Shown here in pieces: positions 1-64,000 of a DNA stretch of 64,000 bases. A model generated the notes under the pieces. The model searched no databases. It saw only the letters and a list, made by a program, of their open reading frames with translations, and was not told the origin of the DNA. The translations under genes and the position numbers were made by a program. Within the stretch, counting starts at the first letter, position 1; the number at the start of each line of letters is the position of its first letter. Location: NCBI GenBank assembly GCA_017539165.1, contig JAFYHN010000005.1, positions 1-64,000 on the forward strand. Direction: 5' to 3'. Origin of the DNA: Eubacterium sp. (GTDB taxonomy: Bacteria; Bacillota; Clostridia; Lachnospirales; Lachnospiraceae).

Positions 1-759
1 CTTACATATGGTGGATCACTTGCTCGTACAGAGGCTACAGGTTATGGTCTTCTTTACCTCACAGAGGAAATGGTTAAGTGCCATGGCGATAAGATGGAAG
101 GTAAGGTAGTTGCAATATCTGGTTCAGGTAACGTTGCTATCTACGCTACAGAGAAGGCTCAGCAGCTTGGAGCTAAAGTTGTTACAGTTTCAGATTCAAC
201 AGGTTGGATCTATGATGAAGAAGGAATCGACGTTGCACTTCTTAAAGAAGTTAAGGAAGTTAAGAGAGCACGTCTTACAGAGTATGCTGCAGCTCGTCCA
301 TCAGCTAAGTACTTCGAGAAGAAGAACGGTGAGCACGGTGTATGGCAGTACAAGGTAGATATCGCTCTTCCATGTGCTACACAGAACGAGCTTGATCTTG
401 AGGATGCTAAGATGCTTGTTGCTAATGGTGTTCAGTACGTAGCAGAAGGTGCTAACATGCCTACAACAATCGAAGCTACAGAGTACTTCCAGAAGAACAA
501 CGTACCTTTCGTTGGTGGTAAGGCTGCTAACGCAGGTGGTGTTGCTACATCAGCACTTGAGATGAGCCAGAACTCAGAGAGACTTTCATGGACATTCGAA
601 GAAGTTGATGCAAGACTTAAGAACATCATGGTTGGTATCTATCACAACATCGATGATGCAGCTAAAGAGTACGGTATGGAAGGCAACTATGTTGCAGGTG
701 CTAACATCGCCGGATTCAAGAAGGTTGTTGATGCAATGATCGCTCAGGGTGTTTGCTAA
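1..759 (+). CDS. gdhA: NADP-type glutamate dehydrogenase, C-terminal part (5' cut by window edge)
   Basis: The frame is open from base 1 and begins inside the protein with TYGGSLARTEATGYG, the conserved segment of hexameric glutamate dehydrogenases, so the true start lies upstream of the window. The enzyme reductively aminates 2-oxoglutarate to glutamate in the cytoplasm, the main ammonium-assimilation route in many rumen and gut Firmicutes. The Rossmann fingerprint AISGSGNVAIYATEKAQQLG follows, then the C-terminal AEGANMPTT and VGGKAANAGGVATSALEMSQN motifs typical of the GdhA family. The C terminus (VVDAMIAQGVC) is complete. Codon use is strongly biased, as in highly expressed genes. A strong terminator follows at once. 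The last 33 bp recur at 5666-5698. Confidence 0.97.
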   Translation, partial: LTYGGSLARTEATGYGLLYLTEEMVKCHGDKMEGKVVAISGSGNVAIYATEKAQQLGAKVVTVSDSTGWIYDEEGIDVALLKEVKEVKRARLTEYAAARPSAKYFEKKNGEHGVWQYKVDIALPCATQNELDLEDAKMLVANGVQYVAEGANMPTTIEATEYFQKNNVPFVGGKAANAGGVATSALEMSQNSERLSWTFEEVDARLKNIMVGIYHNIDDAAKEYGMEGNYVAGANIAGFKKVVDAMIAQGVC

Positions 760-760
760 T
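728..760 (+). repeat. Left copy of 33-bp direct repeat: 3' end of gdhA
   Basis: The last ten sense codons, the stop codon and one further base of gdhA match 5666-5698 at 32 of 33 positions. The only difference is T750 versus C5688, which is silent. Together the copies bracket a two-gene segment, as expected for an element that integrates into the 3' end of a gene and restores the reading frame. Confidence 0.85.
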
Positions 761-790
761 AACAAACCTAATATAGTATAAGAACTATTC

Positions 791-827
791 AAATCCCGTA
801 AGCCGGTGCTTACGGGATTTTTTCTGT
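791..827 (+). terminator. Intrinsic terminator of gdhA
   Basis: A perfect 13-bp stem (AAATCCCGTAAGC, 791-803, with GCTTACGGGATTT, 808-820) closes a four-base CGGT loop and runs into a T tract. A degraded relative (shared CCCGTAAGC half) lies after the second gdhA-end copy at 5732-5767. Confidence 0.92.
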
Positions 828-922
828 TAAGCAAAAGATTATATGTTACAATTAGTTTGTGTTGTATCAATGGTTTCTGGAAGAATTAAGTTGTATTGTC
901 ATAAAATGATGAGGGTATTAGA

Positions 923-3874
923 TTGAATATTGAATCATACAATCTCGATTCGTTAAGAGATTTGGTTAGGAAATTACAAAAAGAAAATAATGAATTAAAA
1001 GATATATTATTGAAGAATGACATTCCTTTTGCTTCGGGAGATGTTTTTGAAAGTATTATCGAAGATCATTCAGAATATGATCCCGATCAGGGAGAACGGA
1101 TTGTTTCCAGATGGATTACAGACGAAATGGTAAAGCTCTTTTATTCCGTGTTCTGGGGAAGAGAAGATGTCTTTGCAAAGAGAGGAAAGAACGGAGGATA
1201 TTTTCCTCAATGTGAGAATTTTTGGAAGGATACGTTATGTCCAAAGAAGAATAATAGTAAATTCAAATGTGATGATTGTGAAAATAGACATTGGAAAAGA
1301 CTTGAGCTTTATCATGTAAGAAATCATCTGTTTGGTTATAAAGAAGATGGATCAGATGTAATTGGAGTGTATCCACTTTACGAAGATGGAACATGCAGAT
1401 TTATCGTATATGATTTTGATAATCATGAGAAAGGGTCTGAACAGACTGATTTTGCAAATACTGATAACGAGTGGCAGGATGAAGTTAATGCTTTAAGAGA
1501 AATATGTGAATCAAACGGTATTAGGCCATTGGTTGAGCGTTCTCGTTCAGGTAGAGGAGCACATGTTTGGATTTCGTTTTCAGAACCTGTAAATGCAGGT
1601 CTGGCGAGAAATTTTGGTTTTATGCTTCTTGATAAAGGTATGATGTCATATAACCTTAAAACATTCAAATATTATGACAGAATGTATCCTTGTCAGGATA
1701 ATGCAAATAGCCTTGGGAATCTTATAGCTTTACCTCTTCAAGGTCGTGCTTTGAAGAATGGTAATAGTGCATTTGTTGATGCCAATTGGAATGCTTACCC
1801 TGACCAGTGGTCAGAATTACTTGATTTATCGAGACGTCTTTCATTGAATGATATTATGTATTATATGGAAAAGTGGCAGGCAGAGATAGCTCAAGGTAGA
1901 GGTTTTGCTACGATTGACAATAGTATAAAAAGAGTAAAGCCATGGAAGAAGCGAGAGTCGTTTATAAGTAATGATGTAGTAGGGAAAATGCATATTACTT
2001 TATCGGATGGTATATATGTAGATGCTCTTAATCTTGCGCCAAGACTGCAAAACCAAATAAGAAGTCTTGCAGCATTTGATAATCCGGAGTTTTATAAAAG
2101 ACTTAAGATGAGAAAATCGAATTATTATCAGTTTCAGGCAATTTATCTTGGAAGAGATACGGAGGGGTATATTATCATTCCAAGAGGGCTCCGTGAAGAG
2201 ATAATATCAGAGTGTAAAACTGCAGATATCCCATATGAAATAATAGATGAGCGCGAAAAAGGAATTCCTATTAAGGTTTCATTTAATGGGGAACTTAAGG
2301 AAGAACAACAGATTGCAGTAGATAAAATGCTTTCGTTTGACAACGGAGTGCTCAGTGCTGCAACTGCATTTGGTAAGACTGTTGTATCAAGCTATATCAT
2401 TGCCCAAAGAAAGGTGAATACGTTAATTATTCTTCAGAGTAAAGATTTGTTGGAACAGTGGGTGGAATCTCTTCAGAAATTTCTGGATATAGATGAAGAA
2501 CCGCCGACATATAAGACAAAAACAGGCAGGATTAAAACAAGAGAAAGCGTAATAGGTAGATTATCGGCTGGGAAGGATACATTAACGGGAATAATTGATG
2601 TGGCGATGGTGGGCTCGTTATACGCTAAGGGAAACTATCATAACATGATGAAAAAGTATGGTATGGTAATTATGGATGAGTGCCACCATGTAGCGTCAAG
2701 CACCGGTATGAATGTGATGCAGAATATTAATGCAAGGTATGTATATGGATTTACAGCTACGCCTAAAAGAAGTGATCAGTTGGATAAAGAGATATTCATG
2801 CTTATAGGTCCGATACGTCATTCGTATTCAGCACTCGAAAGGGTTGAAAAACAAGGAATACCACATGTCGTTTATCCAAGATTTACAAGAACAGTCCGAA
2901 TATATGAAGATAAAAATGATCCGACTCCATTGTATAAGCTTATCAGTGGTGATAACGATAGGAATGATATGATCATAGATGATACGCGTTTTGCAGTAAA
3001 GGAAGGACGAACACCTGTTATTCTTACACGTTTCAAAGAACATGCGAAATATTTATATGATAATCTTAAGACTGATGCGGATAAAGTGTATTTGATGTAT
3101 GGTGATAATACAGATAAGGAAAATAGTTCTATACGTAAAGAATTACAACAATTATCGAATGATAATTCACTTATTTTGATTGCGACAGGTCAAAAAATAG
3201 GTGAAGGTTTTGATTTTCCTAGGCTGGATACGCTTATGCTTGCAGCGCCGGTTTCTTTTGATGGTAGGTTAGAACAATATCTGGGACGCCTTAACCGTGA
3301 TTATCCAGGAAAGAAAGAAGTCCAGGTCTATGATTATATAGATTCACATATTGGCATGTTTGAGAAAATGTATTCAAAACGTCTTAGAACATATAGAAAT
3401 GTTGGATTTACTGTTATTACAGATATGATATCAACTAAGCAGACGGCAAACGCAATATACTCATCCGATAATTATATGGATACATTTGAAAGAGATTTAG
3501 TAGAGGCTAATAGTAGAATTATCATATCCAGCCCTGATATACAAATAAACAAGATAGATCGATTCTTAAATCTTATTTCTAAACGCCAGGAAGCGGGTGT
3601 GAGAATTACGGTTATAACAACAAATCCAGACGAAATAAGGTATGGTAGTACAGAGTTTTGTCATAGCATGGTTAATACTATGATTTCAAGCGGAATAGAT
3701 GTAATAACCTTGGATGAGGTGGAGGAACATTTTGCAGTTATAGATGAGACCCTGGTATGGCATGGTGGAATGAACCTTTTAGGGCGTGATGATGTCTGGG
3801 ATAATCTGATGAGGATACATTCAGAGAAGGTTGCATCTGAACTGCTGGAGATAGCGTTGAAGAAGAGAAAATAA
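923..3874 (+). CDS. TOTE-type conflict protein: AEP primase + XPB-like SF2 helicase + PLD-like domain
   Basis: A 983-residue fusion. Residues 9-33 are a short coiled coil and 97-122 hold a four-Cys cluster. An archaeo-eukaryotic primase-like core follows, with the metal-binding pair in VYDFDNHEKG (about 163), RSGRGAHVWISF (about 210) and GNLIALPLQGRALKNG. The helicase has Walker A ATAFGKT (about 480), DECHH (584), GFTATPKR and motif VI QYLGRLNRDYPG (about 785). The C terminus resembles a PLD nuclease half, but reads EEHFAVIDETLVWHGGMN where H-x-K-x4-D-type proteins have HxKFAVID, so the catalytic His and Lys look replaced. This AEP/XPB-like helicase architecture is known from the TOTE systems, thought to act on foreign or mobile DNA; that role here is inference. 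The start is TTG with GAGGG 8 bp upstream, because upstream ATGs in the other frames stop at once. Confidence 0.85.
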   Translation: MNIESYNLDSLRDLVRKLQKENNELKDILLKNDIPFASGDVFESIIEDHSEYDPDQGERIVSRWITDEMVKLFYSVFWGREDVFAKRGKNGGYFPQCENFWKDTLCPKKNNSKFKCDDCENRHWKRLELYHVRNHLFGYKEDGSDVIGVYPLYEDGTCRFIVYDFDNHEKGSEQTDFANTDNEWQDEVNALREICESNGIRPLVERSRSGRGAHVWISFSEPVNAGLARNFGFMLLDKGMMSYNLKTFKYYDRMYPCQDNANSLGNLIALPLQGRALKNGNSAFVDANWNAYPDQWSELLDLSRRLSLNDIMYYMEKWQAEIAQGRGFATIDNSIKRVKPWKKRESFISNDVVGKMHITLSDGIYVDALNLAPRLQNQIRSLAAFDNPEFYKRLKMRKSNYYQFQAIYLGRDTEGYIIIPRGLREEIISECKTADIPYEIIDEREKGIPIKVSFNGELKEEQQIAVDKMLSFDNGVLSAATAFGKTVVSSYIIAQRKVNTLIILQSKDLLEQWVESLQKFLDIDEEPPTYKTKTGRIKTRESVIGRLSAGKDTLTGIIDVAMVGSLYAKGNYHNMMKKYGMVIMDECHHVASSTGMNVMQNINARYVYGFTATPKRSDQLDKEIFMLIGPIRHSYSALERVEKQGIPHVVYPRFTRTVRIYEDKNDPTPLYKLISGDNDRNDMIIDDTRFAVKEGRTPVILTRFKEHAKYLYDNLKTDADKVYLMYGDNTDKENSSIRKELQQLSNDNSLILIATGQKIGEGFDFPRLDTLMLAAPVSFDGRLEQYLGRLNRDYPGKKEVQVYDYIDSHIGMFEKMYSKRLRTYRNVGFTVITDMISTKQTANAIYSSDNYMDTFERDLVEANSRIIISSPDIQINKIDRFLNLISKRQEAGVRITVITTNPDEIRYGSTEFCHSMVNTMISSGIDVITLDEVEEHFAVIDETLVWHGGMNLLGRDDVWDNLMRIHSEKVASELLEIALKKRK

Positions 3875-3955
3875 GTTTATACTATTAGTCCAATGACAGT
3901 ACTGGTGATTCGTGTTATTATAATAATATATTTTATGAGATAAGAGGTAGACAGG

Positions 3956-5548
3956 ATGAGAGCAGAAGACATAATAAGAATGGCTCATGATATTCTGGAT
4001 AAGTGTTCCATTGAAAATGACTACATAGAATATAAGAAATCTGCGTTGATTAAGGATAGTATTCTTAAGACTGCATGTGCATTTGCGAATAATTATATGA
4101 ATCGAGAAATAGGTCTTATATTTATTGGTGTTGAAGAAGAGGATGATAAGGAAACAGGTAGAAAGGCAGTACCGATTCGTCCTATTTCAGGAATAGAAGA
4201 GGCAAAAATAGAAACTACTGAAAATGAGTTAAAATCGCTAATTTCTCACATTCATCCGAAACCAATATATCATCTGTTACAAGATAAAATTGATGATGAG
4301 TTTTACATTATTTTGGCTGTAGAACCAGGATATGATGGACCATACGAAACTGATCAAAGGGCTGAAAAAGATAAGAAGATTAATCTAAAACCGGGTAGAT
4401 ATATACGTGTTAGGAGAGATAGTAGAAAACCTAATAAGCGGGAAGAGTTTGAACTCTTAAAAAAGTTTTCTGATTATCGATTTTCATCGGAATTGAATGA
4501 AACCGCCACTTTAGATGATCTTAATTATGAATATATGAAGGAGTATTTGGTTCAGACTAAAGCAGCCTCAGATATAAGAGAATTATCAAAGATAGATATG
4601 GCAAAAGCGTTGGATTTAATTGATAATTCTGAGTATGGAGGATATCGTGCGAAGAATTTTGCGGTTCTTATGTTTTGCGATAGACCAGAGGATTTTATTC
4701 CTGATGCATATGTTAGAGTGATTCGAGAAATTTCTGGTACAGATAAGATGGAGGCTAGAATTTTTAATGGTCCAGTATGGATACAAGCTCAACAAGTAAG
4801 AGAATACTTCAGAGATTATATACTTTCGACATATACTGTTCGTGAATCAGGTGTATCTGGTGCACATCGTGTGAGTAATTGGCCTTTAGAAATGTTTGAG
4901 GAGTTGGCGACGAATTGCATACTTCATAAGGATTATTCTAAAAATAATTCAATAGAAATAGAAGTTTACCGAGATCAAATAGCATTTATCAATCACAATC
5001 GCCCTATGCCACCTGTGACAATCGAGGATTTAAACGAAAAAACAGTATTTACAGACCGCCAGTATGTTAATGACGAGCTGAAAGAGATGTTTTTTAAGTT
5101 GGATCTTATTCAGTCTTATGGATCTGGAATTAGACGAGCTAAAAAAGCTATGGAAAATAATGGTTCGCCCCAAATTATTTTCAGTCCAGATAATGACATA
5201 GATGATTACACATTAGCAATTGCTCCTATTAATACTGAATTTGCTAGGATTCAGAGTGAGGACCATATTATCAATAAAAATGGCACAGAGAATGGCACAG
5301 AGAATGGCACAGAGAATTTGCCGGATGAAATACGAAACCTTCTTGCTAGGTTCAGTGCTGGTAAGCGTAGTAAGGCTACTGAAATTGCAAAATTGATTCA
5401 TGAGGATAGTCAAATTACAATTGTACGTATGATCCAGATTACAGGGATTAGTGAGCGAACAGTAAAAAGATATTTAAAGGAATTTCAAGAGGCTGGTGCT
5501 CTTCGAAGAGAAGGTAGTGACACAAGTGGTGAATGGATTCTTTTATAA
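3956..5548 (+). CDS. AlbA_2 / GHKL-ATPase regulator with C-terminal winged helix (COG2865 type)
   Basis: A 530-residue protein. Residues about 15-165 form an AlbA_2 (Schlafen-like) domain, with YIEYKKSALIKD followed by ALAVEPG-like and GRYIRVRRDSRKPNKREE segments. About 310-400 is a HATPase_c_4-like module (FEELATNCILHKDYSKNN, then INHNRPMPP and LIQSYGSGIRRAKKAM). Residues 455-530 are a winged helix (ITGISERTVKRYLKEFQEAG). Family members are usually annotated as ATP-dependent transcriptional regulators, and some sit beside defence genes. AGAGG lies 8 bp before the ATG. The 81-bp gap to the helicase gene holds an AT-rich promoter-like stretch, so the two genes need not be one operon. A 12-bp codon repeat at 5279-5314 lies in the linker before the winged helix. 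A function as regulator or partner of the upstream helicase is inferred from position only. Confidence 0.82.
   Translation: MRAEDIIRMAHDILDKCSIENDYIEYKKSALIKDSILKTACAFANNYMNREIGLIFIGVEEEDDKETGRKAVPIRPISGIEEAKIETTENELKSLISHIHPKPIYHLLQDKIDDEFYIILAVEPGYDGPYETDQRAEKDKKINLKPGRYIRVRRDSRKPNKREEFELLKKFSDYRFSSELNETATLDDLNYEYMKEYLVQTKAASDIRELSKIDMAKALDLIDNSEYGGYRAKNFAVLMFCDRPEDFIPDAYVRVIREISGTDKMEARIFNGPVWIQAQQVREYFRDYILSTYTVRESGVSGAHRVSNWPLEMFEELATNCILHKDYSKNNSIEIEVYRDQIAFINHNRPMPPVTIEDLNEKTVFTDRQYVNDELKEMFFKLDLIQSYGSGIRRAKKAMENNGSPQIIFSPDNDIDDYTLAIAPINTEFARIQSEDHIINKNGTENGTENGTENLPDEIRNLLARFSAGKRSKATEIAKLIHEDSQITIVRMIQITGISERTVKRYLKEFQEAGALRREGSDTSGEWILL
5279..5314 (+). repeat. In-frame 12-bp tandem repeat (3 units, AATGGCACAGAG)
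   Basis: Three perfect copies plus a partial fourth encode (NGTE)3-N in the linker between the ATPase-like domain and the winged helix. Because the unit is a multiple of three, copy-number slippage changes linker length without breaking the frame. Confidence 0.95.
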
Positions 5549-5642
5549 ATATCTATATTATAAAAGTGGGAAATAATGGATGATAATTTGTTATAGGTGG
5601 AATTCGTAATACACGCGTAATATACACAACCTCTCAGAACCC

Positions 5643-5663
5643 CAGTGTTTATGCTGAACACTG
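5643..5663. other. Inverted repeat beside the right gdhA-end copy
   Basis: CAGTGTT (5643-5649) and AACACTG (5657-5663) form a perfect 7-bp stem with a 7-base loop, ending 2 bp before the right 33-bp repeat. No T tract follows, so it is not an ordinary terminator. It could be a recombinase-recognition arm of the island. The stretch 5549-5642 holds no gene; a tandem CGTAATACAC / CGTAATATACAC lies at 5605-5627. Confidence 0.45.
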
Positions 5664-5665
5664 AT

Positions 5666-5698
5666 TTGATGCAATGATCGCTCAGGGCGTTTGCTAAT
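5666..5698 (+). repeat. Right copy of the 33-bp gdhA 3'-end repeat
   Basis: This reproduces the last codons and stop of gdhA with one silent change (C5688), but no upstream gdhA sequence. It is therefore an isolated gene-end copy, not a second gene. A terminator-like hairpin resembling that of gdhA follows. It reads as the original gdhA tail displaced by an insertion, or as the far attachment site. Confidence 0.85.
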
Positions 5699-5731
5699 CA
5701 TTAATTGAATAGAATTTAAGATGTGAGATAT

Positions 5732-5767
5732 AGTCCCGTAAGCATTGTGTTTATGGGACTTTTCTTA
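5732..5767 (+). terminator. Terminator-like hairpin after the displaced gdhA tail
   Basis: AGTCCCGTAA (5732-5741) pairs with TTATGGGACT (5751-5760), with one G-U pair, and is followed by TTTCTT. It shares the CCCGTAAGC half with the gdhA terminator at 791-827, which supports common origin of the two gene ends. Confidence 0.65.
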
Positions 5768-5841
5768 TGCTATGGTTTTAATAAAATGACAATAATTGAC
5801 ATTTACAGAAATATATTGTAAGTTTTGTATTAGATTTGATT

Positions 5842-5940
5842 AAGGAGGAAGTTTTTGTATGACCACACCTGAGTTTTGCGCATAGCATTGGCTATAGCGA
5901 TTTAATAAATTAACAAGATTTCGTAATAGCCGATGCTCCC
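5842..5940 (+). other. Structured leader with 8-codon ORF upstream of the CD3324-type gene
   Basis: A very strong ribosome site (AAGGAGGA, 5842-5849) precedes ATG 5859, which opens only MTTPEFCA and a TAG. GCATTGGCTAT (5885-5895) then pairs with ATAGCCGATGC (5926-5936) around a 30-base loop, just before the AGGAGG of the next gene. Read through two stops, the frame continues RFNKLTRFRNSRCSLKEK, so the stretch could also be a decayed coding remnant. A weak promoter-like TTTACA/TTGTAT pair lies at 5802-5830. It is unclear whether this is an attenuator, a small RNA or a relic. Confidence 0.35.
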
Positions 5941-5973
5941 TAAAAGAGAAATAATATTTTAGGAGGCGCAATA

Positions 5974-6252
5974 ATGGGCTATTTGAGAGCGGAGGAAGTA
6001 CTTCCGCGTGAATTAATAGAAATGATCCAACAATATACCGACGGAACAAACATTTACATTCCACGCAGAGAAGAAGTGAAAGTTGGATGGGGTGAGAAAA
6101 ATCAGACCAGACAGATGTTTCGTGAGAGAAACGATTCGATATATAATGCTTATCTTTCAGGATGTAAGATAAAGGATATTTCTAAGAGGTTTTGTTTGTC
6201 GGAGAAAAGCATATGGCGTATTGTTGGTCAGGAAAAGAAAAAAGCGGTTTAA
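5974..6252 (+). CDS. CD3324-family small HTH DNA-binding protein
   Basis: A 92-residue protein with the family's features: an N-terminal MGYLRAEEVLPRELIEMIQQ, the basic patch YIPRREEVKVGWGEKN, and a C-terminal helix-turn-helix (IYNAYLSGCKIKDISKRF then LSEKSIWRIVGQEKK). Length matches the family (about 90). Members are small Mor-like putative transcription factors common in Clostridia; their targets are generally unknown. AGGAGG lies 9 bp before the ATG. It is a single-gene unit ended by the terminator at 6262-6298. Confidence 0.8.
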   Translation: MGYLRAEEVLPRELIEMIQQYTDGTNIYIPRREEVKVGWGEKNQTRQMFRERNDSIYNAYLSGCKIKDISKRFCLSEKSIWRIVGQEKKKAV

Positions 6253-6261
6253 AGCTATTTC

Positions 6262-6298
6262 ATCCCCAAGATAAATAATTCTTGGGGATTCTTTTTTT
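6262..6298 (+). terminator. Intrinsic terminator after the CD3324-type gene
   Basis: ATCCCCAAG (6262-6270) pairs with CTTGGGGAT (6281-6289) and is followed by TCTTTTTTT. Confidence 0.92.
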
Positions 6299-6417
6299 GT
6301 CTCAAGTTTAAATATATTTAAAGATGAGGTTGTTAAAACAGGAATAATAAGATAATGTCATATGGTAGATGATGATGTCTGAATAAATATTATAAAGTTG
6401 AGTAAGGAAAAAATATT

Positions 6418-6870
6418 ATGAGTGAAATAAAATACTTTACATTAAGAGAAAAAACTGAAATGAAGGATGCTGCTGCCTCTTGGTTCAACAGTAAGTGGGG
6501 AGTGCCTAAGGAAGCTTATCTTGAGTGTATGGATTCATACCTCAGCGGTGAAACCGAATATGGTTGGTATATTGCCATGGACGGTGATGCCATCGTAGGA
6601 GGGCTGGGAGTTATAGAAAATGATTTTCACGATAGAAAAGATTTGACACCTAATGTATGTGCTGTATTTACGGAGGAAGAATACCGTGGAAACGGCATCG
6701 CCGGAAATCTACTTAATATGGTAGTAGAAGATTTGAAATCCAAAGGAATATCTCCGGTGTATCTTGTGACAGATCATACAGGATTTTATGAGAGATATGG
6801 TTGGGAATTCTTCTGTATGGCGCAGGGAGACGATGAGCCTGAAATGACCAGACTATACATTCATAGGTGA
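6418..6870 (+). CDS. GNAT-family N-acetyltransferase
   Basis: A 150-residue single-domain acetyltransferase. The acetyl-CoA-binding loop is visible as EEEYRGNGIAGNLLNMVVED (R-x-x-G-x-G/A), preceded by the beta-4 strand NVCAVFT and followed by YLVTDHTGFYERYGWEF, the usual C-terminal FYxxxGF-type motif. It would transfer acetyl from acetyl-CoA to an amine; the acceptor cannot be predicted. AAGGA lies about 10 bp before the ATG. The gene is directly followed by a methyltransferase fragment, so sequence downstream has been rearranged. Confidence 0.88.
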   Translation: MSEIKYFTLREKTEMKDAAASWFNSKWGVPKEAYLECMDSYLSGETEYGWYIAMDGDAIVGGLGVIENDFHDRKDLTPNVCAVFTEEEYRGNGIAGNLLNMVVEDLKSKGISPVYLVTDHTGFYERYGWEFFCMAQGDDEPEMTRLYIHR

Positions 6871-6978
6871 TATGAAGATGATTCGTTTGATCTTGTGATG
6901 TCTTTTGATGCTCCGATTTCCTTTACATATCCGAATAAGGAAAAGATAATCTCTTTGCAAAAGGAGAGATATAGTAAA
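6871..6978 (+). pseudogene. Fragment of a SAM-dependent methyltransferase
   Basis: Directly after the GNAT stop codon the same frame reads YEDDSFDLVMSFDAPISF and TYPNKEKII. This is the motif III/IV region of class I methyltransferases (normally DNSFDLVISFDAP followed by SYTYPN). Neither the SAM-binding GxGxG part nor the C-terminal half is present, and it has no start codon of its own. It is a relic left by a deletion between the GNAT gene and GrpB. Being in frame with the GNAT gene, it would extend that protein if the TGA were read through. Confidence 0.6.
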
Positions 6979-6984
6979 AAAAAT

Positions 6985-7018
6985 AAATCCTGTAAGCTGA
7001 GTGCTTGCAGGATTTTTC
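6985..7018 (+). terminator. Intrinsic terminator after the methyltransferase remnant
   Basis: AAATCCTGTAAGC (6985-6997) pairs with GCTTGCAGGATTT (7003-7015) around TGAGT, with a T run after the stem. It was probably the terminator of the lost methyltransferase gene. Confidence 0.88.
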
Positions 7019-7096
7019 TGTTATAGACAAAATGTATATGGTAGAATAAGGGGTAGTGTGTTGAATATGGAAATAAGAGATTGAAAGGGTTATTTA

Positions 7097-7639
7097 ATGT
7101 CAATTGGGTTAAAGAGGAAAATGGTGGTTTTGGAACCTCATCAAATAGAGTGGGAGACTGAAGGAGAAAAAACGTGCTCTAAGATCAAGGAAATCTTAGG
7201 GGATGATGTGATTGATGTTCAGCATGTTGGAAGTACCTCTATTCGAAGTATATATGCCAAGCCAATCATAGATATAGCAGTTGGTGTCAGGAATTTTTCT
7301 GACATAATGAAACATAATGATGAACTAGCTGAGAATGGAATAATATATCGAAAACAGGATATTCCAGGGCAGCATCTGTATCGAATGGAAGATCTGGATA
7401 ATGATATAGTTACTCATTTCATACATGTTGTAATCTATACTTCTGATGCCTGGAAGAATTATATCAATTTCAGAGATTACCTGAATTCTCATGAAGATGA
7501 CGCAAAGGCATATGAAAAGCTTAAGAAAGATTTGTGGTCAGAGTTTCCGTCAGATCGTGAGTCGTACATTAAAGGGAAAGAAGAACTTGTAAGTGAAATT
7601 TTGGCTAAAGCGTCTAAATGGAGAAAGGCATCTGTTTGA
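7097..7639 (+). CDS. GrpB-family nucleotidyltransferase-like protein (UPF0157)
   Basis: A 180-residue protein with the family signature VQHVGSTSIRSIYAKPIIDI (the GS and D residues of a nucleotidyltransferase-fold active site) and HFIHVVIYTSDAWKNYINFR. GrpB proteins belong to the polymerase-beta-like superfamily and are sometimes fused to dephospho-CoA kinase; their substrate is not established. GAAAGGG lies 7 bp before ATG 7097. The internal ATG 7121 also has an AGAGGA site and would give a 172-residue product closer to the usual family N terminus. Confidence 0.87.
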   Translation: MSIGLKRKMVVLEPHQIEWETEGEKTCSKIKEILGDDVIDVQHVGSTSIRSIYAKPIIDIAVGVRNFSDIMKHNDELAENGIIYRKQDIPGQHLYRMEDLDNDIVTHFIHVVIYTSDAWKNYINFRDYLNSHEDDAKAYEKLKKDLWSEFPSDRESYIKGKEELVSEILAKASKWRKASV

Positions 7640-7741
7640 GATGGTTCTATAAGGGAATCTGATAAAAATATTGTGTGAGTTTAATGACAAAGCATTATAT
7701 TTATGTTAGATTTATTCCATAAGCTCAACAAGGATAATAAA

Positions 7742-8533
7742 ATGAATACGATTAAAAATGAAAGACTTTTTTTAATATGTTCTGAGTTTGTGAAACGTTC
7801 TCAGGACATTTTGAAGGATAATCTGCAGGGGATATATCTGCACGGTTCATCGGTAATGGGATGTTTCAATCCGGTTAAAAGCGACATAGACCTGATCGTT
7901 GTAACAGAGAATGAAATGTCAGATGATATAAAACGTGAATATATGGACATGGTAATGGAACTAAATTCTCATGGACCTAAAAAGGGCATTGAAATGAGTG
8001 TTGTCAGAAAGAAAGACTGCAATCCCTTTATATATCCGACGCCGTTTGATCTGCATTTTTCAGTGGCTCAGATTAAGTGGTATACGGATGCTCCTGATGA
8101 TTATATCAGTAAGATGAAGGGAACAGATGTTGATCTGGCCGCACATTTTACAATTATTAGGAAAAGAGGGAAATGTCTTTACGGATTGCCTATAGAGCAG
8201 GTGTTTGGAGAGATTCCCAAGGCGGATTACTTCGATTCGATATGGAATGATATTGCTGAGGCGAAGGATGATATCAAGGATGATCCGATGTATATCATTC
8301 TAAACCTTGCGCGCGTTTTGGCCTATAAGAAGGAAGAACTTGTTCTTTCTAAGAAGGAAGGTGGTCAGTGGGGATTGGATAATCTTCCCGAGAAGTATCA
8401 TTCACTTATTACGGCTGCACTCAATGAATATGAAGAGGGAGTAGACTCTTATTATGATATGAAATGTGCAGAAGACTATGCTGAATATATGCTTAAGGAG
8501 ATTTATGAAGCATTATTTCGATACGATACTTGA
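7742..8533 (+). CDS. Aminoglycoside adenylyltransferase-like nucleotidyltransferase with DUF4111
   Basis: About 263 residues from ATG 7742, which has AAGGA 8 bp upstream; the in-frame ATG 7703 has no ribosome site. The nucleotidyltransferase motif GIYLHGSSVMGCF plus SDIDLIVV supplies the GS and DxD metal-binding residues of ANT(3'')/ANT(9)-type enzymes. The C-terminal part (ILNLARVLAYKKEELVLSKK, then WGLDNLPEKYHSLI) matches the DUF4111 helical domain that positions the substrate. Resistance to an aminoglycoside is possible but not shown. The last residues (YEALFRYDT) run into the aminoglycoside-phosphotransferase remnant, so the extreme C terminus may have been replaced at a deletion junction. 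Confidence 0.85.
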   Translation: MNTIKNERLFLICSEFVKRSQDILKDNLQGIYLHGSSVMGCFNPVKSDIDLIVVTENEMSDDIKREYMDMVMELNSHGPKKGIEMSVVRKKDCNPFIYPTPFDLHFSVAQIKWYTDAPDDYISKMKGTDVDLAAHFTIIRKRGKCLYGLPIEQVFGEIPKADYFDSIWNDIAEAKDDIKDDPMYIILNLARVLAYKKEELVLSKKEGGQWGLDNLPEKYHSLITAALNEYEEGVDSYYDMKCAEDYAEYMLKEIYEALFRYDT

Positions 8534-8735
8534 GGGATATAGAACTGAAACAGATGTCGATGAGATGCTTCTGGAGAAGCTGCCACTTTTCATTGATATG
8601 GTGCTAATAGAAAATGTGGTTGACGAGTTTGAATGTGCTGCTGAAGAAGGTGAAGAAGTGGATTATGAGGATATAGAGGATCCTGCGGAATGTCTGATAA
8701 ATGATATTCCTTATGCGGGATATGGAGAAGATTAA
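8505..8735 (+). pseudogene. C-terminal remnant of an aminoglycoside/choline-kinase-like phosphotransferase
   Basis: From ATG 8505 (AAGGAG 4 bp upstream, inside the preceding gene) the frame reads HYFDTILEGYRTETDVDEM then LEKLPLFIDMVLIENVVDE. This is the C-terminal helix bundle of APH-fold kinases, where FLxGYR and LPxFxxxR are usual. The nucleotide-binding N lobe and the catalytic HxDxxxxN loop are missing. It overlaps the nucleotidyltransferase gene in another frame, so a deletion probably joined the two. A 77-residue product could still be made by translational coupling, but would not be a kinase. Confidence 0.55.
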
Positions 8736-8774
8736 ATCGTATAATATGATTTTGAAAGGGGTTGAACTGAAACT

Positions 8775-9773
8775 ATGTATAAAGAGTTTATTAATCCGGA
8801 ATTTAGGGGAGCAGGATATATAATCCAATATGGCAAAGTGGTTCTTGAATATGTTAATGGGTTCAGAGATTTTGCAAATGAACTTCCGAATACCATAGAC
8901 ACAAAGTTTGCCAGTGCGTCAGCGGGTAAAGTTTTTGTGGCGGTAGGTATCCTTCAGCTGATCGAAAAAGGGAAACTTCATTTTGAAGATACGATAGGTA
9001 AACTGATAGATATTGACTGGAAATGTATCGATAGGGACATTACTGTAGAACAGCTGCTAAATCATACTTCAGGGATACCGGATTACTTTGATGAGACGGT
9101 TATGGAGGAGTATGAGGAACTCTGGGGTGACTATCCGAATTACAAGATAAGACATAACGATGATCTGCTCCCGCTCTTTATAGATAAACCTATGATGTAT
9201 CCAAGGGGAACCAAGTTTCAGTACAACAACACAGGTTATGTAGTGCTTGCGATGATCATTGAGAGAGTTACAGGCCTTGCCTTTGATAAGTATCTTCAGG
9301 AAAATGTATTTGACGTCTGCAATATGACGGATACAGGATATTTTGAACTTGATAAACTACCTGCTAAATGTGCTAACAGCTATGTATGGTGTAACAGTGC
9401 AGATGATCTGAGAACTAATATATTCTGCGTTGATGCAAAAGGTACTGGTGCCGGTGGTGCATTTATAACAGTAAAGGATATTGCGAATTTCTGGAAGGGA
9501 TTACTTGGTGGAAAGCTTCTTTCCAAAGAGATGACCGAAAACATGCTTAGCAAACACAGCGGAGATGGTGATGATCCGGAAGAAGGATATTATGGTTATG
9601 GAGTATGGATCATCGATTGTAATGGAAAGAAGGATATTCCATATTTTCAGGGATGTGATCCAGGAGTAAGTTTTATAGCGGAATATGATCCAAATAAGGA
9701 TATGATCACAATACTGGTAAGCAATTACTGTGATAATGTCTGGGAGATAGCTCGTAATATCAGAAGTGCTTAA
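8775..9773 (+). CDS. Serine hydrolase of the class C beta-lactamase/penicillin-binding fold
   Basis: A 332-residue protein with the S-x-x-K nucleophile in FASASAGKVFVAVGILQL (about 50-60), then LLNHTSGIPDYFDE, the Tyr motif KFQYNNTGYVVLAMIIERVT, and a late PYFQGCDPGVSF segment in place of KTG/HTG. No signal peptide is seen, so it is probably cytoplasmic. Family members include esterases, D-aminopeptidases and peptidases, and the substrate cannot be assigned. GAAAGGGG lies rather far (about 15 bp) from the ATG, so initiation may be weak. The next gene starts 26 bp after the stop, suggesting co-transcription with the MalY-type enzyme. Confidence 0.87.
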   Translation: MYKEFINPEFRGAGYIIQYGKVVLEYVNGFRDFANELPNTIDTKFASASAGKVFVAVGILQLIEKGKLHFEDTIGKLIDIDWKCIDRDITVEQLLNHTSGIPDYFDETVMEEYEELWGDYPNYKIRHNDDLLPLFIDKPMMYPRGTKFQYNNTGYVVLAMIIERVTGLAFDKYLQENVFDVCNMTDTGYFELDKLPAKCANSYVWCNSADDLRTNIFCVDAKGTGAGGAFITVKDIANFWKGLLGGKLLSKEMTENMLSKHSGDGDDPEEGYYGYGVWIIDCNGKKDIPYFQGCDPGVSFIAEYDPNKDMITILVSNYCDNVWEIARNIRSA

Positions 9774-9799
9774 ACTACTTGCGTGAAAGGATAATAGAC

Positions 9800-10963
9800 A
9801 TGAAATATGATTTTGATTCTGTGATTGATAGAAGAGACACGGATTCGTTGAAATGGGAAGTTAAAGAGAATGAGCTCCCTATGTGGGTGGCAGATATGGA
9901 TTTTAAGGCTGCACCGGAAATACTAGGTGGGCTGAGAGAAAGACTTGAACAGGGAGTTATGGGTTATTCTATCATTAAGGATCAGTGGTATGATGCGTAT
10001 ATAGGCTGGTGGGGTAAACGTCATGGATTCAAGATGAAGAAGGAGGGACTTCTTTTTACTTCGGGCTTGATTCCTGGTGTATCGTCACTAATCAGGGCAT
10101 TTACAGAACCAGGCGAAAATGTTCTTATACAGACACCTGTTTATAACTGTTTTTTCAGAATAATCACGGGAAACAAAAGAATAGTTCAGGAGAATCCGCT
10201 TATATACAAAGATGGCATTTATAAGATGGATTTTGATGATCTGGATAGGAAAATGTCAGACCCTAAAACTAAACTTATGATACTCAGCAATCCTCATAAT
10301 CCAACAGGTAATATCTGGAGTAGAGATGAGCTGAAGAAGATAGGAGAGTTAGCAATAAAACATGGTGTTACTGTCGTTTCTGACGAGATACACTGCGATC
10401 TGACTGAACCGGGAAAAGAATATAATCCATTTATGTCTGTATCTGATGAATGCGCTGAGTGCGGTATAGCATGCATTGCGCCGACGAAGGTGTTCAATAT
10501 TGCAGGACTTAAATCAGCGGCTATATATGTGGAGAACCAGGATATAAGAGAAAAAGTCAGAGAAGCACTGGATGTTGATGAACTGTCAGAGCCTAACTAT
10601 TTTGCAAGCGTTGGAGCAGTTACTGCATTTGAAAAGGGCGAAGAATGGCTTGAAGAACTTCTGGTATATTTGTCAGAAAACAGAAAGATGGTTGAAGATT
10701 TTCTTGAAAATGAGGTCCCTCAGATAAAAGCAGTAAAAGGTGAAGCGACATATCTTATGTGGCTGGATATATCCGGGATTGGTGGAGACGTCGATAAGTT
10801 TGGGGCGTTTCTCAGAGCAAAGACGGGATTATTCCTTTCGCCAGGATACATATTTGGAGAACAGGGCAGAGACTTTCTCAGATTCAATATTGCATGTCCT
10901 AAGAGTACTCTGATGGATGGACTGTCTAGACTTAAGAACGGAGTAAATGAATGGATAAAATAA
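9800..10963 (+). CDS. MalY/PatB-family PLP enzyme (cystathionine beta-lyase / aminotransferase)
   Basis: A 387-residue fold-type I PLP enzyme. It begins MKYDFDSVIDRRDTDSLKW and shows LPMWVADMDF, the MalY/PatB signature, then SNPHNPTGNIWSRDEL and DEIHCDL. The Schiff-base lysine is in IAPTKVFNIAGLKSAA, where PatB proteins have APSKTFN. The C-terminal arginine is in FLRFNIACPKS. Family members cleave cystathionine to homocysteine, pyruvate and ammonia, and some carry out side transaminations. ATG 9800 is chosen because GAAAGGA lies 8 bp upstream; the in-frame TTG 9779 has no good site. Confidence 0.92.
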   Translation: MKYDFDSVIDRRDTDSLKWEVKENELPMWVADMDFKAAPEILGGLRERLEQGVMGYSIIKDQWYDAYIGWWGKRHGFKMKKEGLLFTSGLIPGVSSLIRAFTEPGENVLIQTPVYNCFFRIITGNKRIVQENPLIYKDGIYKMDFDDLDRKMSDPKTKLMILSNPHNPTGNIWSRDELKKIGELAIKHGVTVVSDEIHCDLTEPGKEYNPFMSVSDECAECGIACIAPTKVFNIAGLKSAAIYVENQDIREKVREALDVDELSEPNYFASVGAVTAFEKGEEWLEELLVYLSENRKMVEDFLENEVPQIKAVKGEATYLMWLDISGIGGDVDKFGAFLRAKTGLFLSPGYIFGEQGRDFLRFNIACPKSTLMDGLSRLKNGVNEWIK

Positions 10964-10974
10964 GGAGAAAGACA

Positions 10975-11300
10975 ATGAAGAATTGTATTGCAAATGCTCC
11001 ATGCAGAGCTTGAGGAGGCTGTATGGAGGATATCTATATCCTCAAGCGTATCTGATAAATGTTATCTCAGGTCTGATGAATACAGTTCAGCAGCCTGCTT
11101 CGGAAGTTGCATATACGATGGTCATTCCGAAGGAACATTATCAGAAAACAGGAGGACTTCAGTCGTTATCAAGATCAATCATTTCGATAGGTAACCCGAT
11201 CATTGCAGCGGCACTTATGATGTTTATTCTTGGTGTTGCCGAAGTGTTGATGTGTATTTTGTTTGGTAACAGAATAAGTAAGTATCACTATTCAGATTGA
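10975..11300 (+). pseudogene. Decayed MFS transporter (MefA-like), internally deleted
   Basis: A good start (AAGGAGA then ATG 10975) opens a frame that stops after 12 codons. A different frame then continues to 11300 with SGLMNTVQQPASEVAYTMVI and the basic segment PKEHYQKTGGLQSLSRS. This is the conserved mid-protein loop of macrolide-efflux-type MFS proteins. It is followed at once by IIAAALMMFILGVAEVLMCI, matching the last helix. Only about a quarter of a normal 400-residue transporter is left, with a frameshift near the start and a large internal deletion. Confidence 0.7.
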
Positions 11301-11377
11301 TTCTCTACTCTTCGTAGGTTGTTGCCGGGAATTGGTTGTTATATCATCTGATATCATAGAATATGGAGGAATATGAT

Positions 11378-12049
11378 ATGGACCAATATGTTACAGGAGC
11401 GGCGATAAAAGAGCTTCGTGAGAAGAGTAAGATAACACAGCTTCAGCTGGCTGAAAAGCTTGGTGTCAGTGATAAGACGGTTTCGAAATGGGAGACGGGC
11501 AAAGGGTATCCTGACATTACATTGCTGGAACCCATCGCCAATGCATTTAATATATCTGTTCCGGAACTGATATCCGGTCATCAGATCCTTAATGCAAATG
11601 TATCTGCTAATATGATACGTTCAAAGTTTTATGTATGTCCTGTCTGTGGAAATGTTATCCATACTATGGGTGAAGCTGTGATCCATTGTCATGGTATTCA
11701 GTTACAGCCTTCGGATGCAGAGCAGACTGATGAGAAACATAAGATATTTATTGAACGGGTAGAAGATGAGTATTATGTCAGAATCGATCACGATATGACA
11801 AAAACTCATTATATATCGTTCATAGCGACAGTTTCATCAGACAGTTGTCAGATGGTAAAGCTTTATCCTGAAGGAAAGGCGGAAGCTTACTTCAAAATAG
11901 CGGGAGTCAGAAAGATATTCTTCTATTGCAATCGCGACGGCCTTTTTGAGCTTGAAGTAGTTAAAGGCATAGACGATAAGGAGAGCGGATATGACAATTC
12001 CGAGGAGAGAAGAGCACTCGAAGAAGCTGCAAAAAGATTATTCGGATAG
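11378..12049 (+). CDS. XRE-family regulator with desulfoferrodoxin-like C-terminal domain
   Basis: About 223 residues from ATG 11378, chosen because GGAGGA lies 7-8 bp upstream. Residues 5-65 are an XRE helix-turn-helix (ITQLQLAEKLGVSDKTVSKW). The C-terminal part starts with FYVCPVCGNVIHTMGEA and continues DHDMTKTHYISFIATVSSD and VKLYPEGKAEAYF, the superoxide-reductase/desulfoferrodoxin fold. In that fold the last iron ligands are Cys and His in a YCNxHGLF motif. Here the motif reads FYCNRDGLFEL, with Asp in the His position, so a catalytic iron centre is doubtful and a sensing role is more likely. A single-gene unit with its own terminator. Confidence 0.87.
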   Translation: MDQYVTGAAIKELREKSKITQLQLAEKLGVSDKTVSKWETGKGYPDITLLEPIANAFNISVPELISGHQILNANVSANMIRSKFYVCPVCGNVIHTMGEAVIHCHGIQLQPSDAEQTDEKHKIFIERVEDEYYVRIDHDMTKTHYISFIATVSSDSCQMVKLYPEGKAEAYFKIAGVRKIFFYCNRDGLFELEVVKGIDDKESGYDNSEERRALEEAAKRLFG

Positions 12050-12064
12050 ATGGATCATATACAA

Positions 12065-12101
12065 AGATGACAAGGTCAAAAGATTTTGTCATCTATTTTT
12101 G
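12065..12101 (+). terminator. Intrinsic terminator after the XRE gene
   Basis: AGATGACAA (12065-12073) pairs with TTGTCATCT (12086-12094), followed by ATTTTTG. Confidence 0.85.
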
Positions 12102-12105
12102 TTTT

Positions 12106-12139
12106 AAACATGACATATAGGTGTCGTGTTTGGTATAGT
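12106..12139 (+). promoter_or_regulatory. Promoter with overlapping palindromic operator upstream of the MmcQ-DUF3795 gene
   Basis: A 26-bp near-palindrome, AAACATGACA (12106-12115) and TGTCGTGTTT (12122-12131) around TATAGG, has one mismatch. It covers the probable -35 (ATGACA, 12110-12115); a TATAGT -10 lies at 12134-12139, spacer 18. A dimeric repressor bound here would block the promoter. No obvious cognate regulator is adjacent. Confidence 0.6.
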
Positions 12140-12169
12140 AATATATATATCAGTTAAGGAGTTTAGGTT

Positions 12170-12823
12170 ATGAAGTATGAATGGATAGATGAGTTTTTAT
12201 TGAAGAAGGCTGGTGTAACGAAGGACATCCAGGAGGAGTGGAACTGGATAAGATACCATATCGGAGGGAAGATGTTTGCTGCGATATGCAGGGACGACGA
12301 TGATATACCGGTTTACATAACATTGAAACTCGAGCCGGTTGAGGGGGAGTATTACAGGAAAGAATATGAAGACATCATCCCAGGTTACTACATGAATAAG
12401 GAACATTGGAATTCTGTAAAGGCAGATGGAAATGTATCTGATGATGTGATGGAAGATCTTCTGGATAAGGCCTACAGAATAGTTTTTGGCAGTCTTACCA
12501 AGAAGCTTCGCAGGCAGATTATTGAGGATGCAAATCTGGATAATCCAATCAGCGCATGTGGTGCTGATTGTTCTAAGTGTGGGCTTTATGAAAATAGATG
12601 TGAGGGATGTAATGCTTCCCGCGGAATGGGTTCCCACTCATCCGATAAAAAGGAATGTCCTGCATATGCTTGCTGCAGGATTAAAAACTGTTTTGTGAAT
12701 TGTGGTGAGTGCAACCAGTTCCCTTGTAAGCTGATCTACGGAACTAAGAATCCTGGAGTTTCTGATGAGGAATTCGAGGAATACCTGAAGGAAAGTATGA
12801 GCAGACTGCAGAAAAATAGATAG
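12170..12823 (+). CDS. MmcQ/YjbR-like domain fused to cysteine-rich DUF3795
   Basis: A 217-residue two-domain protein. Residues 1-115 resemble MmcQ/YjbR proteins, a small DNA-binding-like fold (GGKMFAAICRDDD, VYITLKLEP, IIPGYYMNKEHWNSVKAD, DLLDKAYRIV). Residues 125-190 are DUF3795, with a dense Cys pattern: ACGADCSKCGLYENRCEGC, then ECPAYACCRIKNCFVNCGEC and FPC, likely binding zinc or a cluster. Function unknown. AAGGAG lies about 9 bp before the ATG, and the palindromic operator at 12106-12131 suggests dedicated repression. The radical SAM gene starts 17 bp downstream with its own SD, so the two are probably co-transcribed. Confidence 0.85.
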   Translation: MKYEWIDEFLLKKAGVTKDIQEEWNWIRYHIGGKMFAAICRDDDDIPVYITLKLEPVEGEYYRKEYEDIIPGYYMNKEHWNSVKADGNVSDDVMEDLLDKAYRIVFGSLTKKLRRQIIEDANLDNPISACGADCSKCGLYENRCEGCNASRGMGSHSSDKKECPAYACCRIKNCFVNCGECNQFPCKLIYGTKNPGVSDEEFEEYLKESMSRLQKNR

Positions 12824-12839
12824 TATATGGAGATAGCGT

Positions 12840-13724
12840 ATGCATTTTGTTGAAGCAAAAGGCCTGCTCACTGGGAAGAACGGGCAATATGGAATGAATA
12901 TATATCGGGGCTGCACTCACGGCTGCATCTACTGTGACAGCAGAAGTACCTGCTATCAGTTTACTCATCCCTTTGAGGATATAGAGGTTAAACAGAATGC
13001 GCCTGAACTATTGGAGAAAACTCTTAAGTCCAAGAGAAAAAAGTGTATGATAGGAACGGGTTCGATGTCGGATCCATATATGCATTGCGAAGAAGAACTC
13101 AGGATGACGAGGAAATGTCTAGAAATTATATCTAAGTACGAGTTCGGAGTTGCGGTTCAGACAAAGTCAGATAGGATACTACAGGATATAGACCTTTTGG
13201 ATGAGATAAATAAGAAGGCGAAATGCGTGGTGCAGATCACGCTTACTACTTATGACGATGATCTATGCAAGATAATAGAACCCAATGTCTGTAATACTAA
13301 GAGGCGTATTGAGGTTCTGGAAGAAATGCAGAAGCGTGGGATACCAACTATAGTGTGGCTATGTCCTATACTTCCATATATAAATGATAATGAAGAGAAT
13401 ATCACATCTATTCTGAATGAATGTGCCAGAGTTGGTGTAAAGGGTATTATGAATTTTGGCATGGGACTAACCCTCAGGAGTGGAGATAGGGAATACTACT
13501 ACGCTGCGCTTGATAAACATTTTCCAGGACTTAAGGAGCGGTATAAAAAGAAATATGGTTATGCGTACGATGTTCCAAGCCCGCATGCACAGAAACTCTG
13601 GTATCTCTTTAGAAGTATCTGTATAGAAAAAGGAATGCTGTATAAACCAAGTGACTGTTTTTCATTCATGTATGAATTTCCGGAAAAGAATAAGCAGATG
13701 AGTTTGTTTGATATGGTTGAATAG
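12840..13724 (+). CDS. SPL-like radical SAM protein (COG1533)
   Basis: A 294-residue protein with the cluster motif RGCTHGCIYCDSRS (C-x3-C-x2-C) near residue 22, which binds the 4Fe-4S centre that cleaves SAM. GTGSMSDPYMHCEEELRMTR and GVAVQTKSDRILQDIDLL are characteristic of the COG1533 group related to spore photoproduct lyase. The C-terminal region (CIEKGMLYKPSDCFSFMYEF) is conserved in this group but its role is not known. No leader or membrane segment is present. It follows the MmcQ-DUF3795 gene closely and probably shares its promoter. Confidence 0.9.
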   Translation: MHFVEAKGLLTGKNGQYGMNIYRGCTHGCIYCDSRSTCYQFTHPFEDIEVKQNAPELLEKTLKSKRKKCMIGTGSMSDPYMHCEEELRMTRKCLEIISKYEFGVAVQTKSDRILQDIDLLDEINKKAKCVVQITLTTYDDDLCKIIEPNVCNTKRRIEVLEEMQKRGIPTIVWLCPILPYINDNEENITSILNECARVGVKGIMNFGMGLTLRSGDREYYYAALDKHFPGLKERYKKKYGYAYDVPSPHAQKLWYLFRSICIEKGMLYKPSDCFSFMYEFPEKNKQMSLFDMVE

Positions 13725-13775
13725 CAGTTTTAAGAAATAGTTAAGGAATAAAGAAGAATCGGATTAAGACTTTTG

Positions 13776-13820
13776 CCTGCAAGTATTGTAAATTATTATC
13801 AGTAGTTGCAGGTGATTTTT
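13776..13820 (+). terminator. Weak terminator-like hairpin between radical SAM and acyltransferase genes
   Basis: CCTGCAA (13776-13782) pairs with TTGCAGG (13806-13812) across a 23-base loop and is followed by TGATTTTT. The rest of 13725-13925 shows no gene. Confidence 0.45.
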
Positions 13821-13925
13821 ATGAATACAAAAGGAGAAGTGGATTATTCAATTTAGATGAAAAAGAGATGTTTCTGTGTGCTAGCTTATTTTTCCAAGAA
13901 AAAATAATTCAAAGGGGAAATGAAC

Positions 13926-15059
13926 ATGCAGATAGTATCTCAGAAAAAGGGTTCAAGGGATAATCGGCAGTCCAATATTGAACTTCTTCGTATCGTCACT
14001 GCGTTGGGAGTAATCGTATTGCATTATAACAATCCGAATATAGGAGGTGGATTTCGTTTTGTAGAAGGTACACCGAACAAACTTGTTCTGGCGTTCTTTC
14101 AGGCGGCATTTATCTGTGCAGTTAATCTGTTCATCCTTATATCAGGATATTTTATGAGACATTCTCAAAAACGCGATCTGTTGAAACCACTGGAACTTGT
14201 AATTCAGTTACTGGTGTTTGAGTCTTTATTTCTTTTAATAAAAGAGATTCCAAACAGTGAACCACTTACGTTTGAACGAGCAGTAAGTTACTACATACCA
14301 AGTTACTGGTTTGTGTTTGTATACATTTCAATCTATCTGATATCCCCATATCTGAATATAATGTGGGATAAACTTGGAGTAAGAGATCGACAGATTCTAC
14401 TAAGTATTCTGCTCTGCATTTTCTCTGTTTATCCGATAATAATGGATATGGTAGCTTATCTCTCGAAGGTTAAAATGTCAGGAACCAGTACGATCGGATT
14501 GGATGGAGCACAGTCGGGATATACTATAGTGAATTTTGTTCTTATGTATCTTATTGGATTATATATGAGAGACAAGGACGAGCTTGAGTTAAGATTAACT
14601 GGAGAGAATAATCCCAAGAGTAGTAAAACTGCATTGCTTCTTTTTCTGAATATATTGGTAGTACTGATATGGTCAATTCTTGATCTTACTGTCTTTAACA
14701 GAAATACGGCACTTATACCGGCGTGGTGTTATCAAAATCCTTTTGTTATCACGGAGGCTATATTATTCTTTAGATTATTCAAGAATATGAAGATAAAGAA
14801 TAATAAAGTTATAAACAGTCTTGCGGCGGCTTCATTTCCATCATATCTGATACATATGAATCTATTGGGATATTTTGGAATAAAAAATGCTGTTCATGGA
14901 AATCCTGTGCTATTAGTATTACATATTATATGTTGCGCAGGAGCAATCTATCTGATAAGCTATCTGATGCATACGATCTATCAGCTGATCACGGCACGGG
15001 TATTTCGAGTGATCGATAGACGTTGGATAAGGCGTAGAAGATATGCTCCGCAGAACTAG
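13926..15059 (+). CDS. Membrane acyltransferase family 3 protein
   Basis: About 377 residues with roughly ten hydrophobic helices. The N terminus carries the acyltransferase-3 signature NIELLRIVTALGVIVLHYN (with the family's RxxA/xxVxxxH arrangement, His included), followed by NLFILISGYFMR. The late segment NSLAAASFPSYLIHMNLLG is also typical. Such proteins O-acetylate or O-succinylate surface polysaccharides or wall polymers at the membrane. ATG 13926 is 8 bp from AAAGGGG; the ATG 6 bp earlier is too close to it. The PAP2 phosphatase gene follows after 13 bp, so both may act on the same lipid-linked envelope intermediate (inference). Confidence 0.88.
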   Translation: MQIVSQKKGSRDNRQSNIELLRIVTALGVIVLHYNNPNIGGGFRFVEGTPNKLVLAFFQAAFICAVNLFILISGYFMRHSQKRDLLKPLELVIQLLVFESLFLLIKEIPNSEPLTFERAVSYYIPSYWFVFVYISIYLISPYLNIMWDKLGVRDRQILLSILLCIFSVYPIIMDMVAYLSKVKMSGTSTIGLDGAQSGYTIVNFVLMYLIGLYMRDKDELELRLTGENNPKSSKTALLLFLNILVVLIWSILDLTVFNRNTALIPAWCYQNPFVITEAILFFRLFKNMKIKNNKVINSLAAASFPSYLIHMNLLGYFGIKNAVHGNPVLLVLHIICCAGAIYLISYLMHTIYQLITARVFRVIDRRWIRRRRYAPQN

Positions 15060-15072
15060 AAAGGATTACTCT

Positions 15073-15729
15073 ATGAACACGAAAACTAAATTCACTATTG
15101 CTGGAGTATGCGGCATACTGCTGGCAATACTAATCGTTATGTTAAAAACTGTTGATGTGGCACCTATCGGCCCGGAGGGAACAAGTATCGGACTGTCCCA
15201 TCTAAATAAGGCGGCAAATGAATTCTTCGGACAACATGATATCTGGTATGATATCACGAAGAAGCTTGGTTATGTAGGCGTTCTGCCATTACTGATATTT
15301 GCACTTGTCGGATTAGTACAGCTTATCAAAAGAAAAAGCCTTTTGAAGATTGATAAAGATCTTTATGCTCTTGCAGGCTTATATGTAGCTATCATTGGTG
15401 TTTACGCATTATTTGAGAAGGTTATCATAAACTATAGACCTATGATAATGGCTGGAGATGAACATGTAGAAGCCTCTTTCCCATCTTCACATACACTACT
15501 GGCATGTGGTATAGTTGGAAGTACGATCATACTTCTTTCTAAGTATATTAAAAATGATAAACTTAGAATGGTTCTCACTATAATATGTTTATTGATAATA
15601 TTTTTTACTGCTATAGGAAGACTGTTAGCAGGAGTACATTGGCTGACTGATGTAATCGGCGGTATACTTGCAAGTGGAATACTTCTGGCTGCTTTCTCAG
15701 GAGTCAGAGACATTATAGATAGAAACTAA
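15073..15729 (+). CDS. PAP2-family membrane phosphatase
   Basis: About 218 residues from ATG 15073 (AAGGA 7 bp upstream; an earlier in-frame ATG overlaps the preceding gene without a site). All three phosphatase motifs are visible: EKVIINYRP, then SFPSSHTLLACG with the catalytic His, then GRLLAGVHWLTDVIGG with the nucleophilic His. Five or six transmembrane helices surround them. The family dephosphorylates undecaprenyl pyrophosphate or phosphatidyl lipids at the outer face of the membrane. Its position behind the acyltransferase suggests envelope metabolism. Confidence 0.9.
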   Translation: MNTKTKFTIAGVCGILLAILIVMLKTVDVAPIGPEGTSIGLSHLNKAANEFFGQHDIWYDITKKLGYVGVLPLLIFALVGLVQLIKRKSLLKIDKDLYALAGLYVAIIGVYALFEKVIINYRPMIMAGDEHVEASFPSSHTLLACGIVGSTIILLSKYIKNDKLRMVLTIICLLIIFFTAIGRLLAGVHWLTDVIGGILASGILLAAFSGVRDIIDRN

Positions 15730-15732
15730 TAA

Positions 15733-15785
15733 AAGCAGAATATGACAGATAAACTTAGGTTTATTTGTTATATTCTGCTTCTTTG
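15733..15785 (+). terminator. Long hairpin terminator after the PAP2 gene
   Basis: AAGCAGAATA (15733-15742) pairs with TATTCTGCTT (15771-15780); inner bases around GATAAAC/GTTTATT extend the stem. CTTTG follows, so the T tract is short. Confidence 0.7.
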
Positions 15786-15802
15786 CGACGATAGGAAGGT
15801 AT

Positions 15803-16480
15803 ATGGAATTGAAGAGAATATGTATCTTTGAAGATGATAACGGAATAAGAGAGGAACTCTGTATTCTTCTTGAGAATGCAGGATATGAGGCAGTCGAAAT
15901 GGAGGATTATGAACATCCTGTTGAGAGCATTCTGGAGAAGAATCCGGATATGGTCCTGCTGGATATTAATCTTCCCTTTAAGAATGGCAAGGATATCCTG
16001 AAAGAGGTCAGGAAGTCTTCTCAGGTGCCAGTGATAATGGTTACCAGCAGCGATACTGAGAGAGACGAGATCATCTCTATGGGATATGGTGCGGATGATT
16101 ATATTACGAAACCATATAATCCGACGCTTCTCCTTCTCAGAATTGGAAATATTTTCAAGCGTATAGGTGGTTCTTCGGATACTGTCCAGATTGGAAATGT
16201 TACTATTGATTTCCGAAGGAGCATGCTCCTTAGTGAATCTGGAGAGGAGACTATTCTGACCAAGAATGAGATGCTGATACTTTCATATCTCTATAATCAT
16301 TTGGATAGCATAGTCAGCAGGGATGAACTGATGACGGACCTTTGGAACAATAGCGAGTACCTGAATGATAATGCACTTACAGTTAATATAAGTCGTTTGA
16401 GAAGTAAGCTTGCCGGTATTGGTCTGGAAGATGCGATAGAAACCAGAAAAGGTCAGGGGTATATTCTTTCAAAAATATAA
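15803..16480 (+). CDS. OmpR-family response regulator of a Bce-type module
   Basis: A 225-residue regulator. The receiver domain holds FEDDNGIREEL (acidic pocket), DMVLLDINLPFKNG (phosphoacceptor Asp), VMVTSSDTERDE and DDYITKPYNPTLL (Lys). The OmpR winged helix follows (ILTKNEMLILSYLYNHLDSI, then SRDELMTDLWNN and VNISRLRSKLAGIGLEDAIE). It is the first gene of a regulator-kinase-ATPase-permease set in the order of Bce/Bra detoxification systems, so it should activate the transporter promoter. A site matching the Bce-type operator lies at 17574-17587. Confidence 0.92.
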   Translation: MELKRICIFEDDNGIREELCILLENAGYEAVEMEDYEHPVESILEKNPDMVLLDINLPFKNGKDILKEVRKSSQVPVIMVTSSDTERDEIISMGYGADDYITKPYNPTLLLLRIGNIFKRIGGSSDTVQIGNVTIDFRRSMLLSESGEETILTKNEMLILSYLYNHLDSIVSRDELMTDLWNNSEYLNDNALTVNISRLRSKLAGIGLEDAIETRKGQGYILSKI

Positions 16481-16527
16481 ACACCTACGGAACAGATATA
16501 AATAATAAAAGATTTATAAGGATAGAA

Positions 16528-17571
16528 ATGATCATGAATGTAAAAAATTATCTGAGTGATAGAAAAACTGATCTGATACTTCTGATATCACTCCTGTTTG
16601 TTATGACGTGGTTTCTTATAATTTTCAAGACAAAATCTGTCGTCACTATAATAGTTGTCGGCCTCTTTGTTCTTGTTGAAGTAGTTAGATTCATATTGGA
16701 TTACAATCGCAGAGCTTCATTTTATAACGATCTTATGGAGAATGCAAAAAGGCTCGATCAGGCTTATCTGGTACTTGAAACGATTAATAAACCGGAATTC
16801 CTTGAGGGCGAGATGATATATGAAACTCTTTATGATATAAACAAATCTATGAATGAAAATGTCAAATCCTATATCTATCGCAGCAGAGATTTCAGGGAAT
16901 ATATCGAACTCTGGATTCATGAGGTTAAGCTTCCTCTTTCTTCTATGAGTCTTAAGCTCCATAATCTCATAGAGAACGGTTCAAAGAATGAGACTGATAC
17001 AGAATTATATAAAAAATTGCAGACCGAAGTACGCAGGATAGATGCATATGTTGATCAGGTTCTATATTATTCCAGGTCGGAAAATATCGAGAAGGATTAT
17101 CATATCGCGAAGGTTCCATTATCAAAGATAGTGCACGATACAGCTATGGAGCATAGAGAAAGTCTCCGTGATAATAATATAGATCTCAGGATTGAAAATA
17201 TAGAAGATATGATACTGAACACAGATCAGAAATGGTTTGTATTTATTCTCGGACAGCTTATTAGTAACAGTATCAAGTACAAACGTGAATCTGTTGAATC
17301 ATATGTGAGAATATACACTGATGGTGAATCGCATATATATGTTGAAGATAACGGAGTCGGAATACCGGAGAAAGATATAAAACGTGTATTTAACAAGTCA
17401 TTTACGGGTGATAACGGAGTTGGGAAAGCTAAGTCTACAGGGATGGGACTTTATATAGTTAAGACCCTGTGTGATAAGCTGGGACATGAGATCAGCATTG
17501 AATCTGAAAACGGAGAGTGGACCAGAGTCTGCATTTCTGTGAAGAAGAATGAGTTCTATGAATTAATGTAA
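16528..17571 (+). CDS. BceS-like intramembrane-sensing histidine kinase
   Basis: A 347-residue kinase with two N-terminal helices (LILLISLLFVMTWFLIIF and SVVTIIVVGLFVLVEVVRFI) separated by only a few residues and no extracellular sensor. This is the hallmark of Bce-type kinases, which read the state of their ABC transporter. The H box is IELWIHEVKLPLSSMSL, the N box ILGQLISNSIKYKRE, and the ATP lid has EDNGVGIPEKDI and STGMGLYIVKTL. ATG 16528 (AAGGA 5 bp away) and ATG 16534 are both possible starts. Confidence 0.92.
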   Translation: MIMNVKNYLSDRKTDLILLISLLFVMTWFLIIFKTKSVVTIIVVGLFVLVEVVRFILDYNRRASFYNDLMENAKRLDQAYLVLETINKPEFLEGEMIYETLYDINKSMNENVKSYIYRSRDFREYIELWIHEVKLPLSSMSLKLHNLIENGSKNETDTELYKKLQTEVRRIDAYVDQVLYYSRSENIEKDYHIAKVPLSKIVHDTAMEHRESLRDNNIDLRIENIEDMILNTDQKWFVFILGQLISNSIKYKRESVESYVRIYTDGESHIYVEDNGVGIPEKDIKRVFNKSFTGDNGVGKAKSTGMGLYIVKTLCDKLGHEISIESENGEWTRVCISVKKNEFYELM

Positions 17572-17573
17572 CC

Positions 17574-17587
17574 TTACAATTTTGTAA
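17574..17587 (+). promoter_or_regulatory. Bce-type response-regulator operator upstream of the ABC transporter
   Basis: TTACAATTTTGTAA is a perfect inverted repeat and fits TNACA-N4-TGTAA, the pattern reported for Bce-type regulators. It lies about 95 bp before the transporter start. A weak promoter candidate follows (ACGACA 17608-17613, TATCAT 17631-17636, spacer 17), suited to activator-dependent expression. Confidence 0.65.
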
Positions 17588-17679
17588 TGTTAAGTAATAT
17601 TGAAAAAACGACATCTCCTTTCTGTTGGTGTATCATCTGTATTGTCAAAAAGAAAGAAGATACATTTTAACGAGGTGAC

Positions 17680-18450
17680 ATGATGGAAGAGATTTTAAAG
17701 ATCGAAAATATTGAAAAGTACTATGGAAGCAAGTCTTCGCTTACAAAGGCAATCGACTCAATCTCATTTACTGTTGATGAGGGTGAGTATGTTGCAATAA
17801 TGGGTGCCAGCGGAAGTGGTAAGACAACACTCCTTAACTGTATATCTACAATAGATAAGGTTACATCTGGAAATATCAGTGTAGCCGGAACAGATATCAC
17901 AAAGCTTAAGGGAAATGCTTTAAATACATTTAGACGTAACGAGCTGGGATTTGTATTTCAGGATTTTAACTTACTTGATACAATGACAGCTTATGAGAAT
18001 ATAGCGCTTGCGCTTTCTATTCAGGGAGTAGCAGTGTCAGAGATGGAAAAACGCGTTAAAGAGATGGCTGAGTCACTTGGTATCACAGAAGTACTTGAGA
18101 AGTATCCATATCAGATGAGTGGTGGTCAGAAGCAGAGAGTTGCAGCAGCAAGAGCTATCATCACAAAGCCTAAGCTTGTTCTTGCTGACGAGCCAACAGG
18201 AGCTCTTGATTCAAAGTCTTCAAAGATGCTTCTTGAAAGCTTTAAGTTCCTGAATGAAAGCATTCCGGCAACAATCCTTATGGTTACCCATGACGCATTT
18301 ACAGCATCTTACGCAAAGAGAGTCATCTTCATAAAGGATGGTAAGATTTACAATGAGTTGATCAGAGGTGCCATGTCTAGAAAAGAGTTTTTTGATGACA
18401 TTATAAATGTCATAGCACTTCTGGGAGGTGATGTAAATGACGCTCTCTAA
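17680..18450 (+). CDS. BceA-like ABC transporter ATPase
   Basis: A 256-residue ATPase. Walker A is GASGSGKTTLL, the Q loop sits in GFVFQDFNLLDTMTAYEN, the signature is YQMSGGQKQRVAAARAI and Walker B KLVLADEPTGALDS, with H-loop VTHDAF. This is the LolD/MacB/Bce class that powers FtsX-like permeases. The start may be either of two adjacent ATGs (17680, 17683) after GAGGTG. It overlaps the permease gene by 14 bp, consistent with translational coupling. The expected role is resistance to, and sensing of, cell-wall-active antimicrobial peptides. Confidence 0.93.
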   Translation: MMEEILKIENIEKYYGSKSSLTKAIDSISFTVDEGEYVAIMGASGSGKTTLLNCISTIDKVTSGNISVAGTDITKLKGNALNTFRRNELGFVFQDFNLLDTMTAYENIALALSIQGVAVSEMEKRVKEMAESLGITEVLEKYPYQMSGGQKQRVAAARAIITKPKLVLADEPTGALDSKSSKMLLESFKFLNESIPATILMVTHDAFTASYAKRVIFIKDGKIYNELIRGAMSRKEFFDDIINVIALLGGDVNDAL

Positions 18451-20530
18451 ACTTGCAGTAAAGAATATTAAAAAGAGTATTCGTGATTATTCAATATATT
18501 TTATGACACTCGTGATCGGTGTCATCATATTCTACATTTTCAATGCGATAGAGACACAGACAGTTGCACTTAATGTATCTAAGTCATCATATGAGATCAT
18601 AGATCTTATGAATATCATCCTCAGCGGAATGAGTGTTTTCGTAGCATTTGTTCTGGGTGGACTTATCATATATGCAAGCAGATTTCTGATAAAAAGAAGA
18701 AGCAAGGAATTCGGTGTTTATCTTACACTTGGAATGAGTAAGAAGAGAATGTCCGGAATGCTCTTCGTAGAGACTTTGATAATCGGTGTAGTCTCACTTG
18801 TGGTCGGACTTATTATCGGTGTTATTCTGTCACAGTTTATGAGTATTGTAGTTGCTAATCTGTTTGAAGCAGATATGACTCAGTTTGAGTTTGTATTTTC
18901 ATCTCAGGCTGCGATAAAAACAGTCGCATATTTCGGAATAATGTACCTTGTGGTTATGATCTTTAATACATTGGTCATTGGAAAGTGTAAACTTCTGAAT
19001 CTTCTTCAGGGGACAAAAAGAAATGAAGAGATGAAATTCAGAAATCCTATTCTTTGTATCGTATTATTTATTATCTCATGCATAACACTTGGAATATCTT
19101 ATTACTTTGTTACAGCTGGATTGAAAAATTTGACAGGACAGAAAGACCTTGTGATTATTATCATTATGGGTGCTGTTTCAACATTCTTTATATTCTGGTC
19201 TTTATCAGGTCTGATGATGGGTATCTTCAGAAAGATGAAGGGCGTATATTACAAGAAGATGAACAGTTTTATACTCAGACAGTTTAGCAGTAAGGCTAAT
19301 ACAATGGTTATATCCATGACTATCGTAAATCTGATGTTGTTCTTTACAATCGTTGCACTTGGAAGTGCTGTCAGTCTTACTAGAAATCTGAATGAAAATG
19401 TCAGAAAAATGCTTCCTTGTGATGTTGGATATGTCAAGAAGTTTAATGTGTCCAGTGAAGATATAGATGAATGGTACAAGAGCATGAGTGAATCTGAGAA
19501 AGAAGCAATATATAAAGATTCTCAGGTTGACATAATGTCGACGTTTAAGACATATGGATTCGATACAGGAGTTTTAAAAGATGTGTTGGATGTGTATGAA
19601 TATTCATATGATGGATTAACTTTGAAAGCATTTGCCGGAGAAAAACTTGGAGAAGTCACACAGAATTATGCATTCATACACGAAGATGATGATATGACAA
19701 TCCTCAGACAGTCTGATTATAATAAGATTGCTGATCTGTTCGGAAATGAGAAAGTGGATCTGGCAGAGGATGAGTATGTAGTAGTTGCTGATTTCGAGGC
19801 ATTGTTTGATGTTATAAATGATGTTCTTGGAGAAGGTAAGACAATTGATATAAAGGGTCATGTTTTAAAGCCACAAAAGAAAGAATACCTTTTCGGAGTT
19901 GATGCATTTGAGTCAGGTCATACAAACACAGGTTTCTTTGTTGTAAGTGATGACGTAGTAGATGATTCTATGCGAGCTTATGATATGGTCTTCGCTAACT
20001 ATGCTGCAGGTTCAAAAGAAGAAAAACAGCAGATCGAGGAAAAGGTTAAAGAGTTTTCAGATTCAGTTTGGAATCAGAATGCGAAGTCTTTTCTGATGAC
20101 TACTACAAAAGAAGAGATTAGGTCTTCTTCAATAGGACTTGCTGTTATGGCTTCATTTGTAAGTCTTTATGTAGGAATAATATTCCTTATTGCAAGCGCT
20201 GCAATTCTTTCACTTAAGGAACTGTCTGAGAGTGCTGATAATGTAGAGAAGTTTGCGATGCTCAGAAAGATCGGTGTAGATGAGAAAATGATCAATTCAA
20301 CACTCTTCAAGCAGATTGGATTGTTCTTCCTGTTCCCAATGGTACTCGCATGTATTCATTCAATCTTCGGACTTAAGTTTGCCAATAGAATGTTCGAGAT
20401 ATTCGGAACAACCGGACTTGGTGGATCATTATGTATCACAGCAATCATAATAGTTGCTTTTTACGGAGGATATTTCCTTCTGACATACTTCTCTAGTAAG
20501 AGAATAATCAGAGATGTAACTAGAAGATAG
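18437..20530 (+). CDS. BceB-like FtsX-family ABC permease
   Basis: A 697-residue permease with four N-terminal helices, further pairs to about residue 310, a large extracellular segment (about 320-555) and three C-terminal helices. This is the ten-helix BceB layout. FtsX-type stretches include SRFLIKRRSKEFGVYLTLGM and EKFAMLRKIGVDEKMI. In the known family the extracellular domain binds the antimicrobial peptide or its lipid target and signals to the kinase. The ligand cannot be read from sequence. A readthrough-prone interval and a terminator follow before the CPBP protease gene. Confidence 0.92.
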   Translation: MTLSKLAVKNIKKSIRDYSIYFMTLVIGVIIFYIFNAIETQTVALNVSKSSYEIIDLMNIILSGMSVFVAFVLGGLIIYASRFLIKRRSKEFGVYLTLGMSKKRMSGMLFVETLIIGVVSLVVGLIIGVILSQFMSIVVANLFEADMTQFEFVFSSQAAIKTVAYFGIMYLVVMIFNTLVIGKCKLLNLLQGTKRNEEMKFRNPILCIVLFIISCITLGISYYFVTAGLKNLTGQKDLVIIIIMGAVSTFFIFWSLSGLMMGIFRKMKGVYYKKMNSFILRQFSSKANTMVISMTIVNLMLFFTIVALGSAVSLTRNLNENVRKMLPCDVGYVKKFNVSSEDIDEWYKSMSESEKEAIYKDSQVDIMSTFKTYGFDTGVLKDVLDVYEYSYDGLTLKAFAGEKLGEVTQNYAFIHEDDDMTILRQSDYNKIADLFGNEKVDLAEDEYVVVADFEALFDVINDVLGEGKTIDIKGHVLKPQKKEYLFGVDAFESGHTNTGFFVVSDDVVDDSMRAYDMVFANYAAGSKEEKQQIEEKVKEFSDSVWNQNAKSFLMTTTKEEIRSSSIGLAVMASFVSLYVGIIFLIASAAILSLKELSESADNVEKFAMLRKIGVDEKMINSTLFKQIGLFFLFPMVLACIHSIFGLKFANRMFEIFGTTGLGGSLCITAIIIVAFYGGYFLLTYFSSKRIIRDVTRR

Positions 20531-20541
20531 TTAACTTTCAG

Positions 20542-20572
20542 TGCATCTTACAACATGAAAATGCATCTTACA
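20542..20572 (+). repeat. Two exact 11-bp direct repeats spaced 20 bp
   Basis: TGCATCTTACA occurs at 20542-20552 and 20562-20572, two helical turns apart, between the permease stop and the terminator at 20599. The spacing is typical of tandem response-regulator sites, but no promoter has been recognised with confidence beside it. Confidence 0.6.
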
Positions 20573-20598
20573 GTGCAAAATATTGATTAGATAAAAGG

Positions 20599-20650
20599 CT
20601 TGGTATATAGTCGCGTTAACAAAGTAAACGACTATGTACCGAGTTTTTTT
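20599..20650 (+). terminator. Strong terminator between the Bce permease and the CPBP gene
   Basis: CTTGGTATATAGTCG (20599-20613) pairs with CGACTATGTACCGAG (20629-20643), 15 bp with two G-U pairs, followed by TTTTTTT. It ends only 16 bp before the next start codon, so it may also serve as an attenuator for the CPBP gene. Confidence 0.93.
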
Positions 20651-20665
20651 AGAAAGGAGAGGAGT

Positions 20666-21430
20666 ATGAATAAGATATATAAGAAAAATGAAGTTACATT
20701 TGCTGTACTATGCATAGTTATATATGTGATTGGAACGAGTGTCGGAGAAGCACTGGCGCAGATGATAGGGATTGTAAAACTTCCATCGATGATATTTCAT
20801 CTTTTATTTACCGGGGTATTACTGATATGGCTTAAAAAGCATGACCTCTTTGAAAAGTACGGTCTGGTAAAACCTGAATATAAGCTTTCAAATGCGTGGT
20901 TTTTTATCCCTCTGATGCTTATGGGTTTTTCAAGTATCTTCTTCGGAGTGACTCTTAAGTATTCAGTTCCTGAAACATTTTTTTACATAATCGGAATGTT
21001 ATGTGTAGGTTTCCTTGAGGAGATAATATTCAGAGGCTTTCTCTTTGTGGGAATGGCAAAGAAAAATGTAAAAACAGCGATAATAGTTTCGTCGGTTACA
21101 TTTGGAATAGGACATATAGTGAATCTGATAGGTGGTAAGGATGTGCTTGAAACAGTGCTTCAGATTGTATTTGCATGCGCGGTTGGATTTGTTCTTGTAG
21201 CACTATTTTATAAGGGAAAAAGCCTGATTCCATGCATAGTATTTCATGGAATAAATAATGCGTGCAGTGCTATAAGCGATGAAGAAGCTTCTCTCAGAGT
21301 GTTCGGAAGTGTTGAGAAAGAACTGGTGACATCAGTTACCCTAGCTATAGTAATATGCATTGTGTATGCTGTAGTGATCTGGAAAAAAATGGAGTGTCCT
21401 GAGAAGACGAATATTGTAAATGAGGGATAG
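20666..21430 (+). CDS. CPBP-family intramembrane protease (Abi/CAAX-like)
   Basis: About 254 residues from ATG 20666 (AAAGGAGAGGAG upstream). Longer readings of the frame would translate the terminator hairpin and are rejected. The glutamic-protease motifs are CVGFLEEIIFRGFLFVGMA (EExxxR), TFGIGHIVNLIGG (first His region) and PCIVFHGINNACSA (second His), within about seven to eight helices. Family members process peptides or confer bacteriocin self-immunity. A location just after a peptide-responsive Bce module and before a LytTR gene is compatible with such a role, but this is inference. Confidence 0.87.
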   Translation: MNKIYKKNEVTFAVLCIVIYVIGTSVGEALAQMIGIVKLPSMIFHLLFTGVLLIWLKKHDLFEKYGLVKPEYKLSNAWFFIPLMLMGFSSIFFGVTLKYSVPETFFYIIGMLCVGFLEEIIFRGFLFVGMAKKNVKTAIIVSSVTFGIGHIVNLIGGKDVLETVLQIVFACAVGFVLVALFYKGKSLIPCIVFHGINNACSAISDEEASLRVFGSVEKELVTSVTLAIVICIVYAVVIWKKMECPEKTNIVNEG

Positions 21431-21436
21431 GATTGG

Positions 21437-21452
21437 TATACTTAAGAGTATA
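21437..21452 (+). promoter_or_regulatory. 16-bp palindrome upstream of the first LytTR gene
   Basis: TATACT (21437-21442) and AGTATA (21447-21452) flank TAAG in the gap between the CPBP stop and the LytTR gene. It may be an operator; the recognising protein is unknown. Confidence 0.35.
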
Positions 21453-21498
21453 TTGATTGAGCTTATTAATTCTAAGTATCCAAAAGAGAGACATGGCT

Positions 21499-21948
21499 AT
21501 GGAATTAAAGATAAGAAAGATTCCAATAGAAGAACCGGAAGTACTTGAAATCCGTTGTCACAAACTGACAGATGATGTACAGGAGATTATTTCTTTTGTG
21601 AAATCAAGACAGGGACAGCTCAGTACTGAGCAGGATGGACGCAGGCTGGAGATTCCTCTGATTGATATATTTTATGCGGAATCGGTGGATAACAGGCTGT
21701 TTGTCTATACTGCTAAGGAAAGCTATGAGGTAAGGCTTAAGCTTTATGAACTTGAGGATATGCTCAGAGGCAGGACATTTCTCAGAATTCAGAAAGGTAT
21801 GCTCGTGAATCTGATGAAGATAAAGTCGATAAAGCCGGCGCTGAGTGGAAGATATACCGCACTTCTGAAGAATAATGAAGAAGTAGTAATATCCAGAAAA
21901 TACGTTTCTGATCTGAAACAGGCGCTGAAGGGTGGTGAGGCAAAGTGA
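21499..21948 (+). CDS. LytTR DNA-binding protein (first LytTR/DUF3021 pair)
   Basis: About 149 residues. ATG 21499 is chosen because AAGAGAG lies 8 bp upstream. There is no receiver domain; an N-terminal alpha/beta segment leads into a LytTR domain (EIPLIDIFYAESVDNRLFVY, RGRTFLRIQKGMLVNLMKIK, PALSGRYTALLKNNEEVVIS, RKYVSDLKQAL). Such stand-alone LytTR regulators in Firmicutes are normally paired with a DUF3021 membrane protein that holds them at the membrane or inhibits them. That gene follows with a 4-bp overlap. Confidence 0.9.
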   Translation: MELKIRKIPIEEPEVLEIRCHKLTDDVQEIISFVKSRQGQLSTEQDGRRLEIPLIDIFYAESVDNRLFVYTAKESYEVRLKLYELEDMLRGRTFLRIQKGMLVNLMKIKSIKPALSGRYTALLKNNEEVVISRKYVSDLKQALKGGEAK

Positions 21949-22385
21949 AGATAAAAGACAGGTTTGCTGAAGCATTCAGATTATATTTTATACTATTCAC
22001 ACTTATATCAATTCTGTTGATGGTAGTAGGGCTTCTTTTTGACAGAGAGAGGACATTCAGCTACGAAGTTTTCTTGTCGCCACTTGTGTATGCAGCAATC
22101 GGAGTGATTCCGGACTTCATCTTTCAATCGGATAAAGAGATAAGTATGAAGAGAATGATCATAAGACGGGTGATCCAGGTGCTGATAGTTGAAACAGCTA
22201 TGATGTTGATTGTTTTCGCTGCGCCCAATATACCGTCTGACCGAATAGAAGTGGTAATAAGTATAGCGGTTGGAATACTGGTGGTCTTTGTTCTATCCCA
22301 GTTTGTAGAATATATATTTGAACTGACACAGTCTAGGAAAATGAATGAATCACTGGAAAAATACCAGCAGAATAATCATATGTAG
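21945..22385 (+). CDS. DUF3021 membrane protein, partner of LytTR regulator 1
   Basis: A 146-residue protein with four hydrophobic helices (LYFILFTLISILLMVVGLLF, FLSPLVYAAIGVIPDFIF, VLIVETAMMLIVFAAP, ISIAVGILVVFVLSQFVEYI) and a short charged tail. It starts at GTG 21945, overlapping the LytTR stop by 4 bp, so the two are translationally coupled. In studied LytTR/membrane-inhibitor pairs the membrane protein restrains the regulator; the signal that releases it is not known here. A second pair lies at 28378-29272. Confidence 0.85.
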   Translation: MKIKDRFAEAFRLYFILFTLISILLMVVGLLFDRERTFSYEVFLSPLVYAAIGVIPDFIFQSDKEISMKRMIIRRVIQVLIVETAMMLIVFAAPNIPSDRIEVVISIAVGILVVFVLSQFVEYIFELTQSRKMNESLEKYQQNNHM

Positions 22386-22437
22386 CTGTAATAGCCTGTT
22401 ATCAGGCGGATCATTATGAAGAAAAGAGAGGTTTTAT

Positions 22438-23613
22438 ATGGAGAATTTTACATTTTATTCACCGACATTTTTTGCTTTTGGAAAAGGAACTGAGAATCAG
22501 GCGGGAGAGTATGTTAAGCAGTTTGGTGGAACGAAAGTGCTTATCCATTATGGTGGAGGCAGCGTGGTTCGTTCGGGACTTTTGGATAGAGTTAAAGCTT
22601 CTCTAGAAAAAGAAGGATTAGAATATGTAGAGCTAGGCGGTGTTAAGCCGAATCCAAGAAGTGGACTTGTATACGAAGGAATAGACCTCTGCAAGAAGGA
22701 GGAGGTTGATTTTATTCTTGCAGTTGGCGGAGGAAGTACTATAGATTCGTCCAAGGCTATAGCTGCAGGTGTGGTTTATGATGGTGATTTCTGGGATTTC
22801 TATCAAGGAAAGACAGTAGAAGAGGCTCTTCCTATTGGAACTATCCTTACAATCTCTGCTGCAGGAAGTGAAGGAAGTCCTGACTCAGTTATCACAAAAG
22901 AAGAAGGAATGTTTAAACGTGGAGCAAGTGGAAATGCACTTCGCCCTAAGTTCAGTATCCTGAATCCTGAACTCACTCAGACACTTCCACCTTACCAGAC
23001 AGCAGCCGGAGCTACAGACATCATGGCTCATCTATATGAGAGATATCTTACTAATTCTACAGAAGTTGAAGTGACAGACCGTCTTATCGAAGCGCTTCTT
23101 CTTACTATGAAGTATGAGGCTCCTAGAGTAATAGCTGATCCGAATAATTACGAGGCAAGAGCAAATATTATGTGGGCAGGAATGATGGCACATAACCATT
23201 CATGTGGAGTAGGAAGAAGTCAGGATTGGAACAGCCATGTTATAGAGCATGAGCTTTCTGCTTTATATGATTGTGCACATGGTGCGGGACTTGCCGTTAC
23301 TATGCCGGCAGTTTTCAGATATGTAATGAATCATGATGTTATGAGATTCGCACAGGTTGCTGTAAGAGTATGGGGCTGTGAGATGAACTTCGAACATCCT
23401 GAAGTCACGGCGCTTGAAGGAATAGATGCTTTCCAGAAATTCCTTATATCACTTGGAATGCCGAAGAATTTCGATGAACTTGGTGCTAAGGAAGAGGATA
23501 TACCTAAGCTTGTTGAAGTACTTTGCCGTGGCGACGGAAGAGATGGAACAATCTCTGGATTCGTGACACTTAACGAAGAGGATTGCAAGAAGATATATCA
23601 AATGATGATATAA
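22438..23613 (+). CDS. Iron-containing alcohol dehydrogenase (YqhD/butanol dehydrogenase type)
   Basis: A 391-residue group III dehydrogenase. The nucleotide-binding part contains VLIHYGGGSVVRSGLLDRV and AVGGGSTIDSSKAIAAG; the metal ligands are in GATDIMAHLYERY and in NSHVIEHELSALYDCAHGAG. It reduces aldehydes such as butyraldehyde with NAD(P)H, or the reverse, in the cytoplasm. GAGAGG lies before the ATG. The aldo/keto reductase gene follows after 37 bp with its own SD, so both may form one redox operon for disposing of carbonyls. Coding is complete. Confidence 0.93.
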   Translation: MENFTFYSPTFFAFGKGTENQAGEYVKQFGGTKVLIHYGGGSVVRSGLLDRVKASLEKEGLEYVELGGVKPNPRSGLVYEGIDLCKKEEVDFILAVGGGSTIDSSKAIAAGVVYDGDFWDFYQGKTVEEALPIGTILTISAAGSEGSPDSVITKEEGMFKRGASGNALRPKFSILNPELTQTLPPYQTAAGATDIMAHLYERYLTNSTEVEVTDRLIEALLLTMKYEAPRVIADPNNYEARANIMWAGMMAHNHSCGVGRSQDWNSHVIEHELSALYDCAHGAGLAVTMPAVFRYVMNHDVMRFAQVAVRVWGCEMNFEHPEVTALEGIDAFQKFLISLGMPKNFDELGAKEEDIPKLVEVLCRGDGRDGTISGFVTLNEEDCKKIYQMMI

Positions 23614-23650
23614 AGATTTATAAGATTTATTTTAAAATTGGAGGTGCAGC

Positions 23651-24772
23651 ATGAGTATAGATTTAGGCAAGATGCCTAAGCTGGGATTCGGAATGATGAG
23701 ACTTCCGGAAAAAGATGGGGAAATCGATATCGAACATGTAAAACGTATGGTAGATAAGTATATGGAGATGGAAATGAACTACTTCGATACTGCTTATATC
23801 TATCATGGCGGAAAGTCAGAGTCTGCAGCAGGGGAAGCACTTGTTAAGAGATATCCGAGAGAAAGCTTTATGCTTGCTACGAAACTTCCTGCGTGGGAGA
23901 TAAAGCAGGAGAGTGATATCGAGAGGATATTTAATGAACAGTGTGAACGTGCTTGTGTAGATTATTTTGATCTGTATCTTCTTCATTCAATCGAAGAAGG
24001 TAATAATATTGAAATATATGAGAAGTATGACTGTTTCAGCTGGGGGCTTAAGAAGAAAGCGGAAGGAAAGATAAAGCATTTTGGTTTTTCATTCCATGGA
24101 AGCCCGGAACTGCTGGAGTCTGTACTTGATGCTCATCCAGAGGTTGAATTTGTTCAGATACAGCTGAATTATCTGGATAGGACCAATCCGGTTGTAAGAT
24201 CGGAAGAATTATATAATATCCTGCATGAGAGAAATATTCCGATAATCGTTATGGAGCCTATAAGAGGTGGGATGCTTGCCAGCCTTTCGCCAGAGCAGGA
24301 AGCAAAGTTTAAGGGAATAAGACCAGATAAATCTATCGCTTCCTGGGCACTCAGATTCGTTGGTTCTCTCCCGGGAGTTATGACGATACTCTCAGGAATG
24401 TCGACAGAAGAGCAGATGGATGATAATATCGCTACATTTACTGATTTTGAACCTGTTTCTGAAGAGGAGATGAAGGCTATAAATGAAGTGACATCTGACA
24501 TTCTGAGTATTCCACAGATAGGATGTACTGCATGTAAATACTGTACACCGGGATGCCCTATGCAGATCAGTATTCCAGATGTTTTCAGAAGTGTTAACAC
24601 GCTGAGACGTTATCCGGATGACTGGCGAGCCAAGAACTTCTATTCGGGACTGGTTTCAAGAAGCGGAAAGGCTGCAGACTGTATAGCCTGTGGTCAGTGC
24701 GAGGGCGTATGCCCACAGCATCTTCCGATAATAGAGCTTCTTAAAGAAGCATCATCTATGTTGGATGAATAA
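23651..24772 (+). CDS. Aldo/keto reductase with C-terminal 4Fe-4S ferredoxin domain
   Basis: A 373-residue fusion. Residues 1-280 are an AKR barrel with NYFDTAYIYHGGKSESAAGE (Asp and Tyr), FMLATKLPAW (Lys) and DLYLLHSIEEG (His). The tail has ferredoxin-like cysteines: GCTACKYCTPGCPMQISIP and DCIACGQCEGVCPQHLPI. Proteins of this build are widespread in anaerobic Clostridia and probably pass electrons between a carbonyl substrate and ferredoxin; physiological substrates are mostly unknown. A homologue with the same layout lies at 60872-62065. Confidence 0.93.
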   Translation: MSIDLGKMPKLGFGMMRLPEKDGEIDIEHVKRMVDKYMEMEMNYFDTAYIYHGGKSESAAGEALVKRYPRESFMLATKLPAWEIKQESDIERIFNEQCERACVDYFDLYLLHSIEEGNNIEIYEKYDCFSWGLKKKAEGKIKHFGFSFHGSPELLESVLDAHPEVEFVQIQLNYLDRTNPVVRSEELYNILHERNIPIIVMEPIRGGMLASLSPEQEAKFKGIRPDKSIASWALRFVGSLPGVMTILSGMSTEEQMDDNIATFTDFEPVSEEEMKAINEVTSDILSIPQIGCTACKYCTPGCPMQISIPDVFRSVNTLRRYPDDWRAKNFYSGLVSRSGKAADCIACGQCEGVCPQHLPIIELLKEASSMLDE

Positions 24773-24870
24773 TTGAATAAAGATAAAAAAACAACTTACT
24801 TTTTGAGCATAATATATTATAATAAGACTTAGGGGGATATAGGGGGTTACTGAACGGGAGTTGTTTATTT

Positions 24871-27800
24871 ATGGGAAAAGAACGAAACCGACTCGCTGTC
24901 TTTGTAGGACAGGCAGATGAGTATTTTCAGAGCCGTTTTATTTCAGGGCTTAATGAACAGGCATTTGCTCAGGATTTGGATGTCTGTATTTTTTCCATGT
25001 ACAAAAAATATCAGGATACGGCAGAACGAGAGTTGGGTGAGTCGAATATACTCACCCTTGCCAATCCTGATTTTTTTAGTGGAATCATTATCCTGAAGGA
25101 TACGATTCAGACAGCCGGTGCAGCAGAGGAATTGGAGAATAGACTTCATAAGACTTATGATGGACCGGTATTGGTCATTGATCTTTTAAGCGATTATTAT
25201 AATAGTGTTTTCATTGATAGTTATAGTCCTATATATGAACTCACATGTCATCTGATAGAACAACATGGACTTAAGGATATAGCGTTTCTTACGGGAAAGA
25301 AGAAACATCGTCATTCCATAGAGAGGCTTTCGGCATTTAAGGAAGCGATGAATGATCATAAACTGGATGTTCCGGAAGATCGAATCATAGAAGGTGATTT
25401 CTGGTATCAGAGCGGAGAACAGTGCGTAGATGAACTGATGTTGAGAGAGGGAGTTCTTCCGGAAGCGATAATGTGCGCAAATGACCAGATGGCTATAGGT
25501 GTGTGCAAGGCTTTTGAAGAAAAAGGGGTCAGGATTCCGGAGGATATCGTTATTGTTGGAGCTGATTCCTGTATAGAAGGACAGACCAGTCCTAAGATAA
25601 TCACTTCATATCTGTCTCCTGCAGTTGAATTTGGTAGATATGCTGTGACTGCACTGGATGACATTGGAAATGGAAAGCTTCTTGCTCCATTTACCGGTAA
25701 GAGTAAGCTGTTATATGGAGAAACCTGTGGCTGCAATAAGATGGTCAACTCAGGTTATAACATTCGAAGAACTGAGTGGGATACTGATACTTCTTCAGAA
25801 GGATTTGATTCCATAAATAGCATGATATTTGAGGATCTGATGAATCAGAATGATCTCATGGACTATATCGGAACTGTGTATTCATATGCTTATCAGGTTA
25901 AGAATGCAGAGAGCGTTCATATCTGTCTCGTGAAGAATATTGACAAACTGGGGTATTACGATCTTCCAAAGAATAATGGATACCCGGATAAGATGATATA
26001 TGCCATGAGATACAGCAAGGGGCAGCTTGGAGATATGATCAACCTGGATGAGGTATTTGATACCAGGAAAATGCTTCCTGTACTTTCAGAGTATCGTGAA
26101 AAAACACAGGCATTTTTCTTTTCACCGTTGTTTTTTGAAGACAGATGTTTTGGATATTCCGTTGTCAGCTATGGAAATGAAACCAGAAGTTATGATGAGA
26201 TATACCGCAAATGGATAAAAGCGGTTTCATTTGGTTTTGAAAATCTCTTCAGAAATATGTTCCTTTCAGATCTGAAGGAACAGTTCAGCAACTTACAGGC
26301 TTCAAAGTTTGATAAGGTTGATGCACTTTTCGACAGCTTGAGCATCTCTGAAAAAGAGGACTATGAGCTGGTTGCGGATATCATCGATAACAATCTGCTT
26401 AAGTATCATTTCCAGCCTATTGTAAGTGCTGTGGACGGAAGTATCTATTCGTATGAAGCATTGATGAGATCGGGAACAAGAAAGATGATATCACCGCTTG
26501 CAATACTTAAGTATGCAAGTATGCAGGATCGTTTTCCGGATATTGAAAGTGCTACATTTAATAATGTACTCGATATAATCGAAAAAAAGAAAAATGAGAT
26601 AGGTACTGCAAAGATCTTCATTAACAGCATTCCGGGAGTCAGGGTGGATGACTATGAAGAGATTACCAGAAAGCTTGCTGCGAATGCGGATAAGATAGTA
26701 GTTGAGATGACAGAAGAAGCTGAACTGGCAGATGAAGATCTGGACAGACTGAAAGAATTCTTCAAGAGTCTAGATATAGAGATTGCAGTTGATGATTATG
26801 GAACTGGTTATTCGAATATAAGTAATCTGCTCCGATATATGCCAAACTACGTTAAGATTGACAGATCTCTTCTCAGTGAGATTCAGAATAAACATCAGAA
26901 ACAGCATTTTGTCAGAGAGATAGTTGAGTTTTGTCACGGCAATGATATAAAAGCTCTGGCCGAGGGCGTTGAAACGACTGAGGAACTTCGAACTGTTATT
27001 CTTTTGGGTGTGGATCTGATCCAGGGATTTTATACGGGAAAGCCGTCATCTGAGTTTGTTCCAACTATAGATCAGAAGGTGGTAAATGAGATCAGGACTT
27101 ATTATCAGGAAAAGATAGATGGTAAGACTAAGAATATCTATGTTGCAGGAAAGACTAACAGAGTTTCACTTCTTACACTTGCGAAGGATAATTGCTCGGA
27201 TATAGTGATAGGTCAGGAAGGAATGGTTTATAATGACATTACCATTGTTGGAATGCCGTCGTTCAAAACAGATGTTCATGTTCGAGTTGAACCCGGTTAT
27301 TCGGGAAGAATAACCCTGGAAAATGTATATTTTTCAAATATCAAGAACAGACCTTGTCTGGAGCTAGGAGAAAACTCTGATGTTACTCTTAATGTTGAAG
27401 GATACAATGTTTTCAAGAATACAGGGATCATGGTACCGGAATCTGCTGAATTCACACTGGAAGGAAGCGGAAATCTGAGTATTGAATTAAATAATGCAGA
27501 ATACTACGGTATAGGAAATGATAAATCTTCTAAACACGGAAGTATTACATTCAGGCATTCGGGTAAAGTACATATAAATGCTGTCGGAACGATCGGCACA
27601 CTAATAGGTTCGGGACTTGGCGGTAAGCTGAACATTTCCGGTCACTATCTGTTAGAGGGAGTTGGAGAATGTGTTGGGATCGGATCCCTTTATGAACCCG
27701 GAGAAATTCTTCTTCAAAAATGCGGAATAGAAGAGGATCTATCCGGAGTCAGATGTGTTGCGATAGGTACTATGAATGGCGATTCATCGGTAGACATAGC

Positions 27801-28206
27801 TGATGGTACTATAAAACTTACGGTTGATGGACGCGAGGTTGTTGGAATAGGTACTCTGACCGGACAAGAATCATATGTTAAGATATATAATTCGCTGGTT
27901 GAAACCTGTATCAGAGCCGATAAGTCAACCGGAATCGGAGCTCTTGAAGGAAGGTCAAAGATGGATATCAACATAGCTTCAGTGAGAATGGAGAATGCAG
28001 GAGAAGAAGCTCTTGCATTTGGAGGCTATAACGATAATTCAGAAGTGAATCTTACAAGTGTTGATATCAGGGTGGATGTGCATAATAAGCTTGATAAAGA
28101 AACCTTCGCCAAGGATGAATCGATAAAGATAGTTAATGGACGGTGCAAGATTGAAGTGAATGATAAAGAAGTAGAACGAGAGCTGGTATTTAAATTTGGA
28201 CAGTAG
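24871..28206 (+). CDS. c-di-GMP phosphodiesterase: LacI-like sensor + EAL + beta-solenoid-like tail
   Basis: An 1111-residue protein without signal peptide or membrane segment. Residues 1-290 resemble the ligand-binding core of LacI/GalR regulators (GKERNRLAVFVGQADEYFQS, VLVIDLLSDYYNSVFIDSYS, AIMCANDQMAIGVCKAFEEK, VIVGADS) without the DNA-binding headpiece. About 300-490 is an unassigned, GAF-like region. About 500-735 is an EAL domain with catalytic residues present: YSYEALMRS, VEMTEEAEL, AVDDYGTGYSN, VKIDRSLL, ALAEGVETTEE, LIQGFYTGKP. About 765-1095 is made of short repeated strands with recurrent GIG motifs (YYGIGNDKS, CVGIGSLYEP, VVGIGTLTGQ, STGIGALEG), suggesting a beta-solenoid. It should hydrolyse c-di-GMP in response to a small ligand, probably a sugar. 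Confidence 0.88.
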   Translation: MGKERNRLAVFVGQADEYFQSRFISGLNEQAFAQDLDVCIFSMYKKYQDTAERELGESNILTLANPDFFSGIIILKDTIQTAGAAEELENRLHKTYDGPVLVIDLLSDYYNSVFIDSYSPIYELTCHLIEQHGLKDIAFLTGKKKHRHSIERLSAFKEAMNDHKLDVPEDRIIEGDFWYQSGEQCVDELMLREGVLPEAIMCANDQMAIGVCKAFEEKGVRIPEDIVIVGADSCIEGQTSPKIITSYLSPAVEFGRYAVTALDDIGNGKLLAPFTGKSKLLYGETCGCNKMVNSGYNIRRTEWDTDTSSEGFDSINSMIFEDLMNQNDLMDYIGTVYSYAYQVKNAESVHICLVKNIDKLGYYDLPKNNGYPDKMIYAMRYSKGQLGDMINLDEVFDTRKMLPVLSEYREKTQAFFFSPLFFEDRCFGYSVVSYGNETRSYDEIYRKWIKAVSFGFENLFRNMFLSDLKEQFSNLQASKFDKVDALFDSLSISEKEDYELVADIIDNNLLKYHFQPIVSAVDGSIYSYEALMRSGTRKMISPLAILKYASMQDRFPDIESATFNNVLDIIEKKKNEIGTAKIFINSIPGVRVDDYEEITRKLAANADKIVVEMTEEAELADEDLDRLKEFFKSLDIEIAVDDYGTGYSNISNLLRYMPNYVKIDRSLLSEIQNKHQKQHFVREIVEFCHGNDIKALAEGVETTEELRTVILLGVDLIQGFYTGKPSSEFVPTIDQKVVNEIRTYYQEKIDGKTKNIYVAGKTNRVSLLTLAKDNCSDIVIGQEGMVYNDITIVGMPSFKTDVHVRVEPGYSGRITLENVYFSNIKNRPCLELGENSDVTLNVEGYNVFKNTGIMVPESAEFTLEGSGNLSIELNNAEYYGIGNDKSSKHGSITFRHSGKVHINAVGTIGTLIGSGLGGKLNISGHYLLEGVGECVGIGSLYEPGEILLQKCGIEEDLSGVRCVAIGTMNGDSSVDIADGTIKLTVDGREVVGIGTLTGQESYVKIYNSLVETCIRADKSTGIGALEGRSKMDINIASVRMENAGEEALAFGGYNDNSEVNLTSVDIRVDVHNKLDKETFAKDESIKIVNGRCKIEVNDKEVERELVFKFGQ

Positions 28207-28220
28207 AAGGTTTTTATATA

Positions 28221-28262
28221 AAAGCCGACAGTTATGAGATGAGAGTCTCTACTGTCGGCTTT
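28221..28262 (+). terminator. Terminator after the EAL gene
   Basis: AAAGCCGACAGT (28221-28232) pairs perfectly with ACTGTCGGCTTT (28251-28262) across an 18-base loop. The T run is short, but the stem is 12 bp. Confidence 0.8.
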
Positions 28263-28276
28263 ATAAAGGACACCAG

Positions 28277-28317
28277 ACCGCTTGGTTAAGGGTTATGTAC
28301 CACTTGGTTGATATAAT
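28277..28317 (+). promoter_or_regulatory. LytTR-type direct repeats abutting a -10 box upstream of LytTR regulator 2
   Basis: ACCGCTTGGTT (28277-28287) and ACCACTTGGTT (28299-28309) differ at one base and are spaced 22 bp, the usual LytTR arrangement. A consensus TATAAT follows at 28312-28317 and no good -35 is present. The proximal repeat occupies the space where polymerase needs the -35/-10 spacer. Autoregulation is likely; repression fits this position better than activation. Confidence 0.65.
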
Positions 28318-28377
28318 CTTGAGTTTGATACAAACATTTAGTAAGGTGTGTTCATAAACACAGTTTGGGATATAGAT

Positions 28378-28821
28378 ATGAGAGTTGAGATTAAAAAAGA
28401 TCAGACTGTACAGTCTACATATGTTGAGATCTGTTGCAAGGATATTACCAGAGAAGAATCTAAGCTGAAAACATATATAGAGAATTACAGAACCGGAATA
28501 AAAGCATCTGAAAATGGCGAAACACATATCGTGGCATTAAATGAAATCCTCTATATAGAGTCTGTAGATAAGAAGACATTTATCTATACAGAAGGTAAAG
28601 TGCTCGGTTCAGATAAGAGACTGTATGAGCTGGAGGGAATTCTTGATAAAAGAGATTTTTTCAGGTGTTCTAAGTCCGTGATCATTAATCTCAGTAAAGT
28701 AGTAAAGCTGAAGCCGGAGATCACACGTAACATCATGGCGACACTCTCAAATGGTGAAGTAGTTGTTGTATCGAGACGATATGCTGCCGAGCTGAAGAAA
28801 ATGCTTGGGATAGGAGATTGA
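28378..28821 (+). CDS. LytTR DNA-binding protein (second LytTR/DUF3021 pair)
   Basis: About 147 residues from ATG 28378; an earlier in-frame GTG at 28348 lies in a small GTGTT/AACAC palindrome without a usable ribosome site. The architecture is the same as the protein at 21499: an N-terminal segment, then LytTR motifs (HIVALNEILYIESVDKKTFI, DKRDFFRCSKSVIINLSKVV, MATLSNGEVVVVSRRYAAEL). There is no receiver domain. The two paralogues differ in sequence throughout, so they are not a recent tandem copy. The DUF3021 gene starts 1 bp after its stop. Confidence 0.9.
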   Translation: MRVEIKKDQTVQSTYVEICCKDITREESKLKTYIENYRTGIKASENGETHIVALNEILYIESVDKKTFIYTEGKVLGSDKRLYELEGILDKRDFFRCSKSVIINLSKVVKLKPEITRNIMATLSNGEVVVVSRRYAAELKKMLGIGD

Positions 28822-28822
28822 T

Positions 28823-29272
28823 ATGAGAAAAGTCAAGGATATGTTGATCTTTATAAGAAATGGACTGGCATTTGCCTTCGCATGGCTGGTTATATGTACA
28901 GTGGTGGTTGCTATTATTAATGGAAATGACACCATACCGGTTGAATTTCTTGTTAAGCTGTTTGTTTTATGTTTCTGGGGAGTGATCTCATTTGTAGTCA
29001 GTTTTAAGAATAAGCGTGTTGAAAAGAAGGGATTTATCTTTCAGTTGTCATTATCCTACATCCTGTTTATTCCTGTTGAGATAGTAATGTTTTACTTTAT
29101 GGGGATATTCGAGACACAAGGGAACATATATTCCTGGGTGATATTTGGTGTGATAGTGATATTGGCCTATGTGATCGCAGTACTTGTTGACACACTTATT
29201 ATGAAGAAGGATGCCGTGATATACACTGAAAAAATGAATGAGTATGTGCAGAAAAGTAAACTCGGTTCATGA
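28823..29272 (+). CDS. DUF3021 membrane protein, partner of LytTR regulator 2
   Basis: A 149-residue protein with four hydrophobic helices (GLAFAFAWLVICTVVVAII, FLVKLFVLCFWGVISFVV, LSLSYILFIPVEIVMFYF, WVIFGVIVILAYVIAVLV) and a basic tail. The ATG follows the LytTR stop by a single base, so translation is coupled. By analogy with other LytTR/membrane-protein pairs it likely controls activity of its partner at the membrane. Downstream, CGGAGTG (29294-29300) and CACTCCG (29346-29352) could form a long-loop hairpin between the convergent transcription units. Confidence 0.85.
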   Translation: MRKVKDMLIFIRNGLAFAFAWLVICTVVVAIINGNDTIPVEFLVKLFVLCFWGVISFVVSFKNKRVEKKGFIFQLSLSYILFIPVEIVMFYFMGIFETQGNIYSWVIFGVIVILAYVIAVLVDTLIMKKDAVIYTEKMNEYVQKSKLGS

Positions 29273-29360
29273 ATGAATAAATATTGAAATCATCGGAGTG
29301 AGCAGATTGAAAATAGTAACTGAAAAGTCGCAGTATTTCTCTACGCACTCCGTAACTATA

Positions 29361-29972
29361 TCAGTATTCTCTTTTATATAGCTTTTTCCAGAAGTCGATG
29401 ATCCTGCGATAGTCGGTCAGCATTTTATCGACATCGAGATTTCCTTCCTGCTGCATTCTATAAACATATCCTTCTGAAGCCAGGTACATATCCTGGTACA
29501 TCATTTCAAGATCGAGCCCTTCTTTAAAGTCCTTGGGATCAAGCTTTGGGATATTTTTATTCGTTTTGAGTTTTGTATAAGGTTTAATGATCTCCTGTAT
29601 TCCGGCCCTTATCTCTTCGTCATCTTCATAATATGCTTTCATGGCAAAGTTGCTCATATCAGGATAAGCTTTCATCATCTGTGCCTTGGCATACAGCCCC
29701 TTATACATCATTTCAAAGATATCAGATTCATTAAAACAGCCGGAACTCACCAGATAATTCATAGTGAGCTCTTCAGCTTTTTTTATTAGAAAAAGATAAA
29801 GTTCTTTCTTATTCTTATAATAGAAGAATAGAAGGGATTTGCTGATATCAGCCTCATTTGCTATCTCGAGCATGGGGCTTTTTTTGTATGAATTTTTAGA
29901 AAAAACGCGGAAACCTGCATTCAATATGCGGTCCTGTTTTTCCTGAGGAAGTGAGTAAAACTTTTCGTTCAT
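29361..29972 (-). CDS. TetR/AcrR-family regulator of the adjacent ABC exporter
   Basis: A 203-residue regulator whose N-terminal helix-turn-helix reads RILNAGFRVFSKNSYKKSPM then EIANEADISKSLLFFYYKNK; the C-terminal helical ligand domain is unremarkable. It is the last gene of a minus-strand operon (ATPase, permease, regulator), with TGGAGAT before its ATG and 21 bp after the permease. The operon's promoter region carries a 17-bp palindrome just past the -10 (31725-31741) that this protein could bind, giving negative feedback with release by an exported compound. Confidence 0.9.
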   Translation of the reverse strand: MNEKFYSLPQEKQDRILNAGFRVFSKNSYKKSPMLEIANEADISKSLLFFYYKNKKELYLFLIKKAEELTMNYLVSSGCFNESDIFEMMYKGLYAKAQMMKAYPDMSNFAMKAYYEDDEEIRAGIQEIIKPYTKLKTNKNIPKLDPKDFKEGLDLEMMYQDMYLASEGYVYRMQQEGNLDVDKMLTDYRRIIDFWKKLYKREY

Positions 29973-29993
29973 CGTATTATCTCCATATATTTA

Positions 29994-30782
29994 TTACGCA
30001 GATATATCCTTCTTTGTGTATTTGGCGTAAGCTGCGACTATACATACGACTATTATTATCATACCTGGGATAAGGTACTCTATCTTTATCTCATTATTAT
30101 TTATAATATCGGCTCCTTCAGTATAACCGAAAGGAGTTATATACTTAAGAAATTCAGCATCTTCTGATATATTTGCGATTATATTTAAAAGATACATAAG
30201 ACCTGCGATTCCTATTCCGATGCCCATTCCGGCTCTCTTGATAAATGCAGAGATTCCGAAACATATTCCGGCTATTTCGAACTGCATGAGAAGATAGGCA
30301 ATATGGAAGAGTATAAGCTCTTTCCAGAATATTTCTTCATCGATCATCTGAATCGAAATGATAGTGCAGATAAATACAATAACATTCATTATAATGATTA
30401 TGGCAAATGTACTTATAAGCTTTTCGGTTATTATCTTTGTTCTTGAAACCGGGTGTGTCATCAGGAATTCAGCAGTTCTTTCACGTTCTTCCTTCATAAG
30501 AGAGGAGATTCCTATTATTGCGGCGAAGAAGGCTCCGCCGATACCCAGCATATTTCCTCCTTCTACTGCGTAGAAACCTACCAGAGTTCCGAAGTTCAGC
30601 TGATCCATTCCGAATGCAGCTGTGAAGTTCCCCATAGATGAGAACATATCGTTTACATCGTTCATCTGAGATTCCATATCGGGATACATCAGTACGCATA
30701 TAGCGACGAGAAGTCCTATTGAAAGACTCCAGATGATTATCGATAGTCTTTGTGATTTTATTTCCTGTTTAAATATAGTCAT
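29994..30782 (-). CDS. ABC-2 type transporter permease
   Basis: About 262 residues with six hydrophobic helices, including a glycine-rich GMGIGIGIAGLMYLLNIIAN and, after ERERTAEFLMTHPVSRTKII, the segment where ABC-2 permeases have their coupling region. ATG at 30782 has GAGGT upstream; an in-frame ATG six codons earlier overlaps the ATPase stop. Together with the ATPase it forms an exporter of the BcrAB type. The substrate is unknown; a TetR gene in the operon suggests a drug-like or toxic compound. Confidence 0.88.
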   Translation of the reverse strand: MTIFKQEIKSQRLSIIIWSLSIGLLVAICVLMYPDMESQMNDVNDMFSSMGNFTAAFGMDQLNFGTLVGFYAVEGGNMLGIGGAFFAAIIGISSLMKEERERTAEFLMTHPVSRTKIITEKLISTFAIIIIMNVIVFICTIISIQMIDEEIFWKELILFHIAYLLMQFEIAGICFGISAFIKRAGMGIGIGIAGLMYLLNIIANISEDAEFLKYITPFGYTEGADIINNNEIKIEYLIPGMIIIVVCIVAAYAKYTKKDISA

Positions 30783-30792
30783 GGTTTTTACC

Positions 30793-31677
30793 TCATTCAT
30801 AGTAATTCATGAATATCTCTTCAAGGCTTGGTTCAGTTATATTCAGGTCTTTGATGTTCATTCTTGATAGATTTTCAAGAAGAAGCTGAATCTTGCCGTT
30901 ATATAGAAAATCAACTGAACAGCTTTTTTCATTTGTTTTGAAATCTGATACGTGTTTTGAATTTTCGAGAGTTTTTGTCAGTTCATTTATATCTCCTGTA
31001 ACGGATACTTTCTTAGCACCGGTTTCTTCTATCTTATCGACGGTGTCGGACATTATTATCCGGCCTTCCTTTATAAAGGCGGCAGTTCTGCAGTAATTCT
31101 GTACCTCAGAGAGTATATGAGATGAGAAGAATATAGTTGCTCCGTTATCATTCTCTTCGGTAAGGATATTGAAGAATTCACGCTGCATCAGAGGGTCAAG
31201 TCCGGATGTAGGTTCATCCAGAATGAGAAGTTTAGGACTGTGCTGAACTGCGCATACGATTCCAACTTTCTTGCGATTGCCGAGAGACAGGTCATCAACA
31301 TTTTTAGAAGTATCAAGTCCTAAACGTTCGCAGAGCTGCTGAACTTTATCCTTGCAGTCGGTCTTGCGAAGAGCAGCAGAGTATCTGATCACATCTTTAA
31401 CCTTCATTTTGTGATAGAAATTAATCTCTGAAGGAAGATAACCAACTTCAGTAAGTATCTTCTTGTTATCTTTTACGATATCGTAGTCCATGATCGTTGC
31501 TGAACCGCTTGTTGGACTGATCAGTCCGAGTAGGGTTCTGATCGTGGTGGATTTGCCGGCTCCGTTAGGACCGATAAATCCGAAGAAATCGCCTTCCTCG
31601 ATATTAAGATTTAGATTATTGATTCCACGGCTTTTACCATATGTTTTGGTAAGGCTGATTGTTTCTATAATATTCAT
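30793..31677 (-). CDS. ABC transporter ATPase (BcrA-type)
   Basis: About 294 residues from the ATG at 31677, preceded by AAAGGAGT. Walker A is FIGPNGAGKSTTIRTLLGLI, the signature is LSLGNRKKVGIVCAVQ, Walker B KLLILDEPTSGLDPL, and the H loop sits in FFSSHILSEVQ. The roughly 85-residue C-terminal extension (SVTGDINELTKTLEN onward) is normal for drug-exporter ATPases of this class. It is the first gene of the minus-strand operon and overlaps the downstream permease start region. Confidence 0.92.
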   Translation of the reverse strand: MNIIETISLTKTYGKSRGINNLNLNIEEGDFFGFIGPNGAGKSTTIRTLLGLISPTSGSATIMDYDIVKDNKKILTEVGYLPSEINFYHKMKVKDVIRYSAALRKTDCKDKVQQLCERLGLDTSKNVDDLSLGNRKKVGIVCAVQHSPKLLILDEPTSGLDPLMQREFFNILTEENDNGATIFFSSHILSEVQNYCRTAAFIKEGRIIMSDTVDKIEETGAKKVSVTGDINELTKTLENSKHVSDFKTNEKSCSVDFLYNGKIQLLLENLSRMNIKDLNITEPSLEEIFMNYYE

Positions 31678-31724
31678 ACGTACTCCTTTTATGCTATGCA
31701 TTGTCTGGAATGAATTTTAACCTA

Positions 31725-31752
31725 TTGACCGGCCCGGTTAATAACTATTATA
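31725..31752 (-). promoter_or_regulatory. Palindromic operator at the ABC exporter promoter
   Basis: TTGACCGG (31725-31732) and CCGGTTAA (31734-31741) are inverted around one C, with one mismatch. On the minus strand TATAAT lies at 31752-31747, so the palindrome sits at the expected transcription start, a classic repressor position. Another TTGACCG lies at 31758-31764. Confidence 0.6.
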
Positions 31753-31811
31753 ATCCATTGACCGTTTTTGAGAAGACCCTAAAATACATATTTTTTGAGA
31801 GTAAAAAAAGA

Positions 31812-31851
31812 TTTAAGATACCTTTAATGTTAAGTTAAGGTTAGATATGAT
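31812..31851 (+). promoter_or_regulatory. Three 11-bp direct repeats at the promoter of the MutS-like gene
   Basis: TTTAAGATACC (31812-31822), TTTAATGTTAA (31823-31833) and GTTAAGGTTAG (31834-31844) are consecutive 11-bp units leading into a TATGAT -10 at 31846-31851. No -35 consensus is present. Head-to-tail repeats in 11-bp register are typical of OmpR/PhoB-family activators. Confidence 0.5.
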
Positions 31852-31937
31852 AAACTGTCCATGTAGTTTAAAACTAGCTGTGTTGCATTTTAATATGCTT
31901 ATATTAAGCAACTGATATTTAAAAGATTGGGAAAAAG

Positions 31938-33521
31938 ATGAATAAAAAACTTAAAATCTATAAGATTAAAAATGAATATGGTGTTGATCCGCGCGAACTT
32001 TGTGATATCAAGGAAGCCAGAGAAATGATAGAACGAGTCAGTATCTATCATAATCTTAAGGGCAAAGATCATATGATCGATTCAATAACCTGGAATGATC
32101 TGGAAATGGATGAAGTATTTCATCTTGTAAATCATACCAGAAGTTATGCAGGTGAGCAGGTTTTGTATCACATACTTCATGGATCTGAAACTGAAAAGAG
32201 AGACAGAATTGATAAAGAAGCTGATTATTTTGCTCAGAATGAAGATGAAAGAATAAATATGGAACTAGGTCTGATGAATATCGGAAAGGGATATCTGAAT
32301 TATTATATCCCTGATGTGATTGATGGGTTCGGAAAAATTCTGGTCAGGAATACATATATATATCCGTTACTGCTGATCGCTCTGATTTTATCTCTTATTG
32401 GTACTATCTTTCATTCGTCATTTATTCTGTTTTTGCTAGTCTTCGCAATCATTAACCTGTTTGTCTATCTGATCTTTAAGCTCAGGTTTGAAAATGAACT
32501 CACATCACTTGGTTCGATCAGAGAGTTTATTCTGTTTTGTGATAATCTGAAGAAATCAGATAAGCTTTCAGAGCTATATCTTACAGATGAAGACAAGAAA
32601 AAACTGTCAAGGCTTTGTAAGATGACTAAAGTGCTTGAACTATACAGACAGCGAAGCATGATGCAGAATTCAGGTAATCCACTCGGTGGATTATTAGAGT
32701 ACCTGCTAGGGATTACTCTGATTGATCCTATATGCTGCATAGGAGTGATAAAAAGAATTCAGGCGTATAAAGATGACATACTGGACTTTTATGAGCTGAC
32801 AGGATGGATTGATATGGTGATATCGGTTGCATCTTTCAGGGAATGTATGGACTCTTGTAAGCCGGAGATAAAAGAATCCGGATATATTGAATGTGAACAG
32901 ATATATCATCCGATGCTGAAGAGCCCTGTAAAGAATGATCTCGATATGAAGCGTAACTGTTTCTTTACGGGAGCAAATGCAACAGGTAAATCTACTTTTA
33001 TGAAAGCTCTTGCGATAAATGTAATCTTAGGCGAAACAATCTATACATGTACTGCCGACAGGATGACATTTCCTGATATGTATGTTATGACGTCTATGGC
33101 GTTAAGAGATGATGTTTTAATGGGAGAAAGCTACTATGTTCGCGAAATCAAGTATCTGAAGCGAATGCTGGAGGTGGCGGATTCCGGTAAGAAGACAATG
33201 ATCGTTATTGACGAGATTCTGAAGGGAACGAACACTAAGGAACGAATCGCCGCTTCAAGAGCTGTTCTGGATTATCTTGCTGACAGGAATGCGGTTGTTA
33301 TCGCAGCTACTCATGATATGGAACTTGTGGAATTTATGGATGATAAGTATGATGCGTATTATTTTGATTGCGATATAGAGGATGGTGAAGTAAAATTCAA
33401 TTATGTGCTTCATCAGGGTAAGAATAAAGTGACAAATGCCATAATGCTTATGAAGGGAATGGAGTTCCCGGATGTTATCATAGGGCATGCAATCGAATAC
33501 TCTGAAGAGAGCGTGGCTTAA
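31938..33521 (+). CDS. Membrane-anchored MutS-like ATPase
   Basis: A 527-residue protein. The C-terminal third is a MutS-type ATPase: FFTGANATGKSTFMKALAIN (Walker A), ALRDDVLMGESYYVREIKYL, MIVIDEILKGTNTKERIAAS (Walker B and D loop), VVIAATHDMELVEFM. Upstream it resembles the MutS core/clamp helices, but residues about 135-180 form two transmembrane segments (LLLIALILSLIGTIF and FILFLLVFAIINLFVYLIF). The mismatch-recognition and connector domains and any Smr nuclease are absent. Canonical mismatch repair is unlikely; related proteins are annotated simply as MutS-related. A role at the membrane is open. The GH2 gene follows after 34 bp with AGGAGG. Confidence 0.85.
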   Translation: MNKKLKIYKIKNEYGVDPRELCDIKEAREMIERVSIYHNLKGKDHMIDSITWNDLEMDEVFHLVNHTRSYAGEQVLYHILHGSETEKRDRIDKEADYFAQNEDERINMELGLMNIGKGYLNYYIPDVIDGFGKILVRNTYIYPLLLIALILSLIGTIFHSSFILFLLVFAIINLFVYLIFKLRFENELTSLGSIREFILFCDNLKKSDKLSELYLTDEDKKKLSRLCKMTKVLELYRQRSMMQNSGNPLGGLLEYLLGITLIDPICCIGVIKRIQAYKDDILDFYELTGWIDMVISVASFRECMDSCKPEIKESGYIECEQIYHPMLKSPVKNDLDMKRNCFFTGANATGKSTFMKALAINVILGETIYTCTADRMTFPDMYVMTSMALRDDVLMGESYYVREIKYLKRMLEVADSGKKTMIVIDEILKGTNTKERIAASRAVLDYLADRNAVVIAATHDMELVEFMDDKYDAYYFDCDIEDGEVKFNYVLHQGKNKVTNAIMLMKGMEFPDVIIGHAIEYSEESVA

Positions 33522-33555
33522 ATAATTTAACAAGATATATTTAGGAGGCAACGAT

Positions 33556-36030
33556 ATGAAAATAGTTGCACTTGATGAAAAATGGACTTTTAGAAGAGGT
33601 TTTCTTGATTCGCTTGCCGGGATGAAAGCAGATCCGGGCGTAGATGTTAATCTTCCTCATGATGGCATGATAGGGACAGATGTTTCGGCTGATGCACCGT
33701 CAAACGTCGACAGTGCATATTATAAGGGTGACCAGACGAACTACACGAAGAGTGTTTTTATCCCAAAAGAGTGGGAGAATGATTCAATCGGACTTCAGTT
33801 CGACGGTGCAATGATGAATGTCACCGTAGATATAAATGGATATCGTGTTGGAAAACAGAATTACGGATATGCTCCATTCTATGTTGATCTAACAGATTAT
33901 ATTGCGTTCGGTGAGGAGAATCGTATCATCGTAAATGTGAATACAAGTATGTATTCCAATTCCCGCTGGTATACCGGATCTGGACTTTTCAGAGGCGTTA
34001 AGCTCTGTCATGGACCTAAGGTTCATGTTGTTACGGACGGAATATATGTTTATACAAAAACGCTGGACGTCGACTATGCATTTTTAGAGGCTCAGATAGA
34101 GGTGGAAAATGCCACTTCAGAAAACAGACTTGCTAAGGTAGATATATCAATTACAGAAGATGGTAAAGATGAGATTCTTGCTAAAGCTGAGCGTGTGATT
34201 CAGATAAATCCTCGTTCGACGGAAACTGCTATACAGGCAGTAAATCTTAAAAATCCTAAGCTCTGGAGTGCTGAGACACCTAACCTGTATAAGGTTAAGG
34301 TAAGTGTCAGTGATATCGGAGTATATCGTACGCATTTCACGAAGTCTTCTAACGTTACTGTGGATGAGGCAGATACTCTTTTCGGAGTAAGGACGATAAC
34401 AGCTGATTCGATCCATGGACTTCGAATAAATGGAAAAGAAACGAAGTTAAAAGGAGGCTGTGTCCATCATGATAACGGCTTGCTTGGTGCAGTCAGCTTT
34501 TATGAGATAGAAGCGAGAAGAGTGAAAAAACTGAAGGAAGTAGGTTTTAACGCGATAAGAACCGCACATAATCCTCCTTCGGCTGCACTTATAGAAGCCT
34601 GCGACAGACTTGGAATGTATGTGTTTGATGAGGCATTTGATTCCTGGGGAATCGCCAAGAGGAGCGGAGATTACAGCAGATTTTTTGAAAATGACTGGCA
34701 GAAGGACCTTACTGCATTTGTAAAACGTGATCGTTCACATCCTTGTGTGATCATGTGGTCCACAGGAAATGAGATTCCGGAACGAGGCGGTCTTGGAAAT
34801 GGTTATACTTTGGCTGCAAAGCTCGCAAATGCATTTAAAGAACTGGATAGAACAAGACCTGTAAGTAACGGAATCTGTTCTCTCTGGAGCGGGCTGGATG
34901 ATGAGCTTGCAGAAGGAAAGAACCAGGAGCAGAATTCTGCCGACGGTCTGGATTCAAACCAATGGGAAACTGTAACGGAACCATTTACTAATGGTATGGA
35001 TATAGTAGGATATAACTATATGGAAGATCTGTATGAGCGTGATCATGAGATGTTTCCGGAACGAGTGATTCTTGGTTCAGAGAATTACCCAAAGGAGATA
35101 GGATTCAGATGGCCTATGGTAGAAAGCCATCCTTATGTAATAGGTGATTTTACCTGGACAGCATGGGATTATCTTGGTGAATCCGGAATCGGAAAAGCGG
35201 TTTATGTTGAGCCGGGAAATCCGCTTATAGAAAAAGGTCCTTGGGCTATAATGCCTATGGAAACTTCTCCGTATCCTTGGAGAACTGCAAATTGCGGAGA
35301 TTTTGATATAAACGGTCATATGCTCCCTCAGGGAGCTTACAGAAGTGTTGTATGGGGAAGTGACAGGACATTTCTTTATACGAGACACCCTGATACATTT
35401 GATAAAGTTGAGCTGATGAGTATGTGGGGATTTCCATCATTTTATTCTGACTGGAATTATAAAGGATATGAAGGAAAGCCTGTAAAACTTACTGTGTTTT
35501 CAAAAGCTGAGGAGGTTGAAGTTATTATAAATGGCCGTTCGCTCGGTAAAAAGGCAGTTAATAGATCAGGAATCATGCCGGATTCGGTTGATTTTGATGT
35601 AACTTACGAACCTGGAACGGTTGTGGCAATCAGTTTTTCTAATGGAAATGAAGTCAGTAGGGATACTCTTGTAACAGCAGGAGAGCCCGCAACCATTGCC
35701 CTTCTTCCTGAGAAGGAGACTATGAAGGCTGACGGGCATGACCTGATATATGTAGGAATAGAGATTAGGGACAAGGAAGGGAATATTGTTCCGAATGCAA
35801 GTATTCCTTTAAATGCAAAGGTGTCAGGTTCAGCATTTCTCGCGGGATTCGGATCTGGTAATCCGGTTACCGAAGAGAATTATACTGACAATCAGGCTGT
35901 TACATATCGTGGAAGAGCAACATTGATCATTCGTTCGGGATACGAGAGCGGGCCTGTTGAACTGTCAGTATCAGCTGACGGATTTGAAAAAGTAAATATT
36001 TCACTTACATGTACGGATTCCATTCGTTGA
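33556..36030 (+). CDS. Glycoside hydrolase family 2 (beta-galactosidase type) with DUF4982 and C-terminal Ig-like domain
   Basis: An 824-residue enzyme. It has an N-terminal sugar-binding jelly roll (WTFRRGFLDS, VNLPHDGMIG, YYKGDQTNYTKSVFIP), an Ig-like sandwich, a TIM barrel with GFNAIRTAHNPPSAALIEAC, acid/base Glu in MWSTGNEIPERGG (about 405) and nucleophile Glu in VILGSENYPKE (about 508), then DUF4982 and a Big-type domain. There is no signal peptide, so it acts on imported oligosaccharides. Beta-galactosidase is the commonest activity for this layout, but beta-glucuronidase or others cannot be excluded. Its 3' end overlaps the convergent hydrolase gene by 26 bp. Confidence 0.9.
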   Translation: MKIVALDEKWTFRRGFLDSLAGMKADPGVDVNLPHDGMIGTDVSADAPSNVDSAYYKGDQTNYTKSVFIPKEWENDSIGLQFDGAMMNVTVDINGYRVGKQNYGYAPFYVDLTDYIAFGEENRIIVNVNTSMYSNSRWYTGSGLFRGVKLCHGPKVHVVTDGIYVYTKTLDVDYAFLEAQIEVENATSENRLAKVDISITEDGKDEILAKAERVIQINPRSTETAIQAVNLKNPKLWSAETPNLYKVKVSVSDIGVYRTHFTKSSNVTVDEADTLFGVRTITADSIHGLRINGKETKLKGGCVHHDNGLLGAVSFYEIEARRVKKLKEVGFNAIRTAHNPPSAALIEACDRLGMYVFDEAFDSWGIAKRSGDYSRFFENDWQKDLTAFVKRDRSHPCVIMWSTGNEIPERGGLGNGYTLAAKLANAFKELDRTRPVSNGICSLWSGLDDELAEGKNQEQNSADGLDSNQWETVTEPFTNGMDIVGYNYMEDLYERDHEMFPERVILGSENYPKEIGFRWPMVESHPYVIGDFTWTAWDYLGESGIGKAVYVEPGNPLIEKGPWAIMPMETSPYPWRTANCGDFDINGHMLPQGAYRSVVWGSDRTFLYTRHPDTFDKVELMSMWGFPSFYSDWNYKGYEGKPVKLTVFSKAEEVEVIINGRSLGKKAVNRSGIMPDSVDFDVTYEPGTVVAISFSNGNEVSRDTLVTAGEPATIALLPEKETMKADGHDLIYVGIEIRDKEGNIVPNASIPLNAKVSGSAFLAGFGSGNPVTEENYTDNQAVTYRGRATLIIRSGYESGPVELSVSADGFEKVNISLTCTDSIR

Positions 36031-36982
36031 TGGTGTCAAGTACTGAAGGTAGATTGAAAAGATGAAGGTAGTGAGGCCCATTTAGCTTTACTACCTTTCC
36101 TTTTGGATTGGTAATAAGTTCTGAATGGACGTTTTCCCACTCTGGTATCATTGAACAGTTATCAGATGATACCATATAGAGAACGGGGATGTTTTCAGGA
36201 AACTTTACACCTCTTAGTTCGTTCATGTTGTCGGTCATTTTTCTGATCTCGTTCATCTGAGTTGCATTAAGCTGATTAGTACAGCTCATGGCAAGGAACA
36301 TCTTCTGATCGTCAGCAGAAAGCGTAGGGATACACTCAATTGTCGAATTGAACGAGAGTTCCGTGGTGAGTCTGTAGATTCCAGTATTGATCAATAGCGT
36401 CTTCATTCGTTTAAATGTTTTATACATGTTATCTGATCTGGCAGAAACAGGACATACATCGTCCTGGCATGGTACAGATGTGTCGATACCTATAAAAGCT
36501 TTAACCTCTTCAGGGTACATGTTAGCGTATTTAAGTGAATAAAGTCCGGATATGGAGTGACCGATGATAGTGTATCTGTCATATCCGAGAGAAGACATTA
36601 ATTCATGAAGCTCTTTGCAATAGTTTTCGGATGACCTTTCACGTGTTGTGCTGTCACTTAGACCGTAACCGAGAGGCTCATACATAACTATCTTGTATTT
36701 ATCTGCAAGTCCCTTGGCAAATGCGTCAAATTCGTAGTGTACGGATGAGCATCCGTGTCCAGGAAGGATAACAGCTACTTCGTCGGATGGACTGTCATAG
36801 AATGTGTAGTTTATTCTTTCACCTGTTGAAAGAGTGTAGTATGTGCCATATGCATTGCTATAGGTTGAACTATCTTCCTTACATTTAAATACATTTCTTA
36901 TAGCCAGAACAGCTACTGCCAGTATTAATATAGCCAGGATTACCAGAATTACCTTTCCTATCTTTTTTAGTATTTTGCTCAT
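36005..36982 (-). CDS. Membrane-anchored alpha/beta hydrolase
   Basis: A 325-residue hydrolase with an N-terminal signal anchor (about 9-27, VILVILAILILAVAVLAI). The catalytic domain therefore faces outside. The oxyanion segment is VAVILPGHGCSSVHYEF, the nucleophile Ser is in YTIIGHSISGLYSLKYA, and the late His is in LNGPHYLHLFNLP. The substrate is unknown; lipase, peptidase or ester activities are all possible. It is transcribed with the TetR gene just upstream (10 bp gap), so the regulator probably controls it. Confidence 0.88.
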   Translation of the reverse strand: MSKILKKIGKVILVILAILILAVAVLAIRNVFKCKEDSSTYSNAYGTYYTLSTGERINYTFYDSPSDEVAVILPGHGCSSVHYEFDAFAKGLADKYKIVMYEPLGYGLSDSTTRERSSENYCKELHELMSSLGYDRYTIIGHSISGLYSLKYANMYPEEVKAFIGIDTSVPCQDDVCPVSARSDNMYKTFKRMKTLLINTGIYRLTTELSFNSTIECIPTLSADDQKMFLAMSCTNQLNATQMNEIRKMTDNMNELRGVKFPENIPVLYMVSSDNCSMIPEWENVHSELITNPKGKVVKLNGPHYLHLFNLPSVLDTINEWNPYM

Positions 36983-36992
36983 AATTTTCTCC

Positions 36993-37658
36993 TTATCTGT
37001 TACAGCCCAGAAGTGAAATCAGGGTCTCATAGAATCCTTTAAAGATAGATTTTGTATCATATTCTACTTCTGACTGAATTTTTTGTGTTATTGAATACTG
37101 AAGAAGTATTCCTTTGTAAATAGTGAGGAAATATTCCACGAGGTCATCAACCGGCATGACTGGCTTCATATTTCCTTTTTTTGTTTCTCTTTTTATGTAT
37201 TCAGTTAGAGCGGAGCAGAGAAATGCTCCGTTGTTTTTGTCTTCAGTATTTATGTGTTTCATTATGTTTAGAATACGCTTAGGTTCGTGAATGCAGAATA
37301 TATCGAACTGAATGCTTAGCATCAGCACATCCGGATTAAGGGATGTCATATATTCTTCAATGAACTTGCAAAGCTCCTTTAAAACCTTATCGGGTTTTTC
37401 AGATGAACTGTTTTCCCCTAAGATATTCTGGATATCATCTGAAAAAGATGTATCTTTGTTAACCTTAACGATAAGCGCGCTAAGTATCTCGTCAAGATTA
37501 TTGTAGTATCTGTAGATGCCGCCGCGGGCCATTCCGACCTCATCACGTACATCTTTCAGGGTGATGCTGCTGATGGATTTTGAAAGAGCTACCTTGTATG
37601 CAGCATTTATTATTTCTTCTCTTTTGATATCAAAGTATTCTTCAGAAACTTTTGGCAT
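36993..37658 (-). CDS. TetR-family regulator
   Basis: About 221 residues from the ATG at 37658, which has GGAGGTAG 7 bp upstream; longer readings run back into the operator and are rejected. The helix-turn-helix is SISSITLKDVRDEVGMARGG followed by IYRYYNNLDEILSAL. The C-terminal ligand domain is all-helical. Two palindromes overlapping its own promoter (37692-37729) indicate autorepression. The hydrolase gene is downstream in the same unit, and the divergent flavodoxin gene starts 175 bp away and may be co-regulated. Confidence 0.9.
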   Translation of the reverse strand: MPKVSEEYFDIKREEIINAAYKVALSKSISSITLKDVRDEVGMARGGIYRYYNNLDEILSALIVKVNKDTSFSDDIQNILGENSSSEKPDKVLKELCKFIEEYMTSLNPDVLMLSIQFDIFCIHEPKRILNIMKHINTEDKNNGAFLCSALTEYIKRETKKGNMKPVMPVDDLVEYFLTIYKGILLQYSITQKIQSEVEYDTKSIFKGFYETLISLLGCNR

Positions 37659-37691
37659 GATCGATCTACCTCCTGTATCCTTCGTAAAAAA

Positions 37692-37757
37692 TGAACCGTA
37701 GTTCACTTTTAAAAATGAACTGAGGTTCATTTTATTTTGTGATGTGCATTTTGTCAA
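37692..37757 (-). promoter_or_regulatory. Strong promoter with two TetR-type palindromes
   Basis: On the minus strand TTGACA (37757-37752), 17 bp, TAAAAT (37734-37729) is a near-consensus promoter. TGAAC-N4-GTTCA occurs twice, at 37716-37729 touching the -10 and at 37692-37705 in the early transcript, centres 24 bp apart. This is a typical TetR autorepression layout. Confidence 0.8.
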
Positions 37758-37832
37758 GAGTAAATTTGAAAATTTTTAGGAATTATATTATTATCTTATG
37801 GGTAATGAGTGAATATATGAAAGGGGACTGAT

Positions 37833-38312
37833 ATGAGATCAATCATAGTTTATTATTCATTAGAAGGTAATTCGAAGTATGCTGCTGAAAAGATAGCAGA
37901 GAAGATAGGAGCAGATGTTTTGGAACTTGTTCCCAAGAAGAGTTATCCGACAGGAAACTTCAGTAAGTTTTTCTGGGGCGGTAAAAGTGCGGTGATGGCT
38001 GAGAAGCCTGCTCTTGAATCATATGAGTTCAATGGTGCATCTTATGACAGGATAATATTTGGATTCCCGGTATGGGCCAGCAACATAGCTCCACCGCTTC
38101 GTACATTTATAGCAGAAAATGATATCAAGGATAAAAAGATAGCTGCATTTGCCTGCCAGAGTGGAGGCGGAGCAGAGAAGGCATTTGGGAAGCTAAAGGA
38201 CTGCATAGGAATAGATAGTCTTGAAGCTGAAGTTGTTCTTATAGATCCTAAGGCTAAACCAAGTGATGATAACGAGAAGAAGATAGCTGATTTTTGTGAA
38301 TCTTTAAAATGA
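37833..38312 (+). CDS. Flavodoxin-like protein
   Basis: A 159-residue flavodoxin-fold protein. The FMN phosphate loop is YYSLEGNSKYAAEKIAEKIG; the isoalloxazine loops are in IIFGFPVWASNIAPPLRTFI and AFACQSGGGAEKAF. Length and motifs fit small electron carriers or flavin-dependent oxidoreductases of the COG0716 group. AAAGGGG precedes the ATG and a terminator follows, so it is a single-gene unit. It is divergent from the TetR gene, which may regulate it through the shared 175-bp interval. Confidence 0.87.
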   Translation: MRSIIVYYSLEGNSKYAAEKIAEKIGADVLELVPKKSYPTGNFSKFFWGGKSAVMAEKPALESYEFNGASYDRIIFGFPVWASNIAPPLRTFIAENDIKDKKIAAFACQSGGGAEKAFGKLKDCIGIDSLEAEVVLIDPKAKPSDDNEKKIADFCESLK

Positions 38313-38326
38313 TAAGACTTAGAAAA

Positions 38327-38369
38327 CCGATAACTGAGTGTATTTATATGCCGGTTATCGGCTTTTTTT
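38327..38369 (+). terminator. Intrinsic terminator of the flavodoxin gene
   Basis: CCGATAAC (38327-38334) pairs with GTTATCGG (38354-38361), followed by CTTTTTTT. Confidence 0.9.
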
Positions 38370-38423
38370 ATGTTTATATGCTTTATAGTTTTTTTATAAT
38401 TTGATGGTTTATGGTGTCAAAAA

Positions 38424-38491
38424 TATGTCGTTCACGAACTCATTATGTTGTTCATCAGATGATTGTTGATTAAAGAGTGAATATGTATTAT
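38424..38491 (+). promoter_or_regulatory. Rightward promoter with paired LytTR-type direct repeats
   Basis: TATGTCGTTCA (38424-38434) and TATGTTGTTCA (38444-38454) are spaced 20 bp. Eight bases later comes TTGTTG (38463-38468), 17 bp and TATTAT (38486-38491). This matches AgrA/LytTR-activated promoters. The transcript would start near 38498 and run into the structured interval. Confidence 0.65.
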
Positions 38492-38497
38492 TTTATT

Positions 38498-38623
38498 TTT
38501 ACAGAAAGAGGGGTTAAGAAACGTTATCAGCAAATTTCTGATAAACGTGAAAACAGCCCATAAGGTTTACACCTATGAGCTGTTTCCGGTAAATTATGGG
38601 GAAGTTAAGTAAAAAAATAATTC
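38498..38623. other. Structured interval between two convergent LytTR-type promoters
   Basis: Two hairpins lie back to back. ACGTTATCAG (38521-38530) pairs with CTGATAAACGT (38538-38548); AAACAGC (38551-38557) pairs with GCTGTTT (38579-38585), with an inner ATA/GG extension. No convincing protein gene is present on either strand. On the minus strand an AGGTG site precedes a 15-codon frame, MGCFHVYQKFADNVS (38561-38514), whose start lies in a hairpin. This could be a regulatory RNA, a tiny peptide gene, or both. Confidence 0.4.
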
Positions 38624-38629
38624 TCTTAG

Positions 38630-38700
38630 AGTATAGAATAGAATCAGGAAATAATAAACAACTTTTTGATGAACGACATAAAAACTTGATGAACGACATA
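38630..38700 (-). promoter_or_regulatory. Leftward promoter with paired LytTR-type direct repeats
   Basis: TGAACGACATA occurs at 38670-38680 and 38690-38700, the reverse complement of the repeats at 38424-38454, again spaced 20 bp. On the minus strand TTGTTT begins 8 bases beyond the proximal copy (38661-38656), and TATACT lies at 38635-38630 with a 20-bp spacer, as at agr promoters. The flanking context shares TTGATGAACGACATAAAAA twice. Confidence 0.6.
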
Positions 38701-38745
38701 AAAAACATAAAAAAAGCATACAAATGCCATAAAAAGGGGCCTGAC

Positions 38746-38774
38746 TTGTGGCGTTTTTGCAAATATGCTAAAAT
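38746..38774 (+). promoter_or_regulatory. Promoter of the agr-like regulator/kinase operon
   Basis: TTGTGG (38746-38751), 17 bp, then TGC-TAAAAT (extended -10, box 38769-38774). The inverted repeat pair at 38670-38700 lies 45 bp upstream and could also influence this promoter. Confidence 0.7.
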
Positions 38775-38804
38775 CTAGGACATATGTTTTGAAGAGGTTT
38801 TGAT

Positions 38805-39530
38805 ATGAGTAATGATTTGTCGTTCAACATAGGAATATGTGATGATGAAAATTCGTGGCATCTTCGTCTTAGTATGATTTGTGACGAATATCTGAACCAG
38901 AAAGGATTGGCGCACGAGATTTATTCCTTCTATTCGGGGGAAGACATCATCATGGAAAATGAAAAAGAAATCGATCTGCTTTTTCTGGATGTCGAGATGT
39001 ATGGTATGGGTGGACTCGAGACTATGAAGGTAGTTGAGACGATGCCGAATATCAAGCGCATTGTTTTTGTGTCAAGTCATCCGGAAGCAGTATGGGATTC
39101 GTTTGGTTATAAGACTAAGGGATTTATCACGAAGCCATTTGAAGATTCTTCTATATATGAACTATTAGATAGAATGTATAAAGAGGTTCTTGACAATACA
39201 TATGTAGAGTTTACAGATGCAAATGGTTCTGAGTCTTTTAAAAAGTCAGACATTATATATATCAAGTCGGATTCCGGATATATAACGATTTTCACGAAGG
39301 TAACGCAAAAATTTCTTTCATGCTCACTAAAAGAGTGTGAAGACAAACTGGGGGGATTGCCGTTTTTGCGTATTCATAGATCGTATATCGTCAATCTTAT
39401 GCATGTGAAGAATGTGCAGAGTGATACAGTTGAAATGATTAATAATGATGTATATACGATTGGAAGAAGTTACAGGGGGCAGGTAAAAAAGAAATATCAG
39501 GAATATCTTCGTAGGGAGTTACATGCATGA
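38805..39530 (+). CDS. AgrA-like LytTR response regulator
   Basis: A 241-residue regulator. The receiver domain has NIGICDDENSWHLRL (acidic pair), EIDLLFLDVEMYGMGG (phosphoacceptor Asp), VFVSSHPEAVWDSFGYKT and FITKPFEDS (Lys). The LytTR domain reads DIIYIKSDSGYITIFTK, GLPFLRIHRSYIVNLMHV and TVEMINNDVYTIGRSYRGQV. It overlaps the kinase gene by 4 bp. By family it should bind paired direct repeats about two turns apart, and two such pairs lie upstream. No agrB or agrD-like gene is adjacent, so the inducing signal is not obvious. Confidence 0.92.
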   Translation: MSNDLSFNIGICDDENSWHLRLSMICDEYLNQKGLAHEIYSFYSGEDIIMENEKEIDLLFLDVEMYGMGGLETMKVVETMPNIKRIVFVSSHPEAVWDSFGYKTKGFITKPFEDSSIYELLDRMYKEVLDNTYVEFTDANGSESFKKSDIIYIKSDSGYITIFTKVTQKFLSCSLKECEDKLGGLPFLRIHRSYIVNLMHVKNVQSDTVEMINNDVYTIGRSYRGQVKKKYQEYLRRELHA

Positions 39531-40831
39531 AATATTACATTATGATAGCTGCGTATAGCATACTTGATATGCTGAAATACTTTCTCTGTATGTTATTTGT
39601 TTTCGACGTACCAATGATGCGTCGGAAGAAAGTTGTTGTCCCGGTCGTGATACTGGTGACTGTATTTATCAGCGTTTTGTATTTCAGATACCTTGGCACA
39701 ACCGGAATATTCTATGTTATTCCGAATATTCTGGCGATCAGTCTTGTAACGATAATTAAAAAAGGATGCAGATTAAGAGGCATATTATTTATACTGCTCT
39801 CATGTATCATTATGGATTCTCTTACCGAGATCGTAAGACAGATATTTGTTTTGGTCAGTAAAGAAGAAACTGCACTGTTTGGTAAATTTTCAGTATATGC
39901 GATCGATGTGAAGATTATAGTGATTGTACTTCTGCTGGCTTATCATTTTATAATAAATGTATTTATACAGAAAAAAGTGACATATATATTCCATCCTCTT
40001 CAATGGGCAGTTATATTCACCTGCTTTGTGGGAATTATGATGATAATTCCTGCCCTTGAGAAAATGAGTGTTGGATTAGAGGTTTCTACGGAAACACATA
40101 TGATAATGTGCGTATCGATGACATTTATCTTATTCCTGTTTCTTGGCGTTATGGTATGGCTGAGTTATATCGTAAGAAAGAATATCGATATGCAGGAAAG
40201 AGAACTCAGATACAGATATCTGATGAAATCTCAATCTGTCTATTTTGACAATATAACAAAAAATTATGAGGAAATAAGAATGTTCCGGCATGATATCCGT
40301 GCACATATCACTGCTATCAGGGAATTGACAGAAGGGTATCATGACAGTGCATTACGGGATTATTTAAATAATATGGAAATAAAAGTTAATACTACTAAAG
40401 CTGTGAGATATACTGGAAATAAGGCTGTAGATGCAGTTATTAATGAGCTTGTGGCTCAGATGAAACCCGCAAATACGGAGTTTAAATTCGATGGACTCCT
40501 TAGACATAGAGATGATGTAAGTGATTTTGATCTGTGCGTGATATTCTATAATGTCATTCAGAATGCTATAGAAGCATCTCTTAAAGTAGAAGAATCTGCC
40601 AGAAAGATCTTCGTAAAAGTAAAGATGATAGGAGATAAGATAGGAGTCCAGATAAGTAATAATACAGATCTTACTTCACTGCCATCTGACGAAGAACGTT
40701 TTACTACGAAAGAGGACAAGGAAAACCATGGATACGGCAACTTAAATGTAAAAGATGTCGTAGATAAATATGATGGAATATATGTAACCGAGATAGATAA
40801 TGGTCAATATGTAGTTGATATCATTATCTAA
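39527..40831 (+). CDS. AgrC-like GHKL sensor histidine kinase
   Basis: A 434-residue kinase with six or seven N-terminal helices (for example YSILDMLKYFLCMLFVFDV, VVVPVVILVTVFISVLYF, WAVIFTCFVGIMMIIPAL, MCVSMTFILFLFLGVMVWL). A dimerisation segment with the phosphoacceptor in EEIRMFRHDIRAHITAIREL leads into a GHKL ATPase domain (IFYNVIQNAIEASLKVEE, then VQISNN and ENHGYGNLNVKDVVDKYDG). Kinases of this form usually sense peptides. Its ATG overlaps the regulator's stop. Confidence 0.92.
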   Translation: MKYYIMIAAYSILDMLKYFLCMLFVFDVPMMRRKKVVVPVVILVTVFISVLYFRYLGTTGIFYVIPNILAISLVTIIKKGCRLRGILFILLSCIIMDSLTEIVRQIFVLVSKEETALFGKFSVYAIDVKIIVIVLLLAYHFIINVFIQKKVTYIFHPLQWAVIFTCFVGIMMIIPALEKMSVGLEVSTETHMIMCVSMTFILFLFLGVMVWLSYIVRKNIDMQERELRYRYLMKSQSVYFDNITKNYEEIRMFRHDIRAHITAIRELTEGYHDSALRDYLNNMEIKVNTTKAVRYTGNKAVDAVINELVAQMKPANTEFKFDGLLRHRDDVSDFDLCVIFYNVIQNAIEASLKVEESARKIFVKVKMIGDKIGVQISNNTDLTSLPSDEERFTTKEDKENHGYGNLNVKDVVDKYDGIYVTEIDNGQYVVDIII

Positions 40832-40887
40832 CCTGCAAAGCAGGTGACTCAAAAAAAACGATGTGGACTTAAGAGTGTTTTTGAGTC
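40831..40887 (+). terminator. Hairpins at the end of the kinase gene
   Basis: ACCTGC (40831-40836) pairs with GCAGGT (40840-40845), beginning at the last base of the stop codon. GACTCAAAAA (40846-40855) and TTTTTGAGTC (40878-40887) form a second, AT-rich stem. Together they probably end the operon, though no clean G/C stem with T tract is present. Confidence 0.45.
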
Positions 40888-40905
40888 AACCGTGAATAGT
40901 AACTC

Positions 40906-40986
40906 TTGCATTAAGGGTGTATTTGTGATAGTATTCCATAAGGCTAAATTTGCGTGGGCCGGGGGGATTTTCCCCGGTCCATTTTT
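40906..40986 (+). promoter_or_regulatory. Promoter and GC-rich leader hairpin of the decarboxylase-type gene
   Basis: TTGCAT (40906-40911), 17 bp, TAGTAT (40929-40934) would start transcription near 40941. A 9-bp stem GGGCCGGGG (40956-40964) with CCCCGGTCC (40972-40980), followed by ATTTTT, then lies 15-40 bases into the transcript, directly before GGAGGAG. It has the form of a terminator placed in a leader, hence possible attenuation, or it terminates the upstream operon. Confidence 0.5.
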
Positions 40987-41001
40987 AAGAGGAGGAGATA
41001 G

Positions 41002-42414
41002 ATGAAACTGCCAATTTGTGGATTCTTGGAAAAATATGATTCTGATAAGGATATTGTCAGACTTCATATGCCCGGACATAAGGGTAAGTTTGCAGATTGT
41101 GATAATGATATAACAGAAGTACATGGTGCTGACAGCTTATATGAAGCTGATGATATTATCCTGGAGAGTGAGAAGCTTACATCAGACCTTTTTGGAACAA
41201 GACGTACATTTTATAGTACAGAAGGTTCATCACAGGTTATCAAGGCTATGTGTTATCTTGCTATAAGATATGCATGTAAGAAGACAGGGAATTATTCGAG
41301 AAATGATTATGCTATAGTTGCATCCAGAAATGCTCATAAGTCATTTATAAATGCTTCTATGCTTATGGAATTCGATATAGCATGGCTTCCATCAGAGGAT
41401 GAGGAATTCAGTATCTGCAAATGTAATGTGACTCCGGAGGGACTCCGCAGATTTTTGACAGACTTTAAGAAGAAAAGTGATAAGACACTTGCAGCTGTAT
41501 TCGTTGCAAGCCCTGATTATCTTGGAAATATGCTTGATGTCAAGGGACTGGCAGAAGTTGCGCATGAGTTTAATACATTGCTTTTATGTGATAATGCTCA
41601 TGGTTCATACCTTAAGTTTGTTGGTGGTGATCTACATCCTATAACACTTGGTGCTGATATGACTACAGATTCTGCACATAAGACACTTCCGGTTCTTACA
41701 GGCGGTGCTTATCTGCATGTATCACCTAATGCACCTCAGGATCTTGAAGCTGAAGCAAGACAGGCACTTCTTCTGTTTGGTTCTACAAGTCCTTCATATA
41801 AGATACTAAGATCTCTAGACTTAGCTCTTGAGAGAATCGAGCCAAAGAAATATGAAGAGTGTGCTCAGCATATAGCAGAGCTTAAAGACAGTCTCAGAGA
41901 GATGGGACTTAAGATATATGGTTCAGAACCTCTTAAGCTTACACTTGATCTCAGAGAATCAGGAATAGACGGAAAGAATCTTGCTAAGGAACTTAGAGCA
42001 AGAAAGATATACTGCGAATATGGGGAGCCTGAATTTGTTGTAACAATGTGGTCTCCATTCAATGAGTATCCGACAGAATTTGACAGATTCAGAGATGCTG
42101 TATCAGAAGTGATAAATAATGAAAATGTCAGCTCAGATTCATTTGTAGCTGAAAAGAATATAAAGAATGAGTTTAGAAAAAAGAAGTTTACTCTTCCAGA
42201 GGTTGTATTCCAGCCTTATGAGACACTTCTTATGCTCAAGAAGTTAGTAAAGGTAGATGAGTCTATCGTTGGAGAGATAGCTGCGGACACACTTACAGGT
42301 TGTCCACCTGCTATATCACCTGTTATCGCAGGAGAGAAGATAGACAAAGATATTCTGGATATCCTTAAGTTCTATGGTGTCGAGGAGATAGGTATCATAT
42401 CATTAGGTGAATGA
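41002..42414 (+). CDS. Orn/Lys/Arg decarboxylase-family PLP enzyme (SpeA/YaaO type)
   Basis: A 470-residue fold-type I PLP enzyme. The N terminus carries VRLHMPGHKGKFADCDNDIT, the group signature; FYSTEGSSQVIKAMCYLAI and LLCDNAHGSYLKFVGGDLHP follow; the Schiff-base Lys is in DSAHKTLPVLTGGAYLHV (about 228). The smaller C-terminal domain ends with TGCPPAISPVIAGEKID, a motif of the class. Decarboxylation of arginine, lysine or ornithine to a polyamine precursor is the known activity of relatives; the exact substrate is not determined. Codon use is of the highly expressed type. The next gene, also PLP-dependent, has its own promoter. Confidence 0.88.
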   Translation: MKLPICGFLEKYDSDKDIVRLHMPGHKGKFADCDNDITEVHGADSLYEADDIILESEKLTSDLFGTRRTFYSTEGSSQVIKAMCYLAIRYACKKTGNYSRNDYAIVASRNAHKSFINASMLMEFDIAWLPSEDEEFSICKCNVTPEGLRRFLTDFKKKSDKTLAAVFVASPDYLGNMLDVKGLAEVAHEFNTLLLCDNAHGSYLKFVGGDLHPITLGADMTTDSAHKTLPVLTGGAYLHVSPNAPQDLEAEARQALLLFGSTSPSYKILRSLDLALERIEPKKYEECAQHIAELKDSLREMGLKIYGSEPLKLTLDLRESGIDGKNLAKELRARKIYCEYGEPEFVVTMWSPFNEYPTEFDRFRDAVSEVINNENVSSDSFVAEKNIKNEFRKKKFTLPEVVFQPYETLLMLKKLVKVDESIVGEIAADTLTGCPPAISPVIAGEKIDKDILDILKFYGVEEIGIISLGE

Positions 42415-42441
42415 TTTTATTCATTATAATTCCTTGATATC

Positions 42442-42470
42442 TTGACATGGCTTTTTATGGATGCTATCAT
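42442..42470 (+). promoter_or_regulatory. Strong promoter of the class III aminotransferase gene
   Basis: TTGACA (42442-42447), exactly 17 bp, TATCAT (42465-42470) with an extended TGC. The nearest start codon is 55 bp downstream. Confidence 0.85.
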
Positions 42471-42524
42471 GATGTAGTTTTGGTATATTATCACATTTAC
42501 TACAAATAGATAAGAGGTAAAGAA

Positions 42525-43769
42525 ATGGCTAATATTTTTGAGGAACACGAGTCAGAGGTTCGTTCTTATTGTAGGAAATATCCGGTTGTTTTTTCTAAAG
42601 CTAAGAATGCCGAGATGTTTGACGAAGACGGTGGAAGATATATAGACTTCCTTTCTGTTGCCGGTTCTATGAATTACGGACATAACAATCCGGTTATTAA
42701 GAAAGCTATATTGGATTATCTTGCTGAAGATAACATTATCAATTCGCTTGATATGTATACAGAGGCAAAGAGGAATTTTATAGATACTATATATAATAAG
42801 ATTCTCGTGCCTAGAGATCTTGATTACAAGATCATGTGCTGTGGTTCAACAGGAACTAACGCAGTAGAGGCAGCTCTTAAGCTTGCAAGAAAGTGTACTA
42901 AGAGAAGAAATGTTATCGCTTTCGGTGGTGCATTTCATGGTATGACTCTTGGAAGCCTTGCAGTTACAACGGATAGAATCAGTAGAGAGGGTGCCGGAGT
43001 ATCACTTGATGATGTTACATTTGCTCCATACGATGGAACAGATGGTGTTGAAGCTCTCAACTACCTCAAATGGATAATAGATGATGATCACTCAGGTGTT
43101 GATAAGCCTGCAGCAATCATCCTTGAGACAATACAGGCAGAAGGTGGAATCAACATAGCAAGTATTGAATGGCTTAGAGGAATCCGCAAGTATTGTTCAG
43201 AAAATGGAATCATTCTTATTGTTGATGATATACAGGTTGGAATCGGAAGAAGCGGTTCATTCTTCTCGTTTGAGAGAGCTGGAATCGTTCCCGACATGGT
43301 TGTTCTTTCTAAGTCTATAAGTGGATTTGGAATGCCTATGTCTATTCTTCTTTTGAAACCTGAATTTGATCTGTTCCGTCCTGCAGAGCATAACGGAACA
43401 TTTAGAGGAAATAACCTTGCATTCGTAGGTGGTGCAGCAGCACTTAACTATTTTGAAGAGAACAGACTTGATGATATTGCTAAGAAAAATGGTGAGATCA
43501 TTGAAGAAGCTCTGAAGGATATTTGCTCAAAGTACAGTTTCATAGACTACAGAGGAATTGGAATGATATGGGGAATAGATTTCTCTCGTGTTGATACTAA
43601 ACTTGCTATCAAATGTGTACATGAAGCATTTGACAGACACCTGATTCTTGAAGTTGCAGGTCGTAAGGATGCGGTACTTAAGATTATGCCACCGCTTACT
43701 ATCGATGAAAAGACTTTGAGAGAGGGATTGGCTATCGTTAAAGAAGTTGTCGATTCTGTAATGGCTTAA
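42525..43769 (+). CDS. Class III aminotransferase, EctB/diaminobutyrate transaminase-like
   Basis: A 414-residue aminotransferase. It starts IFEEHESEVRSYCRKYPVVF, an N terminus characteristic of diaminobutyrate-2-oxoglutarate transaminases. It then shows MCCGSTGTNAVEAALKLARK, GAFHGMTLGSLAVT, LIVDDIQVGIGRSGSFFSFE and the Schiff-base Lys in VVLSKSISGFGMP (about 263). EHNGTFRGNNLAFVGGAAAL completes the site. The family transfers an omega-amino group between glutamate and aspartate semialdehyde or similar. No ectoine A or C genes are nearby, so ectoine synthesis is not supported. GAGGT precedes the ATG. Confidence 0.87.
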   Translation: MANIFEEHESEVRSYCRKYPVVFSKAKNAEMFDEDGGRYIDFLSVAGSMNYGHNNPVIKKAILDYLAEDNIINSLDMYTEAKRNFIDTIYNKILVPRDLDYKIMCCGSTGTNAVEAALKLARKCTKRRNVIAFGGAFHGMTLGSLAVTTDRISREGAGVSLDDVTFAPYDGTDGVEALNYLKWIIDDDHSGVDKPAAIILETIQAEGGINIASIEWLRGIRKYCSENGIILIVDDIQVGIGRSGSFFSFERAGIVPDMVVLSKSISGFGMPMSILLLKPEFDLFRPAEHNGTFRGNNLAFVGGAAALNYFEENRLDDIAKKNGEIIEEALKDICSKYSFIDYRGIGMIWGIDFSRVDTKLAIKCVHEAFDRHLILEVAGRKDAVLKIMPPLTIDEKTLREGLAIVKEVVDSVMA

Positions 43770-43780
43770 GTATATAAACA

Positions 43781-43813
43781 ATCCGGAGGATTATCCCTCC
43801 GGATGTTTTTTTG
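43781..43813 (+). terminator. Intrinsic terminator of the aminotransferase gene
   Basis: ATCCGGAGG (43781-43789) pairs with CCTCCGGAT (43796-43804), followed by GTTTTTTT. Confidence 0.93.
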
Positions 43814-43902
43814 GTTGTTTTTTAATATATTATGTATTATCATAAAATAGTTTCGTTGCGCATTGGTTGTTCGCGCAAAAAAATGGTGAAAGGAATTTAG
43901 GT

Positions 43903-45231
43903 ATGCGATTTTATTTGGCCCTTTACCTGGCCAAGATTGTATCTGTTTTACTTCATATATTTGCTAAAGAAAGAGGTACAGTTCTTCCGGGAAAGATTGC
44001 ACTTAGAATAGATCCAATGTTCTTGGCGCATGTGAAAGGTATCAACCCCGAAAAGGTGGTTTTAGTAACAGGTACAAATGGAAAAAGTACAACTACTAAT
44101 CTTATCAATCATCTTCTTACACATTCAGGAATGCATGTTACTTCCAATCTTAAGGGAGCTAATATGCTTAAAGGAGTTACGACTACAATAATCAAGGATA
44201 TGTCATTATCGGGAAGCCTTAGTACTGACGCCATTGTACTTGAAACTGATGAGAGATATATAAGTCTTATCAGACAGCAGCTTCCTGCAAAGTATGTTTG
44301 TGTTACAAACATCCAGAAGGATCAGGCTCAGAGAAATGGTGAACCTTCTTATATATTAGGTAAGCTGAAGCCGGTTGTTGATTCTGATGTAACTTTATTC
44401 CTGAATAAGAATGAACCGAATTCATATTCGCTTCGTGAATTAGCTGGCAGAACTATCAGTTACGGAGTAAATGAGAACAGTCATTCATATAACAAGGATG
44501 ATGATTTCTTTGCTGTATCACAGCCATGTCCTTGTTGTCACAACCCACTCACATTCAAAACTTACAATATTGAGAATATAGGACCTTTTTCTTGTCCTGT
44601 CTGCGGATTCGGAGGTGAGAAGGAGACTGATTATCTCGTGGAAAGCGTTGATTTTGAAGGCAAGAAGTTCACTGTAAATGGAAAAGAATATGACCTCAAT
44701 TTTAATACGGCATATTTTCTGTATTGCTATGTTCTTGCAATAGGTGTTGCAACAGAACTGGGAATCTCACAGAAGAAGATTGCAGCAGCGCTTAAAGATT
44801 TCAAGAATATCCGTGGCAGACTTGAGACCAAGAAGATTGCCGGTAAGACACTTCATTATATCAAGATGAAACAGGAGAATTCTGAAACTACACAGTCATC
44901 ACTGAATCTTATAGCACGTGATAAGCGTAAAAAGATATTTATGATCGGATATGATGAGTATCTGGATTTCAGGCCGCCGCTTGTTATCTCGTTCTATCCA
45001 TTTGATTATGATACAAGAGGAATTCTTCAATCAGGAGTGAAAAAGTGGATATGTATGTCTAAAGCTATGGGACGTGCTGTTGCACTGAGATTCCTGTATG
45101 ATGGATTCGATGAGAAAGATATGATAGTTCTTCCGGACAGCCGTGAGGAAACTATCGAAAAAACTCTCTCTAAGGTTCCGGGAGATGATCCTGTATACCT
45201 TGTTGAAGAAATACCTTATTGGAAGAAATGA
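43903..45231 (+). CDS. murT: MurT-type Mur ligase subunit of lipid II amidation
   Basis: About 442 residues from ATG 43903 (GAAAGGA 8 bp upstream). The P-loop is VLVTGTNGKSTTTNLINHLL (about 56-63), followed by VLETDERYI and VTNIQKDQ. A MurT-specific zinc ribbon, CPCCHNPLTFKTYN with SCPVCGFGGEKE (about 208-240), interrupts the ligase fold. The C-terminal DUF1727 domain follows (NSETTQSSLNLIARDKRKKI, FMIGYDEYLDFRPPL). With GatD, MurT amidates the alpha-carboxyl of D-Glu in lipid II. The start of the partner gene overlaps the stop by 4 bp. Confidence 0.93.
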   Translation: MRFYLALYLAKIVSVLLHIFAKERGTVLPGKIALRIDPMFLAHVKGINPEKVVLVTGTNGKSTTTNLINHLLTHSGMHVTSNLKGANMLKGVTTTIIKDMSLSGSLSTDAIVLETDERYISLIRQQLPAKYVCVTNIQKDQAQRNGEPSYILGKLKPVVDSDVTLFLNKNEPNSYSLRELAGRTISYGVNENSHSYNKDDDFFAVSQPCPCCHNPLTFKTYNIENIGPFSCPVCGFGGEKETDYLVESVDFEGKKFTVNGKEYDLNFNTAYFLYCYVLAIGVATELGISQKKIAAALKDFKNIRGRLETKKIAGKTLHYIKMKQENSETTQSSLNLIARDKRKKIFMIGYDEYLDFRPPLVISFYPFDYDTRGILQSGVKKWICMSKAMGRAVALRFLYDGFDEKDMIVLPDSREETIEKTLSKVPGDDPVYLVEEIPYWKK

Positions 45232-46079
45232 GGATAATAGAATTGGGTAATTTTACACTGTTTAACAAGATACGTTCTGGAAGTAATCGGAGTGATACAG
45301 AGATAAGTAATCATGAGGCTCTCGGTATTTCTTCTGAAGAAAGAGGAATACATATACTTTGGATGTATCCTGATGTTCTAAGTATGCATGGTGGACGAGG
45401 AGATGCTATGGCGTTACTGCATTTCAGTAATCTCATGAAGCTTCCTTGTACGATAAGACGTATCAATAAATTAACTGATGAGATTCCATTTGACTGGGCG
45501 GATATGATTCTTTTCCCAAGCGGGGATCTTAGTATTATGGAAGATCTCTGTAAGGCGCTTATGCCTAAGAGGGAAGAATTTAAAAAGTTTGCCAAGAACG
45601 GTAAAGTTATACTTGCTATTGGAAGTACCGGTGCATTGCTGGCAGAAAAAGTATCATATCTTGAAGGTGGAAGCTTTAAGGGACTGGGGCTTCTTGGTAT
45701 GATCATGAAACAGCGAAAGAATGTATTCGGAGATGATCTGTGGATCAGTACGCCGGAAGGTAAGGACATTCTTGGTACGCAGATTCAGTTGGCGGATGTT
45801 CGTCTCCGAGATGAACAGGAAGCATTTGGCAAAGTAGTGTACGGACGAGGTAATAATGGTAAAGGAGCAGAAGGCGCGAGAAAGAACAACGTTATCTTTA
45901 CGCACCTGCTAGGACCTGTTCTTACCAAGAATCCTATATTTACACAGGAGATTCTCAAGATTTCTGCGGAAAAAGCCGGACTGAATCCTGACGATTACAG
46001 TATTAATGAGAAAAATATCGAGCTTGAACTTGCGGCTCTGGAAGACTGCAAAGAGTTCGTCCAAACAAAGATGAAATAA
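45228..46079 (+). CDS. GatD-like subunit lacking the canonical glutaminase Cys and His
   Basis: About 283 residues from ATG 45228, overlapping the murT stop (ATGA). It has the CobB/CobQ-like amidotransferase fold of GatD: LWMYPDVLSMHGGRGDAMAL, DMILFPSGDLSIMEDLC, YGRGNNGKGAEGARKNN. Where GatD has the nucleophile elbow (I-C-G-G-x-Q type) this protein reads VILAIGSTGALLAEK, with Gly in place of Cys. Where GatD has LHGP it reads FTHLLGPVLTKNP, so the usual His is Leu. An N-terminal extension of about 30 residues is also unusual. It is probably still MurT's partner, but glutamine hydrolysis by this chain is doubtful; free ammonia or another role is possible. Confidence 0.8.
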   Translation: MRIIELGNFTLFNKIRSGSNRSDTEISNHEALGISSEERGIHILWMYPDVLSMHGGRGDAMALLHFSNLMKLPCTIRRINKLTDEIPFDWADMILFPSGDLSIMEDLCKALMPKREEFKKFAKNGKVILAIGSTGALLAEKVSYLEGGSFKGLGLLGMIMKQRKNVFGDDLWISTPEGKDILGTQIQLADVRLRDEQEAFGKVVYGRGNNGKGAEGARKNNVIFTHLLGPVLTKNPIFTQEILKISAEKAGLNPDDYSINEKNIELELAALEDCKEFVQTKMK

Positions 46080-46080
46080 T

Positions 46081-46122
46081 AAAAATATGACAGTTGAAAT
46101 CAGATTTCAGTTGTCATATTTT
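46081..46122. repeat. 42-bp palindromic terminator-like repeat, copy 1
   Basis: A near-perfect palindrome whose arms read AAAATATGACA and TGTCATATTTT, with an inner TGAAATC/GATTTCA, ending in a T tract. It terminates the murT operon. The same 42 bp with one change recurs at 48807-48848. Confidence 0.88.
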
Positions 46123-46157
46123 TTGAATAGTATGTTTTTATGAAATGAGGAATAATT

Positions 46158-46757
46158 ATGAGTAAACAATCCTGGAAAGCCGGTAATATGCTTTATCCTG
46201 TTCCGGCAGTTATGGTAAGCTGTCAGAAACCTGGTGAAAAAGCAAATATCATCACACTCGCATGGGCAGGCACTATATGTTCAGATCCTGCAATGCTTTC
46301 AGTATCTATCAGACCTGAGAGGTATTCATACGATATTATAAAGGAAACAGGTGAATTTGTTGTAAATCTGGTGACAACTGACCTCACAAAAGCATGTGAC
46401 TGGTGTGGTGTCAGATCAGGTCGTGATCATGATAAGTACAAAGAATTAAAGCTTACACAGTTTACATCTGAATTTATGGATACTCCTGCCATTGAAGAGA
46501 GTCCGGTGAATATCTACTGTAAACTTAAGAAGATAGAAAAACTAGGTTCACATGATATGTTTATAGCTGAAGTGGTTGGCGTGACAGTGAGTGAAGAATA
46601 TATGGATGCCAAGGGACGTTTTGATCTTAGGGCAACAAATCTTATGGCTTATTCACACGGAGAATACTTTGCACTTGGCAAAAAGCTTGGCAAGTTTGGT
46701 TATTCTGTAAAGAAGAATAAGAAATCCTCAAAACATTCCAAACGGAGGAAGAGCTGA
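46158..46757 (+). CDS. Flavin reductase-family protein
   Basis: A 199-residue flavin-binding protein. PVPAVMVSCQKPGEKANIIT and AWAGTICSDPAMLSVSIRPE form the FMN pocket; FVVNLVTTDLTKACDWCGV and SHDMFIAEVVGVTVSEEYMD complete the fold. The short C-terminal tail is very basic (VKKNKKSSKHSKRRKS), which is unusual for this family and could promote nucleic-acid or membrane contact. Members reduce free flavins or act as small oxidoreductases. The stop shares its last base with the next ATG, so this gene and the phosphatase are coupled. Confidence 0.87.
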   Translation: MSKQSWKAGNMLYPVPAVMVSCQKPGEKANIITLAWAGTICSDPAMLSVSIRPERYSYDIIKETGEFVVNLVTTDLTKACDWCGVRSGRDHDKYKELKLTQFTSEFMDTPAIEESPVNIYCKLKKIEKLGSHDMFIAEVVGVTVSEEYMDAKGRFDLRATNLMAYSHGEYFALGKKLGKFGYSVKKNKKSSKHSKRRKS

Positions 46758-47308
46758 TGTTATATATCATTAGACACGGTAAAACCGATTGGAATGTAAA
46801 ACATAAACTGCAGGGTAAAACGGATGTTCCTCTAAATGATGAGGGCAGGGCTATGGCAGAAAAAGCCAGAGAAGAATATAAAGACGTACATTTTGATATA
46901 GTGTTCTGCTCACCACTGGTACGTGCCAGAGAAACTGCTGAAATACTGCTCAGAGACAGAGATATCCCGATTATAATAGATGACAGACTCAGGGAAATGT
47001 GTTTCGGCAAATATGAAGGAGTAGAATATAGTTTCGACGTTCCTGGATGTCCGGTAAATGTCATATTTCAGGAACCTGAGAATTATAAAACTCCTCTGGA
47101 AGGAGCTGAGAGCTTTGAGGACCTATTTGAGAGAACGGGAGAATTCCTTAAGGAAAAAGTTGAACCGGAACTTGAAAAAGGTAAGGATGTTCTTATAGTT
47201 GGACATGGTGCTATGAATTCCAGCATCGTATCACAGATTAGGAATTACCCTCGAAAAGACTTCTGGAGTGGAGGGATAGAAAACTGTAAACTGATGAGAC
47301 TCAAATGA
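46757..47308 (+). CDS. Histidine phosphatase (phosphoglycerate mutase-like)
   Basis: A 183-residue branch-1 histidine phosphatase. The catalytic His is in YIIRHGKTDWNVKHKLQG; VFCSPLVRARETAEILL, LREMCFGKYEGVEY and LIVGHGAMNSSIV supply the remaining site residues. Relatives dephosphorylate small phosphorylated metabolites, for example alpha-ribazole phosphate, phosphoglycerate or sugar phosphates; the substrate is unresolved. Its start overlaps the flavin reductase stop and GGAGGAAG lies just upstream. Confidence 0.9.
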   Translation: MLYIIRHGKTDWNVKHKLQGKTDVPLNDEGRAMAEKAREEYKDVHFDIVFCSPLVRARETAEILLRDRDIPIIIDDRLREMCFGKYEGVEYSFDVPGCPVNVIFQEPENYKTPLEGAESFEDLFERTGEFLKEKVEPELEKGKDVLIVGHGAMNSSIVSQIRNYPRKDFWSGGIENCKLMRLK

Positions 47309-47342
47309 TGGCAGTAAAGATGATCGCGAGAAGGAGGACAAC

Positions 47343-48764
47343 ATGGTAAGAAAAAGAATTAGAAAAAGTGTAGCGATTATTTCTGTAGTGACGCTTGTTG
47401 TAACTACGATCATGACTGGATGCGGAAAAAAACGTAAAGAGTTTAAAGAATATGGTAACTCTTCCACAAGTGACGCCGTGTCTGTTCATACTCTGACGGA
47501 CTCTGATATTAAAACTACTTCTGGAGGAACACTTATTGATAGACTTGGTGGGGAGCCACTTCAGTATTCAGGAGAGATTACTGTTAACGGAATTCCAGTG
47601 AGTATAAATGTGACTTCAAAGATAATGGAGACTGATACGCTCCCTATATACAAGGTTACCGAGATTACTGAAGAAGATGTTCGCGAAGAAGAAATAGTGA
47701 AGAAAATCTTTGGAAATGATTTTCGTGCTCTTGATTCCGAGAATGACGTTCTCAAATCAGAAAATGGTGATTCTGAAGAAATGATGTACCTCGCTATGTT
47801 TGCGATGGGAGAAGACGGAGACCCAGAAGATCCTAATTTTGAGACAAAAACTTGGGTTGATTCAGAAGACTATTTTCTTCATATTTATGAAGGAGATATA
47901 GGGGGAGCTGCTTATCAGTTGCTGATTTCGTACAATAGACAATATCATGAGAAGTCATTTGCCCTTTATCCGAAAAACTGGGGAGATGTATGTGGGAATC
48001 CGACCCTTGATAAAATCTGTACTACATCATCTGATGGGAAGGTATGGGTAGGTAGCATGCCTGTTGATGCACCGGATATTCCGAATGAATGTGAGTTATC
48101 AGATGAGGATATGATAGATAAAGTATTTGACTTTGTTCAAGAAAATGTATTTGTAGATCTTCCAAAGTCGGATATTGGATTTTTTAGTTCTTCTTGGTAT
48201 TATTATGAAGACGAGTCTGAAATCCAGAAAGATGCCAAATCTGAAATGGTATTTGTAAATGATGAAGTGCTGAAAGATGCCAATTTATCAGGTTCGATTA
48301 GAAACGGTTATGAGTTAGAATACAATAATACTATTTCTAACCAACAGATCATTTATAGTACCGACGATATAGATTTCAGTTCTGGCATGATGCACCAGAT
48401 TGGCGACTCTGGAATCTTCATGGTGAATGATTTAGGAGTGATTGGCATCAGTCTCTCTGCTCAATACAAGTTTGATGAAATGCTAGAAACTGATGTATCC
48501 ATTCTGAAGTATGAAGATGCCATGAAGGCATTTTGCAAAGCTATGGAAGAGAATTCGGAGTTATCAAAGGCTATTAAAGATGAAAAAAAATATGAATTTA
48601 AAAATATGAAACTTATGTATTATCCTATTCCGGATGGAAATGGAACTATGAAGATGACACCTGTCTGGGTTGGAGATTTGGAGCGAGGAGAAGACTTAGT
48701 AGCTCAGGGAATAGTTAGTGCAGTAGACGGATCATATATCAACACTATATTTATACAATATTAA
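47343..48764 (+). CDS. Putative lipoprotein of unknown function
   Basis: A 473-residue protein with a lipoprotein signal: basic start MVRKRIRKS, hydrophobic core VAIISVVTLVVTTIMT and a lipobox-like MTGC, placing the lipidated Cys near residue 27. A Ser/Thr-rich linker follows. The mature part is acidic and shows no domain I recognise; it contains many aromatic and Asp/Glu residues and no internal Cys pairs of note. It would be anchored to the outer face of the membrane. AAGGAGG precedes the ATG, so it may be co-transcribed with the phosphatase (34-bp gap). Confidence 0.75.
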   Translation: MVRKRIRKSVAIISVVTLVVTTIMTGCGKKRKEFKEYGNSSTSDAVSVHTLTDSDIKTTSGGTLIDRLGGEPLQYSGEITVNGIPVSINVTSKIMETDTLPIYKVTEITEEDVREEEIVKKIFGNDFRALDSENDVLKSENGDSEEMMYLAMFAMGEDGDPEDPNFETKTWVDSEDYFLHIYEGDIGGAAYQLLISYNRQYHEKSFALYPKNWGDVCGNPTLDKICTTSSDGKVWVGSMPVDAPDIPNECELSDEDMIDKVFDFVQENVFVDLPKSDIGFFSSSWYYYEDESEIQKDAKSEMVFVNDEVLKDANLSGSIRNGYELEYNNTISNQQIIYSTDDIDFSSGMMHQIGDSGIFMVNDLGVIGISLSAQYKFDEMLETDVSILKYEDAMKAFCKAMEENSELSKAIKDEKKYEFKNMKLMYYPIPDGNGTMKMTPVWVGDLERGEDLVAQGIVSAVDGSYINTIFIQY

Positions 48765-48806
48765 AAAGATAAGCAAGGATAAAAATATAAAGAGGATTAT
48801 TTTTGT

Positions 48807-48848
48807 AAAAATATGACAGATGAAATCAGATTTCAGTTGTCATATTTT
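48807..48848. repeat. 42-bp palindromic repeat, copy 2
   Basis: Identical to 46081-46122 except A48820 for T46094. Here the palindrome ends in TTTTGG and is followed 15 bp later by a start codon, so it sits in a leader position, unlike copy 1, which follows an operon. Confidence 0.88.
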
Positions 48849-48867
48849 GGAGAGAAGAGAGGTATGT

Positions 48868-49851
48868 ATGAAAGCAGTTTATCTTGAGGAGGGTGCGGTC
48901 AACAGAGGAGATATTTCTCTTGACCCGATCACTTCGATAATGGAAACGGTTGTTTACGACAATACGACGGAAGAAGATAAGTATGAGCATATTGGTGATG
49001 CGGAAGTGGTTTTCTCCAACAAGGTTGTATTCGATGAGGAGACATTCCAGCGTCTGCCGAATCTTAAGTATATCGGCGTATGCGCTACGGGATATAACGT
49101 AATAGATCTTGAGGCTGCAAAGCGTCACGGTGTTGCGGTGACAAATGTCCCTGCCTACAGTACTGAGTCGGTGGCTCAACTAGCTTGGGGATTTATACTT
49201 GAATGCGCCGGGAAGATTAGTTTACATAACGCAAGCGTTCATAACGGTGACTGGGTTAAGTCTGAAACATTCTGTTACTGGCTGAGCCCAATAACAGAAC
49301 TTGCCGGTAAGACTATTGGTATCGTTGGTTTTGGAAATATCGGAAGCAGGATGGCAGAGATTGCGCTTGCATTCAGAATGAACGTCCTTGTGTATACAGC
49401 TCATCCTGACAAGTATGTTAAGACGGCTGAAGAATTGAATAAGCGTTCGGATGCAGCTCTCAGCTTTGTTTCTCTCGATGAGATCTGGGAGAAGTCAGAT
49501 GTCATATCACTTCACTGTCCGATGACTAAAGAGACTGAGAAGATTATATGCAGTGATAACATTTCCAGGATGAAGGATGGTGTTATCATAGTAAATGTAT
49601 CACGCGGCGGTCTTGTAGACGAACAGGATCTGGCAGATGCTCTTAAGAGAGGAAAGGTTGCTGGAGCAGCTGTAGATGTTGTTTCTGTAGAGCCGATGAA
49701 AGAAGATAATCCGCTTCTTACGGCACCTAATATCTGTATAACTCCACATATGGCGTGGGCTAGTGTGGAAGCAAGGAACAGACTGATCGATGTGGTTGCT
49801 GGTAATCTGAAGAGTTATCTGGAAGGCGGAACACAGAATCGTCTTGTCTGA
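48868..49851 (+). CDS. D-2-hydroxyacid dehydrogenase
   Basis: About 327 residues from ATG 48868 (GAGAGG upstream; earlier in-frame codons fall in the palindrome). The catalytic domain has NLKYIGVCATGYNVIDLEAA; the NAD-binding fold has TIGIVGFGNIGSRMAEIAL; catalytic Arg is in VNVSRGGLVDEQDLADAL, Glu in VVSVEPMKEDNPLL, and His in ICITPHMAWASVEAR. It interconverts 2-keto acids and D-2-hydroxy acids with NAD(P)H; glycerate/hydroxypyruvate-type substrates are common for this subgroup. surE follows with its own ribosome site. Confidence 0.92.
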   Translation: MKAVYLEEGAVNRGDISLDPITSIMETVVYDNTTEEDKYEHIGDAEVVFSNKVVFDEETFQRLPNLKYIGVCATGYNVIDLEAAKRHGVAVTNVPAYSTESVAQLAWGFILECAGKISLHNASVHNGDWVKSETFCYWLSPITELAGKTIGIVGFGNIGSRMAEIALAFRMNVLVYTAHPDKYVKTAEELNKRSDAALSFVSLDEIWEKSDVISLHCPMTKETEKIICSDNISRMKDGVIIVNVSRGGLVDEQDLADALKRGKVAGAAVDVVSVEPMKEDNPLLTAPNICITPHMAWASVEARNRLIDVVAGNLKSYLEGGTQNRLV

Positions 49852-49919
49852 TCTGACTGGACTCCAAATCAGTTCTGCGTATCAGAAAGACAGTGGAAGA
49901 TTTTAAAGAAGAGGATAAA

Positions 49920-50639
49920 ATGAGAAAGATACTAATAACCAATGATGATGGAATCGAGTCAGACAGACTAATTCGTCTTGTGAAAGTGGCAAAGGAGTTT
50001 GGTGAAGTATGGGTTGTGGCTCCGGATGGCCAGAGGAGTGCCTGTTCCCATTCTATAACCGTGCATGGTATGGTAGACATATACCCTTTTGATCTGGGAG
50101 TTGAAGGGGTTAAGGCCTATACCTGCAGTGGGTCTCCTGGAGATTGTGTGAGGGTAGGAAGTCTCAGTGTTATGCCGTATAAGCCGGATGTTGTTCTTTC
50201 GGGAATAAACAGGGGGTATAACTCTGCGACGGATATTCAGTATTCTGGAACCTGCGGAGCAGCATTTGAGGCGGCATTTCAGGAATACCTCGGTATAGCT
50301 ATATCTGAAGGATTCCGTGGTAATCATGATGTAACGGATAAGTATCTCAGGGATATCCTTGCTGAAGTAATAGATAAGAAACTTGGATTTGGAGAGATAT
50401 GGAATATTAATTTTCCTGAATGTCCGCTTGAGGATTTTCAGGGGATTTTAAGGGATAGAACTGTATCTGTCGGTAAGTTCTATAAAGACAGCTACAAGGT
50501 GGTGGAAACACTTCCAAATGGTGGTAAGAGATATGTGATAGATGGAAAAGAAGTGCGAGAAGCTGAGGATGGCAGCGACCTTAGAGCACTCTTTGACAAC
50601 TATATATCAATAGGGATAGTAAAAAATGTTGGGTTATAA
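49920..50639 (+). CDS. surE: 5'/3'-nucleotidase SurE
   Basis: About 239 residues from ATG 49920 (AAGAGGAT upstream); a longer in-frame reading has no ribosome site. The SurE fingerprint is complete: ILITNDDGIESDRLIRLVKV (metal-binding Asp pair), VWVVAPDGQRSACSHSI, YTCSGSPGDCVRVG and DVVLSGINRGYNSATDIQYS. The enzyme dephosphorylates nucleoside monophosphates and is often linked to stationary-phase survival. The GH127 gene follows after 23 bp. Confidence 0.95.
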   Translation: MRKILITNDDGIESDRLIRLVKVAKEFGEVWVVAPDGQRSACSHSITVHGMVDIYPFDLGVEGVKAYTCSGSPGDCVRVGSLSVMPYKPDVVLSGINRGYNSATDIQYSGTCGAAFEAAFQEYLGIAISEGFRGNHDVTDKYLRDILAEVIDKKLGFGEIWNINFPECPLEDFQGILRDRTVSVGKFYKDSYKVVETLPNGGKRYVIDGKEVREAEDGSDLRALFDNYISIGIVKNVGL

Positions 50640-50662
50640 AATTATTTACACGGGGGAGAACC

Positions 50663-52510
50663 ATGTTAAAGGATTTTAAAACTAACGAAGTAAAAGTAAC
50701 TGAGGGTCTGTTCAGAAAGAGAATGGATATCAACATCGAGTATCTGAAGGAACTGGACGATACGTGTCTTCTTCAGAATTATTATTTTGAGGCAGGGATA
50801 ATAATTCCGGGTATGATGACTCTGGAAAACCCAGAGAAAGCAAATCTTCACTGGGGATGGGAGTCTCCAACCTGTCAGCTTAGAGGACATTTTCTGGGAC
50901 ATTATATGTCTGCGGCTGCTACAATCATCGCGAATGATGGAAATGCCATCCTGGATGCCAAACTTAGACATATCGTTTCAGAACTTCGCAGATGTCAGGA
51001 ACTGAACGGAGGTAAGTGGGCTGGACCGATCCCGGAAAAGTTTTTCGAGGTTATGACTACAGACCGTTATATCTGGTCGCCTCAGTACACAATCCATAAG
51101 CTTCTTATGGGACTTCTGGACACGTATAAATATACCGGTAATGAAGAGGCTCTTCTTGTTCTGTCTGGAATGGCTGACTGGTTTTTTGACTGGACAGAAG
51201 ATATGAAACATAGAGCACCTGATACTATATTTAAGGGTGAACAGGCCGGTATGCTGGAACTCTGGGCAGATGCATTTGCTGTAACAGGTGATGAGAGATA
51301 CAGGACTCTGGCTGAGACTTATAAAGGTCAGGGACTCTTTAAGCTAATCAAGTCCGGAAAGGATTCACTTACGGATGAACACACGAATGCAAGTATTCCG
51401 ATCATACAGGGTGCTGCAAAGATGTATGAACTCACTGGAGATGATGAGTGGAGAAAGATTGTAGAAGAATTTTGGAAGAGTGCTGTAACAGACAGAGGAA
51501 TGTATGCTACGACGGGTGCTAATGCCGGGGAATTCTGGATTCCGCCGATGAAGATGGGCGAATACAGAGGAGACCGTGGACAGGAGTTCTGTACGGTATA
51601 TAATATGGTCCGCGTTGCGCAGTATCTTTTTAAGTGGACAGGAGATTCAAGGTATTCGGACTATATTGAGAAATGTATCTACAACGGTTATCTTGCACAG
51701 CAGAATAAGGACACGGGAATGCCAACTTATTTCCTCCCTATGACAACAGGTTCGAAGAAAAAATGGGCAACTAAGAGAAATGACTTCTGGTGTTGTCAGG
51801 GAACCATGATTCAGGCTGAGACCAGATATCCAGAGATGATCTATGCAGCTGATGATGAAGCTGGCAGACTGTATGTGAATCAGTATATACCATCAGTTCT
51901 TGAAGGAAAAGTTGGAGATAAGAAAGTAAAAGTAGTTCAGACGCTTAATATGAAAAACTATGAGGTTCAGACTCTTTTTGATGAGCATGGTGGATGCGAG
52001 AAATCAAGATGGAAGATGCTATTTGAGATTTCATTTGAAGATGATACTGCATCAAAGGCTTTTACTATATCTTTCAGAAAACCAGTATGGATCAGTGATG
52101 AACCACAGGTCAAGGTGAATGATAAAGATGCAGCATCCACAGACGGAGCCGTTTCTGTATCTATAGAAGATGGATATATCAACGTAACGGGAATCAATAA
52201 TAACGATTCGATAGAGGTATTCTTCCCATCTGAAGTAAGAGCTGAGAGGCTTCCTGACATGCCATATCTGGCTGCATTTGTTGATGGTCCTATCGTGCTT
52301 GCAGGACTTACTGGAGATATAGATGTGATCGAAGGAAACTTCGATAATCCATCAGAATTTATGGATTCAGTTACAGAACATGCATATGATATATTTATAT
52401 GGCTGCAGAACAATTACAGAACAAAGAGGCAGAATAAAAACTTCAAACTGATTCCGCTTTATGATGTAAAAGATGAGGAATATACTCTTTACTTTGAAGA
52501 GAAAAAGTAA
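50663..52510 (+). CDS. Glycoside hydrolase family 127 (beta-L-arabinofuranosidase type)
   Basis: A 615-residue enzyme with an (alpha/alpha)6 barrel and a C-terminal beta-sandwich. The family's Glu/Cys zinc site is visible: GQEFCTVYNMVRVAQY (E-x-C) and NDFWCCQGTMIQAETRYPEM (Cys pair, about 375-377). TCQLRGHFLGHYMSAAATII and YIWSPQYTIHKLLMGLLDTY are also characteristic. No signal peptide, so it removes arabinofuranose from imported plant-derived oligosaccharides. With the GH2 enzyme at 33.5 kb it points to a fibre-degrading habitat. No sugar transporter is adjacent. Confidence 0.92.
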   Translation: MLKDFKTNEVKVTEGLFRKRMDINIEYLKELDDTCLLQNYYFEAGIIIPGMMTLENPEKANLHWGWESPTCQLRGHFLGHYMSAAATIIANDGNAILDAKLRHIVSELRRCQELNGGKWAGPIPEKFFEVMTTDRYIWSPQYTIHKLLMGLLDTYKYTGNEEALLVLSGMADWFFDWTEDMKHRAPDTIFKGEQAGMLELWADAFAVTGDERYRTLAETYKGQGLFKLIKSGKDSLTDEHTNASIPIIQGAAKMYELTGDDEWRKIVEEFWKSAVTDRGMYATTGANAGEFWIPPMKMGEYRGDRGQEFCTVYNMVRVAQYLFKWTGDSRYSDYIEKCIYNGYLAQQNKDTGMPTYFLPMTTGSKKKWATKRNDFWCCQGTMIQAETRYPEMIYAADDEAGRLYVNQYIPSVLEGKVGDKKVKVVQTLNMKNYEVQTLFDEHGGCEKSRWKMLFEISFEDDTASKAFTISFRKPVWISDEPQVKVNDKDAASTDGAVSVSIEDGYINVTGINNNDSIEVFFPSEVRAERLPDMPYLAAFVDGPIVLAGLTGDIDVIEGNFDNPSEFMDSVTEHAYDIFIWLQNNYRTKRQNKNFKLIPLYDVKDEEYTLYFEEKK

Positions 52511-52517
52511 AAAGAAG

Positions 52518-52842
52518 TTGCATTTTTCAAAGGTGGATGATATTTTAAAAAAAGTGGCAGATGAATTTGAAGAACATTTGCCCAGAATAAGAAAACGGAG
52601 GAGACCGATGAGAAGTGTTTCTTGCAGATAATTAATAATATACAGTTTAAATGACTAGATAAAAGGTGTTTTTCTGGCGCGTTTCAGACTGTAAATTGCA
52701 AGAAATGATTCTAAGTGGTTTTCATATATAGTGACATACATATCCGATTTAAGTGTTCTTCTGTACGTTGACAGGAGACAGATATATCGGCATATCATGA
52801 GACAGTCGCACCGCAAGAATTAGTTCTTGCGGTGTTTTTGCT
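52518..52842 (+). promoter_or_regulatory. Attenuator-like leader of the ABC-F gene
   Basis: The 370-bp gap before the ABC-F start holds a promoter candidate (TTGCAT 52518-52523, 17 bp, TATTTT 52541-52546). Short frames follow: ATG 52561 (MNLKNICPE) and, with a strong CGGAGGAG site, ATG 52608 (MRSVSCR). A strong terminator lies at 52809. A second promoter candidate (TTGACA 52768-52773 with TATCAT 52793-52798, 19-bp spacer) also precedes the terminator. Leader ORF plus terminator upstream of an ABC-F gene is the known layout of ribosome-targeted-antibiotic-responsive attenuation. Confidence 0.5.
52809..52841 (+). terminator. Terminator in the ABC-F leader
   Basis: CACCGCAAGAA (52809-52819) pairs perfectly with TTCTTGCGGTG (52824-52834) around TTAG, followed by TTTTTG. 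It lies 40 bp before the ABC-F start codon. Confidence 0.92.
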
Positions 52843-52880
52843 TTTTAACGTATAGTAAAACTGATAAGGAGAATGATTAT

Positions 52881-54413
52881 ATGTCACAGTTACAGGTAAC
52901 GAATCTGACCTTCTGCTATGAAGGCAGTTTTGACAATATATTTGAAAATGTTTCGTTTTCAGTTGATACGAACTGGAAGCTTGGTTTTGTTGGGCGAAAT
53001 GGCAAAGGTAAAACTACATTTCTGAATCTCCTGCTTGGAGAATATGAGTATACAGGTAGTATTAATACGGACAAGAGATTTGATTATTTTCCGTACAAGA
53101 TAAGTGAAGCAGATAAAGAAAAGACGGCATATGAACTTAGTGAGGAATGGAAGCCGGGTGTGGAAAGCTGGAGAGTTGTGTGCGAGATGAACTCTCTTGG
53201 CACAGAACCGGAGCTTTTGTACAGACCGGTAAAAACGCTCAGCCACGGAGAACGCACCAAGGTTATGCTTGCGGTTCTCTTCTCAGGAGAAAATGAATTC
53301 CTCCTCGTAGATGAGCCGACAAATCACCTGGATATAGAAGGCAGAGAGATGATCAAAAAATATCTGGCAGATAAGAATGGATTTATCCTTGTTTCACATG
53401 ATAGTGATCTTCTGGATGCTGTTGTTGACCATATGCTTGTTCTGAACAGGCAGTCCATAGAGGTCGTGTCCGGTAACTTCACCACATGGTGGGAGAACAA
53501 AGAAAAAGCAGATGCATATGCCAGATCGGAGAATGAGAAACATCTGAAAGAGATAGGCAAGCTTAAGGTTTCTGCTGACAGGGCAGGAAGATGGGCTGAT
53601 AAGAATGAGAAGACCAAGATTGGATTTGATCCTATAAAGGAACCTGACAGGTGTGCTGGAACGAGGTCATATATAGGTGCAAAGACTAAGAAAATGCAGT
53701 CAAGAGTTAAAAACTTCGAGAAGAGGATAGATCGGGAGATAGAAGAGAAAGAAGGACTTCTGAACGATGTTGAAAATGTCAAAGACCTGAAACTTATGCC
53801 GATGACACATCATAAGAAATGTATTGTGGAGTGCAGGGATTTCTCGCTTGGCTACAGTGATGAAAAAGGAGCTGTAAAGGAAGTTTTTAAGGATATTGCA
53901 TTTCAGCTTATGAACGGAGAGATACTTTTTCTTAACGGTGATAACGGATGTGGAAAATCCAGTCTTATAAAAGCAATTCTTCAGGAGAGTGGAGTTGGAG
54001 AGAATCCGAATATGATCACTTCTGGAAGGCTGGAAGTCGCGAGCGGTCTAGTTGTATCTTATATCAATCAGGATACATCTCATCTGTCAGGAAGCCTTAA
54101 GGATTATTCTGTAAAAAACGGGCTGGATTACAGCCTATTCCTGACACTACTTCGTCAATTGAATCTGGAAAGAGTTCAGTTTGAGAAGAAGATTGAAGAT
54201 TATTCTGAAGGGCAGAAGAAGAAAGTTCTTATAGCTGCAAGCCTTTTGACACCGGCTCATCTGTATATCTGGGATGAACCTCTTAATTATATAGATATCT
54301 TCTCCCGTATGCAGATAGAAAAGCTTATTGAGACTTATAAACCAACTATGATCATGGTAGAGCATGACATACGTTTTAGAGAAAAACTGGCAACGAAAAT
54401 CATAAATCTATAA
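52881..54413 (+). CDS. ABC-F family ATPase, Lsa/Vga-like ribosome-protection type
   Basis: About 510 residues from ATG 52881 (AAGGAGAA upstream). Two ABC cassettes without membrane helices. First: GFVGRNGKGKTTFLNLLLGE, signature KTLSHGERTKVMLA, Walker B FLLVDEPTNHLDIEGREMI. Second: LFLNGDNGCGKSSLIKAILQ, signature YSEGQKKKVLIAASLL, IWDEPLNYIDIFSRMQ. The long basic interdomain linker (about 200-300), the region that reaches the peptidyl-transferase centre, includes WADKNEKTKIGFDPIKEPDR. The layout matches Lsa/Vga-type proteins that protect ribosomes from lincosamides, streptogramin A and pleuromutilins. Resistance is inferred, not shown. Confidence 0.88.
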   Translation: MSQLQVTNLTFCYEGSFDNIFENVSFSVDTNWKLGFVGRNGKGKTTFLNLLLGEYEYTGSINTDKRFDYFPYKISEADKEKTAYELSEEWKPGVESWRVVCEMNSLGTEPELLYRPVKTLSHGERTKVMLAVLFSGENEFLLVDEPTNHLDIEGREMIKKYLADKNGFILVSHDSDLLDAVVDHMLVLNRQSIEVVSGNFTTWWENKEKADAYARSENEKHLKEIGKLKVSADRAGRWADKNEKTKIGFDPIKEPDRCAGTRSYIGAKTKKMQSRVKNFEKRIDREIEEKEGLLNDVENVKDLKLMPMTHHKKCIVECRDFSLGYSDEKGAVKEVFKDIAFQLMNGEILFLNGDNGCGKSSLIKAILQESGVGENPNMITSGRLEVASGLVVSYINQDTSHLSGSLKDYSVKNGLDYSLFLTLLRQLNLERVQFEKKIEDYSEGQKKKVLIAASLLTPAHLYIWDEPLNYIDIFSRMQIEKLIETYKPTMIMVEHDIRFREKLATKIINL

Positions 54414-54501
54414 AAGGGAAACGAACGTTATATTTTGCTTGTTAGATAGTGGTAAATATAGTAAAATTAAAGTGGTATTTTGTATGATAGGGAGAAGGCC
54501 T

Positions 54502-57500
54502 ATGCAAAGATATAAATACAGTGATGCCGAAGCAAAAATGATAGAACAAAGTGCTGTTCCTTTTGCTGTTTACCAGTATGTTGATAAGCACGTTGTTACG
54601 GTGGCTCTTTCTCAGGGGTTTCTTGATATGTTGGGGATTGCAGATCGTGAGAAAGCGATACATTTAATGGATCATGACATGTATCGTGATGTGCATCCGG
54701 ATGATATAGCAAGAGTGGCAGAGTCAGCTATTCAGTTTGCTGCGGAAGAAGGGGATTACAATGTAATATATCGTTCGAAAATGAATGGGGAATACCGAAT
54801 TATTCATTCGTTTGGAAAACATATTTATCCGGAAGAAGGAGTGCGACTTGCTGTAGTCTGGTATGTTGATGAGGGTACATATGTAGGCGATGGGCAGATT
54901 CAGGAAGATCTCCTTAGCAGGAATTATAGTATATCGCTTGACGAAACCAGTCTTCATAGAAAGACTAATTATGATTTTCTGACTGGTCTTCCCAATATGA
55001 CCTATTTTTATGAGATGGCCAAGGCAAACAAACAAAAGTTGGTCGATAGTGGGGAAGGTTTTGTATTGGGATTCGCCAATCTTAACGGGATGAAGTACTT
55101 CAATAAGAAGTATGGTTTTTCAGAGGGAGATATACTTCTGAGAAATGTGGCCAATATATTTGTCAGTCATTTTGGTAATGATAGATGTTGCCGGATCGGA
55201 CAGGATTATTTTGCATTTTTTGCATATGCCGATGGGCTGGAAAAACATATTGAAGATATATTTAAAGAGATAGAATTCATAAGCGGTGAGAAAAGCATAA
55301 CAATCAGAGTCGGAATATATCCAAACACAATGGGTGTGGTTGATGTAAGTCTTGCATGTGATCGAGCAAAATATGCGTGCAATACGTTAAGAAAATCGAA
55401 TGAATCTCGATATGTCTTTTTCGATGATAGTATGCTTTCTTATGAGACCAGTCGACAGTATGTTATCGACAATCTTGATAGGGCTATTAAGGAGAAGTGG
55501 ATATGTGCCTATTATCAGCCTATAATCAGAGCGGCAAATGGCAGGGTGTGTGATGAAGAAGCTCTTGCCAGGTGGATAGATCCTGAAAAGGGCATGCTTT
55601 CTCCGATTGATTTTATCCCTATTCTTGAAGATTCAAAGCTTATATATAAAGTTGATCTTTATATGGTCGATCTTGTCATCGAAAAGATGAAAAGGCAGGC
55701 TGAGTGGGGATTGTATGTTATTCCTGTCTCTGTTAATTTATCAAGAACAGATTTCGATGCCTGCGATATGGTTGAGGAAATACGAAAACGTGTTGATGAT
55801 GCAGGTATCAGAAGAGACTTGCTAACTATAGAAATAACAGAAAGTGTTGTCGGTAGTGATTTTGAATTTATAAAATCTCAGGTTGAAAGATTCCAAAAAC
55901 TAGGATTCCATGTGTGGATGGATGACTTTGGAAGTGGATACTCTTCGCTTGATGTTCTTCAGAGTATTCGTTTTGATCTGATAAAACTGGACATGCATTT
56001 TCTTCGTCAGTTTGAAACAAATGAAAAGAGTAGGATTATAATAACCGAACTTGTACGAATGGCTATCGGACTTGGAATGGATACTGTTGCCGAAGGTGTT
56101 GAAACCGAGGAACAGGTTGAATTTCTTCGAGAGATTGGATGTACAAAGCTTCAGGGATATTATTTCTGTAAGCCTATCCCACCGGAACAAATATTGGAAA
56201 GGAATCAAAAGGGAATTCAGATCGGATTTGAAAACCCTGAAGAGTCCGAATACTACGAGGCTGTGGGCCGTATCAATCTTTACGATACAGGAAATGTAGC
56301 TGGAGACGAGAGTGAAGGCAGCATAATAGATAGTTCCGGAAATGAAGCTGAGTCAATTGATCAGTACTTTGATACACTTCCTATGGCCATCATGGAATCT
56401 GATGATAAGTCATTTAAACTTATAAGGTGTAATCAGTCATATCGAGAATTCCTTGATATGGCGTTTGGAGTTCAGAATATAGGGGTGAGTATCCCGTATG
56501 ATGACCTTGTAGAAGGCACAGGAGGCCCATTTATCTTATCATTAAGAAAATGTGCTGTTCAGGGTGGAAGACTATTTGTTGATGAAAAGCTGAATGCTGA
56601 GACATCAACTCATACTCTTCTAAGAAGAATAGCGGTTAATCCTGTTACAGGATTTGCGGCTTGTGCCATAGTTATTCTTGGAATAGTCAAGAATTCAGGA
56701 CAGGGAGTTACATACGCTGATATAGCGAATACGCTTTCGTCGGATTATCTGAATTTATATTATGTAAACCTTGATACAGAAACTTTTACAGAATATCATC
56801 CTGATTCGGCAAATTCGAATCTTACTGTTGAACGACATGGAAAAAACTTCTTCGAAACGAGCAGGATAGAGGCCAAGAAATATCTATACGAAGATGATCT
56901 GGACAGGTTCTATTCTGTTTTTTACAAAGATAATGTTTTAAAACAGATAGAAGAATATGGAAAGTTTTCGCTTTCATACAGATTGTTGGTAAATGGAGAA
57001 CCGATATTTGTGCTTATGAAAGCTATACTAATGTCAAATGATAAAAACAGTTTGATAATTGGTGTGACAAATATTGATGCTCAGGTGAGACAAGAGGAAG
57101 CATTGGAAAGGATGCGTGAAGAGCAGAGAACATACGCTCGAATATCAGCTCTTTCGGGTGATTATATCTGCATATATACAGTAGATCCTAATACGTGCAG
57201 ATATACACAGTATAGTGTTTCCGAGGAATATATGAAATATGGACTTACAAAATATGGAGAAGAATTCTTCGAAAAAGCTGCAAATATTGGAAGAAAAATG
57301 ATCCACGAAGAGGATTGGGAACAGTTCATAGAAATATTTACAAAAGAAAATGTAATGCATGTAGTAAATGAAACCGGAGTATTTATCAGTTATTTCCGGA
57401 TTGTGATAGATGGAAAAACAATTTATGTGAGTTTAAGAGCAGCAATGGTAGAAGAAAAAGACGGGCCACAACTTATTGTCGGTATTTGTAACATAGATGC

Positions 57501-57540
57501 ACAGGTCAGAAGAGACCAGGCATATGTAGATAATAAATAA
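54502..57540 (+). CDS. PAS-GGDEF(degenerate)-EAL-PAS c-di-GMP phosphodiesterase
   Basis: About 1012 residues from ATG 54502 (GGGAGAAGG upstream; ATG 54484 is an alternative). An N-terminal PAS-like domain is followed by a GGDEF-like domain in which the signature reads RIGQDYFAFFAY, so cyclase activity is unlikely. The EAL domain (about 320-560) has EEALARWI, VNLSRTDF, LTIEITES, WMDDFGSGYSSLD, IKLDMHFL and VAEGVETEEQ, all key residues present. A PAS-like linker and two tandem homologous modules follow, each ending in an IDAQVRxxxA motif (VTNIDAQVRQEEA and ICNIDAQVRRDQA). Likely an active phosphodiesterase with regulatory GGDEF. First of three adjacent c-di-GMP genes. Confidence 0.9.
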   Translation: MQRYKYSDAEAKMIEQSAVPFAVYQYVDKHVVTVALSQGFLDMLGIADREKAIHLMDHDMYRDVHPDDIARVAESAIQFAAEEGDYNVIYRSKMNGEYRIIHSFGKHIYPEEGVRLAVVWYVDEGTYVGDGQIQEDLLSRNYSISLDETSLHRKTNYDFLTGLPNMTYFYEMAKANKQKLVDSGEGFVLGFANLNGMKYFNKKYGFSEGDILLRNVANIFVSHFGNDRCCRIGQDYFAFFAYADGLEKHIEDIFKEIEFISGEKSITIRVGIYPNTMGVVDVSLACDRAKYACNTLRKSNESRYVFFDDSMLSYETSRQYVIDNLDRAIKEKWICAYYQPIIRAANGRVCDEEALARWIDPEKGMLSPIDFIPILEDSKLIYKVDLYMVDLVIEKMKRQAEWGLYVIPVSVNLSRTDFDACDMVEEIRKRVDDAGIRRDLLTIEITESVVGSDFEFIKSQVERFQKLGFHVWMDDFGSGYSSLDVLQSIRFDLIKLDMHFLRQFETNEKSRIIITELVRMAIGLGMDTVAEGVETEEQVEFLREIGCTKLQGYYFCKPIPPEQILERNQKGIQIGFENPEESEYYEAVGRINLYDTGNVAGDESEGSIIDSSGNEAESIDQYFDTLPMAIMESDDKSFKLIRCNQSYREFLDMAFGVQNIGVSIPYDDLVEGTGGPFILSLRKCAVQGGRLFVDEKLNAETSTHTLLRRIAVNPVTGFAACAIVILGIVKNSGQGVTYADIANTLSSDYLNLYYVNLDTETFTEYHPDSANSNLTVERHGKNFFETSRIEAKKYLYEDDLDRFYSVFYKDNVLKQIEEYGKFSLSYRLLVNGEPIFVLMKAILMSNDKNSLIIGVTNIDAQVRQEEALERMREEQRTYARISALSGDYICIYTVDPNTCRYTQYSVSEEYMKYGLTKYGEEFFEKAANIGRKMIHEEDWEQFIEIFTKENVMHVVNETGVFISYFRIVIDGKTIYVSLRAAMVEEKDGPQLIVGICNIDAQVRRDQAYVDNK

Positions 57541-57645
57541 AAAAATAAACTTTATTATTTACTGTAATATGTTAAAATATAAGTGATTTATACTTACACA
57601 ATTGGTATGGGGTCCCTGAGGGGAAGCTGATTGGAGGAGTTGCAT

Positions 57646-59070
57646 ATGGATTTTAAGGGATTTGCTAATGGTTTTGGGGCTTTGACGTGTGTCGTATCTA
57701 TTGAAGATCTTGGGAATGGCAGGTATGGAAAGGTACGTATTGTTGACGGAAACGAGGCGTACATCAATTCTATAGAACATCCTGCACCAGGTACTGAAAT
57801 GTTGGTAAGTAAGTTTGTTCCTAATCAGGAATATACGACTTATCTGACTAGAGACCTTAACTTTGAAGATTTTACATATAGGTCGGCGGTGAAGAAGAAG
57901 TGTCTTCATTCTTATGCAAAACCGGATAGAATGGAAGGTATATGGTTTAATATGACATTTCTCCCCGTTAATTATGAGGAACCTATAGAAGGTGGAAAAC
58001 TCTGCTTCTGTACATATACGATGGAGATAAACTTTGAAGCAGATGCAAAGAGGCTTTCAAACATTTCCGGAGAGGTTGCAGGGGCTGTTGTGGAGACATG
58101 TCTCAAGCTCAGAAGTACCAAGGATTTCAAGGTTTCCATGAACGAGGTTATAGCGGATATCAGAGAGCTTTGTAAGGCTGAGCACTGCTGTATTCTTTTG
58201 ATGGATCATTATGAGAAGAAATGTACTACTCTATGCGAAGCCTTTGCGGAAGGGTCCGAGCTTCTTCCTATGGATAATTATCTGGATGATGATTTTTATA
58301 GTATTGCTTCTTCATGGACTGGTGTTATAGCCGGAAGTAACTGTCTCATAGCTAAGGATGAGCAGGATATGGAGGTAGTTAAGGAGAGGAATCCTATATG
58401 GTATGACTCACTTACCAATGCAGGAGGTGACAATATTGTTCTTTTCCCTCTTAAGTTTGGTGATGAACTTCTGGGATATATCTGGGCTATTAATTTTGAT
58501 GCTGATGATGCGCCGAAGATCAAACAGACTTTAGAGACAACTACTCTTATTATCAGTTCTGAGATATATAACAGTCTTCTTTTGGAAAGACTTAAGGTTT
58601 TGAGTTCGAAGGATATGCTTACGGGAGTACTAAATCGTAATGAGATGAATAACTTCGTAGATAAACTGTGTAAGGATAACAAGGAACCTGAGGGAGATTC
58701 CGTTGGTGTTATATTTGCCGATCTTAACGGACTCAAGCGTGTCAATGATGAATTTGGTCATACTGCGGGTGATAAGCTTCTTAAGGATGCTGCCAGAAAT
58801 CTTGAAGAGGTATTCGATGTTGATGAGATATACAGAGCTGGCGGTGATGAGTTTACGATCATCTGTATGGGTATCACAGAGGAAGAACTGGATAGAAGAG
58901 TTGAAGCTATCCGTGCGGCTTCTTCAAAGTATGAAAATGTCAGCTTTGCTATAGGTAAGTGCTTTGTAAGTAATAAGAAGAATATAAGAGAAGCTCTTAG
59001 AAATGCTGATGAACGTATGTATGCAGATAAAAAGTTATATTATCAGATGCATCCGGAATTAAAGAGATGA
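57646..59070 (+). CDS. GAF-GGDEF diguanylate cyclase
   Basis: About 474 residues from ATG 57646 (GGAGGAG 6 bp upstream). The N-terminal 140 residues resemble a PAS-like sensor, about 160-310 is GAF-like (MNEVIADIRELCKAEHCCIL), and the C terminus is a GGDEF domain with intact YRAGGDEFTIICMG, preceded by SKDMLTGVLNRNEM and FADLNGLKRVNDEFGHTAGD. It should make c-di-GMP from two GTP. A classical RxxD inhibitory site is not evident. It lies between an EAL and an HD-GYP gene, so synthesis and breakdown are encoded together. Confidence 0.92.
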   Translation: MDFKGFANGFGALTCVVSIEDLGNGRYGKVRIVDGNEAYINSIEHPAPGTEMLVSKFVPNQEYTTYLTRDLNFEDFTYRSAVKKKCLHSYAKPDRMEGIWFNMTFLPVNYEEPIEGGKLCFCTYTMEINFEADAKRLSNISGEVAGAVVETCLKLRSTKDFKVSMNEVIADIRELCKAEHCCILLMDHYEKKCTTLCEAFAEGSELLPMDNYLDDDFYSIASSWTGVIAGSNCLIAKDEQDMEVVKERNPIWYDSLTNAGGDNIVLFPLKFGDELLGYIWAINFDADDAPKIKQTLETTTLIISSEIYNSLLLERLKVLSSKDMLTGVLNRNEMNNFVDKLCKDNKEPEGDSVGVIFADLNGLKRVNDEFGHTAGDKLLKDAARNLEEVFDVDEIYRAGGDEFTIICMGITEEELDRRVEAIRAASSKYENVSFAIGKCFVSNKKNIREALRNADERMYADKKLYYQMHPELKR

Positions 59071-59096
59071 TACTTATTACTTTGAGGTAAAGGTAT

Positions 59097-60824
59097 ATGG
59101 CAGAGGTTTATTATCTGGTATTATTTTGTATATCTTTTCTTTTGACGGGAATCTATGTTCTTCTTTGGAGAGAACATTTTGATATTAATATATCGCTAAT
59201 ATTTTTCTTGGTACCCATTGCGAATCTTGGGTACGTATTCTTGGGAACATCCACTGACGCGTCTTCTGCAGCGATTTCGATAAAAGTCGTTTATCTCAGT
59301 GGGTGTTTTCTGACGCTATTTATCACATTGTGTGTTTTGAATCTTTGTGAGATACATCTGGGTAAATGGTTTTTATTTATTGGATTCGCCATAAGTTCGG
59401 TTATGTTCCTTTTTGTACTTACTATTGGAATCAAACCGTACTTTTATAAAAAATTATCTTTCGAATCTACGGGTACGGGGTTCAAGGTTATTAAGGAATA
59501 CGGACCGGTTCATACTCTTTTTTACATCTATGTTGGTGTATTCTTTGCTATTGCATTTGCAGCAATATTCTATAGTCTTATCAAGAAACGACAGGTATCG
59601 AATTACATAGTTAAACTTCTGTTTCTTCCCGAGATAATTGCATTTATAGGTTACATGTTGAATCCGCTTCTTAAGCTTGGGGTGGAGCTGCTTCCTATTG
59701 CCTATGTATTTGCTCAGTTCATATATATTCTGATCGTTCAGAGAATGAGTCATTATAAGGTAAGTGAGATGGTAATCAGTTCTATGATACAGACAGGCGA
59801 AACGGGATTTATCTCGCTCGATTCTGATTATCATTACCTGGGGGCAAATGAAACTGCAAAAAGGATCATTCCTGAGATAGAGGAACTATCGATCGATCAG
59901 ATGATCAAAGACGTTCCGGAGTTAAAGAAAACTGTTGTTCACTGGGTGGAACATTTTGAGGAAGATAGCAAGAACAGTAAGAATATAATAGTTAGGAGAG
60001 ACCCGGAGAACGAAGAGAATAATCGTTATTATCTGGTAAATACACATTATCTCTATGATGGTAAGAAGAAATGTGGTTATCAGATATTCCTTACTGATGA
60101 TACAAAGAATCAGAAGTATATTGAGCTTCTTGATAGATATAAGAGCGAACTTGAGGAAGAAGTTGAAGAGAAGACTCAGCACATAGTTGAGATGCATAAT
60201 AACCTGATCCTTAGTATGGCGACTATGGTTGAAAGCCGGGATAATTCGACAGGAGGTCATATTAAGAGAACTAGTGAAGGGGTCAGGATCCTGATAGGTG
60301 AGATGAAGGATGATGATAGTTTTGAATTGGCTCCTATCCTTACGAAGAATTTTTGCAAGAATATCATAAAGGCTGCTCCTATGCATGATCTGGGAAAGGT
60401 TGCAGTAGATGATGCAATACTTCGTAAACCGGGACGTTTTACTCCTGAAGAGTATGATATCATGAAAACTCATGCTGCTGAAGGCGCGAGGATAGTTCAC
60501 GAAATCCTGAAAGATACGGATGATGAGGAATTCAAGATAATAGCAGAGAATGTGGCGCATTATCATCATGAAAGAATGGACGGATCGGGCTATCCTGAAG
60601 GCCTTAAAGGAGATGAGATTCCTCTTGAAGCTCGTATCATGGCTATCGCCGATGTATATGATGCGCTTGTTAGTAAGCGAGTATATAAGGATAAAATGTC
60701 TTTTGAAGAAGCAGATAAGATCATGATGGAGAGTTTCGGAAAGCATTTTGACAAGAGGCTGGAAAAATACTATATCAGTGCACGTCCTAAGCTTGAGGCA
60801 TATTATGGTCCTTTGGACAATTAA
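59097..60824 (+). CDS. 7TM-sensor HD-GYP c-di-GMP phosphodiesterase
   Basis: A 575-residue membrane protein. Seven N-terminal helices (histidine-kinase-type 7TM sensor) extend to about residue 215, followed by a PAS-like domain (TGFISLDSDYHYLGANETAK) and a coiled linker. The HD-GYP domain has APMHDLGKVAVDDAILRKPG, EYDIMKTHAAEGARIVHEIL, VAHYHHERMDGSGYPEGLKG (the GYP motif) and EARIMAIADVYDALVSKRVY. All metal-binding His/Asp positions that I can identify are present. It should hydrolyse c-di-GMP in response to a membrane or extracellular signal. GAGGTAAAGG precedes the ATG; the gap to the GGDEF gene is 26 bp, so the pair is probably one operon. Confidence 0.92.
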   Translation: MAEVYYLVLFCISFLLTGIYVLLWREHFDINISLIFFLVPIANLGYVFLGTSTDASSAAISIKVVYLSGCFLTLFITLCVLNLCEIHLGKWFLFIGFAISSVMFLFVLTIGIKPYFYKKLSFESTGTGFKVIKEYGPVHTLFYIYVGVFFAIAFAAIFYSLIKKRQVSNYIVKLLFLPEIIAFIGYMLNPLLKLGVELLPIAYVFAQFIYILIVQRMSHYKVSEMVISSMIQTGETGFISLDSDYHYLGANETAKRIIPEIEELSIDQMIKDVPELKKTVVHWVEHFEEDSKNSKNIIVRRDPENEENNRYYLVNTHYLYDGKKKCGYQIFLTDDTKNQKYIELLDRYKSELEEEVEEKTQHIVEMHNNLILSMATMVESRDNSTGGHIKRTSEGVRILIGEMKDDDSFELAPILTKNFCKNIIKAAPMHDLGKVAVDDAILRKPGRFTPEEYDIMKTHAAEGARIVHEILKDTDDEEFKIIAENVAHYHHERMDGSGYPEGLKGDEIPLEARIMAIADVYDALVSKRVYKDKMSFEEADKIMMESFGKHFDKRLEKYYISARPKLEAYYGPLDN

Positions 60825-60871
60825 GTTTTGACTTAAGATTATTGTTGATATATAGTACGTAGGAGAATTAT

Positions 60872-62065
60872 ATGCAGTACAGGAAAGATAAAAAAGGTAA
60901 TGAGCTATCTATGCTTGGATACGGCTGCATGCGTTTTACCAGGAAAGGTAACAGCATAGATATAGATAAGGCAGAGAAAGAGATCATGGCCGCATATGAA
61001 GCTGGGGTGAATTACTTTGATACTGCTTATATATACCCTGGAAGCGAGGCTGCTCTTGGCGAAATACTCGAAAGAAATGGAATACGTGATAAGGTAAATA
61101 TTGCGACGAAGCTTCCTCAGTACCTGATCAGAAATAGCAAAGGGCTTGATAAGTATTTTGATGAAGAGCTGTCACGTCTCAGAACAGATCATGTAGACTA
61201 TTATCTCATGCATCACCTCACTGATGTAGATATGTGGGAAAAACTTAAGTCTGTAGGAATAGAGGAGTGGATTAAGCAGAAGAAATCTTCAGGTCAGATT
61301 AGAAATATCGGTTTTTCTTATCACGGGAACAGTGATAATTTTATTACCATTCTGAATGATTATGACTGGGATTTCTGTCAGATTCAATATAACTATCTGG
61401 ATGAGGTTACTCAGGCGGGTGTTAAGGGGCTCAAAGCAGCGGCGGAAAAAAGTATACCTGTAGTGATCATGGAACCTCTTCGAGGTGGAAAACTTGTGAA
61501 TATGCTTCCTGAAAAGGCTAAGAAGATATTTGCAAATGACAGTCGTGGATGGACACCAGCTGAATGGGCATTCAGGTGGCTGTATAACCAACCTGAAGTG
61601 ACGGTTGTCCTATCAGGTATGAATTCTATGGAAATGGTTGAACAAAACTGTAAAACAGCCAGTGAGATGACAGCCGGTAGTCTTACTGAAGCTGATTTTG
61701 CTCTCCTGGAAGAAGTAAAGAAAGCAATACATGAAAAAGAAAAAGTAGGATGTACAGGATGCCGATATTGTATGCCTTGTCCGAAAGGTGTAGATATCCC
61801 TGGTACATTTGCAAGCTGGAATACAATGTACACTGAAGGAAAAAGCGAAGGAAGATTCCAGTATGCTCAGGCAGTTGGGTTGACAAAAGAGCCGGCCTTT
61901 GCAACCCAATGTATAGGCTGCGGAAAGTGTGAACAGCACTGCCCTCAGAGCATTCCGATAAGAGAGAAGCTGAAAGAAGCTGACAAAGATCTGAGGACAT
62001 TTCCGTACAAAGTCGGAATAAACATTGCCAGAAAAATGATGTTTAGGAGGAAGAAAAATGAATAA
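60872..62065 (+). CDS. Aldo/keto reductase with C-terminal 4Fe-4S domain (second copy)
   Basis: A 397-residue AKR-ferredoxin fusion with the layout of 23651-24772. AKR residues are in NYFDTAYIYPGSEAALGEIL, VNIATKLPQYL and VDYYLMHHLTDVDMWEKLKS; Fe-S cysteines are in GCTGCRYCMPCPKGVDIPG and QCIGCGKCEQHCPQSIPI. It differs substantially from the first copy, so it is an old paralogue. The C-terminal tail (KVGINIARKMMFRRKKNE) is basic. GTAGGAG precedes the ATG. No partner gene indicates the substrate. Confidence 0.93.
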   Translation: MQYRKDKKGNELSMLGYGCMRFTRKGNSIDIDKAEKEIMAAYEAGVNYFDTAYIYPGSEAALGEILERNGIRDKVNIATKLPQYLIRNSKGLDKYFDEELSRLRTDHVDYYLMHHLTDVDMWEKLKSVGIEEWIKQKKSSGQIRNIGFSYHGNSDNFITILNDYDWDFCQIQYNYLDEVTQAGVKGLKAAAEKSIPVVIMEPLRGGKLVNMLPEKAKKIFANDSRGWTPAEWAFRWLYNQPEVTVVLSGMNSMEMVEQNCKTASEMTAGSLTEADFALLEEVKKAIHEKEKVGCTGCRYCMPCPKGVDIPGTFASWNTMYTEGKSEGRFQYAQAVGLTKEPAFATQCIGCGKCEQHCPQSIPIREKLKEADKDLRTFPYKVGINIARKMMFRRKKNE

Positions 62066-62126
62066 ATAGTGTATAAAAATTTAATAAAAAAAAGAGGATA
62101 ATGAGGTAGAGAGAGGTTTTAACGAT

Positions 62127-64000
62127 ATGAACAGAAAAAAGATAATTAATTATCTTGCAGTATTTTTGCTTATATCATTTTTAAGTTTTACAAGAACAAC
62201 ACTAATTTCAAATGCACAAGGTGAGATAGCAAATGAAGCTGAGATAATGGAGCTTATAAGAGAGGCGTGGAAAAATCAAAGGGAAGAAATAAAATTAGGA
62301 AGTTATAAAATAAAGTTTGATGATTTTAAAAAAATCTATAATAAGATGTATTATTCTGAGTCGAAATATTTTTATGTTTCAGGTTCCTTTAGTGGGTATT
62401 CGTCTGGCCAATATATGACTTCTGCAACAATTGGATATAATGTTTCAACAGATAAAATAGCAGGAATGAGATATGAATATGATCAGGCTGTAGCAGGTTT
62501 TAAAAAAGGCGTAGATTCAAATTGGTCTGATATGAAAAAACTTCTGTATATAAATAATTATTTGTGTAAGATATGTCAGTATGATTACGATAAGGTTAAC
62601 CCAAATAAATATGACGCTTATGGCGCCCTTGTAGGTCATATGGCGGTATGTGAAGGTTATTCCAGAGCGTTTGATGATTTGGCTGATGAGGTTGGACTAG
62701 AATGCTATCTGGTTGGAAGTGATACGCTTAATCATGCATGGAATATGGTAAAGCTTAATGGAAAGTATTATATGATAGACGCTACATGGAATGATTCCAA
62801 ATATGATTTTTCTGGAGTCTCTAGTAGATATTTCTTAAAAAGTGCGTCCTGGTTTAATAGTTCCGATGGTCATCATGTGGCGTCAGATTATTATACAAAA
62901 GGAATAGGACCAGATCCTTCAGTTGCGAATGATACTTCGTATGACTATTGTGATTGGAATGGTTACTACAGTTATTTAGAGCTTGTAAAAGGAGAAATAT
63001 ACGGAACAGATAATAATGGTCGTATAGTAAAATATTCCAGTACTAATAATTCTATAAAAACCGAAAAAACAATTGCTGATTATACGAAAACTAATTGGAA
63101 AAACTATGGGCCTGGAGGAGGATACTATCAATCTATTTATTCCATGAAGATAGCTTCTTTTGGAAATAAGCTTTATTACACTTCGCCGTATAGCGTGTTA
63201 TCGTATAATGTCGAAACTGGTGAGATAAAGACAGTATATGCTTTGACGGATGATGAAAAATCTAACAATTGTATATATGGCTTAGTAATAACACAAGATA
63301 ATAAGATTAAATATCATTTGTCGAAAGGTGTTAATTCTACTGAAATAGAGGGCGGAATAACTAAAGAGGTTCCGACGACATACAAAGCAGAATTCACATG
63401 GAATAGTGATTATTCCAAGGCGGATGTTAGTATAATAAGTATGCCTCTGGATGGTGTAATGAAGTTATTCAGTAAAGTGAATAGTGTTACGACTAAAAAT
63501 GAGGCGACTTGTACCCAGGGTGGAAGTGCGACATATACCGTCAGCGTAAGTTATAACGGACAGAGCTATAAAGATTCAAAGGATGTCAATCTGAAACCAC
63601 TCGGACATAACATTACATCTCATAGTGCTGCTCAAGCTACATGTACCGCAAAGGGAAACAGTCAATATTGGAGCTGCGACAGATGTAATAAATACTTCTC
63701 TGATAAAAACGGTAATACAGAGATAAAAAAAGACAGCTGGGTTATAGCTGCAAAAGGTCATAAGTATGGAACTCTTATTGCAGAAGTTCCGACAACATGT
63801 AAAGCAAGTGGAGTAAAAGAACATTATAAGTGTTCTGCCTGTCAGAAACTGTTCGTGAAGAATGGTAATGAGTATGTTCAAAAGACTGATAAGGATCTTG
63901 TGATCAAACAGTTAGATCATCATTATGAAGAAATTTCCGGAACGGCGATTGATCCGACATGTACAGCAGCTGGGAAGGAAGCAGATAAAAAGTGTAGTGT
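62127..64000 (+). CDS. Secreted transglutaminase-like protein with Cys-rich repeats (3' cut by window edge)
   Basis: The frame is open from ATG 62127 to the window end (over 620 codons). A signal peptide is evident (MNRKKIINYLAVFLLISFLS, cleavage probably after SNA). Around residues 165-220 is a transglutaminase/protease-like core: MAVCEGYSRAFDDLADEVGL (Cys), TLNHAWNMVKLNGKYYMIDA (His, Asp) and TWND. From about residue 490 come repeated modules of the GHxxxxxxxxxATCTAxGxxxYWxCxxC type (ATCTAKGNSQYWSCDRCNKY, TTCKASGVKEHYKCSACQKL, PTCTAAGKEADKKCS), common in surface proteins of Lachnospiraceae. Probably a cell-surface or secreted protein. It is more AT-rich than its neighbours. Confidence 0.85.
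   Translation, partial: MNRKKIINYLAVFLLISFLSFTRTTLISNAQGEIANEAEIMELIREAWKNQREEIKLGSYKIKFDDFKKIYNKMYYSESKYFYVSGSFSGYSSGQYMTSATIGYNVSTDKIAGMRYEYDQAVAGFKKGVDSNWSDMKKLLYINNYLCKICQYDYDKVNPNKYDAYGALVGHMAVCEGYSRAFDDLADEVGLECYLVGSDTLNHAWNMVKLNGKYYMIDATWNDSKYDFSGVSSRYFLKSASWFNSSDGHHVASDYYTKGIGPDPSVANDTSYDYCDWNGYYSYLELVKGEIYGTDNNGRIVKYSSTNNSIKTEKTIADYTKTNWKNYGPGGGYYQSIYSMKIASFGNKLYYTSPYSVLSYNVETGEIKTVYALTDDEKSNNCIYGLVITQDNKIKYHLSKGVNSTEIEGGITKEVPTTYKAEFTWNSDYSKADVSIISMPLDGVMKLFSKVNSVTTKNEATCTQGGSATYTVSVSYNGQSYKDSKDVNLKPLGHNITSHSAAQATCTAKGNSQYWSCDRCNKYFSDKNGNTEIKKDSWVIAAKGHKYGTLIAEVPTTCKASGVKEHYKCSACQKLFVKNGNEYVQKTDKDLVIKQLDHHYEEISGTAIDPTCTAAGKEADKKCS

Follow-up and report, generated by a model that had tools for sequence, protein, structure and literature searches.

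A putative family of CIME-like cassettes with defence-type cargo at the 3′ end of gdhA in Lachnospiraceae

Results and Discussion

A two-gene unit lies directly downstream of gdhA in the window, the stretch of 64,000 nucleotides from Eubacterium sp. (contig C64) that was analysed here. The reading that we consider fairly probable is that this unit is a CIME-like cassette without a recombinase of its own, that the 3′ end of gdhA is its protein-coding attachment site, and that it would have been inserted by an enzyme acting in trans. Comparison across genomes showed, at the level of the sequences, that units of this kind share an architecture and a right end, carry varied cargo, occur as occupied and empty site pairs and as a tandem pair, have been transferred between species and genera, and have a matched core.

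Structure of the window unit

The first-pass annotation had described a repeat of the last 33 bp of gdhA about 4.9 kb apart with one silent change, a terminator hairpin after each copy, and only two genes between them, and this description held. The two copies are identical at 32 of 33 positions, the second lies 4,938 bp downstream of the first, and their single difference, GGT to GGC, is silent. No such 33-bp repeat was found in 100 dinucleotide-preserving shuffles of the window. The gene itself is truncated by the start of the contig, and only its last 252 codons are present. Terminator-like hairpins with stems of 13 pairs follow both copies, and four terminator-like sites were observed in positions 700-6300 versus 1.9 expected. 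The only genes of size between the copies are those at 923-3874 and 3956-5548, and neither is a recombinase, as had been noted. The features, all on the + strand, are as follows.

1-759, +, 3′ part of gdhA (ELFV_dehydrog, PF00208); the contig starts within the gene
728-760, +, left copy of the gdhA 3′ end, from repeat comparison
732-746, +, core, left copy (positions -4 to +10), from within-genome matching and between-genome variation
791-820, +, terminator in the left end of the unit; in G014 (L054), too, gdhA is followed by this left end
923-3874, +, cargo gene 1, AEP primase-polymerase/SF2 helicase/PLD-like fusion, 983 aa
3956-5548, +, cargo gene 2, SLFN_AlbA_2/HATPase_c_4/winged HTH, 530 aa
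about 5583-5665, +, conserved right end of the unit, strongest at 5604-5665
5606-5627, +, two adjacent 11-bp direct repeats, GTAATACACGC and GTAATATACAC, putative arm-type sites
5666-5698, +, right copy of the gdhA 3′ end, from repeat comparison
5670-5684, +, core, right copy, from within-genome matching
5732-5760, +, terminator after the right copy; a stretch 83% similar stands directly after gdhA in G059 and G017

The conserved stretch of about 75 bp that precedes the second copy (about 5583-5665) had been overlooked in the first-pass annotation and is common to many such units.

The Pfam families found in the island were AEP-TOTE, ResIII, DEAD, SWI2_SNF2, PLDc_2, Helicase_C, AlbA_2, HATPase_c_4 and HTH. 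The first gene has the AEP-TOTE domain (PF22548, E 3.1e-72), a ResIII helicase and a PLDc_2 match that is weak and below its cut-off, and the PLD motif is altered in its product; the second has SLFN_AlbA_2, HATPase_c_4 and a winged HTH. The earlier label "TOTE-like" is thus upheld by one Pfam domain, PF22548, and not by the TPR, OB and TBP components, none of which was found in the island with Pfam. TOTE conflict systems, as defined in PMC12458937, include TPR, OB and TBP together with an effector, so that the island resembles them in its AEP domain and differs in lacking the other three. The primase-helicase may restrict foreign DNA, with the AlbA_2 protein as a partner or regulator; the partner gene beside the primase-helicase varies between units.

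The right end and the matched core

Across units, a conserved right end of about 60-75 bp, which occurs in subtypes, directly precedes the second gdhA-end copy. The two gdhA-end copies match each other within a genome over a core of about 15 bp (-4 to +10), and the core varies between genomes. Single mismatches in the core were seen in G280 (-4), G017 (-1) and G239 (+5), and its edge is not sharp: position -7 agreed in 11 of 14 cases within genomes versus 0.54 across genomes. A palindromic recombinase core was considered, and the palindromy proved weak (6/10). A folded, attC-like right end was discarded, since the consensus fold has -0.78 kcal/mol and five pairs. The right end contains an in-frame reading (...VIYTTSQNP...AMIAQGVC) that suggested the 3′ end of a gene, a candidate dropped because stop codons occur just upstream in many units, and it was therefore treated as DNA. 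When the 31-aa peptide was searched against 61 genomes, all matches down to E 2.3e-4 were right ends and the remainder were weak (E of at least 0.18), the G007 right end among them. The right end may be a gene remnant.

A block that matches over about 15 bp within genomes and varies between them could also be a target-site duplication, made by an unlinked transposase or a Cas1-like enzyme during transposition, with a left end that evolved to restore the last gdhA codons. We regard this as distinctly improbable, as the matched block has no sharp length, the insertions, apart from G013:C55 and perhaps G154, all have the same gene end as target, and no transposase or Cas1 family appeared among the unit proteins scanned with Pfam.

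Distribution of the units

Within the genus the right end was found in 9 of 61 genomes, and it also occurs in six further Lachnospiraceae genera and, weakly, in a seventh; the hosts are rumen and gut Lachnospiraceae. Beyond the training sequences, the right-end profile matched G230, G154, G280, G210 and, weakly, G267 among 397 genomes, and G757 among 392 genomes; L078 and G007 were recovered by a matrix built without them. Second gdhA ends are present in 7 of the 61 genus genomes, at distances of 2.2, 2.9, 4.4, 4.9, 5.0, 8.5 and 10.9 kb, and the same right end, in one subtype or other, precedes each of the seven. Four pattern scans of viral contigs gave 0 matches, and no phage or plasmid record matched window positions 5560-5763.

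An ancestral duplication or an assembly artefact without mobility would be in keeping with contig breaks close to or in the repeat, which fall at the right copy in G230 and within the right end in G210, and with the G154 right end, placed away from gdhA on a different contig. Such an origin is extremely unlikely: 13 of the 19 right ends share a contig with gdhA, in 12 assemblies, their cargo differs, and empty sites exist. Two of the 19 lie elsewhere, and contig ends leave the placement of four relative to gdhA undecided. The right end G013:C55 lies away from gdhA, and no flanking repeat was found there at 15/20 or better in the stretch compared.

Cargo, empty sites and transfer

The comparison of the gdhA downstream region across relatives, which the first-pass annotation had proposed, found both single gdhA ends and other cargo between repeats. 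Most relatives lack the second copy, contrary to an ancestral state in which all of them carry both repeats. Nor did the primase-helicase unit stand beside gdhA without repeats, the gdhA-end copy being present in G000, G014, G053, G007 and G031. The single-end relatives and the differing cargo argue for the proposed island that uses the gdhA end as attachment site. The cargo consists of primase-helicase with AlbA_2, PBECR4 or Abi_2; Wadjet; ToxN; AbiL/RloB; or PBECR4 alone, mostly genes of anti-phage type by family resemblance. Wadjet type I units occur in G028, G017, G008 and G045: PADLOC on G028 found JetA, JetB, JetC and JetD, the G017 and G045 units were assigned by 96% DNA identity, and that of G008 by ORF layout only. 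Empty sites were found in G037 and G001 for the G007 unit, in G045 for the G008 ToxN unit, and in G068 and G395 for G757; this evidence is weaker for the window's own island than for the other units. A tandem pair of units also exists.

The units seem, from their identities, to have spread between species. Identity was 94.7% for the G014 island versus 88.3% for gdhA, 99.4% for PBECR4 versus 87.5% for gdhA between G239 and G053, and 95.7% for Wadjet versus 88.5% for gdhA between G028 and G045; AbiL of G757 and G230 is 95.4% identical across genera.

Alternatively, one element family may have been inserted here in the distant past, and gdhA may since have been a hotspot of homologous recombination. 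The present variety would then have arisen between conserved gdhA and shared terminators, genes and right ends, on DNA that entered by transformation, conjugation or (lateral) transduction, and no site-specific recombinase would be active. In favour of this, the same primase-helicase gene stands next to exchanged partner genes, terminator types recur across positions and hosts, no recombinase was found nearby, and duplications of 144-376 bp that extend past the terminator occur in G053, G008, G280 and G154. Simple integration would not lead one to expect such duplications unless units stand in tandem or recombination has taken place. Defence genes that lie near phage attachment sites can be moved by lateral transduction (PMC12829572). 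This explanation leaves unaccounted for the unit-sized insertions in G007 and G757, as well as the origin of the right end and gdhA end in genera with different gdhA ends, where the core mostly matches that of its own host. We consider it somewhat unlikely as the whole account, and exchange by homologous recombination probably occurs as well.

Search for a recombinase

Profiles run over the ORFs found no recombinase downstream of gdhA in the loci examined, and Pfam recognised neither integration nor transfer functions in the window's two genes or in the other unit proteins scanned. Tyrosine recombinases (PF00589) are present in 61 of 61 genomes, and none among the matches listed lies within 100 kb downstream of gdhA. 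Of the 61 genomes, 37 have serine recombinases (PF00239), which in every case lie outside the 100 kb downstream of gdhA, and G013, G014 and G031 have no match anywhere. A custom tyrosine recombinase profile recovered 19/19 in leave-one-out trials, and its matches outside the training loci, L068 and L084, are both upstream of gdhA. The custom serine recombinase profile recovered 11/20 and is therefore weak outside the genus; L334, which is not an integrase, was excluded from recombinase profile training. Among the right-end profile matches there was no related ICE or IME whose ends agree with those of the units. The strong matches in the genus are the units themselves and give no sign of a resident helper whose arms would match.

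Only at G616/L352 does a right-end-like score coincide with a recombinase: there the serine profile matched a 103-aa recombinase fragment beside a weak, partial right-end match (E 8.3e-5, model 24-83). This place has no gdhA core, adjoins a ParA-like gene (genes read by eye) and lies on a small inverted repeat, and the match was taken as chance.

Proposed insertion and comparison with known systems

In the CIME-like reading, the unit would be laid out as gdhA end with its own terminator, cargo, conserved right end, and host gdhA end with the old terminator. A circular or linear form would insert by site-specific recombination at the core of about 15 bp, its identity providing the homology needed for strand exchange. 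The new terminator would take the place of the old one, so that gdhA stays intact. The enzyme may be a recombinase of the tyrosine type that acts in trans and has the 11-bp repeats as binding sites; its class is a guess, as the units have no linked recombinase and the searches revealed no helper. Afterwards the units would be maintained in the manner of cis-mobilizable elements, build up in tandem and be shuffled further by homologous recombination. Besides the missing enzyme and helper, several observations speak against this reading: the weak palindromy of the core, its unsharp edge and single mismatches, the duplications of 144-376 bp, and the right ends G013:C55, away from gdhA, and that of G154, on a contig without gdhA.

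CIMEs, as defined in PMC5704250, and their tandem accretion with ICEs and IMEs resemble these units: the window unit has att-like repeats, putative sites, at both ends, including a gene 3′ end, the units have no recognised recombinase or transfer genes, and tandem units occur. The units differ in their largely defence-type cargo. A CIME also derives from a related ICE or IME that shares its att sites and is mobilised together with it, and no such element was found among the right-end profile matches. IMEs and genomic islands at the 3′ ends of guaA, rpsI, rplL, trmE and yicC, described in PMC5704250, restore the gene ending as the gdhA units do; they encode a recombinase of their own, as IMEs and ICEs do, and none was found in the gdhA units. 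The gdhA site and right-end family were not found in the literature searched.

These results point to gdhA as a putative protein-coding attachment site, and they supply a terminal sequence with which to search for a family of defence carriers that would escape island finders based on recombinases. With this sequence as a marker, new defence genes of gut and rumen Lachnospiraceae could be sought between the gdhA end and the right end. The results also raise the question of how cassettes insert precisely and move between genera without a recognisable enzyme.

At the end of one gene, rlmH, staphylococcal SCC elements make up an array of cassettes that differ from one another, some of them without a recombinase. 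The gdhA units are likewise varied cassettes at one gene end, but no ccr-like serine recombinase was found in any of them. Integron gene cassettes join different cargo to a shared terminal site and form arrays at one anchor. The gdhA units also join different cargo to a shared terminal site and form arrays at one anchor, whereas no linked integrase was found and their right end does not share a conserved structure like that of attC. As a rather doubtful variant, gdhA might be the fixed anchor of an integron-like system of defence cassettes that share a double-stranded recombination end and are exchanged at gdhA by a chromosomal recombinase in trans, for example a tyrosine recombinase of 352 aa. 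This protein is encoded in the genome from which the window comes, and other genomes of the genus encode closely related proteins.

Duplicated gdhA Ends and the Sequence That Precedes the Second Copy

The window is the initial 64 kb of a 92.9-kb contig from a 3.2 Mb genome, and gdhA is truncated in it by the contig start. The first-pass annotation described a 33-bp recurrence of the gdhA 3′ end with one silent change, a terminator hairpin after each copy, and two genes between them, a primase/helicase/PLD-like fusion and an AlbA_2/ATPase protein. All of this was confirmed; terminator-like hairpins were predicted 3′ of both copies, and the repeat did not occur in shuffles of the window sequence. 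The features are as follows (G, L and C numbers denote compared genomes, loci and contigs; the window belongs to G000).

728-760, last 33 bp of gdhA (left copy)
Between the copies, genes for a 983-aa primase/helicase/PLD-like protein, then a 530-aa AlbA_2/HATPase/wHTH protein
About 5583-5665, conserved right end
5666-5698, second copy of the gdhA end (right copy)
5974-6252, CD3324-family (Mor-like) small regulator just 3′ of the island (Pfam Mor, NCBIfam CD3324)

DNA resembling the regulator gene also occurs in G007, 5.2 kb past the right end, and in G001, 3.9 kb downstream of gdhA.

Within the right end (CGTAATACACRNGTAATATACAC..CYTCYCAGAACCC..., running up to the repeat), two 11-bp direct repeats stand side by side. 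In the six units that were compared, the pair agrees at 8-10 of 11 positions. The right end has no conserved fold. A DNA query from the G053 unit matched its upstream part at at least 90% in six of the 61 genus genomes, the query's own included (G053, G008 twice, G031, G014, G000 and G007), and at 75% in G017; over 397 family genomes it matched G239 besides the window's own. A matrix from 11 right ends recovered L078 and G007, neither of which was among its inputs. The sequence-only profile R1, built from 13 right ends, gave 11 matches (E ≤ 5.4e-15) in 9 of the 61 genus genomes (G000, G007, G008 with two, G013 with two, G014, G017, G028, G031 and G053), all of which, like G239, are training sequences and match by construction. 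Outside its training sequences, R1 detected G230, G154, G280 and G210 (E ≤ 1.3e-11) among the 397 family genomes, with a weak full-length match in G267 (E 2e-5). Profile R2, from 18 right ends, added G757 in a search of 392 genomes of the order, where no full-length match was found outside the family. A partial match, in G616 (L352 1226-1620, contig C51), is weak and lies next to a ParA-like gene and a serine recombinase fragment of 103 aa; it is probably due to chance.

Linkage to gdhA and Unoccupied Sites

Thirteen of 19 right ends, drawn from 17 genomes or contigs, share a contig with gdhA (G000, G008 with two, G014, G017, G028, G031, G053, G239, G230, G280, G757 and L078), G230 being counted on the last ~100 bp of gdhA alone. 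Four are uninformative: the G007 contig breaks inside the helicase gene, that of G210 starts inside the right end, and those of G267 and G013 (C18) stop before gdhA would be reached. There are two exceptions. The G154 right end, with its gdhA end and terminator, is on a different contig from gdhA, and in G013 (C55; L238 16203-16930) a PBECR4 gene is followed by a right end that is not at gdhA but abuts an oppositely oriented HTH gene; this right end showed no flanking repeat.

In 20 genomes of the genus, 12 kb or more of sequence is available downstream of gdhA; the second copy is present in 6 of them and absent from 14. The latter are not all empty: Wadjet-unit sequence follows gdhA in G045 and G029, and G029 has a degenerate copy at +233. 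Relatives with a single gdhA end, as anticipated from the window, do exist. In G037, which shares 98.6% gdhA identity with G007, the gene leads into the sequence that follows the G007 right end (2-217 at 90.6%, 389-1558 at 97.8%), and in G045 it leads directly into the sequence that follows the inner copy in G008 (2-1556, 97.9%). Downstream genes common to G757 and its congeners lie farther from gdhA in G757 than in G395 (by about 4.8 kb) and G068 (by about 5.5 kb); the repeat-to-repeat unit of G757 is 4.4 kb. For the window's island the empty-site case is weaker than for the G007, G008 and G757 units: the terminator after its right copy resembles the one directly after gdhA in G059 and G017 (2-105, about 83%), and G059 also shares DNA located further downstream (75%).

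Extent of the Duplication

Left and right copies were compared in 14 pairs (L078 dropped as decayed, G008 entered twice, and the copies of G007, G154 and G210 taken from separate contigs). The best within-genome match spans -4 to +10, counted from the ATG codon of AMIAQGVC. Positions -4, -1 and +5 each agree in 13 of 14 pairs within genomes, versus 0.51, 0.37 and 0.48 across genomes. Leftward of this span, most of the right copy consists of element sequence, yet position -7 agrees in 11/14 within versus 0.54 across; to the right, differences appear from +11 onward (+11 11/14, +14 9/14). When pairings were permuted, the 73 matches at -6 to -1 (mean 59.8) were reached in 0 of 20,000 permutations, and the main subfamily of 8 pairs gave 48/48 matches (p = 0.006); these statistics are guides, related genomes not being independent. 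The pattern fits strand exchange with a requirement for homology; it fits equally a duplicated target of about 15 bp.

The match right of the core is only 22-29 bp in G000, G014, G017, G028, G031 and the last copy of G008. It extends over the terminator in the first two copies of G008 (170 bp), G053 (179), G154 (144) and G280 (376). In G008 the long duplication is explained directly by tandem accretion of units that share a left end; for G053, G154 and G280 accretion is a guess. CIMEs and accretion are treated in PMC5704250. The G045 Wadjet unit (L130 9240-9440) tracks G028 as far as the right end, where it breaks off within the first of the 11-bp repeats, as if immobilised through loss of the remaining right end.

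Cargo of the Units

The expectation of different cargo between the repeats in other genomes held (AlbA_2, Abi_2, PBECR4, ToxN, Wadjet and AbiLi/RloB units), with assignments covering the part of the unit proteins that was scanned.

Table. Cargo by genome or locus (basis in parentheses)
G000: primase-helicase, AlbA_2
G014: primase-helicase, AlbA_2 different from that of G000
G007: primase-helicase, Abi_2
G053, G031: primase-helicase, PBECR4 (PBECR4 by DNA identity to G239)
G008 first unit: ToxN alone
G028: DUF4143/AAA_14, JetABCD, Wadjet type I (PADLOC)
G017, G045: same as G028 (DNA identity)
G008 second unit: same as G028 (ORF layout)
G239: PBECR4 alone
L078: Phd antitoxin, PBECR4
G230: AbiLi-like ATPase, RloB, MBL, E2/E1/JAB
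G757: AAA_21 ATPase, RloB, MBL
G280: HD-CE protein, acyltransferases
G031 first unit: acyltransferase, HTH/MazE, GNAT
G028, before Wadjet: methyltransferase, GNAT

Some cargo has no defensive look (G031 first unit, parts of G280, and, by eye, G154 and G267).

Eight primase-helicase sequences were aligned. The AEP motifs (DFD, SG.GAH) are intact in all seven sequences that span this region; the helicase motifs AFGKT and DECHH are intact in all eight, except for DESHH in G035. The expected PLD motif is H-x-K. At this motif (window 3700-3810), with positions judged by eye, five sequences have E-x-H, which is kept among close relatives, and the three more distant ones have C-x-[HR]. Since the motif is altered, the PLD-like nuclease domain may be inactive. 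The label "TOTE-like" finds support in one Pfam domain only; the TPR, OB and TBP parts were not found in the window island. TOTE stands for TPR, OB, TBP, Effector (PMC12458937).

Search for a Recombinase

The first-pass annotation saw no recombinase in the island, and no unit carries a recognisable one. PF00589 matches occur in all 61 genus genomes and PF00239 matches in 37; within 100 kb downstream of gdhA in these genomes there were none for PF00239 and, among the matches listed, none for PF00589. Right ends are present in G013, G014 and G031, but these genomes lack any PF00239 match with E ≤ 1e-5. Profiles from genus recombinases found nothing downstream of gdhA among 8,689 ORFs of 370 sequences, which include 80 gdhA loci with flanks of up to 10 kb, the downstream part being short in some. 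In G000, a tyrosine recombinase of 352 aa (L329, G000:C26:13500-15500) has relatives at 71-73% identity in G017 and G003, and proteins of comparable length and profile span are present in many genus genomes; it is only a candidate enzyme.

Searches of open-access literature on gdhA integration or hotspots, integrase-less islands and Lachnospiraceae islands listed no paper naming a gdhA 3′-end attachment site. PMC10383233 describes a variable locus of pneumococci that lies between gdhA and rplL and has a 7-bp repeat.

Divergence of Units and Hosts

Identities of units and of gdhA, compared between hosts, speak for transfer. The window and G014 share 88.3% in gdhA and 94.7% in the island gene region; the window and G007 share 95.3% in gdhA and 73-77% in the island. 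Between G239 and G053, of different genera, PBECR4 is 99.4% and gdhA 87.5% identical, and between G028 and G045 the Wadjet units are 95.7% and gdhA 88.5% identical. The AbiL module is 95.4% identical over 2,159 bp between G757 and G230, also of different genera. G239 (L042 from 11937) and G008 (L149, after its second right end), again of different genera, share a LysR-type gene region downstream of the right end at 97% identity.
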